Part shown: piece after piece, positions 1 through 64,000 of the stretch
Layout of the letters: the number at the start of each line of letters is the position of its first letter
Numbering within the stretch: the stretch's first letter is position 1
NCBI RefSeq assembly: GCF_937129525.1
Contig: NZ_CAKZNK010000050.1
Location: 1 to 64,000 of the forward strand
Length of the DNA stretch: 64,000 nt
Direction: 5' to 3'
DNA from: an uncultured Chloroflexus sp.
GTDB taxonomy: Bacteria; Chloroflexota; Chloroflexia; Chloroflexales; Chloroflexaceae
Notes under the pieces: generated by a model
Seen by the model: the letters and a program-made list of their open reading frames with translations, nothing else
The model's database searches: none
Told to the model about the DNA's origin: nothing
Program-made: the position numbers and the translations under genes

Positions 1-53
1 GGCTATCGGCTATCGGCTATCGGCTATCGGCTATCGGCTATCGGCTATCGGCT
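1..53. repeat. 7-bp tandem repeat (GGCTATC)n
   Basis: Seven perfect head-to-tail copies of GGCTATC fill bases 1-49, followed by a partial GGCT. The array probably began before the window edge, so its true copy number is unknown. It ends exactly at the predicted -35 box of the diguanylate cyclase gene. Confidence 0.95.
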
Positions 54-81
54 TGTCGATCGCAATCAGATATGCTATGTT
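53..81 (+). promoter_or_regulatory. Predicted promoter of the GGDEF gene
   Basis: TTGTCG (53-58) and TATGTT (76-81) are separated by 17 bp, which gives a sigma-70-like promoter with a start near base 88 and a leader of about 27 nt before the ATG at 115. The upstream edge touches the 7-bp tandem repeat. Confidence 0.5.
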
Positions 82-114
82 GTCACTGAGCATGAAGGTA
101 TCTGCGGGCAGACT

Positions 115-1023
115 ATGACATCCGTCACACACCATTTGCCGGTTATCACCAACGACCCTGCGCTGACCAACCACCTCGCAGCGCAGCTTGGGTCAGAGTG
201 GGAACTTGTCGTCGTGATGGAAGTCGCTGAGGCTATGCCCCATCTGATCGATCTGCGCGCGCAGATGCCGGCAAATCTGTCCGCTCTGGCTGAGCAGGCG
301 CCGCTGATTGGTCTCGTCACCGATGTCGCAAGCGCCGTTGCAGCTTTGCAAGCAGGTATTCATGAAACCGTAACCATCGCTGAAGCGCAGCCACTGTGTC
401 TCAACCGCGCGTTTCAATCTGCCCGAATCCGCTGGCAGATCGAGCAGATGCGTCGCCAACAACTGGCCGAAGCGCGCGCGCAAGCACAGTCGCTGGCAGT
501 GCGCTTGCAAAATGAACAGATTCGCGATCCCTTGACCGGCCTGTATACTCGTCGCTACCTCAACGAGACACTCGACCGCGAGCTGCGCCGTGCCGATCGT
601 GAGCAGATTGCGTTGAGCGTGGCCTTGATTGATATTGACCAGCTTGAACAGATCAACTGGCATTTCGGTCGCGCTCTCGGCGATGTAGTTTTGCAACATC
701 TGGCCGGCTTGATCGGTCGGCAGGTGCGCGGCGGCGACATTTTTTGCCGTTATGGTGGTGACGAGCTATTGCTGGTGTTACCACGTGTGACTGGCGAGAC
801 AATCTTGTTGCGCGCTGAGCAGTGGCGCGAGATCGTGGCCCAAACGGTGATTCGTCCCGGTACACTCGATTTGCAGGTGACGATCTCGATTGGTGTGGCA
901 ACGTTCCCCCAGGATGCGCGCAATGCAGTCGATTTAATGAATCGTGTCGGCGAGGCACTGCGCGCGGCAAAGATGGCTGGTGGCAATTGTGTGCGGTCTC
1001 GGCGTGAGCTGGAGAGGTTGTAG
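115..1023 (+). CDS. Diguanylate cyclase (GGDEF domain) with degenerate N-terminal domain
   Basis: This 302-residue protein should make cyclic di-GMP from two GTP. Residues 1-105 look like a degenerate receiver-type sensor without the usual phosphoacceptor context. Residues about 108-135 form a helical, Gln/Arg/Ala-rich linker typical of signalling helices. The catalytic domain follows from about 137 (DPLTGLYTRRYL) with the signature GGDEL at 214-218. The final Leu replaces the usual Phe, a tolerated variant. An RxxD inhibitory site (RGGD, 205-208) sits five residues before the signature, so product feedback inhibition is likely. No membrane segment is seen. There is no clear ribosome-binding site, and the ATG at 115 is the first in frame after the promoter. 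Function is well supported; the input signal is unknown. Confidence 0.9.
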   Translation: MTSVTHHLPVITNDPALTNHLAAQLGSEWELVVVMEVAEAMPHLIDLRAQMPANLSALAEQAPLIGLVTDVASAVAALQAGIHETVTIAEAQPLCLNRAFQSARIRWQIEQMRRQQLAEARAQAQSLAVRLQNEQIRDPLTGLYTRRYLNETLDRELRRADREQIALSVALIDIDQLEQINWHFGRALGDVVLQHLAGLIGRQVRGGDIFCRYGGDELLLVLPRVTGETILLRAEQWREIVAQTVIRPGTLDLQVTISIGVATFPQDARNAVDLMNRVGEALRAAKMAGGNCVRSRRELERL

Positions 1024-1255
1024 TCAATTGCCAGGAGCGCAGTCCTGCGCTAGTTGTGTATTCCCGATCACGACATTCATTCCTCGCGGTAATGGTATGA
1101 TCGCTGTTCGAGAGCAGTGGATCGCTCGGATTTCCGCCGCTCGTGAAACGGTGATTGTGTTGTTGGGTGCCTGGTACGATACCGGTTCATAAGTTCGGTA
1201 TGTGACAGGGACGTTACTCGGGGTTCCTGGCGAGAGTGTGCAGTAAGGAGTGACA

Positions 1256-1783
1256 ATGATGCGACTGGCAGGCAAACGCATTGCGGTTCTATTGGCGGAA
1301 GGGGTCGAAGATCTCGAGTTTTACGTGCCAATGATGCGCTTGCAGGAGGAAGGCGCCGAGGTAGTGGCAGCCGGACTCGATCTGCGTCCGGTGCGCGGCA
1401 AGAATGGTTTGGAGATTACGCCGACGACAACAATTGCCGAACTGCGCGCCGATGACCTGTTTGGGTTAGTGTTGCCCGGCGGATGGGCGCCGGATAAGTT
1501 GCGTCGTTACGCGGTTGTCACCGATCTGGTGCGGGCAATGGATGCCGCCGGCAAGGTCATCAGTATCATCTGTCATGGCGGTTCAATTGCAATTTCTGCC
1601 GGGATTGTGCGCGGACGACGGGCGACTGGTTCTTCCGGCATTAAAGACGATTTGATCAATGCTGGCGCGACCTGGGTGGATGAAGCTGCTTTCCGTGACG
1701 GTCATCTGGTTTGGGGGCGAGTGGTAGCCGATATTCCCGCTTTCTGTCGCGAGCTGGTTGGCGCATTGGTGGAACGGGCATGA
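1256..1783 (+). CDS. DJ-1/PfpI family protein
   Basis: A 175-residue member of the DJ-1/PfpI superfamily (glutamine-amidotransferase-like fold). The nucleophile elbow is visible as CHGG with Cys107 and His108, and the conserved acidic residue is Glu15 in the AEGVEDLE segment. The family contains proteases, glyoxalases and protein-repair deglycases, and the sequence alone does not choose between them. AAGGAG at 1245-1250 is spaced correctly for the ATG at 1256; an upstream GTG at 1250 lies inside that site and is unlikely. An extended -10 (TGG then TACGAT, 1175-1180) may supply its promoter. The stop codon overlaps the start of the next gene (ATGA), so the two are translationally coupled. Confidence 0.85.
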   Translation: MMRLAGKRIAVLLAEGVEDLEFYVPMMRLQEEGAEVVAAGLDLRPVRGKNGLEITPTTTIAELRADDLFGLVLPGGWAPDKLRRYAVVTDLVRAMDAAGKVISIICHGGSIAISAGIVRGRRATGSSGIKDDLINAGATWVDEAAFRDGHLVWGRVVADIPAFCRELVGALVERA

Positions 1784-3219
1784 CGCTGCGTATTGCTTAC
1801 TGCTCGCCGGTCAATCCGGCGCCGTCAGGTATTTCCGATTACAGCGAAGAGCTACTGCCCTACCTTGCTCAATACGCAGAGATTACGCTGTTTGTTGAAG
1901 ATGGGTTGCGGCCAACCAATTCGCAGCTTGCCACTCATTTCGCGATTAAGCCGATCAGCAAACTGGAACGTCTGGCCCGGCGCGGCGCATTTGATGCAAT
2001 TGTGTACCATATGGGCAACAGCCCGGCTCACGCCGGTATCTGGCGAGTTGCTCAGCGCGTGCCGGGCGTGATAGTGTTGCACGATTTTGTGCTACACCAT
2101 TTTATGCTTTGGTATGCCGCCAATGTGCAACGCGACGCGCGGCGTTACGTGGCAATGATGCGCGACCGCTATGGATCTGATGGCGAACACGTCGCGCAAC
2201 TGATGATTCGTTCACGTTTCAGCGCTGCGGCGTTTATGTTTCCGTGCAACGAAGATGTGCTGGCGGCAGCGAAAGCTGTGATTGGTCATAGTCGGTATCT
2301 GCTCGAGCGAGTAGCGACGATCCGTCCCGAACTTCCCCGCGCCTACGTACCGATGGGAGTGCCGCTACCGCCCCTGATCGATCGGGCCGAAGCGCGCCAG
2401 CGTCTTGGCATCCCCCTCGACCGCCCCGTGCTGGCCAGTTTTGGTCATATCAATGCCTGGAAACGGATTGAACCGACCTTGCGGGCATTGTCGATGCTGC
2501 GCCGTGAGGGGATTGATGCCCATTGTGTGCTGGTTGGTTCAGTCTCACCCAATTATGACCTCAAGAGCGTCATTCAGCGATTGGGGCTACAAGATGCAGT
2601 GACCGTCACCGGTTACGTCGAGCGGGCACAGTTTGAGGATTACGTTGCGGCGAGTGATGTTTGCTTCAATCTACGTTACCCGACTGCGGGCGAGACGAGC
2701 GCGAGCCTGTTGCGCCTCCTTGGCGCCGGCAAACCGACTCTGGTGAGCGCAGTTGATGCCTTTTGCGAGTTGCCACCCGATGTAGTGGCTCAGGTTGACG
2801 TTGATGACAGCGAGACTGACCTGATCGTTGCGTATTGTCGGCGGTTGCTAACCGATCCGGCTTTGGCAACTGCCCTGGGGAGGCGGGCGCGGGCCTATGT
2901 GGCAACCAACCATACGCTGGCTGGCGCAGCTCAGGCAATGATCAATGCGCTTGCTACCGTGTATGGCTGGCCTGCGCCGCAACGTATTCGACCCGAACCG
3001 CTCTGGGATCCTGCGCCAGTTCTACCACCGACGGAGAGACCAACAATTCCCGCGCCGCCTGCGCGGGAACCATCGCTTCTTGTACGCGCGGCTGCTCGCG
3101 CGGCTGCCGAGCTTGGTCTGTCTGAAGATGATACAGGGGCGCTGCGTTCGGTTGCGACCCGGATTGTAGAACTCGAAAAATCTGATCTGGCCGATCTCCG
3201 GCGTCGAAACCATGGCTGA
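1780..3219 (+). CDS. Glycosyltransferase, GT4 (group 1) family
   Basis: A 479-residue GT-B-fold transferase. The N-terminal half opens with a Rossmann-like strand and a Gly/Pro-rich acceptor loop (SPVNPAPSGISDYS). The C-terminal donor-binding half contains a TAGETSASLLRLLGAGKP segment whose Glu305 corresponds to the conserved GT4 EX7E region. The last 60 or so residues are Pro-rich, then helical and charged (LEKSDLADLRRR), and are not part of the fold. The ATG at 1780 overlaps the stop of the DJ-1 gene. Acceptor and donor sugars cannot be predicted. It is not next to the polysaccharide cluster at 35-42 kb. Confidence 0.85.
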   Translation: MTLRIAYCSPVNPAPSGISDYSEELLPYLAQYAEITLFVEDGLRPTNSQLATHFAIKPISKLERLARRGAFDAIVYHMGNSPAHAGIWRVAQRVPGVIVLHDFVLHHFMLWYAANVQRDARRYVAMMRDRYGSDGEHVAQLMIRSRFSAAAFMFPCNEDVLAAAKAVIGHSRYLLERVATIRPELPRAYVPMGVPLPPLIDRAEARQRLGIPLDRPVLASFGHINAWKRIEPTLRALSMLRREGIDAHCVLVGSVSPNYDLKSVIQRLGLQDAVTVTGYVERAQFEDYVAASDVCFNLRYPTAGETSASLLRLLGAGKPTLVSAVDAFCELPPDVVAQVDVDDSETDLIVAYCRRLLTDPALATALGRRARAYVATNHTLAGAAQAMINALATVYGWPAPQRIRPEPLWDPAPVLPPTERPTIPAPPAREPSLLVRAAARAAAELGLSEDDTGALRSVATRIVELEKSDLADLRRRNHG

Positions 3220-3293
3220 GATGCCGGCAGCCGGTCAATCGGGGAGATGAACAGAGCAAGGGACGATCGGTTACCGCAGACGGCGTACCTTGT

Positions 3294-3301
3294 GCTACAA
3301 T
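3294..3301 (+). promoter_or_regulatory. Extended -10 promoter element
   Basis: TGC followed by TACAAT (3296-3301) forms an extended -10 element with a predicted start near 3308, about 48 nt before the ATP-grasp gene start. The nearest -35-like hexamer, TTACCG at 3271-3276, is spaced 19 bp away. The same TGCTACAAT string precedes coaBC. Confidence 0.45.
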
Positions 3302-3355
3302 CAGCCGTGCCGTTCGATAGACATCTCTCTGTTGATATATTTCAGGAGGTTTACT

Positions 3356-4405
3356 GTGAGTGACAAGAAGATCGGCATTCTCGTCGGTCGCGAGTGGTCC
3401 TGGCCGCCCGCTTTTATCGAAGAGGTGAATCGACGCAATGCCGGCGTGCGGGCAGAGTTTATCAAGCTGGGGGGAACGCGCATGGCCGAGTTGTGCGACT
3501 ACGACGTGATTGTCGATCGCATCAGCCATGAGATTCCGTATTACCGCACGTTTCTAAAGACAGCGGCGCTCAGCGGCACTCGTATCGTCAACAACCCATT
3601 CTGGTGGAGCGCTGATGATAAGTTTTTTGGCGCGTCATTGGCTACAGCATTAGGCATTCCCCACCCGCGCACCGTGGCTCTGCCATCTCACTCTTACATC
3701 GAGGGTGTGGTCGAAGAATCGCTGCGCAATTTGCAATATCCGATTCCGTGGAAAGATCACGTTGACTACGTGGGCGGTTTTCCGGTCATTCTCAAGCCGG
3801 CGTGGGGCGGCGGCTTCAAGAAGGTGTACAAAGTGCATTCGTATGAGGAGTTGTGGCGGGCTTACAACGAGACCGGTATCGAGTGCATGATGCTGCAAGA
3901 GTATATCGCCTGGGAGAAGTATGTGCGCTGCATCGTAATCGGTCGCCGTCACATTATGACGATTAAGTTCGATGCCAATGCGCCGTGGCCGCACCGCTAC
4001 TTCCGCGACGATAATTATCTCACCCCCGATGAGGGTCGGCAGGTCGTTGACGCGGCGTTGAAGCTGAATCAAGCGCTCGGTTATGACATGAACACAGTCG
4101 AGTTCGCCATCCGCGGCGGCGTCGCTTATGCCATCGACTTTACCAACCCCGCGCCCGATTTTGATGTCAATTCGCTTACCCCGTTCTATTTCGACTGGGT
4201 AGTGCGCACGATGGCCGATTTCACGATCGAGCTGGCATTGCAAGGCCGGGCCAAACCGGAAGAGTTTGCCTGGCACCGTTTGCTCAACGGGCCGATGACT
4301 CCGACCGCGCCAGTTGCGACACCCAATAATGATCCGCCGGCAGCGGAAACCGCTGCGCCCAAGCGCCGCGCGACGCGCAAGAAGAAGGCGGCTGAAGAGG
4401 CCTAG
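3356..4405 (+). CDS. ATP-grasp (RimK-like) ligase of unknown substrate
   Basis: A 349-residue protein starting at GTG 3356, directed by AGGAGG at 3344-3349; longer upstream starts would run through this site. The fold is ATP-grasp: a central ATP-binding segment (VILKPAWGGGFKKV) supplies the Lys and Gly-rich loop, and a C-terminal metal-binding segment (EFAIRGG...IDFTNPAP) supplies Glu and Asn. Such enzymes join a carboxylate to an amine through an acyl phosphate, as in RimK or glutathione synthetase. The last 20 residues are a basic Lys/Arg/Ala tail that could bind nucleic acid or a partner. It is followed by an intrinsic terminator, so it is probably transcribed on its own. Substrate unknown. 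Confidence 0.75.
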   Translation: MSDKKIGILVGREWSWPPAFIEEVNRRNAGVRAEFIKLGGTRMAELCDYDVIVDRISHEIPYYRTFLKTAALSGTRIVNNPFWWSADDKFFGASLATALGIPHPRTVALPSHSYIEGVVEESLRNLQYPIPWKDHVDYVGGFPVILKPAWGGGFKKVYKVHSYEELWRAYNETGIECMMLQEYIAWEKYVRCIVIGRRHIMTIKFDANAPWPHRYFRDDNYLTPDEGRQVVDAALKLNQALGYDMNTVEFAIRGGVAYAIDFTNPAPDFDVNSLTPFYFDWVVRTMADFTIELALQGRAKPEEFAWHRLLNGPMTPTAPVATPNNDPPAAETAAPKRRATRKKKAAEEA

Positions 4406-4419
4406 TCTCCTGATATGAG

Positions 4420-4462
4420 GGCGCGAAGCGTATGGTAAACTACCGATAGCTTCGCGCCTTTT
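4420..4462 (+). terminator. Intrinsic terminator after the ATP-grasp gene
   Basis: A perfect 10-bp stem (GGCGCGAAGC at 4420-4429 with GCTTCGCGCC at 4449-4458), a 19-nt loop and TTTT. It lies 15 bp after the stop codon and separates the two ATP-grasp genes. Confidence 0.85.
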
Positions 4463-4495
4463 CATCAACGTCATACCTTGCTCAAGAGGACGTTT

Positions 4496-5878
4496 ATGAC
4501 CCTTGCCCAGGCCATCGCTGACTACCATGCTTTGCTCAATCCGGCCATGGCTGTTGCTTCGTGGCAACGGCTTACTGAAGAGATGCGCGCTCGACGGCTC
4601 TACTTTGGTGAGCGACCACTGGCAACGGTATTGCGGCCACGTCTGATCACTTCATCACAATACGACTTGCTCCGGCACGGAACGCAACAGGTAGCCGAAG
4701 CGGCGCGCGCAATCGTGGCTGCCGCGCTCGATCTCGATGAGACCGGGCGGGCGGTGCGCGAAGTGCTGATGCTCACCCCCCTGGAAGAGCGCTTGATCGC
4801 GATGCATCCAGGCTATTTCGAACCAAGTGCCCATTCCCGGATGGATACCTTCCTTACCGTTGATGGTACTTCGTTGCAATTTGTTGAATACAATGCCGAA
4901 AGTCCGGCGGCAATTGCCTACGAAGATTTGCTGGCGCAGGCATTTTTGGCCATGCCGGTGATGGAAGAATTTACCAGAAAATATCCGGTGATGCCGTTGC
5001 CGGCCCGTCAGTATATGCTGCGCACATTGATGGATTGCTGGCGCGCTGCCGGCAGTCCTGGCGGCGAGCCGCGAGTGGCGATTGTGGATTGGCGCGGCGT
5101 GCCAACTGCAACTGAGTTTGTGATGTTCCAGCGCTATTTTGTGGAGCATGGCTTGCCAACCGTCATTTGCGCGCCGCAAGATCTCGCGTTTCGCGATGGT
5201 CGGTTGTGGGCGAAAACAGAGGATGGCACTGAGACACTGGTGACAATTGTCTTCAAGCGGGTGTTGACCAGTGAGTTTCTCTCGCATTATGGCGATGATG
5301 CGCTCCAGCATCCCCTGGCACTGGCCTATGCTGCCGGCGCTTGTGTCATCGTGAATTCGTTCCGCGCCAAGCTTCTGCATAAAAAGTCACTCTTTGCACT
5401 GTTGTCCGATGAGCGTTTTCACGATCCGCTTGGCGTCGCGCAGCGCGCCGCAGTTGCCGCTCATGTGCCCTGGACGCGGGTAGTGCGTCCGGGGCAGACA
5501 ACCTACCAGGGTGAGACTATCGATCTGCTGGCATTTGCTCGCGCTAATCGAGAGCGGTTGCTGCTTAAGCCAAACGATGAATACGGTGGCAAAGGCATTA
5601 CCATCGGCTGGGAAGTGAGTGATTCTGAGTGGGATGCCGCGCTCAAAGCGGCGCTCGAGTCGCCGTTTGTCGTGCAAGAGCGGGTGACGATTGCTTACGA
5701 GCCTTATCCGGCGCTGGTTGATGGGCAGGTTGTGATCGGTGAACGCCTGGTTGATAGCGATCCGTTCTTGTTCGGCACCGAAGTGAACGGATGTTTGTGC
5801 CGTCTCTCGACGGTGACGCTGCTCAATGTGACTGCCGGCGGCGGCAGCACGGTACCGGTCTTTGTGATCGATGGATGA
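4496..5878 (+). CDS. Circularly permuted type 2 ATP-grasp protein
   Basis: A 460-residue protein resembling the circularly permuted ATP-grasp family (DUF404/DUF407 type). Recognisable pieces are the [17 protein letters not shown] and [10 protein letters not shown] segments in the first third, [15 protein letters not shown] in the middle, and the nucleotide-binding stretch [14 protein letters not shown] near residue 360. Members ligate amino acids or peptides, but the substrate here is unknown. AGAGGA at 4485-4490 fits the ATG at 4496 better than the TTG six codons upstream. It overlaps the next gene by a few bases and heads a run of four co-directional genes ending in the putative selenoprotein. 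Confidence 0.75.
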
Positions 5879-6668
5879 GACTATGACGCAGGTGCGCGAC
5901 GCGCTCGGTCGGATCATTGAGCTGGCTGCGCCTCCTCAACGCATCGTCTCGCTCGTGCCGAGCATGACCGAATGGCTATTCAGTGTCGGCGCCGGCGAGC
6001 GGGTGATTGGTGTCACCAGATTTTGTATTGAACCGGCTGCGGCAATCGCTCATCTGCCACGCCTCGGCGGGACGAAAAACCCCGATCGAGCGGCAATTAT
6101 TGCCCTGCGTCCCGATCTGGTCATCGCTGAGCAGGAAGAAAATCGTGAACGCGACGTGCAGGCCCTGATCGAAGCCGGAATCAACGTCTATGTGACCGCT
6201 ATTCGTAGCGTAGCCGATGTGGTGACCCAGTTAACGGCGCTGGCTGCGATTCTTGATGTCAGCGCGGCAGCTACACCAATGATGGCCGAGCTGCGCGCTG
6301 CGCTGATCGACCCACCTGCGCCAAATTGGCGCGTGCTCGCTCTGATCTGGCGCGATCCCTGGATGGCTATCGGTCAGGCTACCTACGCCGGTGATCTGTT
6401 GCGGTTGAGCGGTGGAATCAATGTAGCTGAAAGGTTGCCGGGACGCTATCCGCGCGCGACGCTTGCTGAGTTTCTTGCCCTCGAACCGGAATTGATCTTA
6501 CTGCCAAGCGAGCCGTACCCGTTTAGCGAACGTGATTTGCCGGTATTTGCCGCAGTTGACCAACGTTGTCGAATTGAATTTTGTGACGGAATGGCGTTGA
6601 CGTGGCCCGGCCCTCGTTCGTCAGCAGCATTGACCATGTTCCGCCAGTTATTGCAGCAACCGCTATGA
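5871..6668 (+). CDS. BtuF/TroA-like metal-receptor-fold protein without signal peptide
   Basis: A 265-residue protein with the helical-backbone substrate-binding fold of vitamin B12 and iron-siderophore binding proteins (Peripla_BP_2). The N-terminal PQRIVSLVPSMTEWLF and later RLGGTKNPDRAAIIALRPDLVI segments are family hallmarks. Unlike secreted family members it starts directly with the mature domain; no signal peptide, lipobox or membrane segment is present, so it appears cytoplasmic. No transporter permease or ATPase lies nearby. An in-frame ATG at 5883 is an alternative start. It is sandwiched by overlaps between the ATP-grasp and DUF547 genes, which points to a role in the same pathway rather than nutrient uptake. 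Confidence 0.8.
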   Translation: MDETMTQVRDALGRIIELAAPPQRIVSLVPSMTEWLFSVGAGERVIGVTRFCIEPAAAIAHLPRLGGTKNPDRAAIIALRPDLVIAEQEENRERDVQALIEAGINVYVTAIRSVADVVTQLTALAAILDVSAAATPMMAELRAALIDPPAPNWRVLALIWRDPWMAIGQATYAGDLLRLSGGINVAERLPGRYPRATLAEFLALEPELILLPSEPYPFSERDLPVFAAVDQRCRIEFCDGMALTWPGPRSSAALTMFRQLLQQPL

Positions 6669-7549
6669 GTCAGTTGGTCTGGTTACGCGAATTCGCGCTG
6701 GGTATGATGCTGGGTGAGCGGGCGCAACAAGCGCTCAATACCGGCACGATGCCGGCGCATGCGGTAGACGGGTCGAAGCTAGCGGCCCATCTCAGGCGCG
6801 CCGTTAACGAGTTTAAAGCGCTGGCCATGGATGCCGGTGGCACTCAGGTGGCCTATCATCGACTGCGAGACCATCCTGCCTATCTGTCCTTTCGCACCGA
6901 ATTGACCCCGCAATTGCAGCGATTCGACCCGGCGACGTTGCCAGACCGGGCGGCGCGGCTGGCGTTCTGGATCAATCTCTACAACGTGCTGGTGATCGAT
7001 GCCGTTATTGCATTCGGTGTCCGGCGCAGTGTTGCTGATGAACTGGCCGGGATCAGCTTCTTTCAAGCGGCGGCTTATCGCATCGGCGGTCAGCGCTGCT
7101 CGCTAAATGACATTGAACACGGCATCCTGCGCGCCAATCGTGGACACCCTTTCATTCCCGGCCCGCAGTTTGCCGCTAACGACCCGCGTCTATCCTGGAT
7201 TATCGACCCGCCCGATCCGCGCATTCATTTTGCCCTTAACTGCGCCAGTCGCTCGTGCCCGCCGATAAGTGTCTACAACGCCGATCAGATCGATGCTCAG
7301 CTCGAACTGGCATTGCGTAGCTTTGTGGCGGCTGATGTCACAGTCGATCCCGCGCGCGGCGAGATCCATTTATCGCGGATCTTTGACTGGTACCGCGAAG
7401 ATTTTGGCGGCCCAAACGGGATTGTGCAACTGTTGCGGCGGGCGTTGCCTGATGACGAGCGCCGGGCCTGGTTGCTTCAGGCCCATCGTGGTCGGCTCGT
7501 CTATCGCCAGTACGACTGGTCGTTGAATCTTGCGGCGGACGGTCGCTGA
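6665..7549 (+). CDS. DUF547 domain protein
   Basis: A 294-residue protein with a DUF547 core: FWINLYNVLVIDA near residue 100 and DPRIHFALNCASRSCPPI near residue 190 are diagnostic. Cys, His and Asn residues in these motifs resemble a papain/transglutaminase-like catalytic set, which suggests but does not prove a thiol hydrolase. No signal peptide is seen. The ATG at 6665 overlaps the preceding stop (ATGA). The next gene starts 47 bp downstream in the same direction. Confidence 0.8.
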   Translation: MSQLVWLREFALGMMLGERAQQALNTGTMPAHAVDGSKLAAHLRRAVNEFKALAMDAGGTQVAYHRLRDHPAYLSFRTELTPQLQRFDPATLPDRAARLAFWINLYNVLVIDAVIAFGVRRSVADELAGISFFQAAAYRIGGQRCSLNDIEHGILRANRGHPFIPGPQFAANDPRLSWIIDPPDPRIHFALNCASRSCPPISVYNADQIDAQLELALRSFVAADVTVDPARGEIHLSRIFDWYREDFGGPNGIVQLLRRALPDDERRAWLLQAHRGRLVYRQYDWSLNLAADGR

Positions 7550-7596
7550 ACGCGCTGCGAAACGCCTCATCTCCTGATTGCGGTAAGGGACAGGTT

Positions 7597-8421
7597 ATGA
7601 CTGATGACTGGCGCAATCGTTCACTGAAAGACCTTTATCGGCTTACCGGCCAGATCTTCTCTCAGATACCGGCCCTGGCTCGTCTGTGGGGGAGCGCATA
7701 CCGGGCACTCAATTTTGATAGCGTGCCATTTACGCCGCTGCGCAAGCCGCTCAATGAGTGCCGGCTGGCCTTAGTCACAACGGGTGGCGTCCATCGTCGC
7801 GACCAACCACCGTTTGACATGGTCGATCCGCGTGGTGATCCAACCTATCGCCGGATACCGGTTGATACCCCGCTTGCTGAACTCACCATCACCCATGACT
7901 ACTATGACCATACCGATGCCGAAGCCGATCTTAACATCCTCTTTCCGCTTGAACTGGCGCAATCACTGGTACGGCGCGGCCTGATCGGTAGTCTGGCAAC
8001 CAGCTATAGCTTCATGGGCCATATCGAACCGCCTCACCTGGAGACTTTACTGCGGCAGACTGCGCCGGAAGTGGCGATGTTTCTCAAGCAAGAGCAAGTT
8101 GACGCCGTGCTGTTAACTCCGGCTTGAGGGTTGTGCAATCAGTCCGTGGGACTGATCGCGCGCATCATTGAAAGTGCCGGTATCAGCACTGTGTGCATCA
8201 TCAGCCTGAAGCCAATTGCCGAGCAGGTGCGCCCGCCACGCACATTGTATCTGGCCTGGCCGTTCGGCCATCCACTGGGTGAGCCGGGCCATCGCGCTCA
8301 GCAACTTACCGTGCTGCACGCCGCGTTACACAGCCTTTACTTTGCCGAGCCGGGAGAAATCCTCGAACCAGGATGGCGCTGGCGACGTGAAACGTATACA
8401 GTTCCGCCGGGATGGGAATAA
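7597..8421 (+). CDS. GrdB-family protein with in-frame UGA, probable selenoprotein
   Basis: Read through the TGA at 8125-8127, this frame encodes 274 residues. Residues 1-176 match the glycine/sarcosine/betaine reductase selenoprotein B family (LVTTGGVH, PPFDM, ITHDYYDH, SFMGHI). The 97 codons after the TGA continue the same family without a break (CNQSVGLIAR, PPRTLYLAWPFG). The TGA would be Sec177 in a UxxC redox motif (Sec-Gly-Leu-Cys180), the place where the family carries Sec or Cys. A perfect 8-bp hairpin with a GTG loop follows 18 nt after the UGA, as expected of a bacterial SECIS. Without readthrough the product would be a 176-residue fragment. Decoding needs selA/B/C/D elsewhere in the genome, which cannot be checked here. 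The substrate is unknown; the upstream genes are probably functional partners. Confidence 0.82.
8138..8156 (+). promoter_or_regulatory. Putative bacterial SECIS hairpin
   Basis: ATCAGTCC (8138-8145), loop GTG (8146-8148), GGACTGAT (8149-8156): a perfect 8-bp stem with a 3-nt loop whose first base is G. The loop begins 18 nt after the last base of the in-frame UGA. Bacterial SECIS elements lie inside the coding region with a G-starting small loop at about this distance. Confidence 0.75.
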
Positions 8422-8498
8422 TGCGCTCTGTCAAGCGGTGATCTGGCTCCTATGGCAGCATGAATGCCCGGGTGACATCAATCGGGACAGGTATACCA

Positions 8499-9950
8499 TT
8501 ACCCCTTCCCGAACAAGCGATAATTCAATACCGGGAAGATGGCATCATGGCTCTCGATCTGCTCAAGAGCGAAGAGGTCGGTCGCGCTGAGCGATTCTTG
8601 ACGCGCCAGCGCCAGCAACTGTTCGAACCGATCAAGGTGGCGTTGCCAGCCGGAATCTTGTGGCTCTTCGGCCCAATCGTATTGTTCTGCCAGTAACAGT
8701 TCACGGGCCGCTTGCGTCAATACCCGCTCGCGCAACCCTTCAGCAGTCAGATAATGAGCAGCCAGATCAACAAACTGATGTTCGGCATCGTGTAGCGCAT
8801 GCCAGTATCGTTGTGCGCCGACGGATTGCCAGCGGAGTGCGCGCTCTACCGACTGTGCTTCAGGAGATTCGGATTGGATCGTAACTGTCTCGCCTGGGCG
8901 CAGGTTCGTGATGATAGTACCCGGATGAGTCAACCGAAGTCGAGTATCGGTCGCGCAGCGAGTCAAGACTGCCTGTAACCAGGTTGGCCCTTCAAACCAA
9001 TGCGTTCCCCAGCAGCGGGCATTAATCGGCACGACCAGCGTGGCGTCGGCAGGCAACTGATTTAGCTGACACAGGAGTTGTTCAACAAAATGATTGGCGT
9101 GCTCTTGCGCTCGCCGCAGCGCTTCATACGGATCGTATGGCTGAGGCGCAAAGGTGCCATTGGCAGTATAACCGCTGGGGTCGGCAGGGTTGCGGTAGAG
9201 CGGATCGCCCGGGTAACCGATTTCACTCGACTCAATCTGGCGAGCCAGTTCAGTTTCCACACCGATAGCAGCCAGACGACGCGGAATGATCCAGCCGGGA
9301 AGGTGGCCGGTTGCCACACTGACCGGATCAACCAGCACATACCGCAGCTCCAGGTCAAGCGCGATCTGCTCTAAGCCGGGACGCCATGCGTATCCGGGCA
9401 GCCAGAGACCCTCTGGACGTTTCAGGTGGCGCGAGATATACAGCAGACCGTGCTCTAGTTGCGCGCGCGCAATATTCTCGTGGCTGAGCAATGGCAAGAT
9501 CGCATAGCTGGCCGGCGTGCAGAGCGGAACAATCACATCTGTTGAGACCAGCTCTTGCAATCGCCCTACCAGGTTGCGCTGGTAACGAGTGATAAAGGTG
9601 CGCAGAGTCTGGCGATCCCAGTCAAGATAAAACCGGGCCAGATACGCTCCGTGCCGGTCACCCTCCGCTTCAAAGCGGTTCAATTCAGCCTGGTGACGAG
9701 CGATTCTGGTTTCGAGCCACTGCGTAAAATGTTTGTTCGCGATTGGATCACGCCACTGTTCTAACGCGATTGGCGAACACGCCAGCGTAATCACAATCGG
9801 TAACTGATGCCGTTGTAATTCACCAAGCAGATCGAGAAGGGGAATGAGCATCTGGGCTGTGGCAATGTGGAGTTGCTCTTCACCGATAGGATGTCTTCCA
9901 GGATGGCGCACATAAAGCGTATGCGCTTCGATTATGAATGCGACCGGCAT
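8499..9950 (-). CDS. GH57-like protein lacking catalytic acids
   Basis: A 483-residue protein with the overall plan of GH57 alpha-glucan branching enzymes/amylases. The usual HAHLPY start is EAHTLY here. The WLPECxY motif that carries the nucleophile Glu reads WLPGYAW. The DTELFGHWWFEGP motif with the acid/base Asp reads NARCWGTHWFEGP. Both catalytic carboxylates are therefore replaced while the surrounding framework (RPGLE, HWFEGP) is kept. It may be a non-catalytic glucan-binding or regulatory protein; this is inference. A GAGGGAG site precedes the ATG at 9950. It converges with the selenoprotein gene and lies downstream of the kinase gene on the same strand. Confidence 0.8.
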   Translation of the reverse strand: MPVAFIIEAHTLYVRHPGRHPIGEEQLHIATAQMLIPLLDLLGELQRHQLPIVITLACSPIALEQWRDPIANKHFTQWLETRIARHQAELNRFEAEGDRHGAYLARFYLDWDRQTLRTFITRYQRNLVGRLQELVSTDVIVPLCTPASYAILPLLSHENIARAQLEHGLLYISRHLKRPEGLWLPGYAWRPGLEQIALDLELRYVLVDPVSVATGHLPGWIIPRRLAAIGVETELARQIESSEIGYPGDPLYRNPADPSGYTANGTFAPQPYDPYEALRRAQEHANHFVEQLLCQLNQLPADATLVVPINARCWGTHWFEGPTWLQAVLTRCATDTRLRLTHPGTIITNLRPGETVTIQSESPEAQSVERALRWQSVGAQRYWHALHDAEHQFVDLAAHYLTAEGLRERVLTQAARELLLAEQYDWAEEPQDSGWQRHLDRFEQLLALARQESLSATDLFALEQIESHDAIFPVLNYRLFGKG

Positions 9951-10010
9951 GACTCCCTCGCTGATAGTTTCCCGTTAGCCGCGCAACCACTACTTATTAT
10001 AGTTATACAC

Positions 10011-11639
10011 CTACGGATATGGCGCCGGCGTTTCGGTCGATGCAGGCGCAATAGTTGGCGAGACGGTCGGCGCCTCGGTCGGTGTTGGCGAGACGGTCGG
10101 CGTAGGCGAGACGGTCGGCGTCTCGGTCGGTGTTGGCGAGACGGTCGGCGTCTCGGTTGGCGTCTCGGTCGGTGTTGGCGAGACGGTCGGCGTTGCGCTT
10201 GCAGTTGGTATGGGCGGTGGTGGCGGTGGCGGCGGTGGTGGTGGCGCCGTTGTCGGTGATGGCATCACGGTTGGCGATGGCGTGATGGTGGGGGCGGGAG
10301 TGTCTGTAGGCGCAATGGTCGGCACCGGAGTCAAGGTGGCCGTGGCCGTTGGCACGGGCGCAGCCAGGGTGGGCGATGGCGGTAGCGTCGCAGTTGGCGC
10401 AGGTGGAGAAGGTGGATTGTCGTTGAAGCTACGAGCGATAAATACGATGAGTGCGACAACCACGATGAGTAAGAGACTGCCAATAATCAAAAATGGTAAT
10501 AGCTCAGTGCGATCGCTGGCGGGAGGGAGCGCCTTCGTTTGAGCTGGCGTATTGCGACGAGGTGGCGGAGGTGGCTGGTCAGGTGGTAGTGTCGGTGGCG
10601 TCGGATTGGAACGTTGAGCGCCTGATGACCTGACAGATGGCTCCGCTGACCGGTTGGGTGTCGCTTTGGGATTTGAGACCGGGGCAGGCGCTGATGGTTC
10701 GGCGCGCTTAACCGGTGAACCGGCGGCAGCCGGTAGCGTTAGTTCGGGCTGGTACGAAGCTGGTGGGGCAACGAGCGCTGCCACATCGGCAGGAGCAGCC
10801 GGAGCGATTCCGTAACGATCAGCAACGTCACGCAAAGCAGCGACAAACGCAGCGCCGGTTTGAAAGCGGCGCTCCGGACGTTTGGCCAGGGCGCGACTCA
10901 TCACAAGATCGAGATCAGTTGGCAGATCGGGCGCTACCGATGAGAGCGGTGGTGGTGGCAGTTGGGCGTGAGCGAGTATCAGTTGCGGGGTTGGGCCACT
11001 AAAGGGGACACGACCGGTAATTATCTCGTAGGCGACTACTGCCAGTGAATAGAGATCGCTGCGCCCGTCAACGCGACGCGCTTCCGCTTGCTCGGGTGAG
11101 ATATACTCCGGCGTACCCATGAACACCCCGGTGCGGGTCAGGCGCTGATCGTCGGCTTCCAGCGTTTGGGCAATGCCAAAATCGGTCAACACCACCCGAC
11201 CGTTGCGATCAACCATGATATTGTGCGGTTTGACATCGCGATGAACGGCGCCGGCTTGATGAGCGTAATCGAGCGCAGCCGCAATTGGTTCGAGCAAGGC
11301 GATGGCGTATTCCAACCCGAGTGTGCCGCGCCGTTCGAGGATGGTATGCAATGGCAAGCCATCGATATACTCCATCGCAATGTAGTGCAGACCCTGATCC
11401 TCGCCAATATCGTACACGGTAACGATATTGGGATGTCGCAGGTTGGCCGCAGTTCGCGCCTCGCGCTCGAACCGTTTGATAAACTCTGCATCCAGGCTTA
11501 ACTGAGCAGCAAGAACTTTGAGGGCAACGATTCGTTGAAGCTGAGGATCTCGCGCGCGATATACCCGCGCCATGCCACCGCGGCCAAGTTCTTCGATAAC
11601 CTCGTAACGGCCAATGCGCCGCCCACTTACACTGCTCAC
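10011..11639 (-). CDS. Membrane Ser/Thr protein kinase with Pro/Thr-rich extracellular tail
   Basis: A 542-residue PknB-type receptor kinase. The kinase domain begins at once (RYEVIEELGRGGMARVYRA) and keeps VALKVL, HRDVKPHN and DFGIAQ, so it should be active. A Pro/Ser linker leads to one transmembrane segment at about residues 381-405. The remaining 135 residues are an outside tail rich in Pro, Thr and Ser with a run of 11 Pro and TPTETPTVSP-like repeats; PASTA domains are absent. The GTG at 11639 has GGAG six bases upstream and is preferred; an ATG at 11705 would lie very close to the predicted start of transcription. Its promoter is interlocked with that of the FHA gene, a likely functional partner. 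Confidence 0.88.
   Translation of the reverse strand: MSSVSGRRIGRYEVIEELGRGGMARVYRARDPQLQRIVALKVLAAQLSLDAEFIKRFEREARTAANLRHPNIVTVYDIGEDQGLHYIAMEYIDGLPLHTILERRGTLGLEYAIALLEPIAAALDYAHQAGAVHRDVKPHNIMVDRNGRVVLTDFGIAQTLEADDQRLTRTGVFMGTPEYISPEQAEARRVDGRSDLYSLAVVAYEIITGRVPFSGPTPQLILAHAQLPPPPLSSVAPDLPTDLDLVMSRALAKRPERRFQTGAAFVAALRDVADRYGIAPAAPADVAALVAPPASYQPELTLPAAAGSPVKRAEPSAPAPVSNPKATPNRSAEPSVRSSGAQRSNPTPPTLPPDQPPPPPRRNTPAQTKALPPASDRTELLPFLIIGSLLLIVVVALIVFIARSFNDNPPSPPAPTATLPPSPTLAAPVPTATATLTPVPTIAPTDTPAPTITPSPTVMPSPTTAPPPPPPPPPPPIPTASATPTVSPTPTETPTETPTVSPTPTETPTVSPTPTVSPTPTEAPTVSPTIAPASTETPAPYP
10055..10193. repeat. Short direct repeats encoding the Thr/Pro tail
   Basis: Four exact copies of TTGGCGAGACGGTCGGCG start at 10055, 10085, 10133 and 10175, with a near copy at 10103. 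They encode the SPTPT-like tail of the kinase. Offsets are multiples of six, so copy-number changes keep the reading frame. Confidence 0.85.
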
Positions 11640-11683
11640 CAGGGTCTCCAATGGCAAGACCACGGCACGACAGCAAGAAACGC

Positions 11684-11713
11684 CTGCCACAGGCGAAAAT
11701 GCCATGGTATAAT
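11684..11713 (+). promoter_or_regulatory. Predicted promoter of the FHA gene
   Basis: CTGCCA (11684-11689), an 18-bp spacer, and TATAAT (11708-11713) preceded by an extended -10 TGG. The predicted start near 11720 lies inside the region used by the opposing kinase promoter. Confidence 0.55.
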
Positions 11714-11729
11714 CAGCAAAGTCACTGCG

Positions 11730-11758
11730 ATTGTACCATATCGCATCCGCCTGTTCAA
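11730..11758 (-). promoter_or_regulatory. Predicted promoter of the Ser/Thr kinase gene
   Basis: On the minus strand, TTGAAC (11758-11753), a 17-bp spacer and TACAAT (11735-11730). The start would be near 11723, giving an 84-nt leader to the GTG at 11639. It faces the plus-strand promoter at 11684-11713. Confidence 0.6.
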
Positions 11759-11786
11759 AGCATGTCAAGCTGGAGGCTGGTGAACG

Positions 11787-12443
11787 ATGCAATCCGCTCC
11801 CGCCCCGCAGTTAATTGTCAAACGGAGTAACGGTGATTACCGTGAAATCGTCTGGGATCGCCCCATCATAACAGTTGGGCGCGATGGCGCAAATGATATC
11901 ATTATCGACCATCCCCTGGCATCGCGCCGTCATGCGCGTTTTGAGCAGACCGACGAAGGTTTCTTTGTTCGCGATCTTGAAAGCACCAACGGCACCTTTC
12001 TCAATCAGGAACGGTTGGTTGGCGCGCGTAGCCTGCATCATTCCGATCAAATTATGATTGCCGATACCGTTATTATTTTTAACGACCCGGCAGCAACGAT
12101 GAAGGGAACCCTCGATCCGGCATTGCTACGAGCCGCGCGGGCTGAGATCCGGGTAGACGAACCAACCAAGTCGGTCTACATCCGTGGAGAGTTGCTCACC
12201 CCGCCGCTAACCGTGAAAGAATTTCAGTTGCTGGCCCTGCTTTATCGACGGCAAGGCGAAGTCGTGAGCAAAGAAGAGATCGCTAATCACGTGTGGGATT
12301 ACGCCATCTTTGATTACAATGCGATCGATGCGCTGGTTTATCGGTTGCGCCAGCGGATCGAGCCGGATCCATCACGTCCGCGGTATCTGGTTACCCAGCG
12401 TGGGTTTGGGTACAAGCTAATTGTGGCGCCTGAGTCTGAATAG
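11787..12443 (+). CDS. FHA domain - winged-helix transcriptional regulator
   Basis: A 218-residue two-domain protein. Residues about 25-100 form an FHA domain that binds phosphothreonine, with the conserved GRD, SRRH and NGT motifs. Residues about 120-215 form an OmpR/PhoB-type winged helix (LTVKEFQLLALLYRRQGEVVS, then the VYRLRQRIE recognition helix). There is no receiver domain, so FHA recognition of a phosphorylated partner probably replaces aspartyl phosphorylation. GGAGG at 11772-11776 precedes the ATG at 11787. The divergent Ser/Thr kinase is the obvious candidate to create the phosphothreonine. aroA follows 27 bp downstream. Confidence 0.9.
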   Translation: MQSAPAPQLIVKRSNGDYREIVWDRPIITVGRDGANDIIIDHPLASRRHARFEQTDEGFFVRDLESTNGTFLNQERLVGARSLHHSDQIMIADTVIIFNDPAATMKGTLDPALLRAARAEIRVDEPTKSVYIRGELLTPPLTVKEFQLLALLYRRQGEVVSKEEIANHVWDYAIFDYNAIDALVYRLRQRIEPDPSRPRYLVTQRGFGYKLIVAPESE

Positions 12444-12470
12444 ATTTGGGTTATTGTATGGTTCACGTCC

Positions 12471-13778
12471 ATGACAAACATTACCTTGACTGCACCAAAA
12501 CGATTGCGCGGCGTGATTCACGTGCCGGGCGATAAGTCGATTTCCCATCGGGCAGTATTGTTGAATGCCGTAGCGACTGGCACTGCCCACATCACCAATT
12601 TTCTCCCCGGAGCTGATTGCCTTTCCTCAGTCGCGTGCGTGCGGGCGTTGGGCGCGCGCGTAGACCAGACTGGCGAGCGCGAATTGCTTGTCCACGGTGT
12701 GGGACTGAATGGTTTTCAGGAACCGGTTGATGTCCTCGATTGTGGTAATTCGGGCACAACGCTACGTTTATTGGCCGGGCTGCTGGCTGGTCAACCCTTC
12801 TTTAGTGTATTAACCGGCGATGCCTCGCTGCGTTCGCGACCCCAACGCCGCATTGTGACCCCGTTGCGCGCGATGGGCGCTCAAATTGACGGTCGCGCTG
12901 ATGGTGATCGCGCGCCGCTGGCAATTCGGGGTAGCTCTCTGCGCGGTGGTCACTACCAGTTACCGATTGCCTCGGCGCAGGTCAAGTCGGCGCTGTTGCT
13001 GGCTGCATTGAATGCCAGTGAGCCGCTGGTTCTCACCGGACGGATCGACTCGCGCGATCATACCGAACGGATGCTGGCAGCGATGGGGCTGGATATTACG
13101 GTCACGACTGATCAGATTGTGCTGCGTCCGCCGACTGCGGCTACCGCTCCCACTGCTCTTTCCCTGCGCGTGCCCGGCGATCCGTCGTCAGCAGCGTTCT
13201 GGTGGGTAGCGGCGGCTATTCATCCTGATGCCGAACTGATGACCCCCGGTGTTTGTCTCAATCCGACTCGCACTGGCGCACTCGATGCCCTGCGCGCCAT
13301 GGGTGCCACTATCGAGGTAATGAATGAGCGGCTAGAAGGCAGCGAACCGGTTGGCGATGTCCTGGTGCGTTCCTCAATGTTGCGCGGCACTACAATCGCC
13401 GGTGAAATGATCCCGCGCTTAATCGACGAAATTCCGGTGCTGGCGGTGGCTGCTGCCTGCGCAGAAGGCGAAACCGTGATCCGTGACGCGCAAGAGTTGC
13501 GGGCTAAAGAGACCGATCGAATCGCGACCGTCGCCGCCGGTTTGAGCGCAATGGGTGTGGCTGTTGAACCAACCGTTGACGGGATGATTATTGCAGGTCG
13601 TTCTGGCATTCTGCACGGCGCTACACTTGATAGTTATCACGATCATCGACTGGCTATGGCATGGGCGATCGCTGCGTTAGTTGCCCGCGGCGAAACCACC
13701 ATCCTGGAGCCGGCAGCGGTTGCAGTGAGCTACCCTGGTTTCTGGCAGGCGCTCGCTGCTGTGCAGGAGGACGCATGA
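12471..13778 (+). CDS. aroA: 3-phosphoshikimate 1-carboxyvinyltransferase (EPSP synthase)
   Basis: A 435-residue enzyme of the shikimate pathway that transfers enolpyruvate from PEP to shikimate 3-phosphate, the step before chorismate synthase. Diagnostic motifs are GDKSISHR near residue 20, DCGNSGTTLRLLAG near residue 90 and RAKETDRI near residue 345, all well conserved. Length is normal. It begins with ATG at 12471 and its stop overlaps the next gene start (ATGA), so the downstream hypothetical protein is translationally coupled. No other aromatic-pathway gene is in the window. Confidence 0.97.
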   Translation: MTNITLTAPKRLRGVIHVPGDKSISHRAVLLNAVATGTAHITNFLPGADCLSSVACVRALGARVDQTGERELLVHGVGLNGFQEPVDVLDCGNSGTTLRLLAGLLAGQPFFSVLTGDASLRSRPQRRIVTPLRAMGAQIDGRADGDRAPLAIRGSSLRGGHYQLPIASAQVKSALLLAALNASEPLVLTGRIDSRDHTERMLAAMGLDITVTTDQIVLRPPTAATAPTALSLRVPGDPSSAAFWWVAAAIHPDAELMTPGVCLNPTRTGALDALRAMGATIEVMNERLEGSEPVGDVLVRSSMLRGTTIAGEMIPRLIDEIPVLAVAAACAEGETVIRDAQELRAKETDRIATVAAGLSAMGVAVEPTVDGMIIAGRSGILHGATLDSYHDHRLAMAWAIAALVARGETTILEPAAVAVSYPGFWQALAAVQEDA

Positions 13779-14359
13779 ACGGCGCATTTACCTTCACGGT
13801 CGAGATCTTTACGCCCACCCTGCTCTACACTGGTAGTTATACGTTATCCTTGTATCGCCGGGTGAGCGATGCGCTCAATAATCGCCTGAGCCGTTTTATC
13901 AATTTGCACGATGTCAGCATTGCGCCACTCTGGCGACCGCAACAGGCGCAGCGCGTGCCGCAGGCGCTGGTCTCGTGGGGTGACGCGCTGCTGGTCGCTG
14001 TCCTGGTCGAGCCGGAACCGCCGCCGGATTATCACGTTCCAATGCTGCCAAGGGCTACACAGCCCGTCATGTTTTTTACCAGTGAATTTGCGCTGCGAGC
14101 CGAAATATATCGGCGACCAGATATTGAACTGGAAGAGATGCTGTCTGAGCTGACCGATGATTTTATCCCCTTGCGGAACGTAACGATCTTCCCGATCAAC
14201 GGCGGCGCGCCGCAACATCGCTCCTTCGTCTGCCTGGCGCAACGCGCAATTCAGGCACTGTATAACGTTCGCATTCCGGCGGTGCCCGAATCGGTGTCAA
14301 CAACATCAAGGCCGGTAGACGCCGGCGCTGAGTCGACAGAGAACACGGCTGATACGTAG
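13775..14359 (+). CDS. Hypothetical protein coupled to aroA
   Basis: A 194-residue protein of unknown function starting at ATG 13775 inside the aroA stop. The first 60 residues ([20 protein letters not shown], then [10 protein letters not shown]) look like a small beta-barrel or sheet domain, and the same kind of strand pattern recurs at about residues 70-170 ([12 protein letters not shown]). The C-terminal 25 residues are Ser/Thr-rich and probably disordered. No signal peptide or membrane segment. Position between aroA and galE does not suggest a specific role. Confidence 0.75.
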
Positions 14360-14379
14360 CCGATAGGGAGAACCTGTAT

Positions 14380-15363
14380 ATGAAGATTCTGGTTACCGGT
14401 GGCGCCGGTTATATTGGCAGTATTACCAGCGCAGAGCTGGCGCGCGCTGGGCACGAAGTGATTGTGGTTGATAATCTGTACCAGGGGCATCGGGCAGCCG
14501 TGCCGCCTGAAGCAACGTTCATTGAAGCGGATTTGGCCCATCGCAATGCGTTGCATGAGATCTTCGCCGCTTATCCCGGTATCGATGGCATCATGCATTT
14601 CGCTTCGTATACGCTGGTCGGCGAGAGTATGGAGAAGCCGTTTCTCTATCTGCGCGACAATCTCGCCAATGCGGCAAATTTGCTCGAAGCGGCGATTGCC
14701 GCCGGGGTTCGCCGTTTCATCCTTTCCTCAACGGCTAACCTGTTTGATCAACCCGAACGCATCCCGATTGCCGAGCACGAACGGATCGTTCCCGGTTCAC
14801 CATATGGCGAATCGAAATTCTTTATCGAGCGAATGCTGCACTGGATGGCGCGTATCTACGGTATGCGTTACGCCTGTCTGCGTTACTTCAACGCCTGCGG
14901 TGACACCCCGGAACGTGGGGAAGATCACGATCCCGAAACCCATCTGATCCCGATCGTGTTGCAGGTGGCGCTTGGTCAGCGTCCCCACGTGACCATCTTC
15001 GGCGATGACTATCCGACCCGTGATGGTACCTGCGTCCGTGACTATATTCATGTGCTCGATCTGGCGAGTGCCCACATTCTGGCGATGGAAGCGCTCGACC
15101 GATTGGGTGAGCGCCGCTACAATTTAGGGAATGGTCAAGGCTTTACCGTGCGTGAGGTGATCGAGACGGCACGCAAGGTGACCGGGCATCCAATCCCGGC
15201 AGTGGTTGGTCCGCGCCGACCCGGTGATCCGGCAGTGTTAGTGGCATCCTCTGAAACGATCCGCGCTGAATTGGGCTGGCAGCCGCAATTCCCTGATCTC
15301 GAGTCGATCATCTCATCAGCCTGGGAGTGGCATCGCGCGCATCCACAAGGTTATGACGACTAG
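14380..15363 (+). CDS. galE: UDP-glucose 4-epimerase
   Basis: A 327-residue extended short-chain dehydrogenase/reductase. The NAD-binding GGAGYIGS motif is at residues 7-14, the catalytic Ser/Thr lies in SSTANLF, and the YGESK motif supplies the Tyr and Lys. RYFNACG and [16 protein letters not shown] are typical GalE signatures. It interconverts UDP-glucose and UDP-galactose for surface glycans. AGGGAG precedes the ATG at 14380. Its 3' end overlaps the next kinase gene by 11 bp, so the two are probably co-transcribed. Confidence 0.93.
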
Positions 15364-17374
15364 TACCTCTTCGCAAGCGAGTCTGCCGCGCATCTTCGGT
15401 CAGTACGAGATTGATAAGGAAATTGGTCGCGGCGCGTCGAGTCGGGTTTTTCTGGCTCACCATCGCCTGATCAGTGACCAAAAGGTTGCCCTGAAAGTGC
15501 TCTTGAGCCAGGAAGCAAAGCGCGTGAGGCGCTTTGAACAAGAGGCGCGTATCGCCGCGCGCCTTCGCCATCCTCATATTTCGCGCCTGATCAATTATGG
15601 GGTGCAAAACCCGTTTCATTACGTGGTCTTTGAGTACATTTCCGGCAATTCACTCCGCGATTTGCTCAATGCGCGCCGACGTGGCGAAAGCCAGAAGGGA
15701 GCGAAAGAGCCTGCGCTGCCGTTGCCTCCTGACAAGGTATTGCGCTATTTTCAACAAATTGCCAGCGCGCTTGATTATGCGCATCGCCTCGATATAGTCC
15801 ATCGCGATTTGGCCCCGGGCAACATTTTGATCGATTTTCAAGCTGAAAAGGCATATCTCATTGATTTTGGTATTGCCCATGATCCCGATCAACAGCTCAC
15901 CTCGACCTCAGAGGTTATGGGGACTCCCGGCTATGTTGCGCCAGAGTGTATGCTGGCTGCGCAAGATGCTACGCATCTGTCTGACATCTTCAGTCTGGGT
16001 GTGGTGCTCTTCACCATGCTGACTGGCGAAGAGCCATGGCATAAAACGCCTGAATTGGGCAAGGCCTATCCAGAACAAATGCGGATCCGCGCGCTGGCCG
16101 AGCTGGGCGTAAAACTCCCTGACAGAGTGGATCAAATCATCCGTACAATGCTGGCGCGCGATCCAAGTCATCGATACTCCAGTGCTGGTGAAGCCGCTGC
16201 CGATCTTGAAGCTGCATTGAGTCCGTATTTCGTCCAGACCAAAGTCGTCTCGCATCAATCCGGGTCTGCGGCGTCTGATTCCAGGAAAGAGTCATCACCT
16301 GGGATTATCGAGCCAAACGACGTGGAGCGCGCCCTGGTTGGCTCGTTATTTCACGAGCCGCTCAAGCGGACACGCATCCGGGCGCGGGAATTGAGTAGTG
16401 ACGAAATCCGTCGGCTGCTCGATCGGTGGTCTCAAGAGAAACCGTTCCGGCTGCCGCATTTCGGACGCGTGATCGACTTGCGCGATATACAGCACCATAA
16501 CGTCTTCTTTTTCCGTCTCCAGTTATTAATCGAACAGCGCCGCGATGCCGGCACTGAGGAAGAACCAGATACACTACAGAAGCAAATTCCGTTACAGCGT
16601 GAATTGTCACGCTGGCAAATTGAGTTGCCCCCGCCGAAAGAGTTTAGTGTTCAGCAGGGCGGACGTGTGATTGTGCCCGGTTCTGAACAGATCATTACCT
16701 GCCAGTCGTGCAATGGGGAAGGCGCTGTCAGATGTCCGGTGTGCAGAGGCACACGGCGCGTGGTGCCGGCAGATCCGAATGTGGCAACCGCGCCAGGCAG
16801 CGCAACTTCAGGTGATGGTCACGAGGCGTCTGTTGCTCCCAAGCGGGCTATTCCTTGCCCAGAGTGCCAGGGACGTGGTTTGTTGACCTGTAAACGCTGC
16901 GCAGGCTTTGGCCGGTTGATGCAACGCAAATTGATTGAATGGTCGCGCTGGCCGGTGAGCGATAAGGCGCATAACGATTTGCCTGATGTAGATGAGAATT
17001 GGCTGTATCGCGCCTGCAAGGTGGAAATAGTATATCGGCGGCGCGTGCAGCAGGAAGGAATCAATCGCCTGATCCTGCCTCCAGAGTGGCTCCAAATCGC
17101 AGAAGTTAAGACCATGATTGAAAAGGCGCAGCGCGAGATAGATCAGGATAGCCGCATCGTCATGGCGGAATTGCAGATCGGAGTTATTCCGCTGACGTTG
17201 ATCGAGTTTCATCTGGGTCGATCAGAAGAGAGCTATCAACTGGGCATCTACGGCTTTGAAAATCTGATTCCTCCGGACTGGCGATTTTTACACTGGGAGC
17301 GAATTCTCTTTTCTACCGGCATTGGTCTGCTCTCGCTTTTGTTGCTGATCAGTCTGGCGTTTTTAACAATGTGA
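15353..17374 (+). CDS. Ser/Thr kinase fused to DnaJ-like CxxC zinc motifs, tail-anchored
   Basis: A 673-residue protein. Residues about 10-290 are a Hanks-type kinase with [10 protein letters not shown], the catalytic loop HRDLAPGN (Ala replaces the usual Lys) and DFGIAHD. After a linker come four CxxC motifs, C450/C453, C461/C464, C502/C505 and C513/C516, spaced and flanked by Gly as in the cysteine-rich zinc domain of DnaJ (CxxCxGxG). The last 25 residues are a single membrane segment, so the protein is tail-anchored with its domains in the cytoplasm. The Lys-to-Ala change may lower activity or alter substrate choice. The ATG at 15353 overlaps the galE end. Domain assignment is firm; function is not. 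Confidence 0.85.
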
Positions 17375-17409
17375 AGCAATGGGAATAGCAGCAGTCATTC
17401 CATTCATTG

Positions 17410-17438
17410 GTAGCGACGTTGCCGAGCAGCGTCGCTAC
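17410..17438. repeat. Palindromic REP-like element
   Basis: GTAGCGACGTTGC, loop CGA, GCAGCGTCGCTAC: a 13-bp inverted repeat with one G-T wobble between two genes. No T-run follows. It resembles the palindrome at 23898-23929 (both begin GTAGSGACGTTG), so the two may be one family of dispersed elements. Confidence 0.65.
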
Positions 17439-17487
17439 ATTTCTGATCCTTTTCGTGGTACCATGCTTATAACGCTGGAGCAATTCT

Positions 17488-18435
17488 ATGCAAACTGCGC
17501 AACTGGCAGCATCCCTGTTGACCGAAGCCCGCAAAACGCTGGTTGGACAAGAAGAACCTTTGACCTTGCTTCTAACTGCGCTGCTGAGCGGTGGTCACGT
17601 GCTCCTTGAAGGCCCTCCCGGCACGGCCAAGACGTTGATGGCCAAGACGCTGGCCCACCTGATCCAGGCCGATTTTCGCCGCATTCAGTTCACACCCGAT
17701 CTGATGCCGGCTGATATTGTGGGAACACAGGTCTTTGATCTGAGTAGCGGTCAGTTTCGCCTGCGTCAAGGCCCGATCTTTACCCAGATATTGCTGGGAG
17801 ATGAGATCAACCGCGCTCCGGCCAAGACCCAGAGCGCGTTACTTGAGGCAATGGAAGAGCATCAGGTGACGATTGAAGGGCAGCGCTTGCCTCTGCCTGA
17901 GCCGTTTTTTGTTATTGCGACGCAGAACCCCATCGAATACGAAGGTACCTATCCCTTGCCGGAAGCCCAGCTTGACCGGTTTTTGTTCAAGGTACTGATC
18001 GATTACGCTCCTCGCGAGGTGGAGACTGAGGTATTGCGTCGTTATCATCTCGGTTTTGATGCTCACCACCTTGCCGCTGCCGGTTTGCGTCCGACCGTAA
18101 CCACTGAGGCGCTGGCTGCCTGTCGCGCTGAAATTGCTCAGGTGCAGGTCGAGCAGGGCATTCTCGACTATATCGTTTCGATCGTGCAGGCGACCCGCGT
18201 CAGCCCCGAATTGCTGGTCGGCGCTTCCCTGCGGGCCGGTGTGGCGTTGCTGCTGGCGGCTAAAGCAATGGCAGCAATCAATGATCGAAACTATGTGACG
18301 CCTGATGAGGTGAAGACGCTGGCCCGGCCAGTGTTGCGCCACCGTATTGTCTTGCGACCAGAAGCTGAGATTGAGGGTCTCAATGCCGATATGGTGATTG
18401 GAAGACTGCTCAATCGGGTGGAAGTGCCACGCTAG
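17488..18435 (+). CDS. MoxR family AAA+ ATPase
   Basis: A 315-residue AAA+ ATPase of the MoxR class. Walker A is EGPPGTAKT, Walker B is [25 protein letters not shown], and sensor motifs [22 protein letters not shown] follow. MoxR proteins act as chaperones for metal loading or complex assembly and usually sit next to DUF58 and von Willebrand A genes. Neither is present here, so the partner is unknown. The ATG at 17488 is the first good start after the palindrome at 17410. Confidence 0.93.
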
Positions 18436-18563
18436 TCGGTTAACGTAAGGTTAAGAAGGGTTGGGTGAGGTGGGGGTGCGCTGCGGTAGTCGTGGCGCAT
18501 AGTGGTCTTTTGCGCGCATCGATGGCGCTATTGTTGATTGTTGCGCCCTAGATTCGAGAGATT

Positions 18564-21101
18564 ATGCTCGTTCGCAGTTCGCTTCGCTGGATCTTGCGCC
18601 ATCCATGGCAGATGTTGCTCTGTGTGCTGGGGGTAGCATTAGGCGTCGCCGTTGTGGTTGCCATCGATCTGGCCAATGCCAGCGCGCGACGCGCGTTTCA
18701 ACTTGCCGGCGATACCGTTGCCGGTCAGGCGACTCACTTCGTTGTTGGTGGTCCGACCGGGTTACCCGAAACAGTGTATGCCGATCTCCGTCGCCGCTTC
18801 CCTGCTCTGGCCGCTGCGCCGGTTGTCGAAGGGTACGTGACAGTTCCCGCTCTCGGCCCTGGTGTGTATCAGCTCTTCGGGATTGATCCATTCGCTGAGA
18901 GGCCGTTTCGTCCTTATCTCGCCGGTGACGGAACGGTTGACCTGGCTACGTTGCTGATTGAGCCGGGAGCTGCTTTGCTATCGAGCGACAATGCGGAACG
19001 AGCCGGATTGCAGCTCGGTGATCAGTTGCCGATCCAGATTGGCGCTCGCACTGCTCTGCTCCAGATCGCTGGCATACTTAATCCGGCTGATGATCTGAGC
19101 CGGCGGGCGCTGGCCGGTATGATCGTGGTGGATATTGCCAGCGCGCAGGAGTTGTTGCAGAGCGCGGGCCGGCTTAATCGGATCGATCTCATTGTGCCAG
19201 AAGGCTTCGATCTGACTGTGCTGACCACGCTGTTGCCGGCAGGAGCAACGGTGCAGCCGGTGGCAGCGCGCGCCGGCGCACTCCAACAGATGACTGCCGC
19301 CTTCGAGCTGAATCTTACCGCGCTCAGTCTGCTGGCGTTGATTGTTGGTATGTTCCTGATTTACAACACGATGACCTTCAGCGTGGTACAGCGGCGAACG
19401 TTGCTGGGCACGTTACGCTGCGTCGGTGTGAGCCGAGAGCAACTTGCCGCACTGGTACTGACAGAGGCGCTGATCATCAGTCTACTCGGTGTTGCCGGTG
19501 GCCTGGCGTTGGGAGTTGTGTTGGGGCGCGGGCTGGTGGGGCTGGTTACCCAAACGATTAATGATCTCTATTTTGTGGTGACAGTGCGCGATCTCAGTAT
19601 CGAGCCAACGGTGCTGCTCAAAGGCGCGGCACTCGGCGTGATCGCGACCTTGCTGGCAGCGTTGGCGCCGGCGTTAGAGGCCATGTATACCCCGCCGCGC
19701 GCGGTGTTGCGCCGTTCGAGCATCGAAGATCGGGTACGCTGGGCAACGCCGCGGTTAGCCGGTGGCGGAATTGCTTTGCTCGCGCTAGGAGGAGCGCTGC
19801 TTGCCCTACCCGCTCAGGCCGGCGCTCCCGGTTTGTATATCGCCTTTGGTGGTCTCTTTGCCATCGTGATTGGCGCGGCATTCCTTACTCCACTGGCATT
19901 AGTTTCGCTTATGCGTCTTTTGCAGCCGGGGTTGGGGCGCGCATTGGGCATTCTGGGGCGGATGGCTGCCCGTGATGTGGTCGCCAGCCTGTCACGCACT
20001 GCAGTGGCAGTGGCAGCGTTGATGGTGGCGGTCTCGGTCACGATTGGCGTCGGTATCATGATTGGCAGCTTCCGGCAGACGGTCATCAACTGGCTGGAAC
20101 AGAGCCTGATTGCCGACATCTATCTTTCACCACCGAGTAACGTTGCTAACCGGATTGATACTACTCTTGATTCGACATTGGCAGTTGCGCTGGCGGCATT
20201 GCCTGAAGTTGAGTCGATTACCACCTTTCGTAGTGTTCAGATCGATTTGCCAGTTGGCCCGACCACGCTGGTTGCGATTGGTGGCGCGACCGAACGTGGT
20301 CGGCGGGCTTTGCGTTTCCAGCAAGGTGGTGATGCTGCAACCTGGACGGCATGGGAACGGGGGGCCGTGTTGATTTCTGAGCCGCTTGCCTTCCGCAGTG
20401 GTTTAGGTGTGGGCGATACGTTGACCGTGCGTACCGATCGCGGTCTGCGCGAATTGCCGATTGCCGGCGTCTACTACGATTACACCTCTGACCGGGGCGT
20501 AGTGCGGATTAACGACACAACCTACCGTGAACTGTGGGACGATCCCGCAATCTCATCGCTGGCGATTTACGCGCGCGCTGGCTACGATGTTGATGCAGTT
20601 ATTGAGCGAGTGCGTGCCGTTAGTTCAGCCTACGGCGCAGTGTTAGTCAATTCAAGTCGGGCCTTGCGTGAAGGAACCCTGATCGTCTTTGATCGCACAT
20701 TTGCCATCACCTCGGTGTTGCAACTCCTGGCAACGATTGTTGCTTTCATCGGGATCTTGAGCGCGTTGATGGCGTTGCAGCTCGAACGCGCGCGGGAACT
20801 GGGAGTGTTGCGCGCGACCGGCCTTACTCCCGGTCAACTATGGGGCGCCGTGCTCAGTCAGACTGGCCTGATGGGGCTATCTGCCGGTCTGCTGGCGGCG
20901 CCGCTAGGGTTTGCATTGGCACTGGTGCTGACCTACGTGATCAACAAGCGTTCATTTGGCTGGACGCTAGAGTTGGCGGTTGATCCTGCTGTATTTGGGC
21001 AGGCACTGGCAGTTGCGATCGGCGCGGCCCTGCTGGCCGGTATCTGGCCGGCGTTGCGCATGAGTCGGATCAGTCCGGCACTGGCGTTGCGCGACGAGTA
21101 A
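18564..21101 (+). CDS. ABC transporter permease, FtsX/MacB type
   Basis: An 845-residue permease with the duplicated layout of lipoprotein- or peptide-exporting permeases. An N-terminal membrane helix (about 20-40) is followed by a large extracytoplasmic domain, an FtsX core of three to four helices near 255-375, further helices near 395-445 and 480-510, a second outer domain, and a final FtsX core near 715-835 containing ARELGVLRATGLTPGQL. No ATPase gene is adjacent, although such permeases need one, so the ATPase must be encoded elsewhere. Substrate unknown. Confidence 0.9.
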   Translation: MLVRSSLRWILRHPWQMLLCVLGVALGVAVVVAIDLANASARRAFQLAGDTVAGQATHFVVGGPTGLPETVYADLRRRFPALAAAPVVEGYVTVPALGPGVYQLFGIDPFAERPFRPYLAGDGTVDLATLLIEPGAALLSSDNAERAGLQLGDQLPIQIGARTALLQIAGILNPADDLSRRALAGMIVVDIASAQELLQSAGRLNRIDLIVPEGFDLTVLTTLLPAGATVQPVAARAGALQQMTAAFELNLTALSLLALIVGMFLIYNTMTFSVVQRRTLLGTLRCVGVSREQLAALVLTEALIISLLGVAGGLALGVVLGRGLVGLVTQTINDLYFVVTVRDLSIEPTVLLKGAALGVIATLLAALAPALEAMYTPPRAVLRRSSIEDRVRWATPRLAGGGIALLALGGALLALPAQAGAPGLYIAFGGLFAIVIGAAFLTPLALVSLMRLLQPGLGRALGILGRMAARDVVASLSRTAVAVAALMVAVSVTIGVGIMIGSFRQTVINWLEQSLIADIYLSPPSNVANRIDTTLDSTLAVALAALPEVESITTFRSVQIDLPVGPTTLVAIGGATERGRRALRFQQGGDAATWTAWERGAVLISEPLAFRSGLGVGDTLTVRTDRGLRELPIAGVYYDYTSDRGVVRINDTTYRELWDDPAISSLAIYARAGYDVDAVIERVRAVSSAYGAVLVNSSRALREGTLIVFDRTFAITSVLQLLATIVAFIGILSALMALQLERARELGVLRATGLTPGQLWGAVLSQTGLMGLSAGLLAAPLGFALALVLTYVINKRSFGWTLELAVDPAVFGQALAVAIGAALLAGIWPALRMSRISPALALRDE

Positions 21102-21295
21102 TCCGGCATTGCGTTGCCCGCGCAAATAATGTTTCTTGCGCTGTACCTCAATTGCGGGTGCGTGAGACTGACAGCTTATTGCCGCGCAGTGTCAGCATAA
21201 CGCAGTGCGTTTACAGGAACAGAGCAGCAGGCAGGCGAAGCAAGGAAAAGTATGGTACGATACGACCATCATTCGCGCAGAGTGAGGAGTACAAT

Positions 21296-21562
21296 ATGAG
21301 CGATCTCCAATCGGCCTTCGAGCGTGCAGCGCAAGAAGTACAGCAATTACCGCGTCGACCGGATAATGAAACGCTGTTGCAGTTGTACGCCCTGTACAAA
21401 CAAGCAACCGTTGGCGATGTGCAGGGATCGCGTCCTGGCGTGCTCGATATGACAGGGCGACTCAAGTATGATGCCTGGGCCAAATTGAAAGGCCTCCCGG
21501 CTGCTGAGGCAATGAATCGTTACATCGAGCTGGTTGAGCGCCTCAAGCAGACGATCAGGTAG
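21296..21562 (+). CDS. Acyl-CoA-binding protein
   Basis: An 88-residue four-helix acyl-CoA-binding protein. The family core is clear: LYALYKQATVGDV, RPGVLDMTGRLKYDAW and the following AMNRYIELVERL helix, with the Tyr, Lys and Trp residues that bind the CoA and acyl chain. It buffers long-chain acyl-CoA in the cytoplasm. GAGGAG precedes the ATG at 21296. An extended -10 (TGG then TACGAT, 21256-21261) probably starts a leader of about 28 nt. It is monocistronic and ends before a strong hairpin. Confidence 0.93.
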   Translation: MSDLQSAFERAAQEVQQLPRRPDNETLLQLYALYKQATVGDVQGSRPGVLDMTGRLKYDAWAKLKGLPAAEAMNRYIELVERLKQTIR

Positions 21563-21685
21563 ATGGCAGAGATCATCTATCTGTTACTATTTGTCCGAAG
21601 AAATTGATTGACTTCATTACAAAGTGTGTAGAAAATGTATCCGGTAGCGGTCGATTATTCGACCAGAACCGACGCGGCAAAAGCT

Positions 21686-21719
21686 AAAGACCGGCGAACA
21701 CAAGTGTTTGCCGGTCTTT
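21686..21719. terminator. Strong bidirectional terminator
   Basis: AAAGACCGGC (21686-21695) pairs perfectly with GCCGGTCTTT (21710-21719), and the inner AACAC/GTGTT extends the stem. The A-run and T-run at its edges allow it to end both the acyl-CoA-binding protein transcript (+) and the convergent RRM transcript (-). Confidence 0.85.
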
Positions 21720-21789
21720 CCATGTTGTGTGAGCGATGACCTGCGCAACCACCTGAACTGATCAGGCATATGCGCAGATTTATCAGACT

Positions 21790-22074
21790 CTAATAGCGAC
21801 GGCTAAAATTGCCACGTGGCGCATTGCGAGGCTTATCTTCGGCCTCATTCACCCGCAAATTGCGGCCACCCACTTCAAGACCGTCGGTTGCGCGAATCAG
21901 TGCGGCAACGTTATTAGTCTCGACCTCAACAAACCCGAAGCCGCGCGAGCGACCGGTATCACGGTCATTGATCACGCGCGCACTCTGCACTTCGCCGTGC
22001 GGTTCGAAGATCGCACCCAGCTCAGCGTCACCCACACTCCACGGCAAATTCCCGACGAACAGTTTCACCAACAT
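21790..22074 (-). CDS. RRM-type RNA-binding protein
   Basis: A 94-residue single RNA-recognition-motif protein like the Rbp family of cyanobacteria. RNP2 is LFVGNLPW at the N-terminus and RNP1 is RGFGFVEV near residue 45. The C-terminus ends in an Arg/Gly/Asn tail. The ATG at 22074 with GGAG eight bases upstream is preferred over an upstream in-frame start 15 codons earlier. In other bacteria such proteins are cold- or stress-induced and bind mRNA. The promoter lies about 220 nt upstream, leaving a long untranslated leader. Confidence 0.92.
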   Translation of the reverse strand: MLVKLFVGNLPWSVGDAELGAIFEPHGEVQSARVINDRDTGRSRGFGFVEVETNNVAALIRATDGLEVGGRNLRVNEAEDKPRNAPRGNFSRRY

Positions 22075-22290
22075 TGCATACACTCCACAGAGACTTGGTT
22101 TGACACACATTCGTGGCATGTCAAAAACCGGCTATCAAAGACCTCTCGTACAGCCGCCGCCGATGATAACTTCATCGGGCGTTCGCCCCGGCGATCGACA
22201 ACGTTCTTGCTTCGAGCGATGAAGCTTTGCCGATCGACCAGGAGCGAGAGAACTCTGATGCCGGTCTCGCAGCACACGACGTTGACTGAC
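22075..22290 (-). promoter_or_regulatory. Long 5' leader of the RRM gene
   Basis: About 216 nt separate the predicted transcription start (near 22290) from the ATG. No gene is seen in this stretch. Long structured leaders are a feature of cold-shock-type mRNAs; a regulatory role is inferred from length only. Confidence 0.5.
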
Positions 22291-22296
22291 TTCCTA

Positions 22297-22324
22297 AGTA
22301 TAACACACTTTAACCAGATTGCAA
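22297..22324 (-). promoter_or_regulatory. Predicted promoter of the RRM gene
   Basis: Minus strand TTGCAA (22324-22319), 16-bp spacer, TATACT (22302-22297). This is the best sigma-70-like pair in the 387-bp gap between the RRM and MFS genes. Confidence 0.6.
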
Positions 22325-22461
22325 GAGGTGCGAAGGAAAATTGGCGAATCTTCCACATGCGCAGACCGATCCGTCGCGTGAATGATCCGTTTTGGCAATG
22401 AGAGTGCTACGATGCCGTTGGAGTTGGGCAACTATCAGTGACGAATGGCAGGAAAACTTTT

Positions 22462-23730
22462 ATGACCACGATGTCAGAAACGGTGTTGGCTCGCTATGCC
22501 CGGCGTAATTTCTGGCTGAATGTGCTGGATGGAAGTATTTTCACGTTTGGCGTCAGTCTTGTTTCGCGTTTTACAGTATTGCCGCTCATCGTTGAACGGC
22601 TGACCGATGCCCCTTGGGCGCAGGGACTGATACCGGCGATCTTCTTTGCCGGCTGGTTGTTACCAGGTCTTTTTACCGCGCCACTGGTAGCAGCGCAGCC
22701 CCGGCGTAAACCGTGGGTCTTACTAGCGACGATTGGCGAGCGCTTACCGTTTCTGGTACTAGGTATCATTTTGCTCACTCTTCCAGGTTTGCCGGCGAGC
22801 ATGTTGCTGGTCATTGTGCTGGGCCTGTATGCAATCTTCGCAACCAGCGCCGGGCTAACTTCAATTGCGTGGCAAGACCTGATTGCGCGGGTCATTCCGG
22901 CGCAGCGTTGGGGTGTCTTTTTTGGATTGCAGGCTGGCCTGGGTGGGCTATTGGGGATCGGCGGCGGCGCCCTGGCGGCAACCATTTTGGCGCAGCAACC
23001 CTTTCCACAGAGTGTTGGTATTCTGTCCCTGATCTGTTTTGCGGCCATGGTGGTTTCATACATCTTCCTCGCATTGACCATTGAACCGGCTCAGGCACCG
23101 GTGCCGGCTCGTCCATTTCATGTTTTTATGCGAGGATTGCGGCCACTCTTGCGGCGCGATGTGGCGTTTCGGCGCTACCTGTTCTGCCGGGCAGCAATTG
23201 CGCTGGGATTAACCGGTCACAGCTTTCTCACTGCGGCGGCGCTTGAGCGATTTCATCTGCCTGCCGCTGAGATTGGTCTGCTTACCGGCATGATGCTGGC
23301 GGCGCAGGCGGCAGGCAATATCGGGCTTGGCGCGCTGGCGGATCGATGGGGACACAAGCAGGTGTTGGTCGTGTCGGCAGGTATGGGTATTGCTGCCCTG
23401 GTATTAGCGATACTGGCGCCAACAAGCGCGTGGTTTTACCTCATCTTCGCGCTGGTTGGAGCATCTCAGGCAGGGTATCAGCTTTCTGGCTTCACGCTGG
23501 TATTCGCATTCAGCCCTCCGGCTGAACGCACAACCTACATCGGTGTCGCCAACCTGGCATTAGCGCCGGTAGCGGCGTTAGGCCCGATTGTGGTAGGTGT
23601 TCTGGCAACGTTGACCGGCTACAGCGCCATGTTTGTGGTGTTGGCCCTGGTTGGATTGCTGGGAATGGCATCGCTGCACTGGCGTGTAGCTGCGCCGGCG
23701 CCGGTCAGTCAGACTTCACAGGCGACGTAG
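22462..23730 (+). CDS. Major facilitator superfamily transporter
   Basis: A 422-residue polytopic protein with about 12 hydrophobic helices and a short cytoplasmic loop after helix 6 (residues about 205-225). GALADRWGHKQVL near residue 300 corresponds to the MFS loop motif between helices 8 and 9; the N-terminal counterpart (APLVAAQPRRKPW) is looser. Substrate unknown. The ATG at 22462 has a weak AGGAAA site; an in-frame GTG eight codons upstream is possible. Confidence 0.85.
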   Translation: MTTMSETVLARYARRNFWLNVLDGSIFTFGVSLVSRFTVLPLIVERLTDAPWAQGLIPAIFFAGWLLPGLFTAPLVAAQPRRKPWVLLATIGERLPFLVLGIILLTLPGLPASMLLVIVLGLYAIFATSAGLTSIAWQDLIARVIPAQRWGVFFGLQAGLGGLLGIGGGALAATILAQQPFPQSVGILSLICFAAMVVSYIFLALTIEPAQAPVPARPFHVFMRGLRPLLRRDVAFRRYLFCRAAIALGLTGHSFLTAAALERFHLPAAEIGLLTGMMLAAQAAGNIGLGALADRWGHKQVLVVSAGMGIAALVLAILAPTSAWFYLIFALVGASQAGYQLSGFTLVFAFSPPAERTTYIGVANLALAPVAALGPIVVGVLATLTGYSAMFVVLALVGLLGMASLHWRVAAPAPVSQTSQAT

Positions 23731-23897
23731 CGCTGTAGACATCAAGGTAAATGACAGGAGATCAGGAAGCTGCGGTCTGATGTCAAAGGGGTGGTAGCAG
23801 GAAAGGCGGGGGTGGCGGGTACTTCTGGGGGCGGCGCTGGGATCGACCCCCAGCGCCGGGCGACGGCTGATGTTTTGGTTTGCCGGGGTGTGGGGAG

Positions 23898-23929
23898 CCG
23901 TAGGGACGTTGGAGGCAATGTCTCTACGG
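23898..23929. repeat. Palindromic REP-like element
   Basis: CCGTAGGGACGTTG, loop GAGG, CAATGTCTCTACGG: 14-bp inverted repeat with two G-T wobbles. Related to the element at 17410-17438. Confidence 0.65.
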
Positions 23930-24046
23930 TCTTCACCGGGCAGTTTAGGAAATTTCTTAAACATCCTCCGTCCTCGCAGCGAGGCGAGGTCGCTACTCGC
24001 GTTTGCGCGCTGTAGCAACGCGGGGGCGGTGTGCCGCAGCAGGTCA

Positions 24047-24070
24047 CGCCCGGCATTGGGAAGCCGGGCG
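24047..24070. repeat. GC-rich hairpin
   Basis: CGCCCGGC (24047-24054) and GCCGGGCG (24063-24070) form a perfect 8-bp inverted repeat around an 8-nt loop, inside a larger imperfect direct repeat. Confidence 0.6.
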
Positions 24071-24209
24071 TTGGCTTCTTCTCGCGCGCTGTGGTAGCGC
24101 GGGGGCAGCAGGGCACCGCAAGTCGCGCCCGGCATCAGGTGGAGACGGCGCGCTGTGGGATAACGGTCGTTCTATCTGGATGGTCACCAAATAACCGTCT
24201 ACATCGCTT

Positions 24210-24375
24210 CTATGGCACGTTGTTGTCTTATGAAATGCCGATCTATCCCTGAACTGCGTTTAGGCGGAGGGACTGATGAAAGTGTCTCGCCTCTATGGCA
24301 CGTTGTTGTCTGGTGAAATGTCGATCTATCCCTGAACTGCGTTTAGGCGGAGGGACTGATGAAAGTGTCTCGCCT
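24210..24375. repeat. 83-bp tandem direct repeat, two copies
   Basis: Copy 1 is 24210-24292 and copy 2 is 24293-24375. They differ at only three positions near the start (for example ATGCCG versus ATGTCG), so the duplication is recent or maintained. Both copies are non-coding. Confidence 0.9.
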
Positions 24376-24406
24376 GATCCTGGTAGCCTGACCTGCGATG
24401 ATGTGA

Positions 24407-24958
24407 TCACGCGCCGGTGATAAACTGCATTGAATTGCGTGGAGGTTGTGGTGGCGTGACCGGTAGCGGTAACTCTGGCCCGCAGTAGTAGATGCGGTCG
24501 TCGTGCCAGTAAGCTAAACCTATCTCGGTCAACCAGGAAGTGATAGTAGCTGCCCTGCGCATTGCCGTTGAAACGGCCAATGGGGCGAGTTGTTGCAGGA
24601 TGCGGGCAATATCGCGCCGCTCAAGCCCTTCGGGTGCGGCGCGTAGCGCGGCGATGACCGATTTGGTTGGCTCGTAGCGGAGCAGTTGTCGCCGGAGCGC
24701 CGCGCGCTGATCGGCGCGGTTGTAGCGGGTAAAGGCTAACCCAAATTTGGTGAGCCGAGCTGAGTCGGTCTGTTCGCTCAGTTCGATCAGGCCAATGATC
24801 CGCGCCGCCTGCATATAGTAGAGGCCCTGACGCTGACCTTTGGCGCCGATGTATTCGCCAATCTCTTCCGCCGTCATGCGTCCGCGCGTGATAGCTTCTG
24901 GAACGCGCGCTACATCCCAAATCACATCGGCCTGGGGAATGTCTGCTGTGGTCAGCAT
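24407..24958 (-). CDS. Hypothetical protein, winged-helix-like
   Basis: A 183-residue protein with an excellent start: AGGAGG seven bases before ATG 24958, and a promoter with a perfect TTGACA. Residues 20-90 (MTAEEIGEYIG, YYMQAARIIGLIE, LTKFGLAF) read like a winged helix of the kind attached to restriction or AAA proteins, and residues about 105-165 look like a second helical DNA-binding-like unit ending in a YYCGPELP strand. No catalytic motif is seen. It could be a DNA-binding regulator or an orphan specificity domain; this is inference. Confidence 0.7.
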   Translation of the reverse strand: MLTTADIPQADVIWDVARVPEAITRGRMTAEEIGEYIGAKGQRQGLYYMQAARIIGLIELSEQTDSARLTKFGLAFTRYNRADQRAALRRQLLRYEPTKSVIAALRAAPEGLERRDIARILQQLAPLAVSTAMRRAATITSWLTEIGLAYWHDDRIYYCGPELPLPVTPPQPPRNSMQFITGA

Positions 24959-25008
24959 CGCGGTACCTCCTCTTCCTTGCGCGTAGATCCTCGTAAATTT
25001 CTGCTACT

Positions 25009-25037
25009 ACCATACCATACTCGAACGTTTGTGTCAA
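25009..25037 (-). promoter_or_regulatory. Promoter of the winged-helix-like gene
   Basis: Minus strand TTGACA (25037-25032), 17-bp spacer, TATGGT (25014-25009). The -35 box matches the consensus exactly. Confidence 0.7.
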
Positions 25038-25179
25038 TAGACAATTTTGCGTGCCGGTTCACAGCTTATCTGGTCATTCTTCGGATTGACGGTAGATCGA
25101 TGGTAGAGCGCGATGATTTGTGTCTTTTGCGGGTATGATACAAATGGCGATCAGAAAGTGACACTGGAGGGATACGTTC

Positions 25180-26274
25180 ATGACAACCACTAGCCTGCCT
25201 ATAACCTCGGCACACGACGTGGCGATTATCGGTGCGGGGCCGATCGGTCTTGAAGTGGCTGTCTGTCTCAAGCAGGCAGGCATCGATTATATTCACTTCG
25301 ATGCTCATCAGGTCGGTTACACCATGACGTGGTGGCCGCGGAATACCAATTTCTTCAGCACGACCGAGCGGCTGGCGATTGCCGGGGTACCGATTCCCAA
25401 TAATCATCAGCAGCGGATTACCGGTGAAGAGTATCTGGCCTATTTGCGTTCGGTGGTGGAGCTATTCGATCTGCACGTGCAGACGTATGAACCGGTGATC
25501 GAGTTGATGCGTGATCAAGAGGGTTTTACGCTGATCACCCAACCCCTCAGCGGGCTGCGTCGCTATCGCGCCCGGCGGGTGGTGCTGGCAATCGGTGATA
25601 TGCACTTCCCGCACCGACTCAATATTCCCGGCGAAGATTTGCCGCACGTGAGTCACTATTTTCGCGATCCGCACGACTACTTTCGTCGTCGTTTACTCAT
25701 CATTGGCGGTAAGAATTCGGCAGTTGAAGCGGCGCTGCGTTGCTGGCGCGCCGGCGCGCAGGTGACCCTCTCGTATCGGCGGGCGCAGCTTGATGCTCAG
25801 CGAGTCAAGCACTGGCTGTTGCCTGATTTTGCTGCTCAGGTCGAGGCCGGCACGATCCGGTTTCTGCCCCAAACCACGCCAGTGGCGATTGACGCCGGTG
25901 GGGTGTGGCTGGCGCACACCAACAAAGAAGGACTGCCAACTGCCGAACAGTTTTACCATCCAACCGATTTTGTTTTGCTAGCTACCGGTTTTCGAGGTGA
26001 CCAACGGTTGCTTGAACAGGCCGGTGTGATCTTGCAGGGGCCGAATCGGGTGCCGGTGTACGATCCGAATACGATGGAGACGAATGTTCCCGGTCTCTAT
26101 CTCGCCGGTACGGTGGCTGCCGGTATCCAGCAGCGTTATACCCTGTTCATTGAAAATTGTCACGAGCATGCCGGCAAGATTGCGCAGGCGCTGACCGGTC
26201 GGTGGCCGGCGCGACTAGGTGATGTCGCCGCGCGCAACTACCAGCTCAGTTTTGAACAGATTGCGGCAAATTGA
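25180..26274 (+). CDS. YpdA-like FAD/NAD(P)-dependent oxidoreductase
   Basis: A 364-residue flavoprotein. The FAD-binding [17 protein letters not shown] motif is near residue 20, a second dinucleotide fold appears around residue 170 ([21 protein letters not shown]), and a [24 protein letters not shown]-type C-terminal FAD segment closes the fold. This order matches YpdA, proposed to reduce oxidised bacillithiol with NADPH. No redox-active CxxC is visible, as is usual in YpdA. No bacillithiol synthesis gene is in the window, so the thiol substrate is an inference. GGAGGG precedes the ATG at 25180. Confidence 0.8.
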
Positions 26275-26374
26275 GTAATGTCGTGATCCGCCGTTCACGA
26301 TCTGCCGTCCGCTGGTCAGCGTGAAGCGCCGCTCTGCGCGCCTGATCCGATGGGTGGCCATCAGTCAGATACTC

Positions 26375-26404
26375 TTGCCAGAATCGGGTACTTTGCAGTA
26401 TAGT
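26375..26404 (+). promoter_or_regulatory. Promoter of tRNA-Arg
   Basis: TTGCCA (26375-26380), 18-bp spacer, TATAGT (26399-26404). The predicted start near 26411 is about 5 nt before the mature tRNA end. Confidence 0.65.
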
Positions 26405-26415
26405 AATGGGCGCGC

Positions 26416-26491
26416 GGGGCTGTAGCTCAATGGATAGAGCACCGACCTTCTAAGTCGATGGTTGCGCGTTCGAGTCGCGCCAGCCCCGCCA
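26416..26491 (+). tRNA. tRNA-Arg (anticodon UCU)
   Basis: A 76-nt cloverleaf including encoded CCA. Acceptor GGGGCTG pairs with CAGCCCC, the D-arm stem is GCTC/GAGC, the anticodon TCT lies at 26449-26451 in the loop CTTCTAA, and the T-arm is GCGCG/CGCGC around TTCGAGT. The discriminator is G. The top pair of the anticodon stem (C-A) is mismatched. It reads AGA, a rare codon in GC-rich genomes. Confidence 0.95.
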
Positions 26492-26516
26492 CTCCTCGCC
26501 CGTCTGAACTCTGTAT

Positions 26517-27263
26517 CTACTGTTCTCTGGCTGGGAATGAGTGTTCTCCGGTCGGCCTGGACAGAATGGCTAATAATTGTTCAATCCGTTCCAGCCGTTG
26601 ATTGATTTGGGCTAGCTCGCTCTGAGTGCGGTCGTCCGCATCTTCTTCAACAAAAAATGCGGCGATGTTAGCCGTTAATAAGCCGAAGAGTGAAATTCCC
26701 GCCAGCATGAGAAAGACTGCTACGCCCCGCCCCATCGCTGTGACCGGATAGGTGTCGCCATAGCCGACTGTGGTAATGGTGGTGATTGCCCACCATACTG
26801 CATCGGCAAATGAGTTGATTGGACCGTCGCTACCTCGTTCGGCGACAAACATCAATGTGGCGGCGGTCAGCACGATGATCAAACTGGCGATGCCTATCAA
26901 TGCCGGCATACGCTGGCGTAATGCGCGGCGCGATTGGCGCCAAAGCCGGGCGAGGATGACAGGCAACCATAGGAGTCGTAGCGGACGCAGAAACGGCAAG
27001 GCGATGATCAGGACTTCAATCCAATGCGAGCGCAGATATTGCCGGCGATCCGGGGCGAGATAAAACTTGATGACTAATTCGATCCCGAACATTCCCCAGA
27101 TCAACCAGAGTAGCCCTTCCAGGATCGAGATCATTTCGGCGCTACCAATACCGCTCTCAATCGCAAACAAGATCACAAGAAAGCCAATTGAAAGCAAGAG
27201 AAGCGGAATTTCGGTTGCGCGTTCAAAGCGATCTAACAGGATTTGGCGTCGTTCTCTGCTCAT
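26517..27263 (-). CDS. Voltage-gated-like potassium channel
   Basis: A 248-residue ion channel of the Kv family. About six membrane segments are visible, an Arg-rich segment (RPLRLLWLPVILARLWRQSR) resembles the S4 sensor, and the pore carries the selectivity filter TVGYGD. The C-terminal 40 residues form a likely coiled coil (ELAQINQRLERIEQLLAIL) that could promote tetramers. GGAG six bases before the ATG at 27263 favours this start over the ATG four codons upstream. Confidence 0.88.
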   Translation of the reverse strand: MSRERRQILLDRFERATEIPLLLLSIGFLVILFAIESGIGSAEMISILEGLLWLIWGMFGIELVIKFYLAPDRRQYLRSHWIEVLIIALPFLRPLRLLWLPVILARLWRQSRRALRQRMPALIGIASLIIVLTAATLMFVAERGSDGPINSFADAVWWAITTITTVGYGDTYPVTAMGRGVAVFLMLAGISLFGLLTANIAAFFVEEDADDRTQSELAQINQRLERIEQLLAILSRPTGEHSFPAREQ

Positions 27264-27426
27264 GGACGGCTCCATCTTAGCGCGAGGTTGCTACTATTAG
27301 CTATACGTGAGGTTGCGTTGGCGCATGCATTGTAACAAGGCCTGTCATGAATTGCATGGCATCTGCGAATGTTAAACAGGTTTATAATACCTGCGAGCCT
27401 CAATCGTACCGCAGGAGATGATTGCA

Positions 27427-29244
<1,818 letters not shown>

Positions 29245-29349
29245 GACGATTTGATCGGCCACAGTCAACCGGGTAGCAATGGCGGCCCACCTGACATTGG
29301 TCTGGCCGTTTGGTGTCGAAGAGGGGAACGTGGCGCGAGGTGAAGCGTG

Positions 29350-30108
29350 ATGCGCATCCATTCAGGCTGGCTGCTATTGCTACTCTGGCTGATGGCGACT
29401 TTGACGAGTGTTGCCGCTCAGCCACCGTATCAGGTCTACGTGCCGCTCATCACCCGACCAGCTCAAAATCCACTGTTAAGCGGAGAGGCAACATACTACC
29501 ATGAAGCCGATGGCAGCGGCGCGTGCCTGTTCGATCCTGTTCCCGGTGATCGGATGGTGGCGGCGATCAGCTATCTCAACTACGGCAATGCCGATTATTG
29601 CGGCGCTTATGTTGAAGTCTTCGGTCCGCAGGGGAGTGTCGTGGTGCGCATCGTTGATATGTGCCCGGATAATCCCGGCTGCGGGTTGAACCATCTCGAT
29701 CTTAGTCCTGAAGCATTTGACCGCATTGCGCCACGTAACTGGGGGAGAGTGTCGATCACGTGGCGCATCATCAGTCCGCCGTTGCATAGTCCGGTGCAGT
29801 TTCATCTCAAGGATGGGAGTAATCCCTGGTGGCTGGCCTTTCAGGTACGCAATCACCGGAATCCGATCACCAGACTTGAATATCTTACCCCACAAGGGCA
29901 GTGGGTGCAATTGAGCCGCGCGACGTACAACTATTTCATTCGCGAGTGTCGTTGCGCCGATGGCGAATCAGGCCCATTTACGCTTCGAATCACCGATCTG
30001 TACGGCAATGTGTTGACCGAGACAGTACAGTTTAGAACTCTCTCACCTACCGGCCTCTCTCCGGGTGAGCTGGTTCAGGGGAGTGGCCAGTTTCCCTACG
30101 GGCCATAA
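29350..30108 (+). CDS. Secreted bacterial expansin (EXLX1 type)
   Basis: A 252-residue secreted protein with a signal peptide (MRIHSGWLLLLLWLMATL, cleavage near VAA-QPP). Residues about 45-145 match the expansin D1 double-psi barrel (GEATYY, ISYLNYG, HLDLSPEAFDRIAP), including the key Asp of the LDLSP motif. Residues about 150-230 match the D2 cellulose-binding sandwich with the paired Trp and aromatic surface (NPWWLAFQVRNHRNPI). Expansins loosen cellulose or peptidoglycan networks without hydrolysis. Cys residues in D1 and D2 may form disulphides. An expansin is unusual in a phototrophic mat bacterium. Confidence 0.88.
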   Translation: MRIHSGWLLLLLWLMATLTSVAAQPPYQVYVPLITRPAQNPLLSGEATYYHEADGSGACLFDPVPGDRMVAAISYLNYGNADYCGAYVEVFGPQGSVVVRIVDMCPDNPGCGLNHLDLSPEAFDRIAPRNWGRVSITWRIISPPLHSPVQFHLKDGSNPWWLAFQVRNHRNPITRLEYLTPQGQWVQLSRATYNYFIRECRCADGESGPFTLRITDLYGNVLTETVQFRTLSPTGLSPGELVQGSGQFPYGP

Positions 30109-30156
30109 GATCATTCGGGTGCGACGCTGGCTGGCGAACTCTGGCGATCTGCCAGA

Positions 30157-31776
30157 TTAATCCGGGAAGAGTTCATCAGCCTCTTTTTGGGCAGTTTCCA
30201 TATCACTGGCGCGCCGGATGCGTTGTTCGATGAAACAGTAGAACGTTTCGTCATAGGGGCGGGTCTGCACTACAACCGGCATCGGGACGGCATGCCCAAG
30301 CACCAGCGCCTGCTGTCGTGTGTCGAGATTGGCCAACACAGTGCGCAGTCGCGCGCTCCCGCCCACACCGGTGAAAACGGCATCGATATCCTGTTCATCG
30401 CTTAGTAGCGCCGTAATCCGCGTGCCAAGCTGGCTGAGCACTTCGCTGTCGATCGATGAAGGTCGCTGGTCAACGACCAGCAACGTGACGCTGTATTTGC
30501 GCATCTCGCGGGCGATGGTGCCGAAGATGGTTTGGCGGGCCAGTCGCGGATTTAAAAACTTGTGCGCCTCTTCGATCGTGATCATCAGTGGTCGGGGTCG
30601 ATCGGCTTCATTTTTGTTCAACAAATACCGCTCGGTCTGTTCGCGCCAGCGTTGATGGATGCGACGAGTCAGAATGTTAGCTACCAGCATATAGGCCAGC
30701 GGATCGTCGTAGCGGCCAAAACTCAGCACGACATGGCGTCCTGCCATAAGGGCATTGATCAGATGATCGACGGCTGAAATGTCGGCCTGCTCGCGGACGA
30801 AACCGAGCCGTTTGAGCTGTAAAGTCTTTCGTTTCAACGCATTCAGCGACGCAATACTGGCGCTCTTTTCATCGGCAAACGCGCGCAAATCCTCGCTATC
30901 CATCGACCAGAGTCTGGCCAGCCAGTGTTGTCCAAACGAATCTACCAATAATTCGGCAGTTTCGGCGGCGGTTGGATTCAGATTCAGCTCTTCGCTGAGA
31001 AGTAATACATCTTCAGGCTCGATCTGGTCGTATCCGATTACGATGGTTCCATCTGAAGTTCTTTCGTTGGCGCGGATCGGCTCGCCATCGCTGCCGGCCA
31101 GTGTATAGATCAATACTTTGCTGCCGAAAAGCTGACGCAACCCTTTGACAAACCTGGCTCCTTCCGAACGCGCCGACCAGCCATATTCATTGTGCATATC
31201 GAAGATCAGGTTCGAAGCCACATCGCTGAGGATGACGCCACAGACCAGCAAGCGGGTAAGAAAGCTCTTGCCGGTGCCGCTCTTGCCAAAAACGCCGTTG
31301 GAACGCTCTACCAGGCGGTTGAGATCGATACAAACCGGCACGTTCATATCTAGCGGCGTACCGATCATGAAACGACTGCCCTCCTCTTGTCCGAATACCT
31401 GACGGAAATCGTCATCGCTGGCTTCGAAAAGCGGCGCAAAATGGTGTGGCACCGTTTTCACCGGCAGCAATTCGGCGCTACCATCGTGGGGAAGCATCAG
31501 CCGAAGATCAAGGCGCAATTCGCCGTAGGTGGTCGTGCCGGTAAGCACGCTGGCGAAGAATTCATCCGCTGGCGGCGGATCGAGCATCACCTTGGGTGTC
31601 GCCATCCCCAACCGCACATCGGTCACCATCGAGAAGAAGGTCAACCGCTGCCCTTTTACAACCACAAACTTACCCACTCGCACATCCTCGACCGAGGTGC
31701 CGGCATCGAGTCGAACGGTTAACCCTTCCAGCAGCGATCCACCGGTCACCACGCCGAGTCGCTGTCGTTGTTGCAT
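30157..31776 (-). CDS. HerA-like FtsK/HerA ATPase
   Basis: A 539-residue ATPase of the HerA/FtsK class (DUF87). An N-terminal beta-barrel (HAS domain) covers residues 1-110. Walker A is GKSGTGKS at 164-171, Walker B is TIEEAHKFLN near residue 400, and RITALLSDEQDIDAVF and DTRQQALVLG fit the C-terminal core. HerA translocates DNA as a hexamer, usually with the NurA nuclease, but no nurA is adjacent. GAGG precedes the ATG at 31776. It is separate from the response-regulator gene that diverges from it. Confidence 0.88.
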   Translation of the reverse strand: MQQRQRLGVVTGGSLLEGLTVRLDAGTSVEDVRVGKFVVVKGQRLTFFSMVTDVRLGMATPKVMLDPPPADEFFASVLTGTTTYGELRLDLRLMLPHDGSAELLPVKTVPHHFAPLFEASDDDFRQVFGQEEGSRFMIGTPLDMNVPVCIDLNRLVERSNGVFGKSGTGKSFLTRLLVCGVILSDVASNLIFDMHNEYGWSARSEGARFVKGLRQLFGSKVLIYTLAGSDGEPIRANERTSDGTIVIGYDQIEPEDVLLLSEELNLNPTAAETAELLVDSFGQHWLARLWSMDSEDLRAFADEKSASIASLNALKRKTLQLKRLGFVREQADISAVDHLINALMAGRHVVLSFGRYDDPLAYMLVANILTRRIHQRWREQTERYLLNKNEADRPRPLMITIEEAHKFLNPRLARQTIFGTIAREMRKYSVTLLVVDQRPSSIDSEVLSQLGTRITALLSDEQDIDAVFTGVGGSARLRTVLANLDTRQQALVLGHAVPMPVVVQTRPYDETFYCFIEQRIRRASDMETAQKEADELFPD

Positions 31777-31927
31777 AGTTGCCTCCTCAAGCCATTAGCG
31801 CCTCTTGTGATCGTAGCACATCCTGTCAAAAGCGGATTAAGAGAGTGTCATAGAAACTGTGCGGAAATTTGTTTCTACCCCTCGTTTCATGATGTGATAT
31901 TTGTTGATTGCATTCAGCGAGACGACT

Positions 31928-32281
31928 ATGCGAATTCTCATCGTAGAAGACGACGCAAATGTGCGCTCATTTCTGCAACAAGCTATGAAAGTTGTGCGGC
32001 GTGGCGTGAAGGTCGATACGGCCAACCATGGCGCTGATGGCCTGAAACAGGCCCGCCGTCAATGGTATGATTTGATCATCACCGATTACCATATGCCCAA
32101 AGTGGATGGCGGTAATATGATCTGGACACTCCGCCAGGAGGGATATACGATGCCGATCGTGATGATCTCAGCCGATCCAGGCGTGGAAACGGATTCGTTC
32201 GCTGCGGGCGCGTCTTATTTTCTGCTCAAACCAGTTTCGCTCAATGATCTACGCGATATGCTCTCTTACCTCGGGCTGTAG
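31928..32281 (+). CDS. Stand-alone response regulator receiver
   Basis: A 117-residue CheY-like receiver. Acidic pair D8/D9, phosphoacceptor D53 (ITDYHMP), Ser81 and Lys101 (LLKP) complete the phosphorylation site, so it should be active. There is no output domain, and no histidine kinase is adjacent. The ATG at 31928 begins the receiver fold directly. A strong terminator follows the stop. Confidence 0.92.
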   Translation: MRILIVEDDANVRSFLQQAMKVVRRGVKVDTANHGADGLKQARRQWYDLIITDYHMPKVDGGNMIWTLRQEGYTMPIVMISADPGVETDSFAAGASYFLLKPVSLNDLRDMLSYLGL

Positions 32282-32639
32282 TTGTCAGGTTTATAGATTG
32301 ATCGAGGAATGGCGCGAGCGCTGTTCCTCTTATTTTATGGCATTGAGCGACGTGTAAAGGTGTCCGGCTCCAGCTTTCTCCGTGCCGTTCTCATATCCTT
32401 GCGCGCGATGTGATGCCATCTCTGTCGTAAGCGAGCGCAACCCGCTACTCGCCTGAGGTTCCTGAGCGCGATGCGCCGCAATCAGCGCGCGCTGATGACG
32501 TTTCGGCGCCGCCCTGCGCAGGCAGGCTTGTGATATGATACTGTTCCTGATTGTCGCCGGGCAGACATTTATCGCGGCAAACAATCCTGCCATATTGATC
32601 CGGCGCTCTTGTGTTTATCGTCATATGTTTGGAGCTGGT
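32282..32639. other. Intergenic region with terminator and weak promoter
   Basis: This 358-bp gap holds the terminator of the receiver gene (32304-32336) and an extended -10 TGA-TATGAT (32529-32537) that may drive the HAD gene with a leader of about 95 nt. Nothing else was recognised. Confidence 0.5.
32304..32336 (+). terminator. Intrinsic terminator of the receiver gene
   Basis: GAGGAA (32304-32309) pairs with TTCCTC (32324-32329), extended inward by GCGC/GCGC, and is followed by TTATTTT. Confidence 0.8.
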
Positions 32640-33431
32640 ATGCAACCCATTCCGCGCTACGACGGTTATATCTTTGACCTTGACGGCACCATCTACCTTG
32701 GAGACATTCTCTTGCCTGGCGCTGCCGAAATGCTGGCAACGTTGCGTCGGGAAGGCCGCCGAATAGCCTTTCTTTCAAACAATCCAACCAAAACACGCCA
32801 GCAGTATGCCGAACGCCTGCAACGGCTCGGCATTGCCGCCAGCCCCGACGAGATCATCAATAGCTCGGCAGTGATGGTGGAATGGCTGCTGGCGAATGCT
32901 CCCGGCGCGCCGCTCTTTGTGGTCGGTGAAGCGCCGCTGATCGGCGAACTTGAAGCTGCCGGGTTTCCGCTCAGCGAACGACCAGGTGAAATCGCTTTTG
33001 TGGTAGCTTCGTTCGATCGCACCTTCACCTACCGTAAATTGCAGATTGCGTTTGATGCTATTCGGGCCGGAGCGCGGTTGGTTGCTACCAACCCTGACCG
33101 CTTCTGTCCGGTGCCCGGCGGCGGCGAGCCGGACGCAGCAGCGATTATTGCCGCTATCGAAGCCTGTACCGATACCCGTTGTGAGGTGATCGTTGGCAAA
33201 CCGTCACCGATTATGGCGCGTACCGTAAGTAATCTGATCGGCTTGCCGCCAGAACGGTGTCTGATCGTTGGTGACCGATTGATGACCGATATTGCAATGG
33301 GGATGACTGCCGGTATGGATACGGCGCTCGTTTTGACCGGTGATAGTCAGCGTTCCGATCTCGAACGCTCGCCCTATCAACCGACGTATGTGCTGGAACG
33401 AATTGACGAATTGATCGCCGAAACCGCTTGA
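32640..33431 (+). CDS. HAD-IIA family phosphatase (NagD-like)
   Basis: A 263-residue hydrolase with all HAD motifs: DLDGTIYLGD (nucleophile Asp), LSNNPTK, VGKPSP (Lys) and GDRLMTDIAMG (metal Asp). The large C2a cap between motifs II and III is typical of NagD and 4-nitrophenylphosphatase-type enzymes, which dephosphorylate sugar or nucleoside phosphates. TTTGGAG, five bases before the ATG at 32640, sets the start; upstream in-frame codons lack a site. Exact substrate unknown. Confidence 0.9.
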   Translation: MQPIPRYDGYIFDLDGTIYLGDILLPGAAEMLATLRREGRRIAFLSNNPTKTRQQYAERLQRLGIAASPDEIINSSAVMVEWLLANAPGAPLFVVGEAPLIGELEAAGFPLSERPGEIAFVVASFDRTFTYRKLQIAFDAIRAGARLVATNPDRFCPVPGGGEPDAAAIIAAIEACTDTRCEVIVGKPSPIMARTVSNLIGLPPERCLIVGDRLMTDIAMGMTAGMDTALVLTGDSQRSDLERSPYQPTYVLERIDELIAETA

Positions 33432-33456
33432 CGAGCGGCAGGCTTCCGGCTACACT
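33428..33456 (+). promoter_or_regulatory. Promoter of the 81-residue gene
   Basis: TTGACG (33428-33433) overlaps the HAD stop codon; 17-bp spacer; TACACT (33451-33456). Confidence 0.65.
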
Positions 33457-33485
33457 ACCTGTATGACAGATAGAGAGGAGAATCC

Positions 33486-33731
33486 ATGACTGCCGCTCAT
33501 CGCACTTCCCCTGCTTCACACCAACCTCTGCTTACCGGCGATCAGTCGTTTCTACCGTCTCCCGAATCGGCTGATGCAACCTGGCCGCTCGCGTTGCGCG
33601 CATTGCTGCTCTTGCACGGCGCAACGCTGCCACACGATCCGTCGTTGTCTGCTCTGTCAGAAGCCGATCAGATTGCGTTGCGCGAGAGCTTGTTACTGCT
33701 TCAGCGCGATGAGCCAACCAATATCGCATAA
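33486..33731 (+). CDS. Small hypothetical protein
   Basis: An 81-residue protein with a good AGAGGAG site, its own promoter and its own terminator, which together argue for a real gene. The N-terminal 35 residues are Ser/Pro-rich and probably disordered; the rest is Leu-rich and helical (LALRALLLLHG, then LSEADQIALRESLLLLQRDE). No membrane segment of full length. Not recognised. Confidence 0.65.
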   Translation: MTAAHRTSPASHQPLLTGDQSFLPSPESADATWPLALRALLLLHGATLPHDPSLSALSEADQIALRESLLLLQRDEPTNIA

Positions 33732-33759
33732 AGAGCTGGTTTTCCTGATAGCGGCGACC

Positions 33760-33791
33760 AGGACGGGTATCTTGCCCGTCCTTTAACTTTT
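33760..33791 (+). terminator. Intrinsic terminator of the small gene
   Basis: AGGACGGG (33760-33767) and CCCGTCCT (33775-33782) form a perfect stem, followed by TTAACTTTTT. Confidence 0.85.
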
Positions 33792-33860
33792 TCGTACATC
33801 CGCTCCGTCAGACGACTCGTAGCTTCAGGTAGGGAATTGTCATCTATGTTCAGGACTGCG

Positions 33861-33869
33861 TGGTATACT
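33861..33869 (+). promoter_or_regulatory. Extended -10 promoter of the sortase gene
   Basis: TGG followed by TATACT (33864-33869). The predicted start near 33876 lies downstream of the ATG at 33874, which makes the ATG at 33907 the likelier start codon. Confidence 0.5.
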
Positions 33870-33906
33870 AACCATGCTGCGCAATGAAATTAAAGGTGTA
33901 TTGGCG

Positions 33907-34842
33907 ATGTTTCACCATCTCCCCCTGTTACCGATCCGGATCTGGCGTAGAGTAAGCTGGCGACAGGTGCCACCGGCGCGACGATTGCCCTGGTTGTTGG
34001 GCACAGCGCTGATGCTGCTCGGCGCCGGTTTATTGCTCTATGTCCTGTTGTCCACGTTGCAGATCGAGTACTATCGCTGGGCTGCGCGCGGTGACTCGCC
34101 ATTGCCGGCTCCGCAACTGACTACCAGCGGTTTTCGTCCCGCTGATGCGCGTCCGTTACCGCTGGTGCCCGAAGTTTCCTGGTCAAGCCCGACATCGCCG
34201 GCTGCCACCAATGCGTTTGATCCTGCCGCATTCGTCGGCGGCGCTCAGGCCGATGCGCCTTCGTCAGTTACCGGCGCATTGCCATCGGTTGACAGCGGTT
34301 TACTGATTTCTGAGCCACCAGAACCGGTGCGTACTGAGTGGGTGGCCGCAGTCGAACGACTGGTGATCCCCGCTATCAAGCTCGATTCTAAAGTGATCGA
34401 AGTGGGTTGGGAGACTATCGAAGAAAACGGTCAGTTGATTTCGGTCTGGCAGGTGGCGGAATATGCTGTCGGCCAGCATCGCGGTTCAGCCAATCCCGGC
34501 GAAGGTGATAATATCGTTCTCGCCGGTCATGTGGGTGGCTATGGTCGTGTCTTCAAAGATCTCTTCTATCTCAAACCGGGCGATGAAGTAATCGTTTACA
34601 GTCGCGGCCAGCCGTATCGCTATATCGTGAGCGAACGGATTATCGTCGATGAAGAAGGAGTTCCACCCGAACAGCGGCTGGCGAATGCGCGTTATATTGC
34701 TCCTACCGGCTACGAAGTAGTGACGATGGTAACCTGCTGGCCGCCAAGCGGTCCCGATAAGTTTAAGCAACGGGTGATTGTGCGCGCCTTGCCGGTTGCG
34801 GCTCCTGACGATGAAACAGGAGATCGAGATCTATCACGTTAA
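33907..34842 (+). CDS. Sortase (class undetermined)
   Basis: A 311-residue membrane-anchored sortase. One N-terminal membrane helix (about 28-50) precedes a Ser/Pro linker and the catalytic domain. The triad is visible as His208 (LAGHVGG), Cys277 (MVTCWP) and Arg289 (FKQRVIV). Sortases cleave a sorting signal and link proteins to a surface amine. Chloroflexota have no classical Gram-positive wall, so the target may be a surface appendage or glycan. No LPxTG-like partner was seen in the window. Confidence 0.88.
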   Translation: MFHHLPLLPIRIWRRVSWRQVPPARRLPWLLGTALMLLGAGLLLYVLLSTLQIEYYRWAARGDSPLPAPQLTTSGFRPADARPLPLVPEVSWSSPTSPAATNAFDPAAFVGGAQADAPSSVTGALPSVDSGLLISEPPEPVRTEWVAAVERLVIPAIKLDSKVIEVGWETIEENGQLISVWQVAEYAVGQHRGSANPGEGDNIVLAGHVGGYGRVFKDLFYLKPGDEVIVYSRGQPYRYIVSERIIVDEEGVPPEQRLANARYIAPTGYEVVTMVTCWPPSGPDKFKQRVIVRALPVAAPDDETGDRDLSR

Positions 34843-34874
34843 CGCGCTGACTGGCTATCGATTGCCGGTAGCAT

Positions 34875-35096
34875 TCACGATGAAGCCTGTTGCTCGCCGC
34901 CGATCCGGGTTGTTTCCAGCATTGCCAGAATGCTGGCGCCGCGAATAAAGACCCGACGCAGGCCGGCGGGTCGGCTGGCTTCCAGTTGCCCACTGCTAAT
35001 CAATCGTTTGACGGTGCTCAGACTTACCCCTAACAGGCGCGCAACTTCTTCACGTGAATAGACGGCGTCGGGATTGATTCCCTCGCGGCGAGCCAT
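34875..35096 (-). CDS. Excisionase-family helix-turn-helix protein
   Basis: A 73-residue MerR/Xis-like DNA-binding protein. VYSREEVARLLGVSLSTVKRL is a clear helix-turn-helix, followed by a wing with RRVFIRGASIL. Such small proteins bind AT-rich or repeated DNA. The ATG at 35096 has GGAG nine bases upstream. It sits at the end of the polysaccharide locus, which it might regulate; this is position only. Confidence 0.8.
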   Translation of the reverse strand: MARREGINPDAVYSREEVARLLGVSLSTVKRLISSGQLEASRPAGLRRVFIRGASILAMLETTRIGGEQQASS

Positions 35097-35385
35097 AGTA
35101 GTCTTCTCCGTTCCTGCGCAATTTTCCTGATTGAAAGAGCTGGTATTGTTGCCGCTGATATGCAGATATGCCGTGAGCATGATACAAAGAAGGAAATTCC
35201 TCACCACTTACGCTTTGCAATCAGATTGCATCGCCTTCAACTCGCTGCTCTCGGGCAGAGCAGTAGCTGTGAGGATGAACAACAACAATACCGGTAAAGA
35301 ACAGTGATGCGTTAGCTGCGCACCGGATGGCAGGCAGGTTTGGTTGAAGGCAATGACATCGAATGTCGATTGGAGACCGCCTTCC

Positions 35386-36027
35386 TCAAATCAACCTGAA
35401 CGCCCGAAACACTCCCAGGACACACACCACCGCCAGACTCATACCGGCAACAACCTGCATCAATGTGTGGTTGCGGGTGCGCAGTCGCGCCCATCCCAGC
35501 ACGACTGCCGCGACCCAACAGACACCACCGAGCGCCGGCAGGTAGATACTGGCCAGTGTTGCGCACGAACCGATACTGGCCGAGTGAATGCTGATTTTCC
35601 AGAATAAATTGATGATGAACGAGAGCAGATTCATAACCGCAACCGATACCAGCATTGCCAGCAACGGTAGCGGAGCATTCAATGCCCAGAGCAGAGCGAT
35701 TCCTGCCAGTACATTTGCCATGCCGAACAGGTATAGTTCATTGCGTTGCGCGCGCACGGAAATATCATCATCGCTATATGCGCCTTGACGCAGCCGAATG
35801 TTGAAAAAGACTGTCGGTGGCACGACCTGGAGCAGCGAGCAGAACAGCGACCACCATAATCCATTAACGCGGTTGTCGCTGCCGAGCACGCCAACGATAA
35901 AAATGCTGACGACCCCCAAAGGTACCGGGTGCAGGATTTGCGAAATACGCCGGGCAATCGCGTAGCCGCGCCCGGGTAATGCGCCGCGGCTCAGCGCTTC
36001 AGCAGTGAGATCGTTCGGTTGCATCAT
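35386..36027 (-). CDS. PAP2-like integral membrane protein
   Basis: A 213-residue protein with about six membrane segments. WKISIHSASI and RTRNHTLMQVVAG near the C-terminus resemble the histidine-bearing motifs of PAP2 phosphatases. The first PAP2 motif (KxxxxxxRP) is not obvious, so activity is uncertain. In a polysaccharide operon it could dephosphorylate the undecaprenyl-diphosphate carrier. The start is one of two tandem ATGs at 36027/36024. Confidence 0.65.
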   Translation of the reverse strand: MMQPNDLTAEALSRGALPGRGYAIARRISQILHPVPLGVVSIFIVGVLGSDNRVNGLWWSLFCSLLQVVPPTVFFNIRLRQGAYSDDDISVRAQRNELYLFGMANVLAGIALLWALNAPLPLLAMLVSVAVMNLLSFIINLFWKISIHSASIGSCATLASIYLPALGGVCWVAAVVLGWARLRTRNHTLMQVVAGMSLAVVCVLGVFRAFRLI

Positions 36028-36039
36028 GCTCTTCGTTCC

Positions 36040-37194
36040 TTACGTGGCAGCGGTTGTTGCCGCCAGCTCACGGTAGATCGTCACAAGCGCCTGTCCGGTC
36101 TGTTCCCAACGAAAGGTGGCGGCCTGTGGCGGACCGGCTGCGCGCAATGGCGTCGGATCGGTCAGTGCGGCGCGGATCCCGGCGGCAATGTCCTCTGTGT
36201 CAAGTGGATCGACCATAATGGCAGCCGATCCGGCTACTTCTGGCAAACTGGCGACTCTGCTTGTCACGACCGGCGTTCCACAGGCTAGCGCTTCGAGTAC
36301 CGGAAAGCCAAATCCTTCGTACAACGATGGATAAACGAAGGCTTCTGCTAGATTATACAATGCCGGCAGATCATCGTCGGCAACAAAATCAAGAAAGTGT
36401 ACCCGATCGCCCAACCGATGTTGTTCAACGGTGGTGAAAATCTCATCGTACAACCAGCCGCGCCGACCGGCAATTAGCAGGTACAGATCGGGATAATCGT
36501 CGCGTAGCGTGGCAAAAGCGTGCAGCAGACGCACCAGATTTTTGCGCGGTTCGAGCGTTCCGACGAAGAGCAGGTAATGATCAGGTAAGCGCAGCCGTTC
36601 ACGCACCATGAGCAATTCGGCAGGGCTGATAGGCCGGAAACGTTCATCGACTGCCGGGTAGAGCAGGCGTATCCGTTGGTTGGGAATGCCATACAGCCGA
36701 CCCAGATCGCCGGCAGTGGCTTTCGAGTCGACCAGAATGAGATCGGCGCGCCGGAGCGAGCGCGGAACTGCTTCGCTCAGATAACGACGCAGGTTTGGTT
36801 CGGCGCAACCTGGCTCAACCAGAAAGGTTAGATCGTGAATGGTCAGCAGCGCGCGCGCGTGGGTAGGCGGTAAAACGAAGTCGGGCGCATGCACAACATC
36901 GAGTGACCCGATGAACCACTCAATGCGCAGCGGCAGTCGTAACCGCTGCCAGATAATGGTGAGTAAGCGGGGATTGATCGGCAAAGGGCGCAACGTAATG
37001 TGTGGGTAGCTGGCTGCCAGATCATGGGCATAGCGAACAAAAGGACTGGTGGGATCGAGACCGCCAGCCGCATAGAACAGGTGAAATGACAAATCTGGCC
37101 CGGCCTGCGCAGCAGCTCGCACCAACTCGCGCGTGTAGCGCCCGATACCGGCGCCCTGCCAGATCCCTGCGGTAAAGTCGATCCCAATCCGCAT
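36040..37194 (-). CDS. Glycosyltransferase, GT4 family
   Basis: A 384-residue GT-B enzyme. The N-terminal GIDFTAGIWQGAGIGRYTREL loop and the C-terminal EGFGFPVLEALACGTPVV donor-binding segment (with the EX7E pair) are characteristic of mannosyl- and rhamnosyl-type GT4 transferases. It starts at ATG 37194, two bases before the stop of the upstream gene, so it is part of the polysaccharide operon. Confidence 0.9.
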   Translation of the reverse strand: MRIGIDFTAGIWQGAGIGRYTRELVRAAAQAGPDLSFHLFYAAGGLDPTSPFVRYAHDLAASYPHITLRPLPINPRLLTIIWQRLRLPLRIEWFIGSLDVVHAPDFVLPPTHARALLTIHDLTFLVEPGCAEPNLRRYLSEAVPRSLRRADLILVDSKATAGDLGRLYGIPNQRIRLLYPAVDERFRPISPAELLMVRERLRLPDHYLLFVGTLEPRKNLVRLLHAFATLRDDYPDLYLLIAGRRGWLYDEIFTTVEQHRLGDRVHFLDFVADDDLPALYNLAEAFVYPSLYEGFGFPVLEALACGTPVVTSRVASLPEVAGSAAIMVDPLDTEDIAAGIRAALTDPTPLRAAGPPQAATFRWEQTGQALVTIYRELAATTAAT

Positions 37195-37196
37195 GA

Positions 37197-38306
37197 CTAC
37201 TTCCGCTGGCTGAACAGGTAAAGGATGAATCCGAAAACGACGATGCTCCAAAAGTTGATCAATCGGTCGAGTAGCGTTACTGCTCCACCCAGACTGGCGG
37301 CGATACCGAACAGAGTCAGCACAACGGTGATCGTGCCTTCGACCACTCCCAACCCGGCTGGGGTAATTGGCAATGCCGTGAGCAGTGATGAAGCCAGGGC
37401 AACAAAGATAATCGCTGCCAGGCTCAGGTTCAGACCGGTGTGGTTGAGCGACTCGATCACAAACCAGAGCCGAAAGCCTTCGAGTAGCCAGATCGCTCCG
37501 GTGAAAACAAAGAGACGAGGCAGGATCTTCGGCTGAAACGATTTCAAGGCCGATTGCTCAAAATTGCCGTACACGCGGTGCAACCGGCGCGGAATAAACC
37601 AGCGGATCTGCGGCCCAAGCCAGCGCATACCAGCCAGACCACTCACGATCACGACGACAAGCAATCCGCCGAAGAAAAAGACGATCTGCGTGCCCTCTGG
37701 CATATGCGCTCCGAAGGTCAGGTAGCCGGAGAGGACAAGCAGGCTGAACAGTCCGATCATATCAAGCAGCCGTTCGGCAAAGATTGTGCCAAACGTGGCC
37801 GAGAATGACACATTGCCGTTATGTTTGAGCAGATAGCCACGGTAGGCATCGCCGAGCTTCGCCGGCACAATACAGTTAGCAAACCACGACAGGTAGATAT
37901 ATTCGATCAATGCCGGCAGTGATGCCCAACTGTGTCGGCCTTCGGCAATTGGCACGTCAGCATTAGCCAGCAGTAAACGCCAGCGTAGCGCGCGCAAGGG
38001 AAAGGTCGTGTAAAAGACTATCAGCCCTAACCCCAGCAGCCACGGATTGGCCGATCGCATATATTGCCACGTCGTCGCCAGATCGATATCGAGGCTGCGT
38101 GTGACAAATACGATGATCGCAATCGCTAACCCAAACGAGATTAACGTCCGTGGCTGGCGCAAACGTTGACCGAGTGAGAAGGTCGCGCGCGTTTCTCCAT
38201 TGCTTTCACGATCGCCGGTTGGTGTTTCAACCACCGGTGGTTGATCGGTCATAGATGTGTGAGCCTTCCTGTAAGTAGTCGCAGATGAAGGTTCGATGTT
38301 TGCCAT
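37197..38306 (-). CDS. LPG synthase TM region/UPF0104 family membrane protein
   Basis: A 369-residue protein with eight or so membrane segments of the AglD/MprF transmembrane family. The pattern WLLGLGLIVFYTTFPLRALRW, SWFANCIVPAKLGDAYRGYLL and LPITPAGLGVVEG is diagnostic. Family members act in lipid or glycan transfer or flipping. The soluble MprF aminoacyl domain is absent. An alternative ATG at 38252 would shorten the disordered N-terminus. Confidence 0.8.
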   Translation of the reverse strand: MANIEPSSATTYRKAHTSMTDQPPVVETPTGDRESNGETRATFSLGQRLRQPRTLISFGLAIAIIVFVTRSLDIDLATTWQYMRSANPWLLGLGLIVFYTTFPLRALRWRLLLANADVPIAEGRHSWASLPALIEYIYLSWFANCIVPAKLGDAYRGYLLKHNGNVSFSATFGTIFAERLLDMIGLFSLLVLSGYLTFGAHMPEGTQIVFFFGGLLVVVIVSGLAGMRWLGPQIRWFIPRRLHRVYGNFEQSALKSFQPKILPRLFVFTGAIWLLEGFRLWFVIESLNHTGLNLSLAAIIFVALASSLLTALPITPAGLGVVEGTITVVLTLFGIAASLGGAVTLLDRLINFWSIVVFGFILYLFSQRK

Positions 38307-38348
38307 GATCCTACCTGAGCCGCGCAACGCATGCGTAAATGACTGTGA

Positions 38349-39305
38349 CTATCGATTAATTTCGGCTCGATACCATGCCCAGAATCGTTCCAGCCCTTCT
38401 TCAATCGCGACAGTCGGCACAAAATCGAGCAACTGAGCAGCTTTTGTGGTATCGGCATACGTGATCGGTGGTTCGGTAGCCGGTAACGGCCTGGTTTCGA
38501 TCTGCGCCCGATAGCCGGTGATCTGTTCCAGCAAGCTCACGAACCGCCGCAATTCAACCGGTTGCGAATGGCCAAGGTTGAAAATTTCGTAAGCGCGCGG
38601 TCGGTCAAGCGCGTTGATCACGCCGGCAATGATGTCATCAATATAAGTATAATCACGAAACAGATTTTCCCCGCCGTTGAACAGGGTGATCGGTTGGCCG
38701 CGTACCATGCGCTCCACGAAGAGATAGGGTGTCATGTCGGGCCGACCGCGCGGGCCATAGACGGTAAAGAAACGCGCGACGCTGATCGGTGTGCCGTACA
38801 GACTGTGAAAGGTATACGCCAGTACCTCCGCCGCCTTTTTAGTTGCAGCGTATGGCGACAATGGTCGGTCGGTATTGTCGTCTTCGCGGAAGGGAACGCG
38901 ATTGGTTTTGCCGTAAACTGAAGATGTTGAGGCCAGCACGAGATGTTCAACGTCGGCGCGACGCGCCTGTTCGAGTATCACCAGAGTTCCGCCAACATTC
39001 ACCGATTCGTAGAGCTGCGGGTTGGCGATTGAAGGTCGCGGGCCGGGCATCGCGGCCAGATGGGCAACGAAACGGGGTCGAAAACGCTCAAATAGAGTTA
39101 CTATCGTCTCGGTATCGCGAATATCACCCTCAACCAGGGTAAAACCCCGATGCTGCAATGCCTGGGCCAGATTGCGCCGTTTACGAAGCGGATTGTAGTA
39201 GTCAACAAAATTATCAAGGCCGATCACCTGTTCGCCGCGCGCCAGCAGGTGATCGACCAGATGACTGCCGATAAAACCGGCTGCACCGGTAACAAGATAG
39301 GTCAT
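38349..39305 (-). CDS. NAD-dependent sugar epimerase (UDP-glucuronate 4-epimerase-like)
   Basis: A 318-residue extended SDR. GAAGFIGS binds NAD at residues 7-14, STSSVYG supplies the Ser/Thr, and Tyr152/Lys156 form the YAATK motif. The DNFVDYYNPLRKRRNL segment resembles UDP-glucuronate 4-epimerases of capsule loci. It makes a nucleotide sugar for the cluster. Only 6 bp separate it from the ligase gene upstream. Confidence 0.85.
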   Translation of the reverse strand: MTYLVTGAAGFIGSHLVDHLLARGEQVIGLDNFVDYYNPLRKRRNLAQALQHRGFTLVEGDIRDTETIVTLFERFRPRFVAHLAAMPGPRPSIANPQLYESVNVGGTLVILEQARRADVEHLVLASTSSVYGKTNRVPFREDDNTDRPLSPYAATKKAAEVLAYTFHSLYGTPISVARFFTVYGPRGRPDMTPYLFVERMVRGQPITLFNGGENLFRDYTYIDDIIAGVINALDRPRAYEIFNLGHSQPVELRRFVSLLEQITGYRAQIETRPLPATEPPITYADTTKAAQLLDFVPTVAIEEGLERFWAWYRAEINR

Positions 39306-39311
39306 ATATCC

Positions 39312-40793
39312 TCATTCAGGTTCAGGTCGGAGGAGGCGACCGGCATTGATGGTTGCCAGCAAAGCAATCACGACGCCGAATTGCACCCCCATGTTCAACA
39401 CGTGCAGGTTCTCAAACAGATTGTGACCGCTCAATGCCCCCACTACGCCGAGACCACCGATCGCGATCCCGCGTGTCATCCAGTCCTGAGCATGCCGCAC
39501 AGCTCGAATTGCAGTATACCAGACACTGCCCAGGAAGATCAGATATGCAGTCGCGCCGATCAACCCGCTCTCGGCGGCAATATGCAGGTAGTAGTTATGC
39601 GCATGACCACGTGAATCATACCACGGTTTGATCCAGGTTGCTGTCTCCCCACTGTAGACGAGCCGTTCATACGCGACGCTGAAATTACCCGGCCCAACCC
39701 CAAACAATGGCCGTTCTTCGATCATGTGCAGCGCTGCTTGCAGATGAGCCATTCGTTCAACGATCGCGAAATTGGCCGGCGTGATCTCGACACCGCGGGC
39801 GTCAAAGGGACGCAGATTTTCGATGATCGAGGTAAGACGATTGCTGAGTGAGGCCGGCAACAATCCGCTGTTCAGCAGAATGAGACCGCTTAGACCTGTC
39901 ATCAGCGTGACGGTAATGACATTCCCAATCATTGACCGACCGTAGCGTCCCGCAAAAGTAACACCGATTGCCAAGACGCCAACGGCTGCCCCTAGCCAGC
40001 CACCGCGCGAAAAACTGGCCAGCAATCCGCCAATGAGGCTGATGCCTGCCATCCCAATGATACACAGCGTCCCCCAGAAACGAGCTGTTCGCCACTGTCT
40101 GGTCTCCAGCAGAGCCAGCGCCATTCCGACGGCCAGCGGCCATGCCTGATTGAGATAGCCGGCAAATGAGTTGGGTTGACCGATCGTGCCGTAGGCGCGC
40201 ACTCGACCATTGCCGATCGCGAAACTTTCCGGGCCGATACCGGTGAGAAATTGACCGATACCGATCAGCGCAGTGACTGCCGGGGCAACCAGCAGGCAGG
40301 TGATCAACACTGCGCGTCGCCAGGCAACGCGCGATGGATCGCGCAGCGCCCAATCAGCCGCGAGATAGATCAGCAGCACCGTTCCCCAGCGCAAGGTTTC
40401 TTTGATCGCCTCAATCCGGCTCAGCGGAGTCAATACTGCCGCCAGGCCTAATGTCCAGATCAGGCCGAAGAGCGCAATTCCCGGCAGGCCGGGGCGAGGC
40501 CACGATTGGCGAACTACCTGCCAGAGCAGCCGCAACGCCACCAGCCCAAAACAGAACTGAGTCACGCTGAGTCCGCCGGGAAGTTCAACCAGTTGCTGAA
40601 AGGGCACTGAGAGAATGGCCAGCGCAACCGGCCAGACTGGATCGGCAAGGGCGAGGCCGAGGGCAACGAGACCGAGCAACCACCACACTGTCGTGAGTGG
40701 TGGGGCGATTGCCAGCCCGACACCGATGGTAACCGCTCCGGCCAGCCACCACCACTGAGACCAGTTTTGCCAGTTTGCCGGGGAGAATCGCAT
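39312..40793 (-). CDS. O-antigen ligase/polymerase-like membrane protein
   Basis: A 493-residue protein with about 12 membrane helices. A large outer loop between late helices carries RPLFGVGPGNF and DSRGHAHNYYLHIAAESGLIG, the conserved Arg/His-containing signature of Wzy_C O-antigen ligases. It should join polysaccharide chains to their acceptor or polymerise repeats. The start codon overlaps the stop of the upstream glycosyl-phosphotransferase gene; a GTG two codons earlier is also possible. Confidence 0.88.
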   Translation of the reverse strand: MRFSPANWQNWSQWWWLAGAVTIGVGLAIAPPLTTVWWLLGLVALGLALADPVWPVALAILSVPFQQLVELPGGLSVTQFCFGLVALRLLWQVVRQSWPRPGLPGIALFGLIWTLGLAAVLTPLSRIEAIKETLRWGTVLLIYLAADWALRDPSRVAWRRAVLITCLLVAPAVTALIGIGQFLTGIGPESFAIGNGRVRAYGTIGQPNSFAGYLNQAWPLAVGMALALLETRQWRTARFWGTLCIIGMAGISLIGGLLASFSRGGWLGAAVGVLAIGVTFAGRYGRSMIGNVITVTLMTGLSGLILLNSGLLPASLSNRLTSIIENLRPFDARGVEITPANFAIVERMAHLQAALHMIEERPLFGVGPGNFSVAYERLVYSGETATWIKPWYDSRGHAHNYYLHIAAESGLIGATAYLIFLGSVWYTAIRAVRHAQDWMTRGIAIGGLGVVGALSGHNLFENLHVLNMGVQFGVVIALLATINAGRLLRPEPE

Positions 40794-42310
40794 CACCACG
40801 CGCCACGACCGGACAGGATCGCCGGTATCACCATCATCAGAATCCGCAGATCGAGGCTCAAAGACCAGTTCTCGGCATAGTAAATATCGAGCCGAACCTG
40901 CTCATCAAACGAAATCTCACTTCGCCCTAGCGCCTGCGGCAAACCGGCCAATCCCGGCTGCACCTCGAGTCGTCGGTGATGCCACGGCTCATAACGGGCC
41001 ACTTCTTCGGGTAACGCAGGTCGCGGGCCGATCAGGCTCATATCGCCCCGCAAGATATTCCACAACTGTGGCAGTTCGTCGAGACTGGTACGGCGCAACC
41101 AGCGCCCGAACCGCGTGATGCGAGGGTCATCACGAATTTTGAAAAGTGGCCCATCGGCTTCATTGCGTTGCAACAACTCGTTCCGGCGCTGTTCGGCGTC
41201 AGGTACCATGGTGCGGAATTTGTAGCAGGTAAACAACCGTCCGTGTTTGCCTACCCGCTGCTGGCGAAAGATGATTGGCCGGCCTGAGTCGAGCCAGATA
41301 AAGAGTGCAATCACAGCAGCTAAAAAGAGTGTCACCGGTAGAGTGAGCAGCACCATCGCTAAATCAAAGGTGCGCTTGAGCGCCAGATTGAGACCATGCA
41401 GTTGAATCTCTTTCGGTTGCAGCAGTGGCACGCCGCTCAAGTGCATAATATCAATCCGGTCGAAACTCAACTGATAGATGTCAGGCGCTATCTGATATTC
41501 TACCCCCAGGCGCTGGCAGCGCGCAGCCAGTTCTGGCAGGCGATCGTACTCCCAGAACGGCAGGGCAATGAGTACCTGTTGGATCTGTTGTTGTTCGACT
41601 ACCTGTTCAAGATCATCGAGATGACCGAGGTGTTGAAATACCCGCGCCCGTCGGCTGGCGATAATCGGTTCCTCGCTCAGATAGCCAACCAGCGTATAGC
41701 CGGCTCCCGGTGAGACGGTGATCGCCTGCATCACCAGTTGTCCCAGGCCGGTGCCACCCACGACCAGAACCCGTTCACGTCCGAGACCGCGTGCCCAAAA
41801 CCAGTGGCGAATCCCGATCACGAACAGGCGCCAGCTCAGCAGGAGCAAGCTGATCGTTACCGCTGCAAAAGCGAAGATCAGGCGCGAATAGAAAAATGGA
41901 CGGTACAGAAAGACGATGACCATCACCAGCGCGATCATCGTGATGACGCTACCGGTAATCACCTCTGCCTCATCGAGAAAGGTCATCCGCCGGCTGGAAC
42001 GGTAGAAACCGCGCGTGACAAAGCGCAATCCGAGCAAGACTTGCAGCATGAGTACGATCGGTAAAAATGCGCTGAACAGCACCTGATTCTCAATTGCCAC
42101 TTCAGCGATAATCCGATCAAATGGCGCAGGCCAGATGACCTGATAACGCAACACATACGCCAGCGCAAACCCGAGGAAGATGAGCGCCTGATCGACGCAA
42201 AAGAGAACAACCATCGTCCACCGTCGTCGCCGATTCAAGCGCTGACGATTGGTCGGCACAGTACGTTCTGGTCTTGGTAAATTTTCAATCATGCGCAAGT
42301 CGGTTTGCAT
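40793..42310 (-). CDS. Polyprenyl glycosylphosphotransferase (WbaP/EpsE type)
   Basis: A 505-residue initiating enzyme. Four to five N-terminal membrane helices and a CoA-binding-like Rossmann region (VLVVGGTGLGQL) lead to a C-terminal catalytic domain with KRTFDLAM, FRQQRVGKHGRLFTCYKFRTMVPDAE, RRTSLDELPQLWNILRGDMSLIGPRP and VQPGLAGL. It transfers a sugar phosphate to undecaprenyl phosphate, the first step of the polysaccharide. Three starts are possible (TTG 42325, ATG 42310, ATG 42292). Confidence 0.93.
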   Translation of the reverse strand: MQTDLRMIENLPRPERTVPTNRQRLNRRRRWTMVVLFCVDQALIFLGFALAYVLRYQVIWPAPFDRIIAEVAIENQVLFSAFLPIVLMLQVLLGLRFVTRGFYRSSRRMTFLDEAEVITGSVITMIALVMVIVFLYRPFFYSRLIFAFAAVTISLLLLSWRLFVIGIRHWFWARGLGRERVLVVGGTGLGQLVMQAITVSPGAGYTLVGYLSEEPIIASRRARVFQHLGHLDDLEQVVEQQQIQQVLIALPFWEYDRLPELAARCQRLGVEYQIAPDIYQLSFDRIDIMHLSGVPLLQPKEIQLHGLNLALKRTFDLAMVLLTLPVTLFLAAVIALFIWLDSGRPIIFRQQRVGKHGRLFTCYKFRTMVPDAEQRRNELLQRNEADGPLFKIRDDPRITRFGRWLRRTSLDELPQLWNILRGDMSLIGPRPALPEEVARYEPWHHRRLEVQPGLAGLPQALGRSEISFDEQVRLDIYYAENWSLSLDLRILMMVIPAILSGRGAW

Positions 42311-42348
42311 AACCGGCAGTAGCAAAGGAGGGATGGTTAGCAGCCGGC

Positions 42349-42489
42349 TTATGGTGTATCACGGTAAACGTGAGCGTCGCCGGTTTGCTCGAAATGGCCA
42401 ACGTTAGACTGCCGGTGTTCAACGTAGAGCATGATCCCCGGTGAGGCGGCAATGAGGAGCATCAGTGCAATCAGGCTGATCCAGAGCAT
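42349..42489 (-). CDS. Small membrane protein heading the polysaccharide operon
   Basis: A 46-residue ORF below common length cut-offs. It starts MLWISLIALMLLIAA, one membrane helix, and ends in a polar tail rich in His, Arg and Asp. AGGAG lies 11 bases before the ATG at 42489, somewhat far. It is co-directional with, and about 40 bp upstream of, the glycosyl-phosphotransferase gene. Not recognised; its reality rests on the ribosome-binding site, helix and position. Confidence 0.55.
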   Translation of the reverse strand: MLWISLIALMLLIAASPGIMLYVEHRQSNVGHFEQTGDAHVYRDTP

Positions 42490-42544
42490 ACGCGGCTCTT
42501 CTCCTGGTTGTTCAAACAAATTTCACCACGTTATCAGCAACAGG

Positions 42545-42575
42545 GATGACAACCTGCGTCAATCTGGTTGTCATC
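42545..42575. promoter_or_regulatory. Perfect hairpin in the gap before the polysaccharide operon
   Basis: GATGACAACC (42545-42554) and GGTTGTCATC (42566-42575) form a perfect 10-bp inverted repeat with an 11-nt loop. No T-run follows on either strand, so it may be a leader hairpin or operator rather than a terminator. Confidence 0.45.
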
Positions 42576-42616
42576 ATGGCGCTTTATCTTACCACGAACT
42601 GACCCATCTGCAAGCT

Positions 42617-42657
42617 GATAAAAAGCTGACAGACGGGATAGAAACTCTATCCCGTCT
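42617..42657 (-). terminator. Intrinsic terminator of gltB
   Basis: A perfect 13-bp stem (42630-42642 with 42646-42657 plus one base) around a 3-nt loop, followed on the minus strand by CTTTTTATC. It lies 20 bp after the gltB stop. Confidence 0.88.
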
Positions 42658-42676
42658 GCCATTATTCGGCAAGGAT

Positions 42677-45600
42677 CTACGCTGCATGGGCTTTGACCGG
42701 CTCTTCAGTGCCTTCGGCAGCGGCTTCAATCTGAGCCACTGCATCGCGTGGCCGCGCGACCAGGAAAAGATTGCGGTAGCGATCCCAGCGGGCCAAGATC
42801 TCACTCCCACGCGGACTCTTGGTCAATTCTACATGGCGACGGATCAGTTCGCGCACTCGCAGCTCATCGCGTTCGCTGAGCGGGCGTAGCTCAATCAGTT
42901 GCGGATTGTAGCGCTGAGCCAGCGTCGCGTATTCGTCAAGGACATACGCAATACCACCGGTCATGCCGGCGCCGAAGTTGCGTCCGGTCGAACCGAGTAC
43001 GACTACGGTGCCACCGGTCATGTATTCGCAACCGTGATCGCCAATTCCTTCCACCACTGCTGTCGCGCCCGAATTACGCACTGCAAATCTCTCACCAACC
43101 CGACCAGCCGCGTACAATTCGCCACCGGTTGCTCCGTAGAGCAGGGTGTTGCCGGCAATGACGTTCTCGTGCCAGACGTACTGCGCGTCGGGTGGGGGCG
43201 CAATCGTGATGATCCCGCCGGCCATGCCTTTGCCCACGTAGTCGTTGGCATCGCCTATCAGACGCAGTGTGACCCCCGGCGCATTAAAGGCGCCAAAGCT
43301 CTGGCCAGCGTGACCATAGAAGGTAATCACGATGGTATTGGCAGGCAACCCCTTGTCGCCGTAGAGCTGTCCAATCGCGCCAGCCAGGCGCGCGCCAACC
43401 GAACGGTCGCAGTTGTTGATCGGGTACTGCAACTGTACCGGCCCGCTGGCTTCCAGCGCGCTGGCCGTATCGCGCATAATCCGGTCGTTCAGGCTCTCTT
43501 CAGGCGGAAGAGCGTTCGGTTTGCCGCCATGTCGGATCGGGCCTTGTCCGATCAATGTTGCCGCGCCCAATACCGGCGTCATATCGAGCAGATCGGCGCT
43601 TTCCACCCCGGTCTGGCGTTGGCGTAGCAGATCGGTGCGCCCAACCGCTTCCTCAATTGACCGCAAGCCCAGACTGGCCAGGATCTCACGCACTTCTTGC
43701 GCGAGGTAGCGGAAGAAAGCCATGACCATTTCCGGCTTGCCGGGGAATTTGGCCCGCAAGTCACCACGTTGGGTAGCGATCCCAACCGGACAGGTATTGT
43801 TGTGGCAGGCGCGAGCCATAATACAGCCCTCGGCAACTAGCGCTGCCGTGCCAAACGAGAATTCATCGGCGCCGAGCAGCGCAGCCATGACCACATCACG
43901 CCCCGTCTTCAGGCCGCCGTCAGCGCGCAGCCGCACTCGCTCACGCAAACCGTTTAAGATCAATGTCTGTTGGGTTTCAGCCAGGCCCAATTCCCACGGT
44001 ATACCGGCATTCTTGATGCTGCTGAGCGGCGAGGCGCCGGTGCCGCCAGAATGACCGCTGATCAGGATCGTATCGGCATACCCCTTCGCTACGCCCGCGG
44101 CCACCGTGCCGACGCCGGTCGTCGCGACCAGTTTGACCGAGACGCGCGCATTCGGGTTGACCTGTTTGAGGTCGTAGATCAATTGCGCCAGATCCTCAAT
44201 GCTATAGATGTCGTGATGCGGTGGTGGGCTAATCAATGCCACGCCGGGCACCGTGTGTCGGATACGCGCAATTTCTTCATTCACCTTGTGACCGGGCAAC
44301 TGCCCGCCTTCACCCGGTTTTGCGCCTTGCGCCATCTTGATCTGCAACTCGCTGGCGCTGGCGAGATAGGCTGGCGTCACGCCAAACCGCCCCGATGCCA
44401 CCTGCTTGATCCGTGAATTGCGCTCGTCGTGATACCGTTCAGGCGCTTCGCCACCCTCGCCGCTGTTTGCCATCGCGCCCAGCCGATTCATGGCGATTGA
44501 AAGTGTCTCATGCGCTTCTGAACTGGTCGAGCCATGGCTCATCGCCGCCGTCGAAAACCGCTTCACGATCGACTCGATGGGTTCGACCTCATCGATTGGC
44601 ACTGGTGGGCCGGCTGGCACAAACTCCAGCAAGTCGCGTGGCTCAACCGGAGGTCGGTTATTAACCAGGTCGGCGTAGGCGCGATAAACCGCATACCCTT
44701 CGCTGCTCAGTGATGGCCCGGTGCTATCGCCATTGAGCGCGTGTGGATTCCGCACAGCCTTGTGCAGGGCATGCACCACTGCCGGACTGAAGGCGTGATA
44801 TTCGCCATCCTTTTTAAACTTGTAGAAACCAGGATGGGGCAGCGACACTCGCTCGGTCTGAAACGCGCGCCGGTGGCGGATGTCCAGATCGCGGGCAATA
44901 CGGCTAAACGAGAGACCGCCAACGCGCGAAGGGGTACCGACAAAGCAACGATCGATCACCTCTTGGGCCAAACCGATCGCCTCGAAAATCTGCGCGCCGC
45001 AGTAGCTGTCGAGGGTCGAGATGCCCATTTTCGACATAATCTTCAACAACCCCTTTTCGAGCGCATGAATGAAGTGCTGTTCCGCTTCGTCGGCCAGGTG
45101 ATGAGCGTGCAGCTTGGCTGGATCGCGGCTCATCCCGTGTTCGGCGCGCTGACGCGCGGCATCGCGCTCAAGTGTGATTCGGCGCACGCTGGCTATGGCC
45201 AGATACGGATTAATCGCTTCGGCGCCGTAGCCGATAAGGGTCGCCATATGGTGAACTTCGCGCGCTTCACCGGTTTCAACCACCAGGCTCACCCGTGACC
45301 GCAGCCCGGTTCGGATCAAGTGGTGGTGAACAGCGCCGGTTGCCAGCAACATCGGCAACGCGGCATGATCGGCATCGATACCGCGATCACTCAAGATTAC
45401 GATTGCTGCGCCGCTCTGAACTGCGGCAGCCGCTTCGGCGCTCACCCGCTCGAGCGCCTTGATCAGACTCTCGGCAGTAATATGCCGCGCCGGGAAGAGC
45501 GCACTGATCGTTGCCGGGCGGAGCAGCGGATCGGTCTGATTACGGATCGCCTGTAGTTGGGCATTAGTCAAAAAGGGCGAAGTCAATTGCAGCAGATGGG

Positions 45601-47278
45601 CGTGCTCTGGCGTTTCGAGCAAGATCGAGCGGCGGCGTCCGATCCCGATACTGATCGACATCACCAGCTCTTCGCGCAAGGGATCAATAGGTGGATTGGT
45701 CACTTCGGCAAAGCGTTGTTTGAAGAAGTGGAACAGCGGGCGACCTGATTCCCATTGGGAGAGTGGAGGAATGGGGGTGTCATCACCCATCGAACCGACC
45801 GGTTCGTGGCCGGTCATACCCATCGGTTTGATGATGACATTCAGCTCTTCGGAGGTATAGCCGAACGCCATCTGCAACGGTTGAAGATCCTCTTCTTCCT
45901 CTGCTGGAACGGCGGGCAACTCAGTGGGGAGATAACACAAACGTTCATTCAACCACTCAGAATAGGGGCGGCGGGAAGCCAGCAGCGATTTGACTTCGCT
46001 ATCGGTATAGATTCGACCGGCAGCGGTATCAACTGCCAGCATCTGACCGGGGCCAAGTTTGCCTTTACAGACGATCCGTGTTTCGGCGATCGGCACGGCG
46101 CCAACTTCTGAACCGGATACAACCAGACCGTCATCGGTGATGATGTAACGAGCCGGTCGCAGGCCGTTGCGATCGAGAGAAGTGCCGACGATAACGCCAT
46201 CGGAGAAGGCCAATGCCGCCGGGCCGTCCCATGGTTCGATCAAACAGGAATGGTACTGATAGAAAGCGCGCAGCGCCGGATCGATATCAGGCACCTTTTC
46301 CCAGGCTTCTGGCACAAGCATTGCGGCTGCGTGGCGAATATCGCGCCCTGCCATAACCAGCAGCTCAAGGGTATTATCGAGCATTGCCGAGTCGGATCCG
46401 TTTTCGTCAATCACCGGCAACAAATCGCTCATCGGTGGCGCGCCGCCAGGCAGGAAGTCATCAGGCAACGTAATCGCCAGTTCGCGAGCGCGCATCCAGT
46501 TCACATTACCCTGTAGCGTATTGATCTCGCCATTGTGCGAGAGCATGCGGAACGGCTGCGCGCGATCCCAGGTTGGGAAGGTATTGGTGCTGTAGCGTTG
46601 ATGATAAACGGCGATCGCCGTGGTGAAATCGGGGTCGCGCAGATCGAGGTAGAAATCGGCCAGATGCGAGCCGAGCAAGAGACCTTTATAGACGACAGTG
46701 CGAGTCGAAAATGAAGGGATGTAAGCAGGTAGACCGTCGCGGCGGAATCCCTGCTCCATAGCTTTGCGCGCCAGGAAAATCACACGTTCGAAGGCGCGAT
46801 CATCGAGGTCCTGGGGACGGCCAACGATTACCTGCCGGATGGTGGGCATTGCGCTACGCGCTCGATCGCCAAGCGCATCAGGATTGATCGGCACCTCGCG
46901 CCAGCGCAGCAGCGGCAATTGATAGCGCGCCAGCGCCTGTTCGATCAGCGCGCAAGCCGCAGCGCATTGGGTCGGATCGGCGGGAAGGAAGAGCATCCCC
47001 AGCGCGAGATCGGTATCGGCCACAGTGATGCCGGCAGCGGCCAGCTCGCGGCGTAGCAGACGCCGCGGTAATTGCGTCAACACGCCGGCGCCATCACCGG
47101 TGCGGGCATCATCAGCTACCGCGCCACGATGCTCAAGTCGGCTCAGGGCAGTCAGGGCCAGCTCGAGAATATCATGGCCTTCCCGACCATTAACGCGGGC
47201 TACGAAGCCAATGCCGCAGGCATCACGCTCAAAGCGCGGATCGTAAAGGCGGGCTGAGTCTCGCGCAGGAAGGTACAT
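42677..47278 (-). CDS. gltB: Glutamate synthase, large subunit
   Basis: A 1533-residue enzyme that forms two glutamates from glutamine and 2-oxoglutarate. After a 20-residue propeptide, Cys21 (ACGIGF) is the amidotransferase nucleophile of the class II domain. A central domain, the FMN-binding synthase barrel (LISPPPHHDIYSIEDL, SGHSGGTGASPLSS), the 3Fe-4S cysteines of CIMARACHNNTCPVG, and the C-terminal GXGXG beta-helix follow in the normal order. AAGGA seven bases before ATG 47278 sets the start. No gltD lies nearby, so the electron donor is either a distant small subunit or ferredoxin. A structured leader with an internal terminator precedes it. Confidence 0.97.
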   Translation of the reverse strand: MYLPARDSARLYDPRFERDACGIGFVARVNGREGHDILELALTALSRLEHRGAVADDARTGDGAGVLTQLPRRLLRRELAAAGITVADTDLALGMLFLPADPTQCAAACALIEQALARYQLPLLRWREVPINPDALGDRARSAMPTIRQVIVGRPQDLDDRAFERVIFLARKAMEQGFRRDGLPAYIPSFSTRTVVYKGLLLGSHLADFYLDLRDPDFTTAIAVYHQRYSTNTFPTWDRAQPFRMLSHNGEINTLQGNVNWMRARELAITLPDDFLPGGAPPMSDLLPVIDENGSDSAMLDNTLELLVMAGRDIRHAAAMLVPEAWEKVPDIDPALRAFYQYHSCLIEPWDGPAALAFSDGVIVGTSLDRNGLRPARYIITDDGLVVSGSEVGAVPIAETRIVCKGKLGPGQMLAVDTAAGRIYTDSEVKSLLASRRPYSEWLNERLCYLPTELPAVPAEEEEDLQPLQMAFGYTSEELNVIIKPMGMTGHEPVGSMGDDTPIPPLSQWESGRPLFHFFKQRFAEVTNPPIDPLREELVMSISIGIGRRRSILLETPEHAHLLQLTSPFLTNAQLQAIRNQTDPLLRPATISALFPARHITAESLIKALERVSAEAAAAVQSGAAIVILSDRGIDADHAALPMLLATGAVHHHLIRTGLRSRVSLVVETGEAREVHHMATLIGYGAEAINPYLAIASVRRITLERDAARQRAEHGMSRDPAKLHAHHLADEAEQHFIHALEKGLLKIMSKMGISTLDSYCGAQIFEAIGLAQEVIDRCFVGTPSRVGGLSFSRIARDLDIRHRRAFQTERVSLPHPGFYKFKKDGEYHAFSPAVVHALHKAVRNPHALNGDSTGPSLSSEGYAVYRAYADLVNNRPPVEPRDLLEFVPAGPPVPIDEVEPIESIVKRFSTAAMSHGSTSSEAHETLSIAMNRLGAMANSGEGGEAPERYHDERNSRIKQVASGRFGVTPAYLASASELQIKMAQGAKPGEGGQLPGHKVNEEIARIRHTVPGVALISPPPHHDIYSIEDLAQLIYDLKQVNPNARVSVKLVATTGVGTVAAGVAKGYADTILISGHSGGTGASPLSSIKNAGIPWELGLAETQQTLILNGLRERVRLRADGGLKTGRDVVMAALLGADEFSFGTAALVAEGCIMARACHNNTCPVGIATQRGDLRAKFPGKPEMVMAFFRYLAQEVREILASLGLRSIEEAVGRTDLLRQRQTGVESADLLDMTPVLGAATLIGQGPIRHGGKPNALPPEESLNDRIMRDTASALEASGPVQLQYPINNCDRSVGARLAGAIGQLYGDKGLPANTIVITFYGHAGQSFGAFNAPGVTLRLIGDANDYVGKGMAGGIITIAPPPDAQYVWHENVIAGNTLLYGATGGELYAAGRVGERFAVRNSGATAVVEGIGDHGCEYMTGGTVVVLGSTGRNFGAGMTGGIAYVLDEYATLAQRYNPQLIELRPLSERDELRVRELIRRHVELTKSPRGSEILARWDRYRNLFLVARPRDAVAQIEAAAEGTEEPVKAHAA

Positions 47279-47324
47279 CGCTCGTTCCTTGTTCTTCACT
47301 AATTGGAGACGGATCCAGATACAG

Positions 47325-47377
47325 ACAAAATAAAAACACGCTCACCACTCCTCATCAGTGAGGATAAACGGCGAGCG
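47325..47377 (-). terminator. Leader terminator/attenuator upstream of gltB
   Basis: On the minus strand CGCTCGCC pairs with GGTGAGCG (one G-U), an inner 6-bp stem TCCTCA/TGAGGA closes a 4-nt loop, and the U-rich tract TGTTTTTATTTTG follows. It lies inside the transcribed leader, 47 nt before the gltB ATG. The upstream GCGAG (47386-47382) can pair with the CTCGC of its 5' arm, giving an alternative hairpin. Confidence 0.75.
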
Positions 47378-47406
47378 CGCTCTCGCATTTCCGCTTACAT
47401 CAAAGA

Positions 47407-47457
47407 TGACAATATGGCTGCGTTGCAGCAGTCGCCTCCTGGCAACGAAGCCTGTCA
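47407..47457 (-). ncRNA. Structured element in the gltB leader
   Basis: A long imperfect helix in the gltB leader: TGACA/TGTCA, a 4-nt bulge, then GGCT-t-CGTTGC pairing with GCAACG-c-AGCC around a 15-nt loop. It sits between the promoter and the terminator, the place expected for a sensor domain. No known riboswitch class was recognised. Confidence 0.5.
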
Positions 47458-47581
47458 CATTTACTTGAACTGAATAATACGAATGGAAGATACAGGCGAA
47501 CGCCACACTCACTCTTCGAGTGTGACCACTGTACCACCCGGTACGGTTAAACAGCTTTGTTTTCGTGGATTATTTCCAAAT

Positions 47582-47611
47582 AATATACTGCAAATTGGGC
47601 AAGCGTGTCAA
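47582..47611 (-). promoter_or_regulatory. Promoter of gltB
   Basis: Minus strand TTGACA (47611-47606), 18-bp spacer, TATATT (47587-47582). The start near 47575 gives a leader of about 297 nt. Confidence 0.75.
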
Positions 47612-47666
47612 GCTGTGTTGTGCGAAAGTGCCAAATGATGGTTTGAGAATGAAGGCGGCCCACCTG

Positions 47667-48536
47667 TCAGCCAGGTGTTTCCGTCAAGCGCCGTAACTCT
47701 TCAATCAACTGCCTGGCCTGAGGTGAGAGGTTGGTAGGTAACACTGCGCTGACAGTCACGTAAAGATCACCGTAGTGGTTGCTATGCATGAGCGGCATGC
47801 CATGGCCACTGATCCGAAAGACACGTCCATTCTGCGTTTGAGGCGGAATATTGAGGTTCAGCGTTTTACCAGACAGCAGCCGAATCTGCGTCTGCCCGCC
47901 GAGCAGTAAGGTATACATACTGACCGGTACCGTAACGTACAGATCGTTGCCCTTGCGCTCGAATTGGGCATGCGGCTTAACTGTCACCACAAGATAAAGA
48001 TCGCCGCGGCGACCGCCGTTGAGACCGGGTGCGCCTTCACCAGGGACGCGCACTCGTTTACCGGTATCGATACCGGCAGGTATCTTAACCGTGATCACGC
48101 GCGGAGTGCCGTTGGGATTGGAAAATTGCAGCGTGCGTTGAGTGCCGTTATAGGCCTCTTCGAGCGTCAATTCAACCGCTTGCTCAACATCTTGACCATC
48201 GAGACTAACATTGAACCCGCCGCCGGTAGCGTGGCGCGTGCCAAACAGCGTTTCAAACAGGTCGGCGAAATCGACCTGGCTGCCATAGTCAAACCCGCCG
48301 AAGCCGGCTTGCTCATAGCGGCGAAAATCGCTGCCGAAACGATCGTACTTGGCGCGCTGCTCCTGGTCAGACAACACCTGATACGCTTCGTTGATCTCTT
48401 TAAACCGCGCCTCGGCCTGTGGATCGCCGCGATTTATATCAGGATGGTACTTGCGCGCCAGCCGCCGGTAGGCCTGTTTGATCTCATCAGCGCTGGCCGA
48501 GCGGCTGACACCTAACACCTGATAGTAATCCTTCAT
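47667..48536 (-). CDS. DnaJ-class co-chaperone, CbpA type
   Basis: A 289-residue J-domain protein that stimulates DnaK. The J domain covers residues 1-68 with HPD at 31-33. A Gly/Phe-rich linker (GFGGFDYG) leads to two C-terminal substrate-binding beta domains (VKIPAGIDTGKRVRVPGEG). The cysteine-rich zinc region of classical DnaJ is absent, so CbpA-type is the best name. GAGG precedes the ATG at 48536. No dnaK or grpE is adjacent. Confidence 0.92.
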   Translation of the reverse strand: MKDYYQVLGVSRSASADEIKQAYRRLARKYHPDINRGDPQAEARFKEINEAYQVLSDQEQRAKYDRFGSDFRRYEQAGFGGFDYGSQVDFADLFETLFGTRHATGGGFNVSLDGQDVEQAVELTLEEAYNGTQRTLQFSNPNGTPRVITVKIPAGIDTGKRVRVPGEGAPGLNGGRRGDLYLVVTVKPHAQFERKGNDLYVTVPVSMYTLLLGGQTQIRLLSGKTLNLNIPPQTQNGRVFRISGHGMPLMHSNHYGDLYVTVSAVLPTNLSPQARQLIEELRRLTETPG

Positions 48537-48597
48537 GCTTTTCGCCTCATCCCACAGAATGAAAGCGCAATACGGCGCTATAGTGCGTGTGTTTTCG

Positions 48598-48626
48598 ATT
48601 GTAGAGAGCGTTTTCCTGTGAGTCAA
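48598..48626 (-). promoter_or_regulatory. Promoter of the dnaJ-like gene
   Basis: Minus strand TTGACT (48626-48621), 17-bp spacer, TACAAT (48603-48598); leader about 55 nt. No CIRCE operator is present. Confidence 0.7.
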
Positions 48627-48662
48627 GCCAGCCGGTGTTAGATTTGTGTTAGCATAACAACA

Positions 48663-48684
48663 GCGCGGGGAATATTCCCCGCGC
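48663..48684. terminator. 22-bp perfect palindrome
   Basis: GCGCGGGG-AATATT-CCCCGCGC is a perfect palindrome between the wHTH and dnaJ-like genes. On the minus strand it is followed by TGTTGTTATG, so it could end the wHTH transcript. An operator role is also possible. Confidence 0.55.
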
Positions 48685-48713
48685 CGACTCAATCGGGTTA
48701 CCGCAACGAATCG

Positions 48714-49097
48714 TCAGGCGAACTCGAACCGTTCCAGTTCGCTCCGTCGGAAGGATGCGAAGGCAGCCAGATCACGAATCGCGCGCTGTATCATATCCCG
48801 TTCAAGCGGATCATTATAGCTGCGCACCAACCGCCGAATTGCTTCGTGCCATTCTGGTGGTGGCATATAACGATAGACTGGCTGCCCGCCAACGGTATTG
48901 GTAACCGAGAGGAAACCGGCAAGTGTTAATTCGTCAAGCGCATGTTGTACACTCCAAATATCACGGAAGAGCCGCTCGGCAATTGCCGCTGCCGTTAACT
49001 CAGAGCGTGGATGTTCGTGAAACATCAGGAGTAAGTGCAGCTTGGTTGGCGTGTCGAGCACGTGCTCTAACAAGCGTTTGACGTGCGGGTCGATCAT
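48714..49097 (-). CDS. Winged-helix DNA-binding protein
   Basis: A 127-residue protein with a winged-helix core (LTAAAIAERLFRDIWSVQHALDELTLAGFLS, then a wing VYRYMPP). Helical ends suggest a dimer. There is no ligand domain. GGAG seven bases before ATG 49097 fixes the start; a TATAAT (49230-49225) lies about 130 bp upstream. It is divergent from asd and could regulate it; no site was identified. Confidence 0.75.
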   Translation of the reverse strand: MIDPHVKRLLEHVLDTPTKLHLLLMFHEHPRSELTAAAIAERLFRDIWSVQHALDELTLAGFLSVTNTVGGQPVYRYMPPPEWHEAIRRLVRSYNDPLERDMIQRAIRDLAAFASFRRSELERFEFA

Positions 49098-49334
49098 AGG
49101 GCTGCTCCTTCCTGCGTGATCGTCAGTGATCACATAGACAATCGGGGCAAAATAACGACTCCTGCGTCGTGGGAGGAGCACAGTATCGAGGTCGAAGATG
49201 AAAAATGTTTCAGATCTCACGTAGATTATACAACATCGCAGGGAGAAATGCCATACTTTTCCCGGCTTTTTTCGCAACAAATGTTGTCAAATAATAACCA
49301 CAGGTAGTTGTTTATGCAATCGTTCGTGCTTGGG

Positions 49335-49340
49335 TATAAT
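49335..49340 (+). promoter_or_regulatory. -10 element of asd
   Basis: TATAAT at 49335-49340, with a weak TTTATG (49311-49316) 18 bp upstream as a possible -35. Predicted start near 49347. Confidence 0.5.
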
Positions 49341-49375
49341 GTAGACGATTGTGTTCAATCGACAGGAGGTCTCAG

Positions 49376-50422
49376 ATGACTGTGATTCCGGTTGCAGTAT
49401 TAGGCGCCACCGGCGCAGTGGGCCAGCGTTTTATTCAATTGCTCGCCGACCATCCACTCTTCAAGGTTGTGGCGCTGACCGGCAGCGAGCGCAGCGCTGG
49501 CAAGAAATATCGTGACGTATGCCGCTGGGTGCTCGATACACCGATGCCGGCAGCGGTGGCCGATCTGACCGTGCTCGATGAAGAAGCCGATCTGCCCGCG
49601 CAACTGGTCTTCTCGGCGTTGCCGAGCAATGTAGCCGGCCCCATCGAACAACGGTTGGCCACTGCCGGTCATATCGTCTGCTCCAATGCTTCCAACCATC
49701 GCATGGAGCCAGATGTGCCGCTGGTCATCCCCGAAGTGAATCCCGATCATTTGCAGTTGATCCCGGTGCAACGCCGCAAGCGTGGCTGGTCAGGCGCAAT
49801 TGTTACCAATCCCAACTGCACATCGACGCCGGCTACGATGGTGCTGCGTCCGCTCCTCGACCACTTCGGGGTGCGTCGCATGGCGCTGGTCAGTATGCAG
49901 GCGTTGTCAGGCGCCGGCTATCCGGGTGTGCCTGGCTACGATGCCATTGATAATGTGATCCCGTACATCGGAGGTGAAGAGCCGAAACTCGAAGTGGAAC
50001 CACAAAAGATGCTGGGTCAGTTGCGTGACGAGACGATTGTGCCGGCCAGCTTTACCACTTCGGCCCACTGCAATCGGGTACCGGTGCTCGAAGGTCATCT
50101 GGTCTGTCTGTCGATCGAGCTTGAGCGCAAGGCAAGTCCTGATGAAGTTGCAGCAGTATTGCGCAATTTCCGCAGTCTACCGCAGGAGCTACGTCTGCCT
50201 ACCGCGCCTGAGCAGCCGATCATTGTGCGCGATGAGCCTGACCGTCCTCAGCCGCGTCGTGATCGTGATGCCGGTCGCGGCATGGCAACGGTAGTGGGGA
50301 GGATCCGGCCTTGCTCATTGTTTGACATCAAGCTTATTGCCCTGAGCCACAATACGATTCGCGGCGCAGCCGGAGCGTCAATCTTGAATGCTGAGTTGAT
50401 GCATGCGCAGGGGTGGTTATGA
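49376..50422 (+). CDS. asd: Aspartate-semialdehyde dehydrogenase
   Basis: A 348-residue NADPH enzyme that reduces aspartyl phosphate to the semialdehyde for lysine, threonine, methionine and diaminopimelate synthesis. The dinucleotide motif GATGAVGQRF is near residue 10, the catalytic Cys148 lies in NPNCTS, and GAGYPGVPGYDAIDN and the HCNRVPVLEGH region match the archaeal/fungal-type branch. AGGAGG precedes ATG 49376; upstream in-frame codons are not needed. The stop overlaps the next start (TTATGA). Confidence 0.93.
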   Translation: MTVIPVAVLGATGAVGQRFIQLLADHPLFKVVALTGSERSAGKKYRDVCRWVLDTPMPAAVADLTVLDEEADLPAQLVFSALPSNVAGPIEQRLATAGHIVCSNASNHRMEPDVPLVIPEVNPDHLQLIPVQRRKRGWSGAIVTNPNCTSTPATMVLRPLLDHFGVRRMALVSMQALSGAGYPGVPGYDAIDNVIPYIGGEEPKLEVEPQKMLGQLRDETIVPASFTTSAHCNRVPVLEGHLVCLSIELERKASPDEVAAVLRNFRSLPQELRLPTAPEQPIIVRDEPDRPQPRRDRDAGRGMATVVGRIRPCSLFDIKLIALSHNTIRGAAGASILNAELMHAQGWL

Positions 50423-51471
50423 ATGCGCGGGCGACAATTGCCGATCTGACCGATGATCGGGTGATCTATCGCGATCTGCAACCGTGTGATCCAGCTTTGC
50501 CCGGTATCGCCACATTGCGCACTGTGCTCGGCTTGCCGGCCAATGTCACCCCACGCAAACGCGACATGGCCTATGCCCATGTGATCCTGGCTCTGGCGCG
50601 AGCAGCGCAGGCGTTGCGCAATGGGTTGCCGCTGACAACCGTTGTGGTCATTGGCGATACTGACAATGATCGCTTGCTAACAGTTCATTTGCAGCGCGTT
50701 GGCGAGGTAGCTGCATACGGTTTTATCGGGGTTGATCGCCCGGTAGCGCCGGCCACGCTCGAATGGGTCGATGGCGTTGCCTCGGCTACCCGCTGGGCGC
50801 TGGCGCACCAATGGGCAGCCGAACTCACTGCACAAGGGGTGGATTGGTCTCGCACTGCCGTGTTGATCGATATCGACAAGACGTTGCTGGGGCCGCGTGG
50901 TCGTTCCGACGGGGCGATCGATGATGCCCGCGCTGAGGCTGCCGTTATCGTCGCTACTGAATTGCTGGGCAATCGATTTGATCGCAGTCTATTTCGACGG
51001 AATTACGCTGAATTGTGTCGGCGTGAGTGGCATCCGATTACGCTCGATAATCAAGACTACACGGTAGCAATGACCATCTTTGCCACTATTGACGTGTTTG
51101 ATTTGCCGGCTATCGAGGTGCAACTTGCCGCCGGTTTGACGCCGACACTCCTGGAATTGCTGATCGCCGCTCAGCAGGTTCCTGCTGAATTAGAGGCGCT
51201 GCGCCGGCAGTTAATTGAGCGGATAGAAGCCGGTGATCCGACGCCGTTTACGCAGTTTCGCCGTGTCGAACTGGTTACGACGGCAGCGCGTATGGCTGAT
51301 GGTCGGCTAACCTTGAGCGGTGAACTATTCACTCTGGGACAGCAGTTGCAGGCGCAAGGTGCATTGTTGCTGGCTGCTTCGGATAAACCGGCTGAGTCAG
51401 CATTGCCAACACCAGAGCAGGTCGCTGCCGGCCTGCTACCCCTCCACCGCACTCCAGCCCTGTTAGATTGA
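50419..51471 (+). CDS. HAD-superfamily-like protein of unknown function
   Basis: A 350-residue protein translationally coupled to asd. LIDIDKTLLGPRGR near residue 155 is a HAD motif I with both Asp residues, and a late LLLAASDKPAES could be motif III or IV. The intervening cap is large and alpha-helical. The first 110 residues are unlike known HAD enzymes (TVVVIGDTDNDRLLT also resembles a HAD motif IV GDTxND). Substrate unknown; coupling to asd may hint at amino-acid metabolism, but that is only position. Confidence 0.65.
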   Translation: MNARATIADLTDDRVIYRDLQPCDPALPGIATLRTVLGLPANVTPRKRDMAYAHVILALARAAQALRNGLPLTTVVVIGDTDNDRLLTVHLQRVGEVAAYGFIGVDRPVAPATLEWVDGVASATRWALAHQWAAELTAQGVDWSRTAVLIDIDKTLLGPRGRSDGAIDDARAEAAVIVATELLGNRFDRSLFRRNYAELCRREWHPITLDNQDYTVAMTIFATIDVFDLPAIEVQLAAGLTPTLLELLIAAQQVPAELEALRRQLIERIEAGDPTPFTQFRRVELVTTAARMADGRLTLSGELFTLGQQLQAQGALLLAASDKPAESALPTPEQVAAGLLPLHRTPALLD

Positions 51472-51476
51472 TCGGC

Positions 51477-51510
51477 AAGGCGACGCAGATCCATTCGCTG
51501 CGTCGCCTTT
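51477..51510. terminator. Bidirectional terminator between convergent genes
   Basis: AAGGCGACGCAG (51477-51488) and CTGCGTCGCCTT (51498-51509) form a perfect 12-bp stem with a 9-nt loop. It ends the asd operon (+) and overlaps the stop codon of the convergent response regulator (-). Confidence 0.85.
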
Positions 51511-51934
51511 AGCTATTGATCGCGCGTTCGCGGACAATGTAGGCCGTGGGCAGAAGCTGCTTGATCCGCTCGATCAATTCATCGATGAAGAAGGGCTTGG
51601 TCATATAGGAATCTACTTCCGCTTCAGCGGCAGCTCGCCGCACTTCCGCCGAGTCGTAAGCAGTAACGATGAGTGTCGGTGGATAGTAGCCACGTTCGTG
51701 CAAGGTTTTGATCAATCGCACCCCATTCATGCCCCGCAGATTGTAATCGGTAATCAGCAGGTCGAAGGGTTGCATTTCCCAACGCTCAAGCCCCTCTTCG
51801 GCGCTCAGTACCGAAACAAACTCGTAGGGAATGCCAAGGCTCCGCATGGCCAGCTCAATAATGCGCCCGATGTTGTTGTCATCCTCAACCAGAAGGATGC
51901 GCACAGGCTGACCTTCTGAAATTGTTGCCCTCAT
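51509..51934 (-). CDS. Stand-alone response regulator receiver
   Basis: A 141-residue CheY-like receiver with the acidic VEDD pair, the phosphoacceptor Asp in LLITDYNLRGMNG, the Thr of VTAYDS and the Lys of MTKPFF, so all catalytic residues are present. No output domain and no adjacent histidine kinase. GGAGGGG precedes ATG 51934. The promoter region contains a palindrome that may be an operator. Confidence 0.92.
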   Translation of the reverse strand: MRATISEGQPVRILLVEDDNNIGRIIELAMRSLGIPYEFVSVLSAEEGLERWEMQPFDLLITDYNLRGMNGVRLIKTLHERGYYPPTLIVTAYDSAEVRRAAAEAEVDSYMTKPFFIDELIERIKQLLPTAYIVRERAINS

Positions 51935-52020
51935 GGTTCACCCCTCCCCAGATCTTGCGCCCTGGCAATGATGGGTGGTAGAGGTGGCGCCAGTGCCTAT
52001 AGTACTTTTTTCCTATTTTT

Positions 52021-52049
52021 AGTGTAGCACAGATTGCGTGCAATCACAA
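52021..52049 (-). promoter_or_regulatory. Promoter with internal palindrome
   Basis: Minus strand TTGTGA (52049-52044), 17-bp spacer, TACACT (52026-52021). Inside the spacer lies the inverted repeat GATTGC-N2-GCAATC (52032-52045), placed as an operator would be. Confidence 0.6.
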
Positions 52050-52107
52050 TAACAGTTTTGTCAATGAAGGGATTTCTTCTCGGTCGGCCCCAGGAAAATG
52101 ACCAGCT

Positions 52108-52136
52108 TTGACAGGCCATGAAAGCGAATCTATAAT
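52108..52136 (+). promoter_or_regulatory. Consensus promoter of cruF
   Basis: TTGACA (52108-52113), 17-bp spacer, TATAAT (52131-52136): a perfect match to the sigma-70 consensus, about 25 bp before the ATG at 52161. Confidence 0.85.
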
Positions 52137-52160
52137 CAACTACAGGGGCTACCGAATGGT

Positions 52161-53048
52161 ATGACCCGTTTGCCAGGAATACATTACACTATGCTTTCTG
52201 ATCAGTCTTTACTACTTCAGCTTCGCCGTAGCGTGGTTGCTCTCCTCGCGATTTATCTCTTTATCTATCCATTTGCAATCGTTCTGGTGGCTCTCGACAA
52301 GGTTCCCGTATGGGGAACCTGGATGGGTGGCGCCCTGTTGATCCTGCAAGGGGCGCTGATGGGGGTCTGGCTGACCGCGCGCTATCGGGGATGGGGGGCG
52401 CTGGCTGCCGGATTGATCCTGGTCATTTCGTGGGCTGTCGAACATATCGGCGCCACGACCGGTTTTCCCTTCGGCTTCTATTCCTATACCGATGTGTTGC
52501 AGCCCCAGATCTTCGGGGTTGTGCCGCTGGCAATCCCGTTTGCCTGGCTGCTGATTGTCGTCGCTGCGGTGGGCGTTGCTGAGCGGATCCTTAATCGTGA
52601 TGGACGCCCACTTGATGACCGCCTGATGAGTCCAACCCGGGTTTTGACGGCGGCTTCGTTTGCGTTATTGCTTGACGTAACCATTGAACCGTTTGCCGTC
52701 TATATCAATCGCTATTGGGTCTGGATGAGCGACGAAACCGGGTTCTATTATGGCATTCCGGTCTCTAATTTTGTTGCCTGGTGGGTGACAAGTCTGATCT
52801 TGTCCTGGGTGTTGTTGACGCTGCGACGTCAGGCGGCATTGCGCCAGCATCCTTCTCACCACTATATGCCATGGCTGCCACCGGCACTCTATTTGACAAA
52901 CCTTACCATGTTTGTGGTTGTCAATCTGGCTCGTGGGCAGGCACTGCCGGCTTTGATTGGCGGACTGATCATGCTCGTGCTCGCAGGCGATTGGCTGCTT
53001 CCGCGGCTGGCCCGTCGTTTGCGCCGCGTCGCTGAAACCAACCCTTGA
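52161..53048 (+). CDS. cruF: Carotenoid 1',2'-hydratase, CruF family
   Basis: A 295-residue integral membrane protein with about eight helices of the DUF422/CruF family. FPFGFYSYTDVLQPQIFGVVP and the FYYGIPVSNFVAWW segment, with acidic and His residues in membrane helices, are diagnostic. CruF adds water to the psi end of gamma-carotene, giving the 1'-hydroxyl that Chloroflexus glycosylates and acylates. The promoter at 52108-52136 is perfect consensus. The ATG at 52161 is preferred; a second ATG lies at 52191. Its last 80 bp overlap a convergent acyltransferase gene. Confidence 0.85.
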   Translation: MTRLPGIHYTMLSDQSLLLQLRRSVVALLAIYLFIYPFAIVLVALDKVPVWGTWMGGALLILQGALMGVWLTARYRGWGALAAGLILVISWAVEHIGATTGFPFGFYSYTDVLQPQIFGVVPLAIPFAWLLIVVAAVGVAERILNRDGRPLDDRLMSPTRVLTAASFALLLDVTIEPFAVYINRYWVWMSDETGFYYGIPVSNFVAWWVTSLILSWVLLTLRRQAALRQHPSHHYMPWLPPALYLTNLTMFVVVNLARGQALPALIGGLIMLVLAGDWLLPRLARRLRRVAETNP

Positions 53049-53775
53049 TCGTATCCCACGCGCGGTCGATGCCCCAGCGTCCGGCAAGCAGCGGCTGAAA
53101 ACGGCCAAGCCGCTGCTCGATTACGTCTGCGCGCAGCGTGTCAACCGCTTCGGTGAGTCGCCTGGCGACATCTGTCCTGATCGCTTCGATGTCGTCCTGG
53201 CTGGCCGGTGGATGCGATGGCCCGATCTGCACGAAGGCGTGCGGCCATTGTTGTCCCAGAAATTCGTAGCGCAATGCAATCGGACAAAGGGTGACTTCGC
53301 CAACCAGGGCAGCGATGCGGGCAATGCCGGGGTAGATGGTGAGTGGCCGGTAGTCGTTGGCCTCGATGCGGCCCTGAGGAAAGATGTAGAGCGCCCGATC
53401 GCGTCGTTCGCGCAACAGATTGGCGGCATAGATTTGCGACCGTTGCGCGTCATCGGGATCGCGCCGCTCAACCGAAAATGCGCCACACCAGGTAAAGAAG
53501 CGGTAGGCGCGCAATTGCCGCTCTTCCATCATCAGGTAACTGTCGAATGACCGCCGCATAATGGCGCGGTGGATGAGCATCATCATGTAGCCATCCCACC
53601 ACGCTGAATGGTTGAGATAGAAGATGTATGGCCCACATCGTGGATCGGGCCGCGGGCCATACTGCGCAAACCAGATGTGATCGAAGCTGCGTTTGAGGGC
53701 CGGGCGAGCCAGCAGGTAGTAGATCGCTTCATCGGCAAGCCAGATTTTGTTGGCGGGAATGCGCGGGGTAATCAT
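52969..53775 (-). CDS. PlsC-like acyltransferase, CruD candidate
   Basis: A 268-residue 1-acylglycerol-phosphate-type acyltransferase. HX4D is NHSAWWDG (His56, Asp61), and the acceptor motif is FPQGRI near residue 130. In green sulfur bacteria CruD, a related acyltransferase, esterifies the carotenoid glucoside, and Chloroflexus also makes acylated carotenoid glucosides. Its position against cruF makes the same role likely here, but general lysophospholipid acylation is not excluded. Its 3' end overlaps cruF by 80 bp on the opposite strand. The ATG at 53775 is chosen; a GTG at 53802 is possible. Confidence 0.75.
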   Translation of the reverse strand: MITPRIPANKIWLADEAIYYLLARPALKRSFDHIWFAQYGPRPDPRCGPYIFYLNHSAWWDGYMMMLIHRAIMRRSFDSYLMMEERQLRAYRFFTWCGAFSVERRDPDDAQRSQIYAANLLRERRDRALYIFPQGRIEANDYRPLTIYPGIARIAALVGEVTLCPIALRYEFLGQQWPHAFVQIGPSHPPASQDDIEAIRTDVARRLTEAVDTLRADVIEQRLGRFQPLLAGRWGIDRAWDTIKGWFQRRGANDGPAAEAANRLRARA

Positions 53776-53890
53776 ATGACGGTTAATGTTGCAAGGCTTC
53801 ACGTACTGAGAATGAGACCGGGCGATGGTGTGAGTTTATCTTTCCAGACGACGGACGGTGATGTTTGATTCAGCCTGCGCGCAGCGACTC

Positions 53891-54370
53891 TTATGGCAAA
53901 GCGTCAGGCGCGAGCGTTGCGCGCGCGATTGCATAAGCGGCGCGCACTTCTTCCAGCGGTGGTGGCTGGTTATCGGTCATGGCGTGAGCGCCGGCAACAA
54001 TCAGGCCGCAGGCAGTGGCAGCGGTATGGATCTGGCGCAAGATCGCGCCGGCATGCTGGCCGATGGCAGCGATGAAGGCGTAGCGGCCATTGATTCGAGC
54101 GGCAGTCGCAGCGCATAAGAGCGTATTGAGACGGGTCGGTAGTTGTGGCGTGGTAGCCGGCGCCACGATCACGATCAGCTCGGCATCGGTCATATCGGCG
54201 ATGATGTCGGTGAGCAGAGGATCGGGCTGCTCGAACGGCAACACACCGAGAAATGCGGCGCGCTTGACCGGTGGCAATGCGCCGAGTAACGCGCTGAGCA
54301 GCTCTGGCGCCGGATCATCTTCGTCTGCGCTACCGCAAATTCCCAGTGTGAAGAGATAGCCGTCGTGCAT
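53891..54370 (-). CDS. Hypothetical flavodoxin-fold-like protein
   Basis: A 159-residue protein. ELIVIVAPATTPQLPTRLNTLL and GRYAFIAAIGQHAGAIL resemble the loops of NADPH-dependent FMN reductases or flavodoxins, although the N-terminal phosphate-binding loop is weak. No membrane segment. Function not assigned. It is 55 bp downstream of the dihydrouridine synthase gene. Confidence 0.6.
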   Translation of the reverse strand: MHDGYLFTLGICGSADEDDPAPELLSALLGALPPVKRAAFLGVLPFEQPDPLLTDIIADMTDAELIVIVAPATTPQLPTRLNTLLCAATAARINGRYAFIAAIGQHAGAILRQIHTAATACGLIVAGAHAMTDNQPPPLEEVRAAYAIARATLAPDALP

Positions 54371-54425
54371 AGTGTGTTATCGTTGCGCCGCTGTGTCTGC
54401 CTGAGCGCGGTTGTCGATCCTCCTC

Positions 54426-55490
54426 TCACCGCATTGCCTGATTCGCAGCCATTGTTGTCGGCGTCGTGACTATCATTTCAAGATAGGGCGCGAAGAAGCG
54501 CTCAATTGCGTCACGCGCCGCGTCGAGACGGGTGGCGGTATGCACAGCGACACGCAGATGATTGCTGCCGGGTAGCCCAATGTAAAACTGCCCGATCAAT
54601 TGCTTGATCTTATTGAGCGCCAGTCGTTCTGGCAATTCTTCGGCGCAGATGTCCATGTATTCCAGCAGCAGATTGCACTTGTCAGCCGGAGTTGGCTCAA
54701 ACGGCGCAACGCCGCGGCGCAGATCGGCAATCTGGCGAAAGATCCACGGATTGGCAATCGCGCCTCGCCCGATCATGACACCATCGACGCCATAGTCGCG
54801 TAATCGGATCAGTGCATCGCTGGCACTGGTCACATCGCCGCTCCCGATGACCGGAATGGAGACGGCGCGTTTAACTTCAGCAACCCGTGACCAATCGGCC
54901 TGCCCTTTGTACCCTTGCTCGCGCGTGCGCGGATGGAGGGCTAAGGCCGACACGCCGGCGGCTTCGGCCCGTTGCGCCGCTTCGATGTAGTTGAGACTCT
55001 GCTCGTCCCATCCGGCACGAAACTTGAGCGTCACCGGAATCTGCACGGCGGCCCGCACGGCGCGCAAAAGCCGCTCCATCTTCGGGAGATCGCGCAGGAG
55101 CGCCGAACCATGGCCGCCACCGGTGACTTTGGGTGAGGGGCAGCCGCAGTTGATGTCGATGATGTCTGCGCCAAGCTGCTCGACCACGCGAGCGGCGTTG
55201 GCTACCAGATCGGGATCGTTACCCGAAATCTGCATCGTCAGTGGGCGCTCTTCGGGCAAGTAGTCAAGCAGGCGATGACGACGAAGCGCTTTCGGGCTGA
55301 CACTGGCCGCATTGGTCATTTCGGTGCTGACCAGACCGCAACCGCCAAGGCGCAGAATCATCCGGCGAAAGATGCTATCGGTGACCCCAGCCATCGGGGC
55401 GAGAATGATATTTGGTTCAATACGAATGTGCGCGACGTTGTAAGAAGTGGGTAGCCGCGCAATCTCGGCAAAGGTAATCGTTTCGCTCAT
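54426..55490 (-). CDS. dus: tRNA-dihydrouridine synthase
   Basis: A 354-residue FMN enzyme that reduces uridines in the D-loop of tRNA. IILAPMAGVTDSIFRR opens the TIM barrel, the catalytic Cys lies in DINCGCPSPKVTGGG, and LALHPRTREQGYKG, IGSGDV and VMIGRGAIANPWIF bind the flavin and RNA. DusB is the closest named type but subtype is not certain. The -10 box TATAAT ends 7-8 bp before the ATG at 55490, so the mRNA may be leaderless. Confidence 0.92.
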   Translation of the reverse strand: MSETITFAEIARLPTSYNVAHIRIEPNIILAPMAGVTDSIFRRMILRLGGCGLVSTEMTNAASVSPKALRRHRLLDYLPEERPLTMQISGNDPDLVANAARVVEQLGADIIDINCGCPSPKVTGGGHGSALLRDLPKMERLLRAVRAAVQIPVTLKFRAGWDEQSLNYIEAAQRAEAAGVSALALHPRTREQGYKGQADWSRVAEVKRAVSIPVIGSGDVTSASDALIRLRDYGVDGVMIGRGAIANPWIFRQIADLRRGVAPFEPTPADKCNLLLEYMDICAEELPERLALNKIKQLIGQFYIGLPGSNHLRVAVHTATRLDAARDAIERFFAPYLEMIVTTPTTMAANQAMR

Positions 55491-55497
55491 ACTTTCC

Positions 55498-55503
55498 ATT
55501 ATA
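55498..55503 (-). promoter_or_regulatory. Extended -10 directly before dus
   Basis: Minus strand TGG-TATAAT (55503-55498 for TATAAT). The predicted start (about 55491) coincides with the ATG at 55490. No clear -35 box. Confidence 0.55.
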
Positions 55504-55662
55504 CCAGAGAGCGGAGCAAACCCGGCAGTGGGGCGTTTTACTCACCTGGATGGAAGCATTGTCAGGGGTAATGCGGCGAACAGGTTGTGGCTGGCGAGCG
55601 CGGCGGTTGCAACCAATCAGCCGTGTTGCCGCGCCCAGCCTCGCATAAGGGTTGGTTACCGG

Positions 55663-56748
55663 TCAGTAGCGCAAAATGGCAGCGATGCACTGATGCGCAG
55701 AAAGAGAACCATCGGCAAGAAAGACCACCTTGCCGCCGCGATCGATCACTGTCGCAATGATCTCATCAACCGCATCGTCGAGCGCCTCGGGTGTGGTTGG
55801 TTCATCAATGAGGGTTAGCCGAAATCCGCTCTCATCAACCAGTGCCGGCTGATGGTAGTTCTCTTCTACCAGCAAGCTCATCACGCGACCCTCGCGGGCA
55901 AACCGCCAGACCTCGCCAATCGTGGAGGCGTATCGTTGTCCGCCAATGGCTGCCTCTAGCTCACGCAAGACTTGTTGGCGTCGGTGTTGCAGATTACTTT
56001 CAACAATCGGCCAGATCAGTTGTCCCAGATCATGCGCGCTGGCATTGTCGTAGTTGCCGGTCAGGGTGGCGATAATTGCATCGCTATGCTTGCTGACTTC
56101 GCGGAAAAAGGCCAGGTAGCGATCAACGCCGGCTAATGCCAGTGGGAGGGGGTCGTCGGCCATAAACGGCGCCAACGCTTCATCGACCTGGCGAAAGAAG
56201 ATCCGGTGATGCTCATCGCGGTAGGCAGACTGATTGATCGCCGGATCGTTGGGAATGCCGCGCGCGCCACCTGGCCCAAGATGAGCCATGGGAAAGCCTC
56301 CGGTTTCGACCTCTTGCAACGTTTCGCGAGTGCCTTCAAACAGGCGAGTTGGCTTCTCGCTCAAGGCCAGCACCCAGTAACGTGGCGCGCGATTCATAGC
56401 GTAGACCAGATCGCGGGTGTAGAAGGTTTCATCAACGATGACACGCTCTTTCAGGGGGAAGGGTGTCATGTACCACAACGCGGTATCTCGATTAACAAAG
56501 ATTGCCATGCCGTCGAGGGTGTAACGATAGTCGATGTCGTTGACTAATAGCTCCAACCGGCGCAAGATCGGTTCCACTGCGCGTTTGTCGTAGGTGTCGA
56601 TGAGCCGGTTGGTGGCAGTAGTGACCAGATTCTTCACCCGGATCGGATCTTGTTTGTTGGCGGGAGAGGTGCGATGCGTCGGCAGGGTAATGGTCAGCGA
56701 AGGGTGGCTTCGCAGTGATTGGAGTAATTTCAGATCGGTGATATTCAT
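55663..56748 (-). CDS. baeRF3/Balon-type ribosome-associated factor
   Basis: A 361-residue protein of the bacterial archaeo-eukaryotic release-factor (baeRF) family, the group that includes the ribosome hibernation factor Balon. The N-terminus MNITDLKLLQSLRSHPSLTI and the KQDPIRVKNLV segment are family hallmarks, and a Gly-rich GGARG loop is near residue 165. It likely binds the ribosomal A site during stress or slow growth, but peptide-release activity has not been excluded. AAGGAGG precedes ATG 56748. It is separated from dus by about 160 bp of non-coding DNA. Confidence 0.82.
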   Translation of the reverse strand: MNITDLKLLQSLRSHPSLTITLPTHRTSPANKQDPIRVKNLVTTATNRLIDTYDKRAVEPILRRLELLVNDIDYRYTLDGMAIFVNRDTALWYMTPFPLKERVIVDETFYTRDLVYAMNRAPRYWVLALSEKPTRLFEGTRETLQEVETGGFPMAHLGPGGARGIPNDPAINQSAYRDEHHRIFFRQVDEALAPFMADDPLPLALAGVDRYLAFFREVSKHSDAIIATLTGNYDNASAHDLGQLIWPIVESNLQHRRQQVLRELEAAIGGQRYASTIGEVWRFAREGRVMSLLVEENYHQPALVDESGFRLTLIDEPTTPEALDDAVDEIIATVIDRGGKVVFLADGSLSAHQCIAAILRY

Positions 56749-56927
56749 TTCAGTCACCTCCTTGTGATATTGCCGGCAGCGCAAACACCTGCGCAGCCAG
56801 ACTCGCTTGCGGGCAGCATACCATGAAAACGGTTTAGATTGACGCCGAAACGGGTATCAGCGCTTGCCGGCCGGGGTTTATTTTAGTGGTTGACACCGAT
56901 GAGTGACCTTGCGCTGCCATCATGCGT

Positions 56928-57350
56928 TCACAACCCCGCCAGGCGTAACTGCCGTAGCAATGCGCGCACTGCGGGCAAAGTATGATGCGCGCTTACTTCA
57001 AACCGGCACATCCGTTCGCCGATGCGAGCTTGAATAGTGTAGACATAACTGTCCGGGCCCGATTCGATGCAGTGAGGAAGGCGAAAAGGGCGGGTCTGCA
57101 ACAGAGTGTGATACAGGCGGGTGAATGCGAGCGAAGCCAGGAAACGCGGACGACGCGCCCGCTTATCGCTGATGACCAGACCATTGCGGTAGATCGTGAT
57201 CGTATGCGATTGAAACCGCAGGCCGCCGCTGCGGCTTACCCTGAGCAAGGCCGCGCGTGGCAGCTCTGGTTCAGGCAGCGGCGCAGCGCTGTCAGCAGGA
57301 TCGCCGGGTTTCCAGCTCTGTCGGGCAAGGGGATCGACCGGATCGTTCAT
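56928..57350 (-). CDS. Hypothetical protein
   Basis: A 140-residue soluble protein. The first 35 residues are Pro-rich and disordered; the rest (FQSHTITIYRNGLVIS, DSYVYTIQARIGERMCRFEVS) is a beta-rich domain ending in a helix. The start overlaps the stop of the upstream PsbP-like gene (ATGA), so both form one operon. Not recognised. Confidence 0.7.
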   Translation of the reverse strand: MNDPVDPLARQSWKPGDPADSAAPLPEPELPRAALLRVSRSGGLRFQSHTITIYRNGLVISDKRARRPRFLASLAFTRLYHTLLQTRPFRLPHCIESGPDSYVYTIQARIGERMCRFEVSAHHTLPAVRALLRQLRLAGL

Positions 57351-57952
57351 GGTGCCTCCACCGAAGCAATAATGCGCGCGAACGTGTCGGTAAGTCGATC
57401 AAATTCATCGGCTGGCGCGGCCAGGGTAAGGTAGAACGAGTGATTGGCTGTGACGAAAATGTATTCGCGCGCCCTCACCACGACCGGTAGCGCCGGACGG
57501 CGCGGCTCGTCAATCGGTTGCACGACATAGGCAAAATCGCTGACAATTGCCCGTGTTCCTGCCACTGTCGTCTCGGTTTCACTCAAGAAGTGGTACGCCG
57601 TGAGCAGGCTGCGCTCTTCAACCCGGCGGTCAAGCAATGCCTGCAAGGTGGGGGGATTGTTTGGATCAATGTCGCGTTGTTCTACGCTCAACGTGGTTTT
57701 AAACAAGCTGACTGTCTGCGGATCTTCGACTTTGAGTAGCAGATCGCTGAGCGAGTCGACACTCACCCACCGGGCAGGGTAAGCCAGGCTCAGGCTGTTG
57801 TCAGGGCTGCTAAACGGGCGTGTCGCCGTTTCGGTGCGCCACATCAGTAACGTGCCGGCCAGCAGCGCCAGCGCCGTGATCAGGGCCACTCCCAGGTCTT
57901 TATTCCAGAGTCGCAACCGCCAGACTTGTTCGTTGCCAACTCGACCGATCAT
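57347..57952 (-). CDS. Membrane-anchored PsbP/Mog1-like protein
   Basis: A 201-residue protein with one N-terminal membrane segment (about 18-38) followed by a PsbP/Mog1-like alpha-beta domain (NSLSLAYPARWVSVD at its start, TANHSFYLTLAAP near its end). Such domains occur in surface lipoproteins and photosystem accessory proteins. The domain should face outside. AGGAGG precedes ATG 57952. It is co-transcribed with the downstream 140-residue protein. Confidence 0.7.
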   Translation of the reverse strand: MIGRVGNEQVWRLRLWNKDLGVALITALALLAGTLLMWRTETATRPFSSPDNSLSLAYPARWVSVDSLSDLLLKVEDPQTVSLFKTTLSVEQRDIDPNNPPTLQALLDRRVEERSLLTAYHFLSETETTVAGTRAIVSDFAYVVQPIDEPRRPALPVVVRAREYIFVTANHSFYLTLAAPADEFDRLTDTFARIIASVEAP

Positions 57953-58027
57953 CCTGACCTCCTGCCGCGAGGATCAACGTTTGTGAACAATGCGTAGCGC
58001 TGGCTATACGGTATCTGCGCTTTCGTT

Positions 58028-58960
58028 TCAAGGAGAGCGCTGTAGTGTGACCGAGATACTGCGACGGATCAATCCGATCAGCGTCAGGTAGGCCAGCACT
58101 GCTACTGCCACTCCCAACCACAAAGAGCGCCATGGATCGACCGTTAGACCAACAGCGCTCACTTCAGCGATGAACCAGCTCACCAACCCGTTGAGCGCTG
58201 CGATGATCGCAAACCCGAGCGGAACAAACCAGAGCGGACGATGGCTGAATTTCGCTTCGGCCATGACATAGCCCATCAAGCCGCCAAAACTGGCCTGGGC
58301 AAGCGCCGTGGTCGCGGTCGCAATCACGCCAGCGGTCAAGACAATCCCTTCGCTGGCCAGGATGTAACGCAAGTTCAGCAGCGTGGCAACTCCCAGTCCG
58401 GCGACCGTTCCGTAGACAATCCCGTCCATTCGTTCGTCAAATTCAGGCGTCGCGTAAACAATTGCTCGCACCGCCACATAAGCGATAACCTGGCGCAGCG
58501 GCCCCAGAATGCAGAGCGCGGCCAGTAGTGAGGTGGTTGTATCGAAGGTTGACCACGCGCTCAGACGCCACCACTCTTCGACGGCGCGCCGCCCAATCAC
58601 ATCGGTAAGGAAGAGCGCAGTCAGCAAGACGGCAATAATGCCTCGTTTCGGTTCAGGTTCGAGTCGATCTTGTTGGTAGAAGAAGATAAGCCAGAGCGCT
58701 GCCGGCAAGACCGACAGCACAATGCCAGCGAGGAATAGGGGCAGGCCGCTGAGCGGGCCGATGACATTGCCCAAACCGGCCAGCGCCGCGCTCAACGCTG
58801 CCATACCGATAATCTGGATCAAACCTGCCTGCCAGAAACCGCGATGCGGTTTGTTAACGATCGCGTAATGGCGCGCGCAGTAGATGCGTCCACCGAGAAT
58901 GTGGTAAGGGGGCGATTGAGGCTGGTGACAGATACAACACTCGAAGCGTTCGTCGTTCAT
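58028..58960 (-). CDS. PrsW-like membrane protein with N-terminal zinc motif, likely inactive
   Basis: A 310-residue protein. Residues 8-32 hold a CxxC...CxxH zinc-binding motif, then about eight membrane helices follow the PrsW plan. FYQQDRLEPEPKR matches PrsW, and RMDGIVYGTVAGLGVA matches the motif III region. The catalytic EExxK is replaced by an RQ-containing stretch (GPLRQVIAYVAV), and the usual EN after GFA reads LN. The catalytic Glu pair is therefore missing. It may be a non-proteolytic scaffold. It lies 44 bp downstream of the M4 protease gene. Confidence 0.7.
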   Translation of the reverse strand: MNDERFECCICHQPQSPPYHILGGRIYCARHYAIVNKPHRGFWQAGLIQIIGMAALSAALAGLGNVIGPLSGLPLFLAGIVLSVLPAALWLIFFYQQDRLEPEPKRGIIAVLLTALFLTDVIGRRAVEEWWRLSAWSTFDTTTSLLAALCILGPLRQVIAYVAVRAIVYATPEFDERMDGIVYGTVAGLGVATLLNLRYILASEGIVLTAGVIATATTALAQASFGGLMGYVMAEAKFSHRPLWFVPLGFAIIAALNGLVSWFIAEVSAVGLTVDPWRSLWLGVAVAVLAYLTLIGLIRRSISVTLQRSP

Positions 58961-59004
58961 GGTTTGTACCGGTAGCGTGTAGGGGCACTACACCCTCTAA
59001 TCAA

Positions 59005-61599
59005 TTACGGACGAGATCGGCGCATCTGCGCATCGAGTCGATACGGATTGGTGGCTGTGGCCGGGATTCGTAACTCACCATCTGACAAGATGGTGCGATA
59101 ACCACGCGCCACAACGATCACACTGTAACTCTGCCCACGTGGAACCGGTTGTTCGGTGCGAAAACCACCGCTATCGTCGGCAACAGCCATCGTCAGCACC
59201 TCATCGGGGGTGAGAGTGTCATCGGCGGCAGCCTGGCGGGTGGTTAAACCCGGTCGCAGAATGAAGACCTGAGCGCCGCGTATACCGCGTCCGCTATCGG
59301 CATCGCTAACCGTGCCTTGCAGGAAGACAAGATCGTTGTTTGCCGGCGGTGTCGTTGGCGCCGCGCCGGTTGTGCATGCGATCAGCGCAACATCATCAAC
59401 AAACATACTGCTGACGTTACCGCGCGGATTTTCCGCCGCAAAGAGCAAACGGATTGTTTTGCCAGCATATTGGCTCAGGTCGGCGCGCCGGTCACGCCAC
59501 CTGTCATCACCATCGCTCGACTGAATCTGCTCGACTGTGGTTAACGGATTCGCGCGGGTATCGGCGATGACAACTGAGAAGATCGCCTCACCGGCGAAGA
59601 GGCCGGCAATTCCGCTCAGTTCGAAATGAACGAGGCGTGAATACCGCAGTTCGACCCCGGTGGCGTTGGCCGGAATCCGCACATCTTGATAGATGTACTG
59701 CAAGCTCTCTTGATCGGTGCCACCCAGCCAGGCGCTACGCTTGCCGCTGCGCGGCAACTCGGTATCGATCAATGATGCATCCAGGTTAGTCACCTGTTGC
59801 CAACCGGCATCGGCTTCAAAACCGCCATTGACGATCAGATCGCTGCATCCAGGCGGAATATTCTGCGCAGCAGGCGGCAGTGGTGATGGCTCAGGCAACG
59901 TATCCGGTGGTTGAGTAACCGGTCCGCCGGGAATCGCCGTACTGGTGATCCCGACTGCGGCGAACGCTTTGCGCGCGGCTTCGACTTCAGTCGGGCCATA
60001 AAGATCGGCGGCAGCGCGAGCGGTAGCGGCGGCGGCATCGGCGAAATTACTGTCTGGGGTAAGGTATTGGGTCAGGGCGCGGTAGTAAATCTGTTCTACC
60101 CGTTCGCGTCCGATCTGTTGCGCCAACAGGTACGCCGCGTGATTGGGAATGCCGCTATTGATATGGACACCGCCGTTGTCTGTGCGACGGGAATTTGGCA
60201 GATTAGCGTATTCTTGCATTGTGGCCGGCTGCCCAATGCTACTCAACGGATTACGCGCATCGTAACGACCACCGAGGGTTGGATCAGCGAGGCTGCGCAG
60301 ATGGTTAACCGGATATGGCGGCGATTTGACGACATCTTCACCGATGAGCCAGTCATCGCGGTCAATCATCACGGCGAAAACATCGGCATACGACTCGTTA
60401 AGCGCACCCGATTGCCCCTCGTAGATCAATTGCGCAGTTGCATCGATCACTCCATGGGTAAATTCGTGACCGATAACATCAAGGCTATAGGGCAGCGGGC
60501 GAAAGAGGCGTCCGCCATCGCCATAGATCATCTGCTTGAGTTCACCTATCCAGGCCGCGTTTTCGGCATCTTCAGGATCGCTGCCATAACTGACGGTTGA
60601 GACCATTGCGCCGCCTCTACCATCGAACGAATCACGCTGGTGTGTATTGAAGTAGTAATCGTAAACTTTGCCGGCGCCTTCGTGAGCGGCGCGGGCGATG
60701 GCATCGCGCGGCAATTCACCCTCTTCGGCGAGCAAACGACCGGGCAAGCGGGTGGTATTGTTAGCGGTATAGGTGCGGCGGCGTTTAGCGGCGGCCAGAC
60801 GGTCAATCGCATGCACCACATTGCCCCGTCGCGCATGCACAAAAACGAGCCATTCACCCAGCGGCGCTGTCGTCAGCACACGCACCTGCCAGACAACTAT
60901 CGCGTGACCATCATCGCGCGCATAGACCATCAGGCGCGCGCGGTCAGGGAATGGCGTAAACTGCACTCGCTGGCGTTCGGCGGGGTCAAGTTCACTCCAG
61001 ATATGCGCGAGCGCAATAGTTTGCGCCGCCGCTGGCGCAATGGCTGGCCGGGGATCGATCTCGATTCCCGGCTCGAAGTGACCATTGACGGCCACGATCT
61101 GGTTGGTCGGATCAAGGTGAACAACAAGCTGGCGGCCAAAGACCGGCAGGCCGGCAGCGATCTGTTCGAAGCGAATATGGCTGAAACCGCGTTGATGGTC
61201 AGGTTCAATCGGTAGCGGTCGGAGTTCGGCGGCGACGCTACGCAGACCAAAGAGCGCGCGTTCACGGTCAAGAAAACCGCGAGCAATGGCGAGCGGGTTG
61301 CCAGTTTCGGCAGCGGTAGGAGTGTAGGGAAGATGACCATCAACGGTAGCGGGGGCAAGAAAGGTGGGAATACCATTGCGGGCATCCCAGGCGGCGAGCA
61401 AGGGGCCATTGGCGCGCGCGACAAGGGCGCTAAAAGCGTGATCGGCTGCGGGAGCGACCAGCGCAGGGCGCTGAATCCGTTCAATTGTCGACCAACTGCT
61501 CAACCACGGTTGAACCAGCCCGATACCGACAATGATGATCGCAACCAGCGCGCCTAATCGGTTGGTTTTTCGTGTGGCCAGCACACCGATCCCTTTCAT
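59005..61599 (-). CDS. Secreted M4 metalloprotease (thermolysin family) with C-terminal add-ons
   Basis: An 864-residue exported protease. Residues 1-35 form a signal/anchor, then FTP and PepSY propeptide regions to about 270. The M4 catalytic domain has HEFTH at 378-382 and the ESYAD Glu402, so it should bind zinc. The thermolysin C-terminal domain ends near 565. Residues about 590-750 look like a carbohydrate-binding-type sandwich (LIVNGGFEADAGWQQV), and the last 110 residues are a carboxypeptidase-regulatory-like barrel (GTVSDADSGRGIRGAQV). It probably degrades protein outside the cell or in the mat. Confidence 0.92.
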   Translation of the reverse strand: MKGIGVLATRKTNRLGALVAIIIVGIGLVQPWLSSWSTIERIQRPALVAPAADHAFSALVARANGPLLAAWDARNGIPTFLAPATVDGHLPYTPTAAETGNPLAIARGFLDRERALFGLRSVAAELRPLPIEPDHQRGFSHIRFEQIAAGLPVFGRQLVVHLDPTNQIVAVNGHFEPGIEIDPRPAIAPAAAQTIALAHIWSELDPAERQRVQFTPFPDRARLMVYARDDGHAIVVWQVRVLTTAPLGEWLVFVHARRGNVVHAIDRLAAAKRRRTYTANNTTRLPGRLLAEEGELPRDAIARAAHEGAGKVYDYYFNTHQRDSFDGRGGAMVSTVSYGSDPEDAENAAWIGELKQMIYGDGGRLFRPLPYSLDVIGHEFTHGVIDATAQLIYEGQSGALNESYADVFAVMIDRDDWLIGEDVVKSPPYPVNHLRSLADPTLGGRYDARNPLSSIGQPATMQEYANLPNSRRTDNGGVHINSGIPNHAAYLLAQQIGRERVEQIYYRALTQYLTPDSNFADAAAATARAAADLYGPTEVEAARKAFAAVGITSTAIPGGPVTQPPDTLPEPSPLPPAAQNIPPGCSDLIVNGGFEADAGWQQVTNLDASLIDTELPRSGKRSAWLGGTDQESLQYIYQDVRIPANATGVELRYSRLVHFELSGIAGLFAGEAIFSVVIADTRANPLTTVEQIQSSDGDDRWRDRRADLSQYAGKTIRLLFAAENPRGNVSSMFVDDVALIACTTGAAPTTPPANNDLVFLQGTVSDADSGRGIRGAQVFILRPGLTTRQAAADDTLTPDEVLTMAVADDSGGFRTEQPVPRGQSYSVIVVARGYRTILSDGELRIPATATNPYRLDAQMRRSRP

Positions 61600-61653
61600 G
61601 TATGGCGCTGGCTTGCTCCAGATTATGCTGCGCTACGGCTCATAGTACCGGCA

Positions 61654-62298
61654 TCAATGCTCAAGTTGCTGATCGCGAGCCAGATAGTAGGTCATGCTTT
61701 GGAGGACTGCAACCGGATCGATATACCTGACCCAGACATCTTCCGGCACTTGCAAAATCATCGGCGCATAGCTGAGAATGGCGCGCACACCAGATTCGAT
61801 CAAGACATCAGCGACGCGCTGCGCTTGCAACGCCGGCACAGCAATGATGGCGAGTTTAATCTGTTTCTCGACGATCACCCACCGCGCATGGGCGAAGTCT
61901 TGCACAGTCAGATCACCAATCTTCTGCCCAATCTTCGCCGGATCAGCGTCAAACAGGGCAACAATCTCAATCCCCTCGGTGCGAAAACCTTCGTAACGCG
62001 CAATCGCCTGTCCGAGTAGACCGATACCAACCAGTGCCACCGGCCAGTGCTGGTTGATACCGAGAATCCGCTCAATGTGCTGCAAGAGCTTTTCGACATC
62101 GTAGCCGATGCCTTGCTTGCCAAACTCGCCGAAATACGAAAGATCCTTGCGGATTTGGGCGGCTGTGACATTAATGCGCTCGCCCAGTTCTTGTGATGAA
62201 ACCGAGTGAATGCCCTCTTCGAGCAGATAACGTAGACTGCGCGCATAAAGGGGAAGTCGTCGGATTACGACATCAGGTGGTAAATCTGAACGCTCCAC
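61654..62298 (-). CDS. rex: Redox-sensing transcriptional repressor Rex
   Basis: A 214-residue repressor that senses NADH/NAD+. The N-terminal winged helix ([34 protein letters not shown]) and the Rossmann domain ([16 protein letters not shown]) match Rex closely. The domain-swapped C-terminal helix is present. It normally controls respiratory and fermentative genes, fitting an organism switching between phototrophy and respiration. It starts at GTG 62298 with GGAGG upstream. Confidence 0.95.
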
Positions 62299-62425
62299 GA
62301 AAGTCCTCCATTGGCTCGAGGAGAGTGCCTTCAGCTATTCAAGGCTATTTGCCTCAATTCATGCGTAACTCTGGGCTGAATACCTGAGTACAGCGGCGCG
62401 GACTTTTGACCTGGCAGTCGGCTTT

Positions 62426-62460
62426 TTGTGAAGTGTAGCACTAGCTTGCCGGTTCTGCAA
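62426..62460 (-). promoter_or_regulatory. Promoter of rex with a Rex half-site
   Basis: Minus strand TTGCAG (62460-62455), 17-bp spacer, TACACT (62437-62432). TTCACAA (62432-62426), a Rex half-site, overlaps the start region; the matching half is poor, so autorepression is only a suggestion. Confidence 0.55.
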
Positions 62461-62630
62461 GAGTGTAACCGAGGACATATGTGAATCTTGCGCTTCACGA
62501 CAGGAACGCAATCGGATTTGCTCATCAATTCTGCTGGCGTCGCTACAGGCAATTGCTCGTTACCGGTTGGTTGTCAGACAGGCAGCCGGTCACGCATACT
62601 GCCGGTCGTGAGACCTCCTCCATTCAGATG

Positions 62631-62639
62631 TGCTACAAT
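62631..62639 (+). promoter_or_regulatory. Extended -10 promoter of coaBC
   Basis: TGC followed by TACAAT (62634-62639), about 38 bp before the coaBC ATG. Confidence 0.45.
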
Positions 62640-62676
62640 GCGCCCGCAGGGAGTCTGCCTGAGCAGTGAGAGGCTT

Positions 62677-63915
62677 ATGGATACGCTGGCGGGCAAACGA
62701 GTTATCCTGGGAGTGTGCGGAAGCATTGCCGCTTACAAGGTCGCTCAACTGGCGCGTGATCTGACTCTGGCCGGCGCGCGCGTCGATGTGATTATGACCA
62801 AAGCCGCCGAACAATTCGTCGGCGCGGCCACATTTCAGGCCCTCACCGGGCGACCGGTGCTGACCGATATGTGGACATTGCCGGAAGATGGTGTGGTCGG
62901 TCACGTGAGTCTTGGCATGCAGGCGGATGTGGTGGTGATTGCGCCGGCGACGGCCAATACTATTGCGCGACTGGCTGCCGGGTTGTGTGACGATCTGTTG
63001 ACGACGACAGTATTGGCAACGCGCGCGCCGCTGTTGATTGCGCCGGCGATGAATCCGGCCATGTATGATCATCCGGCAACGCAAGCCAATATCGCGACCC
63101 TGCGCGCGCGGGGCGCTTGCGTGCTCGAGCCAGAGTTTGGTCGGATGGCCGAACCGCTCGTTGGCCGTGGTCGATTACCCGAACCGGCTGATCTGCTGGC
63201 CGAGATCCGCGCGCTGCTTGGTCGTCACAACGGGCCGTTGCGTGGTCGCCACGTGGTGGTAACTGCCGGTGGTACTCGTGAGCCGATCGATCCGGTGCGT
63301 TACCTCGGCAATCGTTCGTCGGGGCAGATGGGGTATGCGCTGGCGGCGCGAGCGCGTGACCTTGGCGCGACGGTCACGCTGATCAGCGGGCCAACAGCGC
63401 TGACACCACCGCGCGCGGTACATGTTGTAGCCGTGGAGACGGCGCTCGATATGCGAGCGGCAGTGCAGGCTGCCTGCGCTCAGGCTGACATTTTGATCAT
63501 GAATGCGGCAGTGGCCGATTTTCGCCCCGCCCAACCCTCGACTGAGAAGATCAAAAAGCAGGCCGATGAGGGTTTGACGATCCAGCTCGTGCAGAATCCG
63601 GATGTTGTGGGAGAGCTGGCTCATCGCAACGATCTGTTCAAGGTCGGGTTTGCCGCCGAAACGCGCGATTTGCTGGCTAATGCCCGCAGCAAACTGCAAC
63701 GCAAAGGATTGCATTTAATTGTTGCAAATGACGCTGTTGCCAGTATCGGCCAGGCCGAGATTGCCCTGGTCGTCCTTGATGGTGAGCAGGCAATAGAATT
63801 GCCGCGCCAATCGAAGGAAACTGCGGCAGCGATGCTCCTTGATCTGATAGTGGAACGTTTTGAGCAATGGTTGCCTGGCCGGCAACCATCCGCCAGAGAG
63901 AACGGAGACCGATGA
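62677..63915 (+). CDS. coaBC: Phosphopantothenoylcysteine decarboxylase/synthetase
   Basis: A 412-residue bifunctional coenzyme A enzyme. The FMN-dependent decarboxylase half (residues 1-180) has VCGSIAAYKVAQLAR, the APATANTIARLA segment and PAMNPAMYDHPATQ. The CTP-dependent synthetase half has VVTAGGTREPIDPVRYLGNRSSGQMG, NAAVADFRP and KIKKQ. AGAGG lies before ATG 62677; the 63 in-frame codons upstream lack a site and family similarity. The stop overlaps the next start (ATGA). Confidence 0.96.
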   Translation: MDTLAGKRVILGVCGSIAAYKVAQLARDLTLAGARVDVIMTKAAEQFVGAATFQALTGRPVLTDMWTLPEDGVVGHVSLGMQADVVVIAPATANTIARLAAGLCDDLLTTTVLATRAPLLIAPAMNPAMYDHPATQANIATLRARGACVLEPEFGRMAEPLVGRGRLPEPADLLAEIRALLGRHNGPLRGRHVVVTAGGTREPIDPVRYLGNRSSGQMGYALAARARDLGATVTLISGPTALTPPRAVHVVAVETALDMRAAVQAACAQADILIMNAAVADFRPAQPSTEKIKKQADEGLTIQLVQNPDVVGELAHRNDLFKVGFAAETRDLLANARSKLQRKGLHLIVANDAVASIGQAEIALVVLDGEQAIELPRQSKETAAAMLLDLIVERFEQWLPGRQPSARENGDR

Positions 63916-64000
63916 CCACCGAACCAGAGTCGAACCAGTCATCTTCTGAGTCGCTACCGTCATCGAGGCCAACGCGACGCTTGACTGCCCCTCGCATGCC
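63912..64000 (+). CDS. Start of a further gene, truncated by the window
   Basis: An open frame begins at the ATG that overlaps the coaBC stop. The 29 residues visible are Ser/Glu/Pro-rich, then Arg-rich (RPTRRLTAPRM), consistent with a disordered N-terminus. No family can be named. Confidence 0.5.
   Translation, partial: MTTEPESNQSSSESLPSSRPTRRLTAPRM

Follow-up and report, generated by a model that had tools for sequence, protein, structure and literature searches.

A predicted stand-alone PrdB-like selenoprotein in Chloroflexus, encoded across an in-frame UGA codon

PrdB, the B subunit of D-proline reductase, has the pyruvoyl protein PrdA as its partner, just as the related protein GrdB has GrdE. 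In the mechanism proposed for PrdB, a selenocysteine (Sec) selenolate attacks the substrate and a PrdB cysteine cleaves the selenoether to leave a mixed selenide-sulphide, which a carrier with a thiol-selenol pair then re-reduces (PMC3091704). The C. sticklandii protein carries its Sec at position 152 of 242 residues (PMC3091704), and that paper's reference list contains an article whose title names a peroxidase activity of GrdB. Selenoproteins labeled “PrdB” with a UxxC motif have been catalogued since 2005 (PMC1088965), and two environmental surveys, of the Sargasso Sea and GOS, place UxxC “proline reductase PrdB” proteins among the selenoprotein families met most often (PMC1088965, PMC2398784). 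Proline reductase likewise ranks in the top five bacterial selenoprotein families (PMC9312934), with 131 proteins recorded in 110 organisms (PMC5029168). For the Chloroflexi, a 2006 survey counted three selenoproteins (PMC1794560). In the papers searched and the excerpts read, we found no stand-alone PrdB-like protein tied to a reaction. Since UxxC selenoproteins of the PrdB/GrdB type are long known, the protein described here belongs to a known kind; what sets it apart is that its genome yielded no partner subunit of the sort on which proline or glycine reductase depends.

The gene lies at 7597-8421 on the forward strand of the window, by which we mean the whole stretch of 64,000 nucleotides of Chloroflexus DNA that was analyzed. 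Re-reading confirmed the claim of an earlier note on this DNA that the frame is complete and broken solely by a TGA at 8125-8127 (codon 177), followed by 97 sense codons with no further stop before the terminal stop codon at 8419-8421. Translated through, the product would have 274 residues, with the UGA read as Sec177 of a U-G-L-C motif whose last member, Cys180 (TGC, 8134-8136), is the invariant UxxC partner of Sec177 in the homologue alignment. The family motifs said to continue downstream are indeed there, as invariant residues beyond the UGA in the family alignment. Purifying selection is about equally strong on the two sides of this codon, with pairwise dN/dS among six Chloroflexus genes of 0.04-0.09 before it and 0.00-0.11 after it. 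The AlphaFold model of the protein is confident (pLDDT 93.5) and places positions 177 and 180, both invariant in the alignment, between a predicted beta strand and the start of a helix.

Comparison with homologues bears directly on the identity of codon 177. Chloroflexus homologues are 87-91% identical to the window protein, a closeness that places its genome in that genus, and prdB-like matches occur in 37 of 82 Chloroflexales genomes, with a TGA in every full-length match and at the same place in those that were read. A first set of homologous loci, reaching down to roughly 40% identity and extending beyond the Chloroflexales to “Deltaproteobacteria,” Desulfuromonadia, Nitrospirota, Nitrospinota and Verrucomicrobiota, has TGA at codon 177 in all loci bar one and Cys at codon 180 in every locus. 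Stop-free remote homologues exist among 400 Chloroflexota genomes; in the ones read, the majority of which belong to a single family with large genomes (f24), residue 177 is Cys (TGC or TGT). The alignment check that the earlier note had proposed thus came out in favor of Sec, the sense codons at this position in remote homologues being Cys with a single Gly (GGA) exception. That exception, at 9490-9492 of locus L075, sits in an otherwise intact gene that also retains the hairpin discussed below, and may be a mutation, a sequencing error or the mark of an inactive copy.

A tree of 84 sequences requires three changes of state among Sec, Cys and Gly, and the close pairing of a Cys form (L140) with a Sec form (L149) suggests a recent exchange, as judged from the tree. 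Most Cys-form homologues (L133-L146) come from genomes that possess selA, which means that loss of Sec does not by itself account for the Cys form. Several Chloroflexales additionally encode a second PrdB-like paralogue, about 39-41% identical, with UPLC in place of UGLC and a conserved hairpin of its own (L096:9604-10215, L090:7242-7850, L103:7226-7813 and L102). In L096 a nucleoside-phosphorylase-like gene separates it from the UGLC copy, at a distance of approximately 1.4 kb.

Reading UGA as Sec demands a dedicated machinery, and the genome behind the window, rated 99.97% complete, has it. All four components named in the earlier note as a test were found: selA (570 bits), selB (313 bits), a tRNA-Sec with a TCA (UCA) anticodon, and selD (375 bits), the last of which has an in-frame UGA of its own near the N terminus. 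The gene also follows the trait across relatives. Among 56 good-quality Chloroflexales genomes, selA is present in 28/28 that carry the prdB-like gene, and the gene is missing from 10/10 that lack selA, a split with a chance probability of about 4 in 10,000 by our own arithmetic, which ignores kinship. One complete Chloroflexus genome (G006) has neither selA nor the prdB-like gene, which suggests that the two were lost together.

A SECIS-like hairpin lies at 8138-8156 on the forward strand. The earlier note was right about its perfect 8-bp stem (ATCAGTCC/GGACTGAT) and 3-nt loop (GTG in the DNA, GUG in the transcript, at 8146-8148); the spacing of 18 nt it gave is that from the UGA to the start of the loop, the stem itself starting 10 nt past that codon. 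In this one sequence the structure is weak evidence, since an 8-bp hairpin also arises in 17% of re-samplings that exchange the downstream codons for synonymous ones. Conservation is more telling. Across 62 distinct sequences from several phyla, pairing holds in 96% of the cells of the 8-bp stem, and 16 cells are compensatory, whereas within-column permutation of synonymous codons gives 4.7 ± 1.3 and reaches 16 in none of 2000 runs. Double changes in the stem occur, for example, at pair 18-28 (G-C to A-T) and pair 15-31 (T-A to C-G). These comparisons provide strong support for a hairpin that covaries more than synonymous-codon choice would explain, support that is not exact since related sequences inflate compensatory counts. 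Located just 3′ of the UGA and conserved as a structure, the hairpin has what is expected of a SECIS element. Rfam scans returned only a chance match below the gathering score of its family in the gene region, and one tRNA and nothing else in the whole 64,000-nt window.

Taken together, the codon conservation, the Cys forms, the few changes of state on the tree, the covarying hairpin, the selection downstream of the UGA, the co-occurrence with selA and the Sec machinery make selenocysteine insertion at codon 177 close to certain on comparative grounds, and the selenoprotein reading put forward in the earlier note passed its genomic tests. Positions 7597-8421 are thus, as far as sequence can tell, one genuine UGA-encoded selenoprotein gene, which conventional gene callers would break into two pieces at that codon.

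How such a protein might work is best approached by analogy with PrdB. SelB and tRNA-Sec would insert Sec177 under the direction of the hairpin that begins 10 nt past the UGA, a step that the sequence strongly supports. The Sec177 selenolate would then attack an electrophilic substrate, and Cys180 would resolve the resulting adduct, giving a selenenyl-sulfide that a thioredoxin-type dithiol system would presumably re-reduce. The genome yielded no pyruvoyl partner (PrdA or GrdE), which makes an amino acid Schiff base improbable as the substrate; our best guess is a peroxide or other small oxidized molecule. We give a probability of roughly 0.6 to this explanation as a whole, namely a stand-alone PrdB-like selenoprotein acting as a thioredoxin-recycled selenol reductase or peroxidase.

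The surroundings of the gene offer a different and more elaborate possibility. Four genes precede it on the same strand at close spacing: a RimK-like ATP-grasp protein that scores below the curated cut-off (3290-4405), a circularly permuted ATP-grasp protein (PF14403/PF04174; 4478-5878), a TroA-like helical backbone metal receptor (NF038402; 5871-6668) and a DUF547 protein (PF04784; 6602-7549), the last ending 47 bp upstream of the prdB-like gene. On this arrangement, kept throughout 3290-8421 in the Chloroflexus loci examined, one could build a pathway in which the prdB-like protein reduces or cleaves a peptide-like or thiol product of the two ATP-grasp ligases, together with the metal-receptor-fold and DUF547 proteins. 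We consider this unlikely, as the neighbors outside the genus are unrelated: synteny of the two ATP-grasp genes and the metal receptor is confined to Chloroflexus, and only the DUF547 gene, whose link is putative, stays adjacent elsewhere, in Viridilinea. The earlier note's suggestion that a four-gene run ending in this gene forms a redox or peptide-modification pathway therefore finds no support beyond the genus, since Viridilinea keeps only DUF547 and the other loci read keep none, and the idea of the run as a general operon was rejected on the neighborhood comparison. A broader version, in which partnerless PrdB-like selenoproteins form a widespread class over several phyla with an undescribed reaction and in Chloroflexus act alongside DUF547, the metal-receptor-fold protein and two ATP-grasp ligases in a small pathway, strikes us as a long shot.

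Elsewhere the neighbors vary, and no universal neighbor of the prdB-like gene emerged among the loci compared. A thioredoxin gene adjoins it in genomes of family f2 (Roseiflexus-like, the name being a guess), close relatives that count as approximately one event. Other Chloroflexales have an ABC ATPase, TetR and others beside it, and “Deltaproteobacteria” have cytochromes, rhodanese or a P-type ATPase bearing YHS domains. In L068, selA itself is next to the gene. Several neighbors in lineages other than Chloroflexus are thus redox genes (thioredoxin, a DsbC-like gene, rhodanese or cytochrome c), a context that speaks for the proposed mechanism. Because the neighbors differ between lineages, adjacent redox partners may be coincidence. 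Two further observations belong here. In eight “Deltaproteobacteria” MAGs (L059, L064, L066, L067, L075, L078, L079, and L080) the prdB-like gene follows a same-strand P-type ATPase, with YHS domains seen in L079, the one scanned, and a metal link is possible in this group. In L060 (Nitrospirota) the gene just upstream encodes a DsbC-like thioredoxin-fold protein whose CPYC motif opens with an in-frame TGA (8543-8545), so that by its sequence it appears to be another selenoprotein.

The family assignment decides how seriously the protein might be taken for a true D-proline (or glycine-type) reductase B subunit, acting on amino acids with a pyruvoyl subunit. It clearly belongs to the GrdB/PrdB superfamily, scoring 37.3 bits with PF07355 (Pfam GRDB) against a gathering score of 22. 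Among NCBIfam models the best is TIGR04483 (PrdB), which matches 33/33 aligned family members and gives the window protein 161.7 bits, below its curated cut-off of 300. The GrdB models fall just under (TIGR01918, 63.5 of 65.45 bits) or far under (TIGR01917, 55.7 of 602.2 bits) their cut-offs, and at 274 residues against a model of 431 positions the protein is too short for a full GrdB. The label “GrdB-like” in the earlier note accordingly stands at the superfamily level and gives way below it to PrdB, the nearest curated model (162 bits vs. 64 for the GrdB family). A PDB sequence search with the protein and the family profile as queries yielded no credible relative, Foldseek with the AlphaFold model returned nothing at E ≤ 0.001, and the best structural alignment, to microcystinase C, has a Z of 7.9 that lies in the range of common alpha/beta arrangements and excludes no fold family.

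In favor of a reductase subunit, then, are the match to TIGR04483 and the UxxC motif that PrdB also has (PMC1088965). Against it, in addition to a score well short of the cut-off, is the lack of a partner. PF09338 was not found in this nearly complete genome nor in nine other gene-carrying Chloroflexales genomes, with a search that does match in five Chloroflexota genomes with GrdB-type genes, and a search run without its own control did not find it in 22 genomes behind other homologues. TIGR04480 (PrdA) was not found either, in this genome or in the related gene-carrying genomes tested, in a search with weak positive controls only. The protein consequently looks stand-alone rather than a subunit of proline or glycine reductase, and the reductase reading, very improbable by our estimate, is largely refuted. 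Within the GrdB/PrdB superfamily we would describe it as PrdB-like and apparently stand-alone, and as neither PrdB nor GrdB proper. Finally, that the UGA is a real stop, leaving a pseudogene or a 176-residue product, has the standard code on its side, a single UGA being enough to end translation, and is next to negligible given a UGA at the same site over several phyla, the low dN/dS and invariant residues beyond it, a covarying hairpin 3′ of it, and a genome with complete Sec machinery.

With the stand-alone selenoprotein as the preferred reading, Chloroflexus gains a well-supported selenoprotein that standard gene calling would split. It also follows that genes labeled “PrdB” need not be proline reductases. 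Since the pyruvoyl partner was not found in the genomes tested, surveys that rank proline reductase among the commonest selenoproteins may to some extent include another enzyme in that tally. The gene could be deleted in a culturable phototroph, which makes the question behind the label testable.

Set beside the described systems, the window protein shares with GrdB (PF07355, TIGR01917/TIGR01918) the C-terminal half, to which it is homologous and for which Pfam GRDB scores above cut-off; unlike GrdB, it lacks the N-terminal half, and a GrdE-type partner was not found in its genome. With PrdB (TIGR04483) it shares the same domain (residues 45-247 corresponding to profile positions 20-218 of 238), the UxxC motif and the approximately 90-97 residues that follow Sec, but its N terminus extends about 25 residues further, its 162 bits stay well under the 300-bit cut-off, and it belongs to a genome in which the PrdA partner was not found. 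It is also like the “PrdB” proteins as the Sargasso Sea and GOS surveys describe them (PMC1088965, PMC2398784): these too have PF07355, UxxC and a SECIS element, and occur in many Sec and some Cys forms.

Follow-up and report, generated by a model that had tools for sequence, protein, structure and literature searches.

A predicted transcription attenuator with paired hexaloop hairpins, a probable ANTAR target, precedes the glutamate synthase gene of Chloroflexus

The stretch of DNA analysed here, referred to as the window, comprises 64,000 nucleotides of contig NZ_CAKZNK010000050.1 (positions 1 to 64,000) from an uncultured Chloroflexus sp. On its minus strand lies gltB, whose product carries the Pfam domains GATase_2, Glu_syn_central, Glu_synthase and GXGXG (PF00310, PF04898, PF01645 and PF01493), and a leader of about 297 nt separates this gene from its promoter. 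On the far side of the promoter, and adjoining it, is a codirectional gene for a DnaJ/CbpA-like co-chaperone (47667-48692, minus strand). The features of the locus are given below, with hairpin loops in square brackets; A1 and G4 denote adenine and guanine at loop positions 1 and 4.

42677..47278, minus strand: gltB, glutamate synthase large subunit, 1533 aa, identified by translation and Pfam
47325..47380, minus strand: intrinsic terminator, stem approximately 47380-47336, U-tract 47335-47325
47349..47364, minus strand: apical hairpin P2, TCCTC[ACTGAT]GAGGA, hexaloop with A1 and G4 at 47359-47354
47371..47386, minus strand: antiterminator hairpin P1, GCGAG[AGCGCG]CTCGC, hexaloop with A1 and G4 at 47381-47376
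~47406..47458, minus strand: long imperfect helix, from folding
47502..47526, minus strand: distal hairpin CACACTC/GAGTGTG, with compensatory changes within the genus
47582..47611, minus strand: sigma-70-type promoter, TTGACA-18-TATATT, 11 of 12 consensus matches

An earlier note on this DNA had placed a consensus promoter at 47582-47611 and a leader of about 297 nt downstream of it. The promoter is indeed close to consensus, and the coordinates of the leader were right. Promoters of the same class, with 11 of 12 matches, stand at the corresponding place throughout the seven Chloroflexus gltB leaders, and most other genera have one as well. The leader as a whole has a folding energy of -104.6 kcal/mol (z -4.36 against shuffled sequences). 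When it was scanned against Rfam, at default and at permissive (E<=5) settings, no family matched, neither the T-box nor any known riboswitch model.

The conserved switch is found at the downstream end of the leader. The 3′ arm of P1 (CTCGC) doubles as the 5′ arm of the terminator, and it is plain from the sequence that CTCGC can pair in one or the other but not in both. P2 begins 6 nt past P1 and forms the tip of the terminator, within which it is nested; both stems are of 5 bp, and A1 and U6 of the P2 loop are able to pair. The earlier note had proposed a GCGAG/CTCGC hairpin in competition with a terminator arm, and an intrinsic terminator with a U-tract; we find the former as P1, at 47386-47371, and the latter with a U-tract whose last position, 47325, is 47 nt upstream of the gltB start codon (ATG at 47278). 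The predicted energy of the terminator is -26.6 kcal/mol, compared to -14.1 kcal/mol for P1 and P2 together, so that antitermination would need a helper. The same disparity in stability would suit a fixed attenuator, in which an unregulated terminator merely lowers the expression of gltB. However, the conserved hexaloop and 5′ arm of P1, which lie outside the core of the terminator, would then go unexplained, and we consider a fixed attenuator very unlikely.

The full leader can be aligned in seven Chloroflexus species, and a DNA search with the whole leader gave matches confined to the genus. The attenuator itself reaches further, being present before gltB in four Chloroflexales families. Reading of the gltB leaders reveals the same closing unit almost everywhere in the order: a small hexaloop hairpin whose 3′ arm is shared with a terminator, followed by that terminator. 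Among 32 sequences, 96% of cells in the terminator helix are paired, versus 27–56% when the alignment is slid, and six of the nine pairs show changes on both sides. The earlier note had named an absence of covariation in relatives as grounds for rejecting the element; instead, the terminator helix covaries across these 32 relatives. For the arms of P1, pairing is 74%, against 26–46% when slid. Position 1 of the P1 loop is adenine in 34 of 35 leaders of families f1 and f4, and position 4 is guanine in all 35, counts that are partly guided since the leaders were aligned on the P1 hairpin, although the terminator arm dictates where it lies. The CTC/GAG stem of P2 is near constant in the four families. 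Outside Chloroflexus the tip loop often has 7–8 nt, with G4 in about 29 of 40 leaders and A1 in fewer (two rows were re-read by hand). Family f2 departs from the pattern in that its first hairpin lacks an A1/G4 hexaloop.

A covariance model, R1, was built from the closing unit (the P1-type hairpin and terminator), with f2 left out of the training set. It matches before gltB in most f1 genomes and several f4 genomes, usually as the sole match in the genome. Matches fall almost exclusively before gltB, and four f2 genomes, outside the training set, give weak ones (E 0.02–0.07). A strict descriptor demanding a hexaloop on a stem of at least 4 bp together with a terminator is satisfied by 22 of 57 leaders versus 27 of 570 shuffles; some of these matches lie at other places, and bulged stems are missed. 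By these comparisons it is a unit of about 60 nt, rather than the 200 nt upstream of it, that evolution has kept. The conserved position, the covariation of the terminator and the conserved competing hairpin bear out the earlier proposal of a transcription attenuator, and we are close to certain that the gltB leader should be read as one. One R1 match outside the order, in genome G139, was set aside as a chance likeness, the locus being an ilvB leader-peptide attenuator. That leader (contig C4, approximately 1760-1500, minus strand; L274), from a member of the Chloroflexota outside the order, encodes a Leu/Val/Ile-rich peptide, MFVPLVLLNLVLVVLLSLLVIII..., followed by a terminator, and is a classical branched-chain amino-acid attenuator.

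Further upstream, folding reproduces at about 47458-47406 the long imperfect helix that had been proposed at 47407-47457. Some compensatory changes support it among the seven Chloroflexus species, at the level of the genus only. Since such changes are seen within the genus, the upstream helices are probably genuine RNA structure. Long helices of this kind are confined to Chloroflexus and a few of its sister genera, however, and the helix is absent from the genera with short leaders; it is not the core of the switch. The distal hairpin has a more suggestive counterpart. In the sister genera g5, g6, g11 and g13 its place is taken by an additional, upstream attenuator, complete with hexaloop and U-tracted terminator, such that gltB is preceded by two attenuators in tandem (for example in G011, G042, G049, G017 and G019; leaders L038, L039, L041, L043 and L046). 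In Chloroflexus no U-tract follows the distal hairpin, which we therefore read as what may be the remnant of an upstream attenuator, or an accessory site.

The earlier note had left the choice between a riboswitch and an attenuator undecided, and it is only the second of these that is supported. In a metabolite riboswitch, the upstream structure would sense glutamine, 2-oxoglutarate or ammonium and steer the choice between the GCGAG hairpin and the terminator, and the long, structured Chloroflexus leader (with the z score given above) and its compensatory changes speak in favour of such a device. Yet families f2 and f4 and genus g4 have only 12–37 nt between the predicted transcription start and the switch hairpin or its counterpart, and the switch is conserved there nonetheless. 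So short a stretch cannot accommodate an aptamer or a leader peptide, and the conserved unit thus appears to work without a sensor domain. Upstream sequence varies between genera, Rfam offers no match, and the A1/G4 identity of the hexaloops would be left unexplained; taken together, these points make a riboswitch quite unlikely. The glutamine (glnA) riboswitch resembles the present case in acting on nitrogen assimilation genes, but differs in that the gltB leader matches no Rfam family and its short-leader relatives leave no room for an aptamer. Lack of space also bears on ribosome-mediated attenuation, in which translation of a leader peptide would govern termination. A leader and terminator before an amino-acid biosynthesis gene are the expected setting for this, and the window does hold one ORF, of 29 codons with its ATG at leader position 188. 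This ORF is not conserved, however, the seven Chloroflexus leaders contain no conserved or SD-led ORF of at least 8 codons, and in the short-leader genera there is no room for one. A leader peptide can be given next to no weight as an explanation.

Contrary to the earlier view that no known class could be recognised, the two A1/G4 hexaloop hairpins constitute the signature of ANTAR-target RNAs. The definition of such RNAs in the literature asks for two hairpins, each with a stem of 3 bp or more and an A1/G4 hexaloop, that are joined by a short linker and are mutually exclusive with a terminator (PMC3369931; PMC8164766), and in the crystal structure of EutV bound to RNA, G4 is flipped out and stacked on a tyrosine (PMC8934654). 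In the window both loops, AGCGCG and ACTGAT, have A1 and G4, the 6 nt linker lies within the ranges for EutV (5–12 nt) and for actinobacteria (2–25 nt), and the genome encodes three ANTAR proteins with a receiver (REC) domain. In the canonical arrangement, overlap with the 5′ base of the terminator falls to the second hairpin; here it falls to the first, while the second is nested at the tip. When stems of 4 bp or more and a linker of 2–25 nt are required, dual A1/G4 hexaloops arise in 1.2% of the dinucleotide-shuffled versions of the leader. They occur at the same place in four of seven Chloroflexus species, or in six of seven once either purine is allowed at position 1; in the seventh (G006) both loops are present, with a first stem of 3 bp. 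Read by hand, the linker between P1 and P2 is 4–8 nt, within the EutV range or just below it.

Across whole families the strict dual descriptor is of less help, finding 9 of 34 leaders in f1, three of them at chance-like places, and failing in f4. A separate line of evidence comes from family f3, in which CTGC[RAHGAY]GCAG and then CAGC[RATGAY]GCTG (hairpins of CTGC[RRYGAY] type) lie 23–24 nt apart in the gltB leaders of seven of eight genomes, against 0.09 expected from shuffles. These genomes are closely related, so the observation represents few independent events; it is nonetheless support for an ANTAR reading that is independent of the Chloroflexus hairpins, at the level of sequence comparison.

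All 61 Chloroflexales genomes searched encode ANTAR proteins, between one and four each, compared to none of 14 control genomes. As every genome in the order has them, their presence does not discriminate within it; outside the order, genomes with and without ANTAR proteins alike lack the element. Each of the three ANTAR proteins in the window's genome combines a receiver domain with ANTAR. The protein encoded on contig C45 aligns best with the putative antiterminator 1s8n of Mycobacterium (E 1e-56) and EutV (E 1e-42); it keeps the RNA-contact residues Met-Asn-x-Arg of EutV, with Phe in place of EutV Tyr164. In this genome gltB has no ANTAR gene next to it; genome G017 carries one on the gltB contig, about 4 kb away. 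A search for a PdtaS-like sensor (PF12282) gave no match, but as the controls were equally silent this does not argue against such a sensor. The neighbourhood of one ANTAR gene is common to Chloroflexus and genus g5 (L148 6681-7283; L151 12434-13048), with genes for an O-methyltransferase-like protein and a GAF-containing, regulator-like protein on one side and for a DAHP-synthase-like protein on the other.

These observations can be accommodated by the following scheme. By default, the nascent RNA would fold into the strong terminator at 47380-47336, and transcription would stop before gltB. An activated REC-ANTAR protein, presumably a phosphorylated dimer, would recognise the A1/G4 hexaloops, holding P1 (47386-47371) as soon as it has emerged together with the tip hairpin P2 (47364-47349). 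With P1 held, CTCGC would be withheld from its partner in the terminator, and RNA polymerase would enter gltB. We infer that one of the three ANTAR proteins binds, with phosphorylation as the trigger and nitrogen supply as the signal. The same mechanics could be served by a regulator of another kind, be it some other RNA-binding protein or a transcription factor, paused or coupled, that recognises the hexaloop hairpin. Conservation of the hairpin and terminator would fit any loop-binding protein, and the departure from the canonical register and the loss of strict loops in f2 and f4 lean this way. On the other hand, the A1/G4 hexaloops, their spacing, the nitrogen gene context and the abundance of ANTAR proteins all fit one family that has already been described, and we regard a regulator from outside that family as improbable. 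ANTAR-dependent antitermination of gltB is in our judgement the best explanation, with a probability of roughly 0.75. This mechanism is held less firmly than the attenuator as such because of the differing register, the loose second loop, the exceptions in f2 and f4 and the fact that ANTAR binding is a prediction.

What is known of antitermination by ANTAR proteins comes mainly from Firmicutes, Proteobacteria and Actinobacteria. EutV acting on eut (Enterococcus faecalis), NasR on nasF and AmiR on amiE share with the gltB leader two short A1/G4 hexaloop hairpins, a short linker, a hairpin that excludes an intrinsic terminator, a nitrogen gene as target and REC-ANTAR proteins in the genome. They differ from it in that gltB has no adjacent sensor or ANTAR gene, and that in some genera the attenuators come as a tandem pair. 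The overlap with the base of the terminator likewise falls to the second hairpin in canonical ANTAR attenuators and to the first in Chloroflexus gltB, where the second is the terminator tip. Nitrogen genes make up most of the published ANTAR targets, those for glutamate synthase and ammonium transporters among them (PMC3369931). Ramesh and colleagues placed predicted ANTAR elements upstream of glutamate synthase genes in Desulfotomaculum reducens and of ammonium transporter genes in other organisms (PMC3369931); the D. reducens elements have the same type of target gene and the same motif definition as the gltB leader but belong to a different phylum, and the main text of that paper makes no mention of Chloroflexota. 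The dual hexaloop ANTAR RNAs of actinobacteria also have linkers of 2–25 nt and hexaloops with partial conservation of A1/G4; they act on translation or transcription (PMC8164766), whereas the Chloroflexus gltB leader has a terminator.

It is tempting to see in this a new architecture for ANTAR attenuators, in which the first hexaloop hairpin blocks the terminator and the second rides on its tip. Such an element would govern glutamate synthase, and perhaps the ammonium transporter too, in the whole of one Chloroflexota order. We put this forward tentatively, at somewhat less than even odds. Were the nested arrangement correct, the protein could engage both the terminated and the antiterminated folds. 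If ANTAR control is confirmed, the central step of ammonium assimilation in Chloroflexota would come under it, adding a phylum to its range, and the orphan REC-ANTAR proteins would gain a first target, with a model that can be tested through G4 mutants and ANTAR deletions.

Other nitrogen genes of these bacteria were also considered. The literature on nitrogen control in Chloroflexus yielded nothing relevant, and upstream of glnA no clear element combining a hexaloop with a terminator stood out. The Chloroflexus amt leader, by comparison of its sequences, is likely to be a second target of ANTAR type: it has two hexaloops with a purine at position 1 and G4, spaced 9 nt apart in every one of eight species. 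The stem of its first hairpin (P1) has only two strong pairs, and the loop begins with G in most species. The block is strongly conserved as GC[RATGRN]GC and CCTGC[RAYGAG]GCAG at constant spacing, followed by the conserved GATGGTTTGTGC (L213, L217, L219, L220, L222, L223, L224, L228). In one genome of family f4 (G030), glnA, amt and gltB follow one another in the same direction, with the attenuator between amt and gltB (L215, L251, L166).
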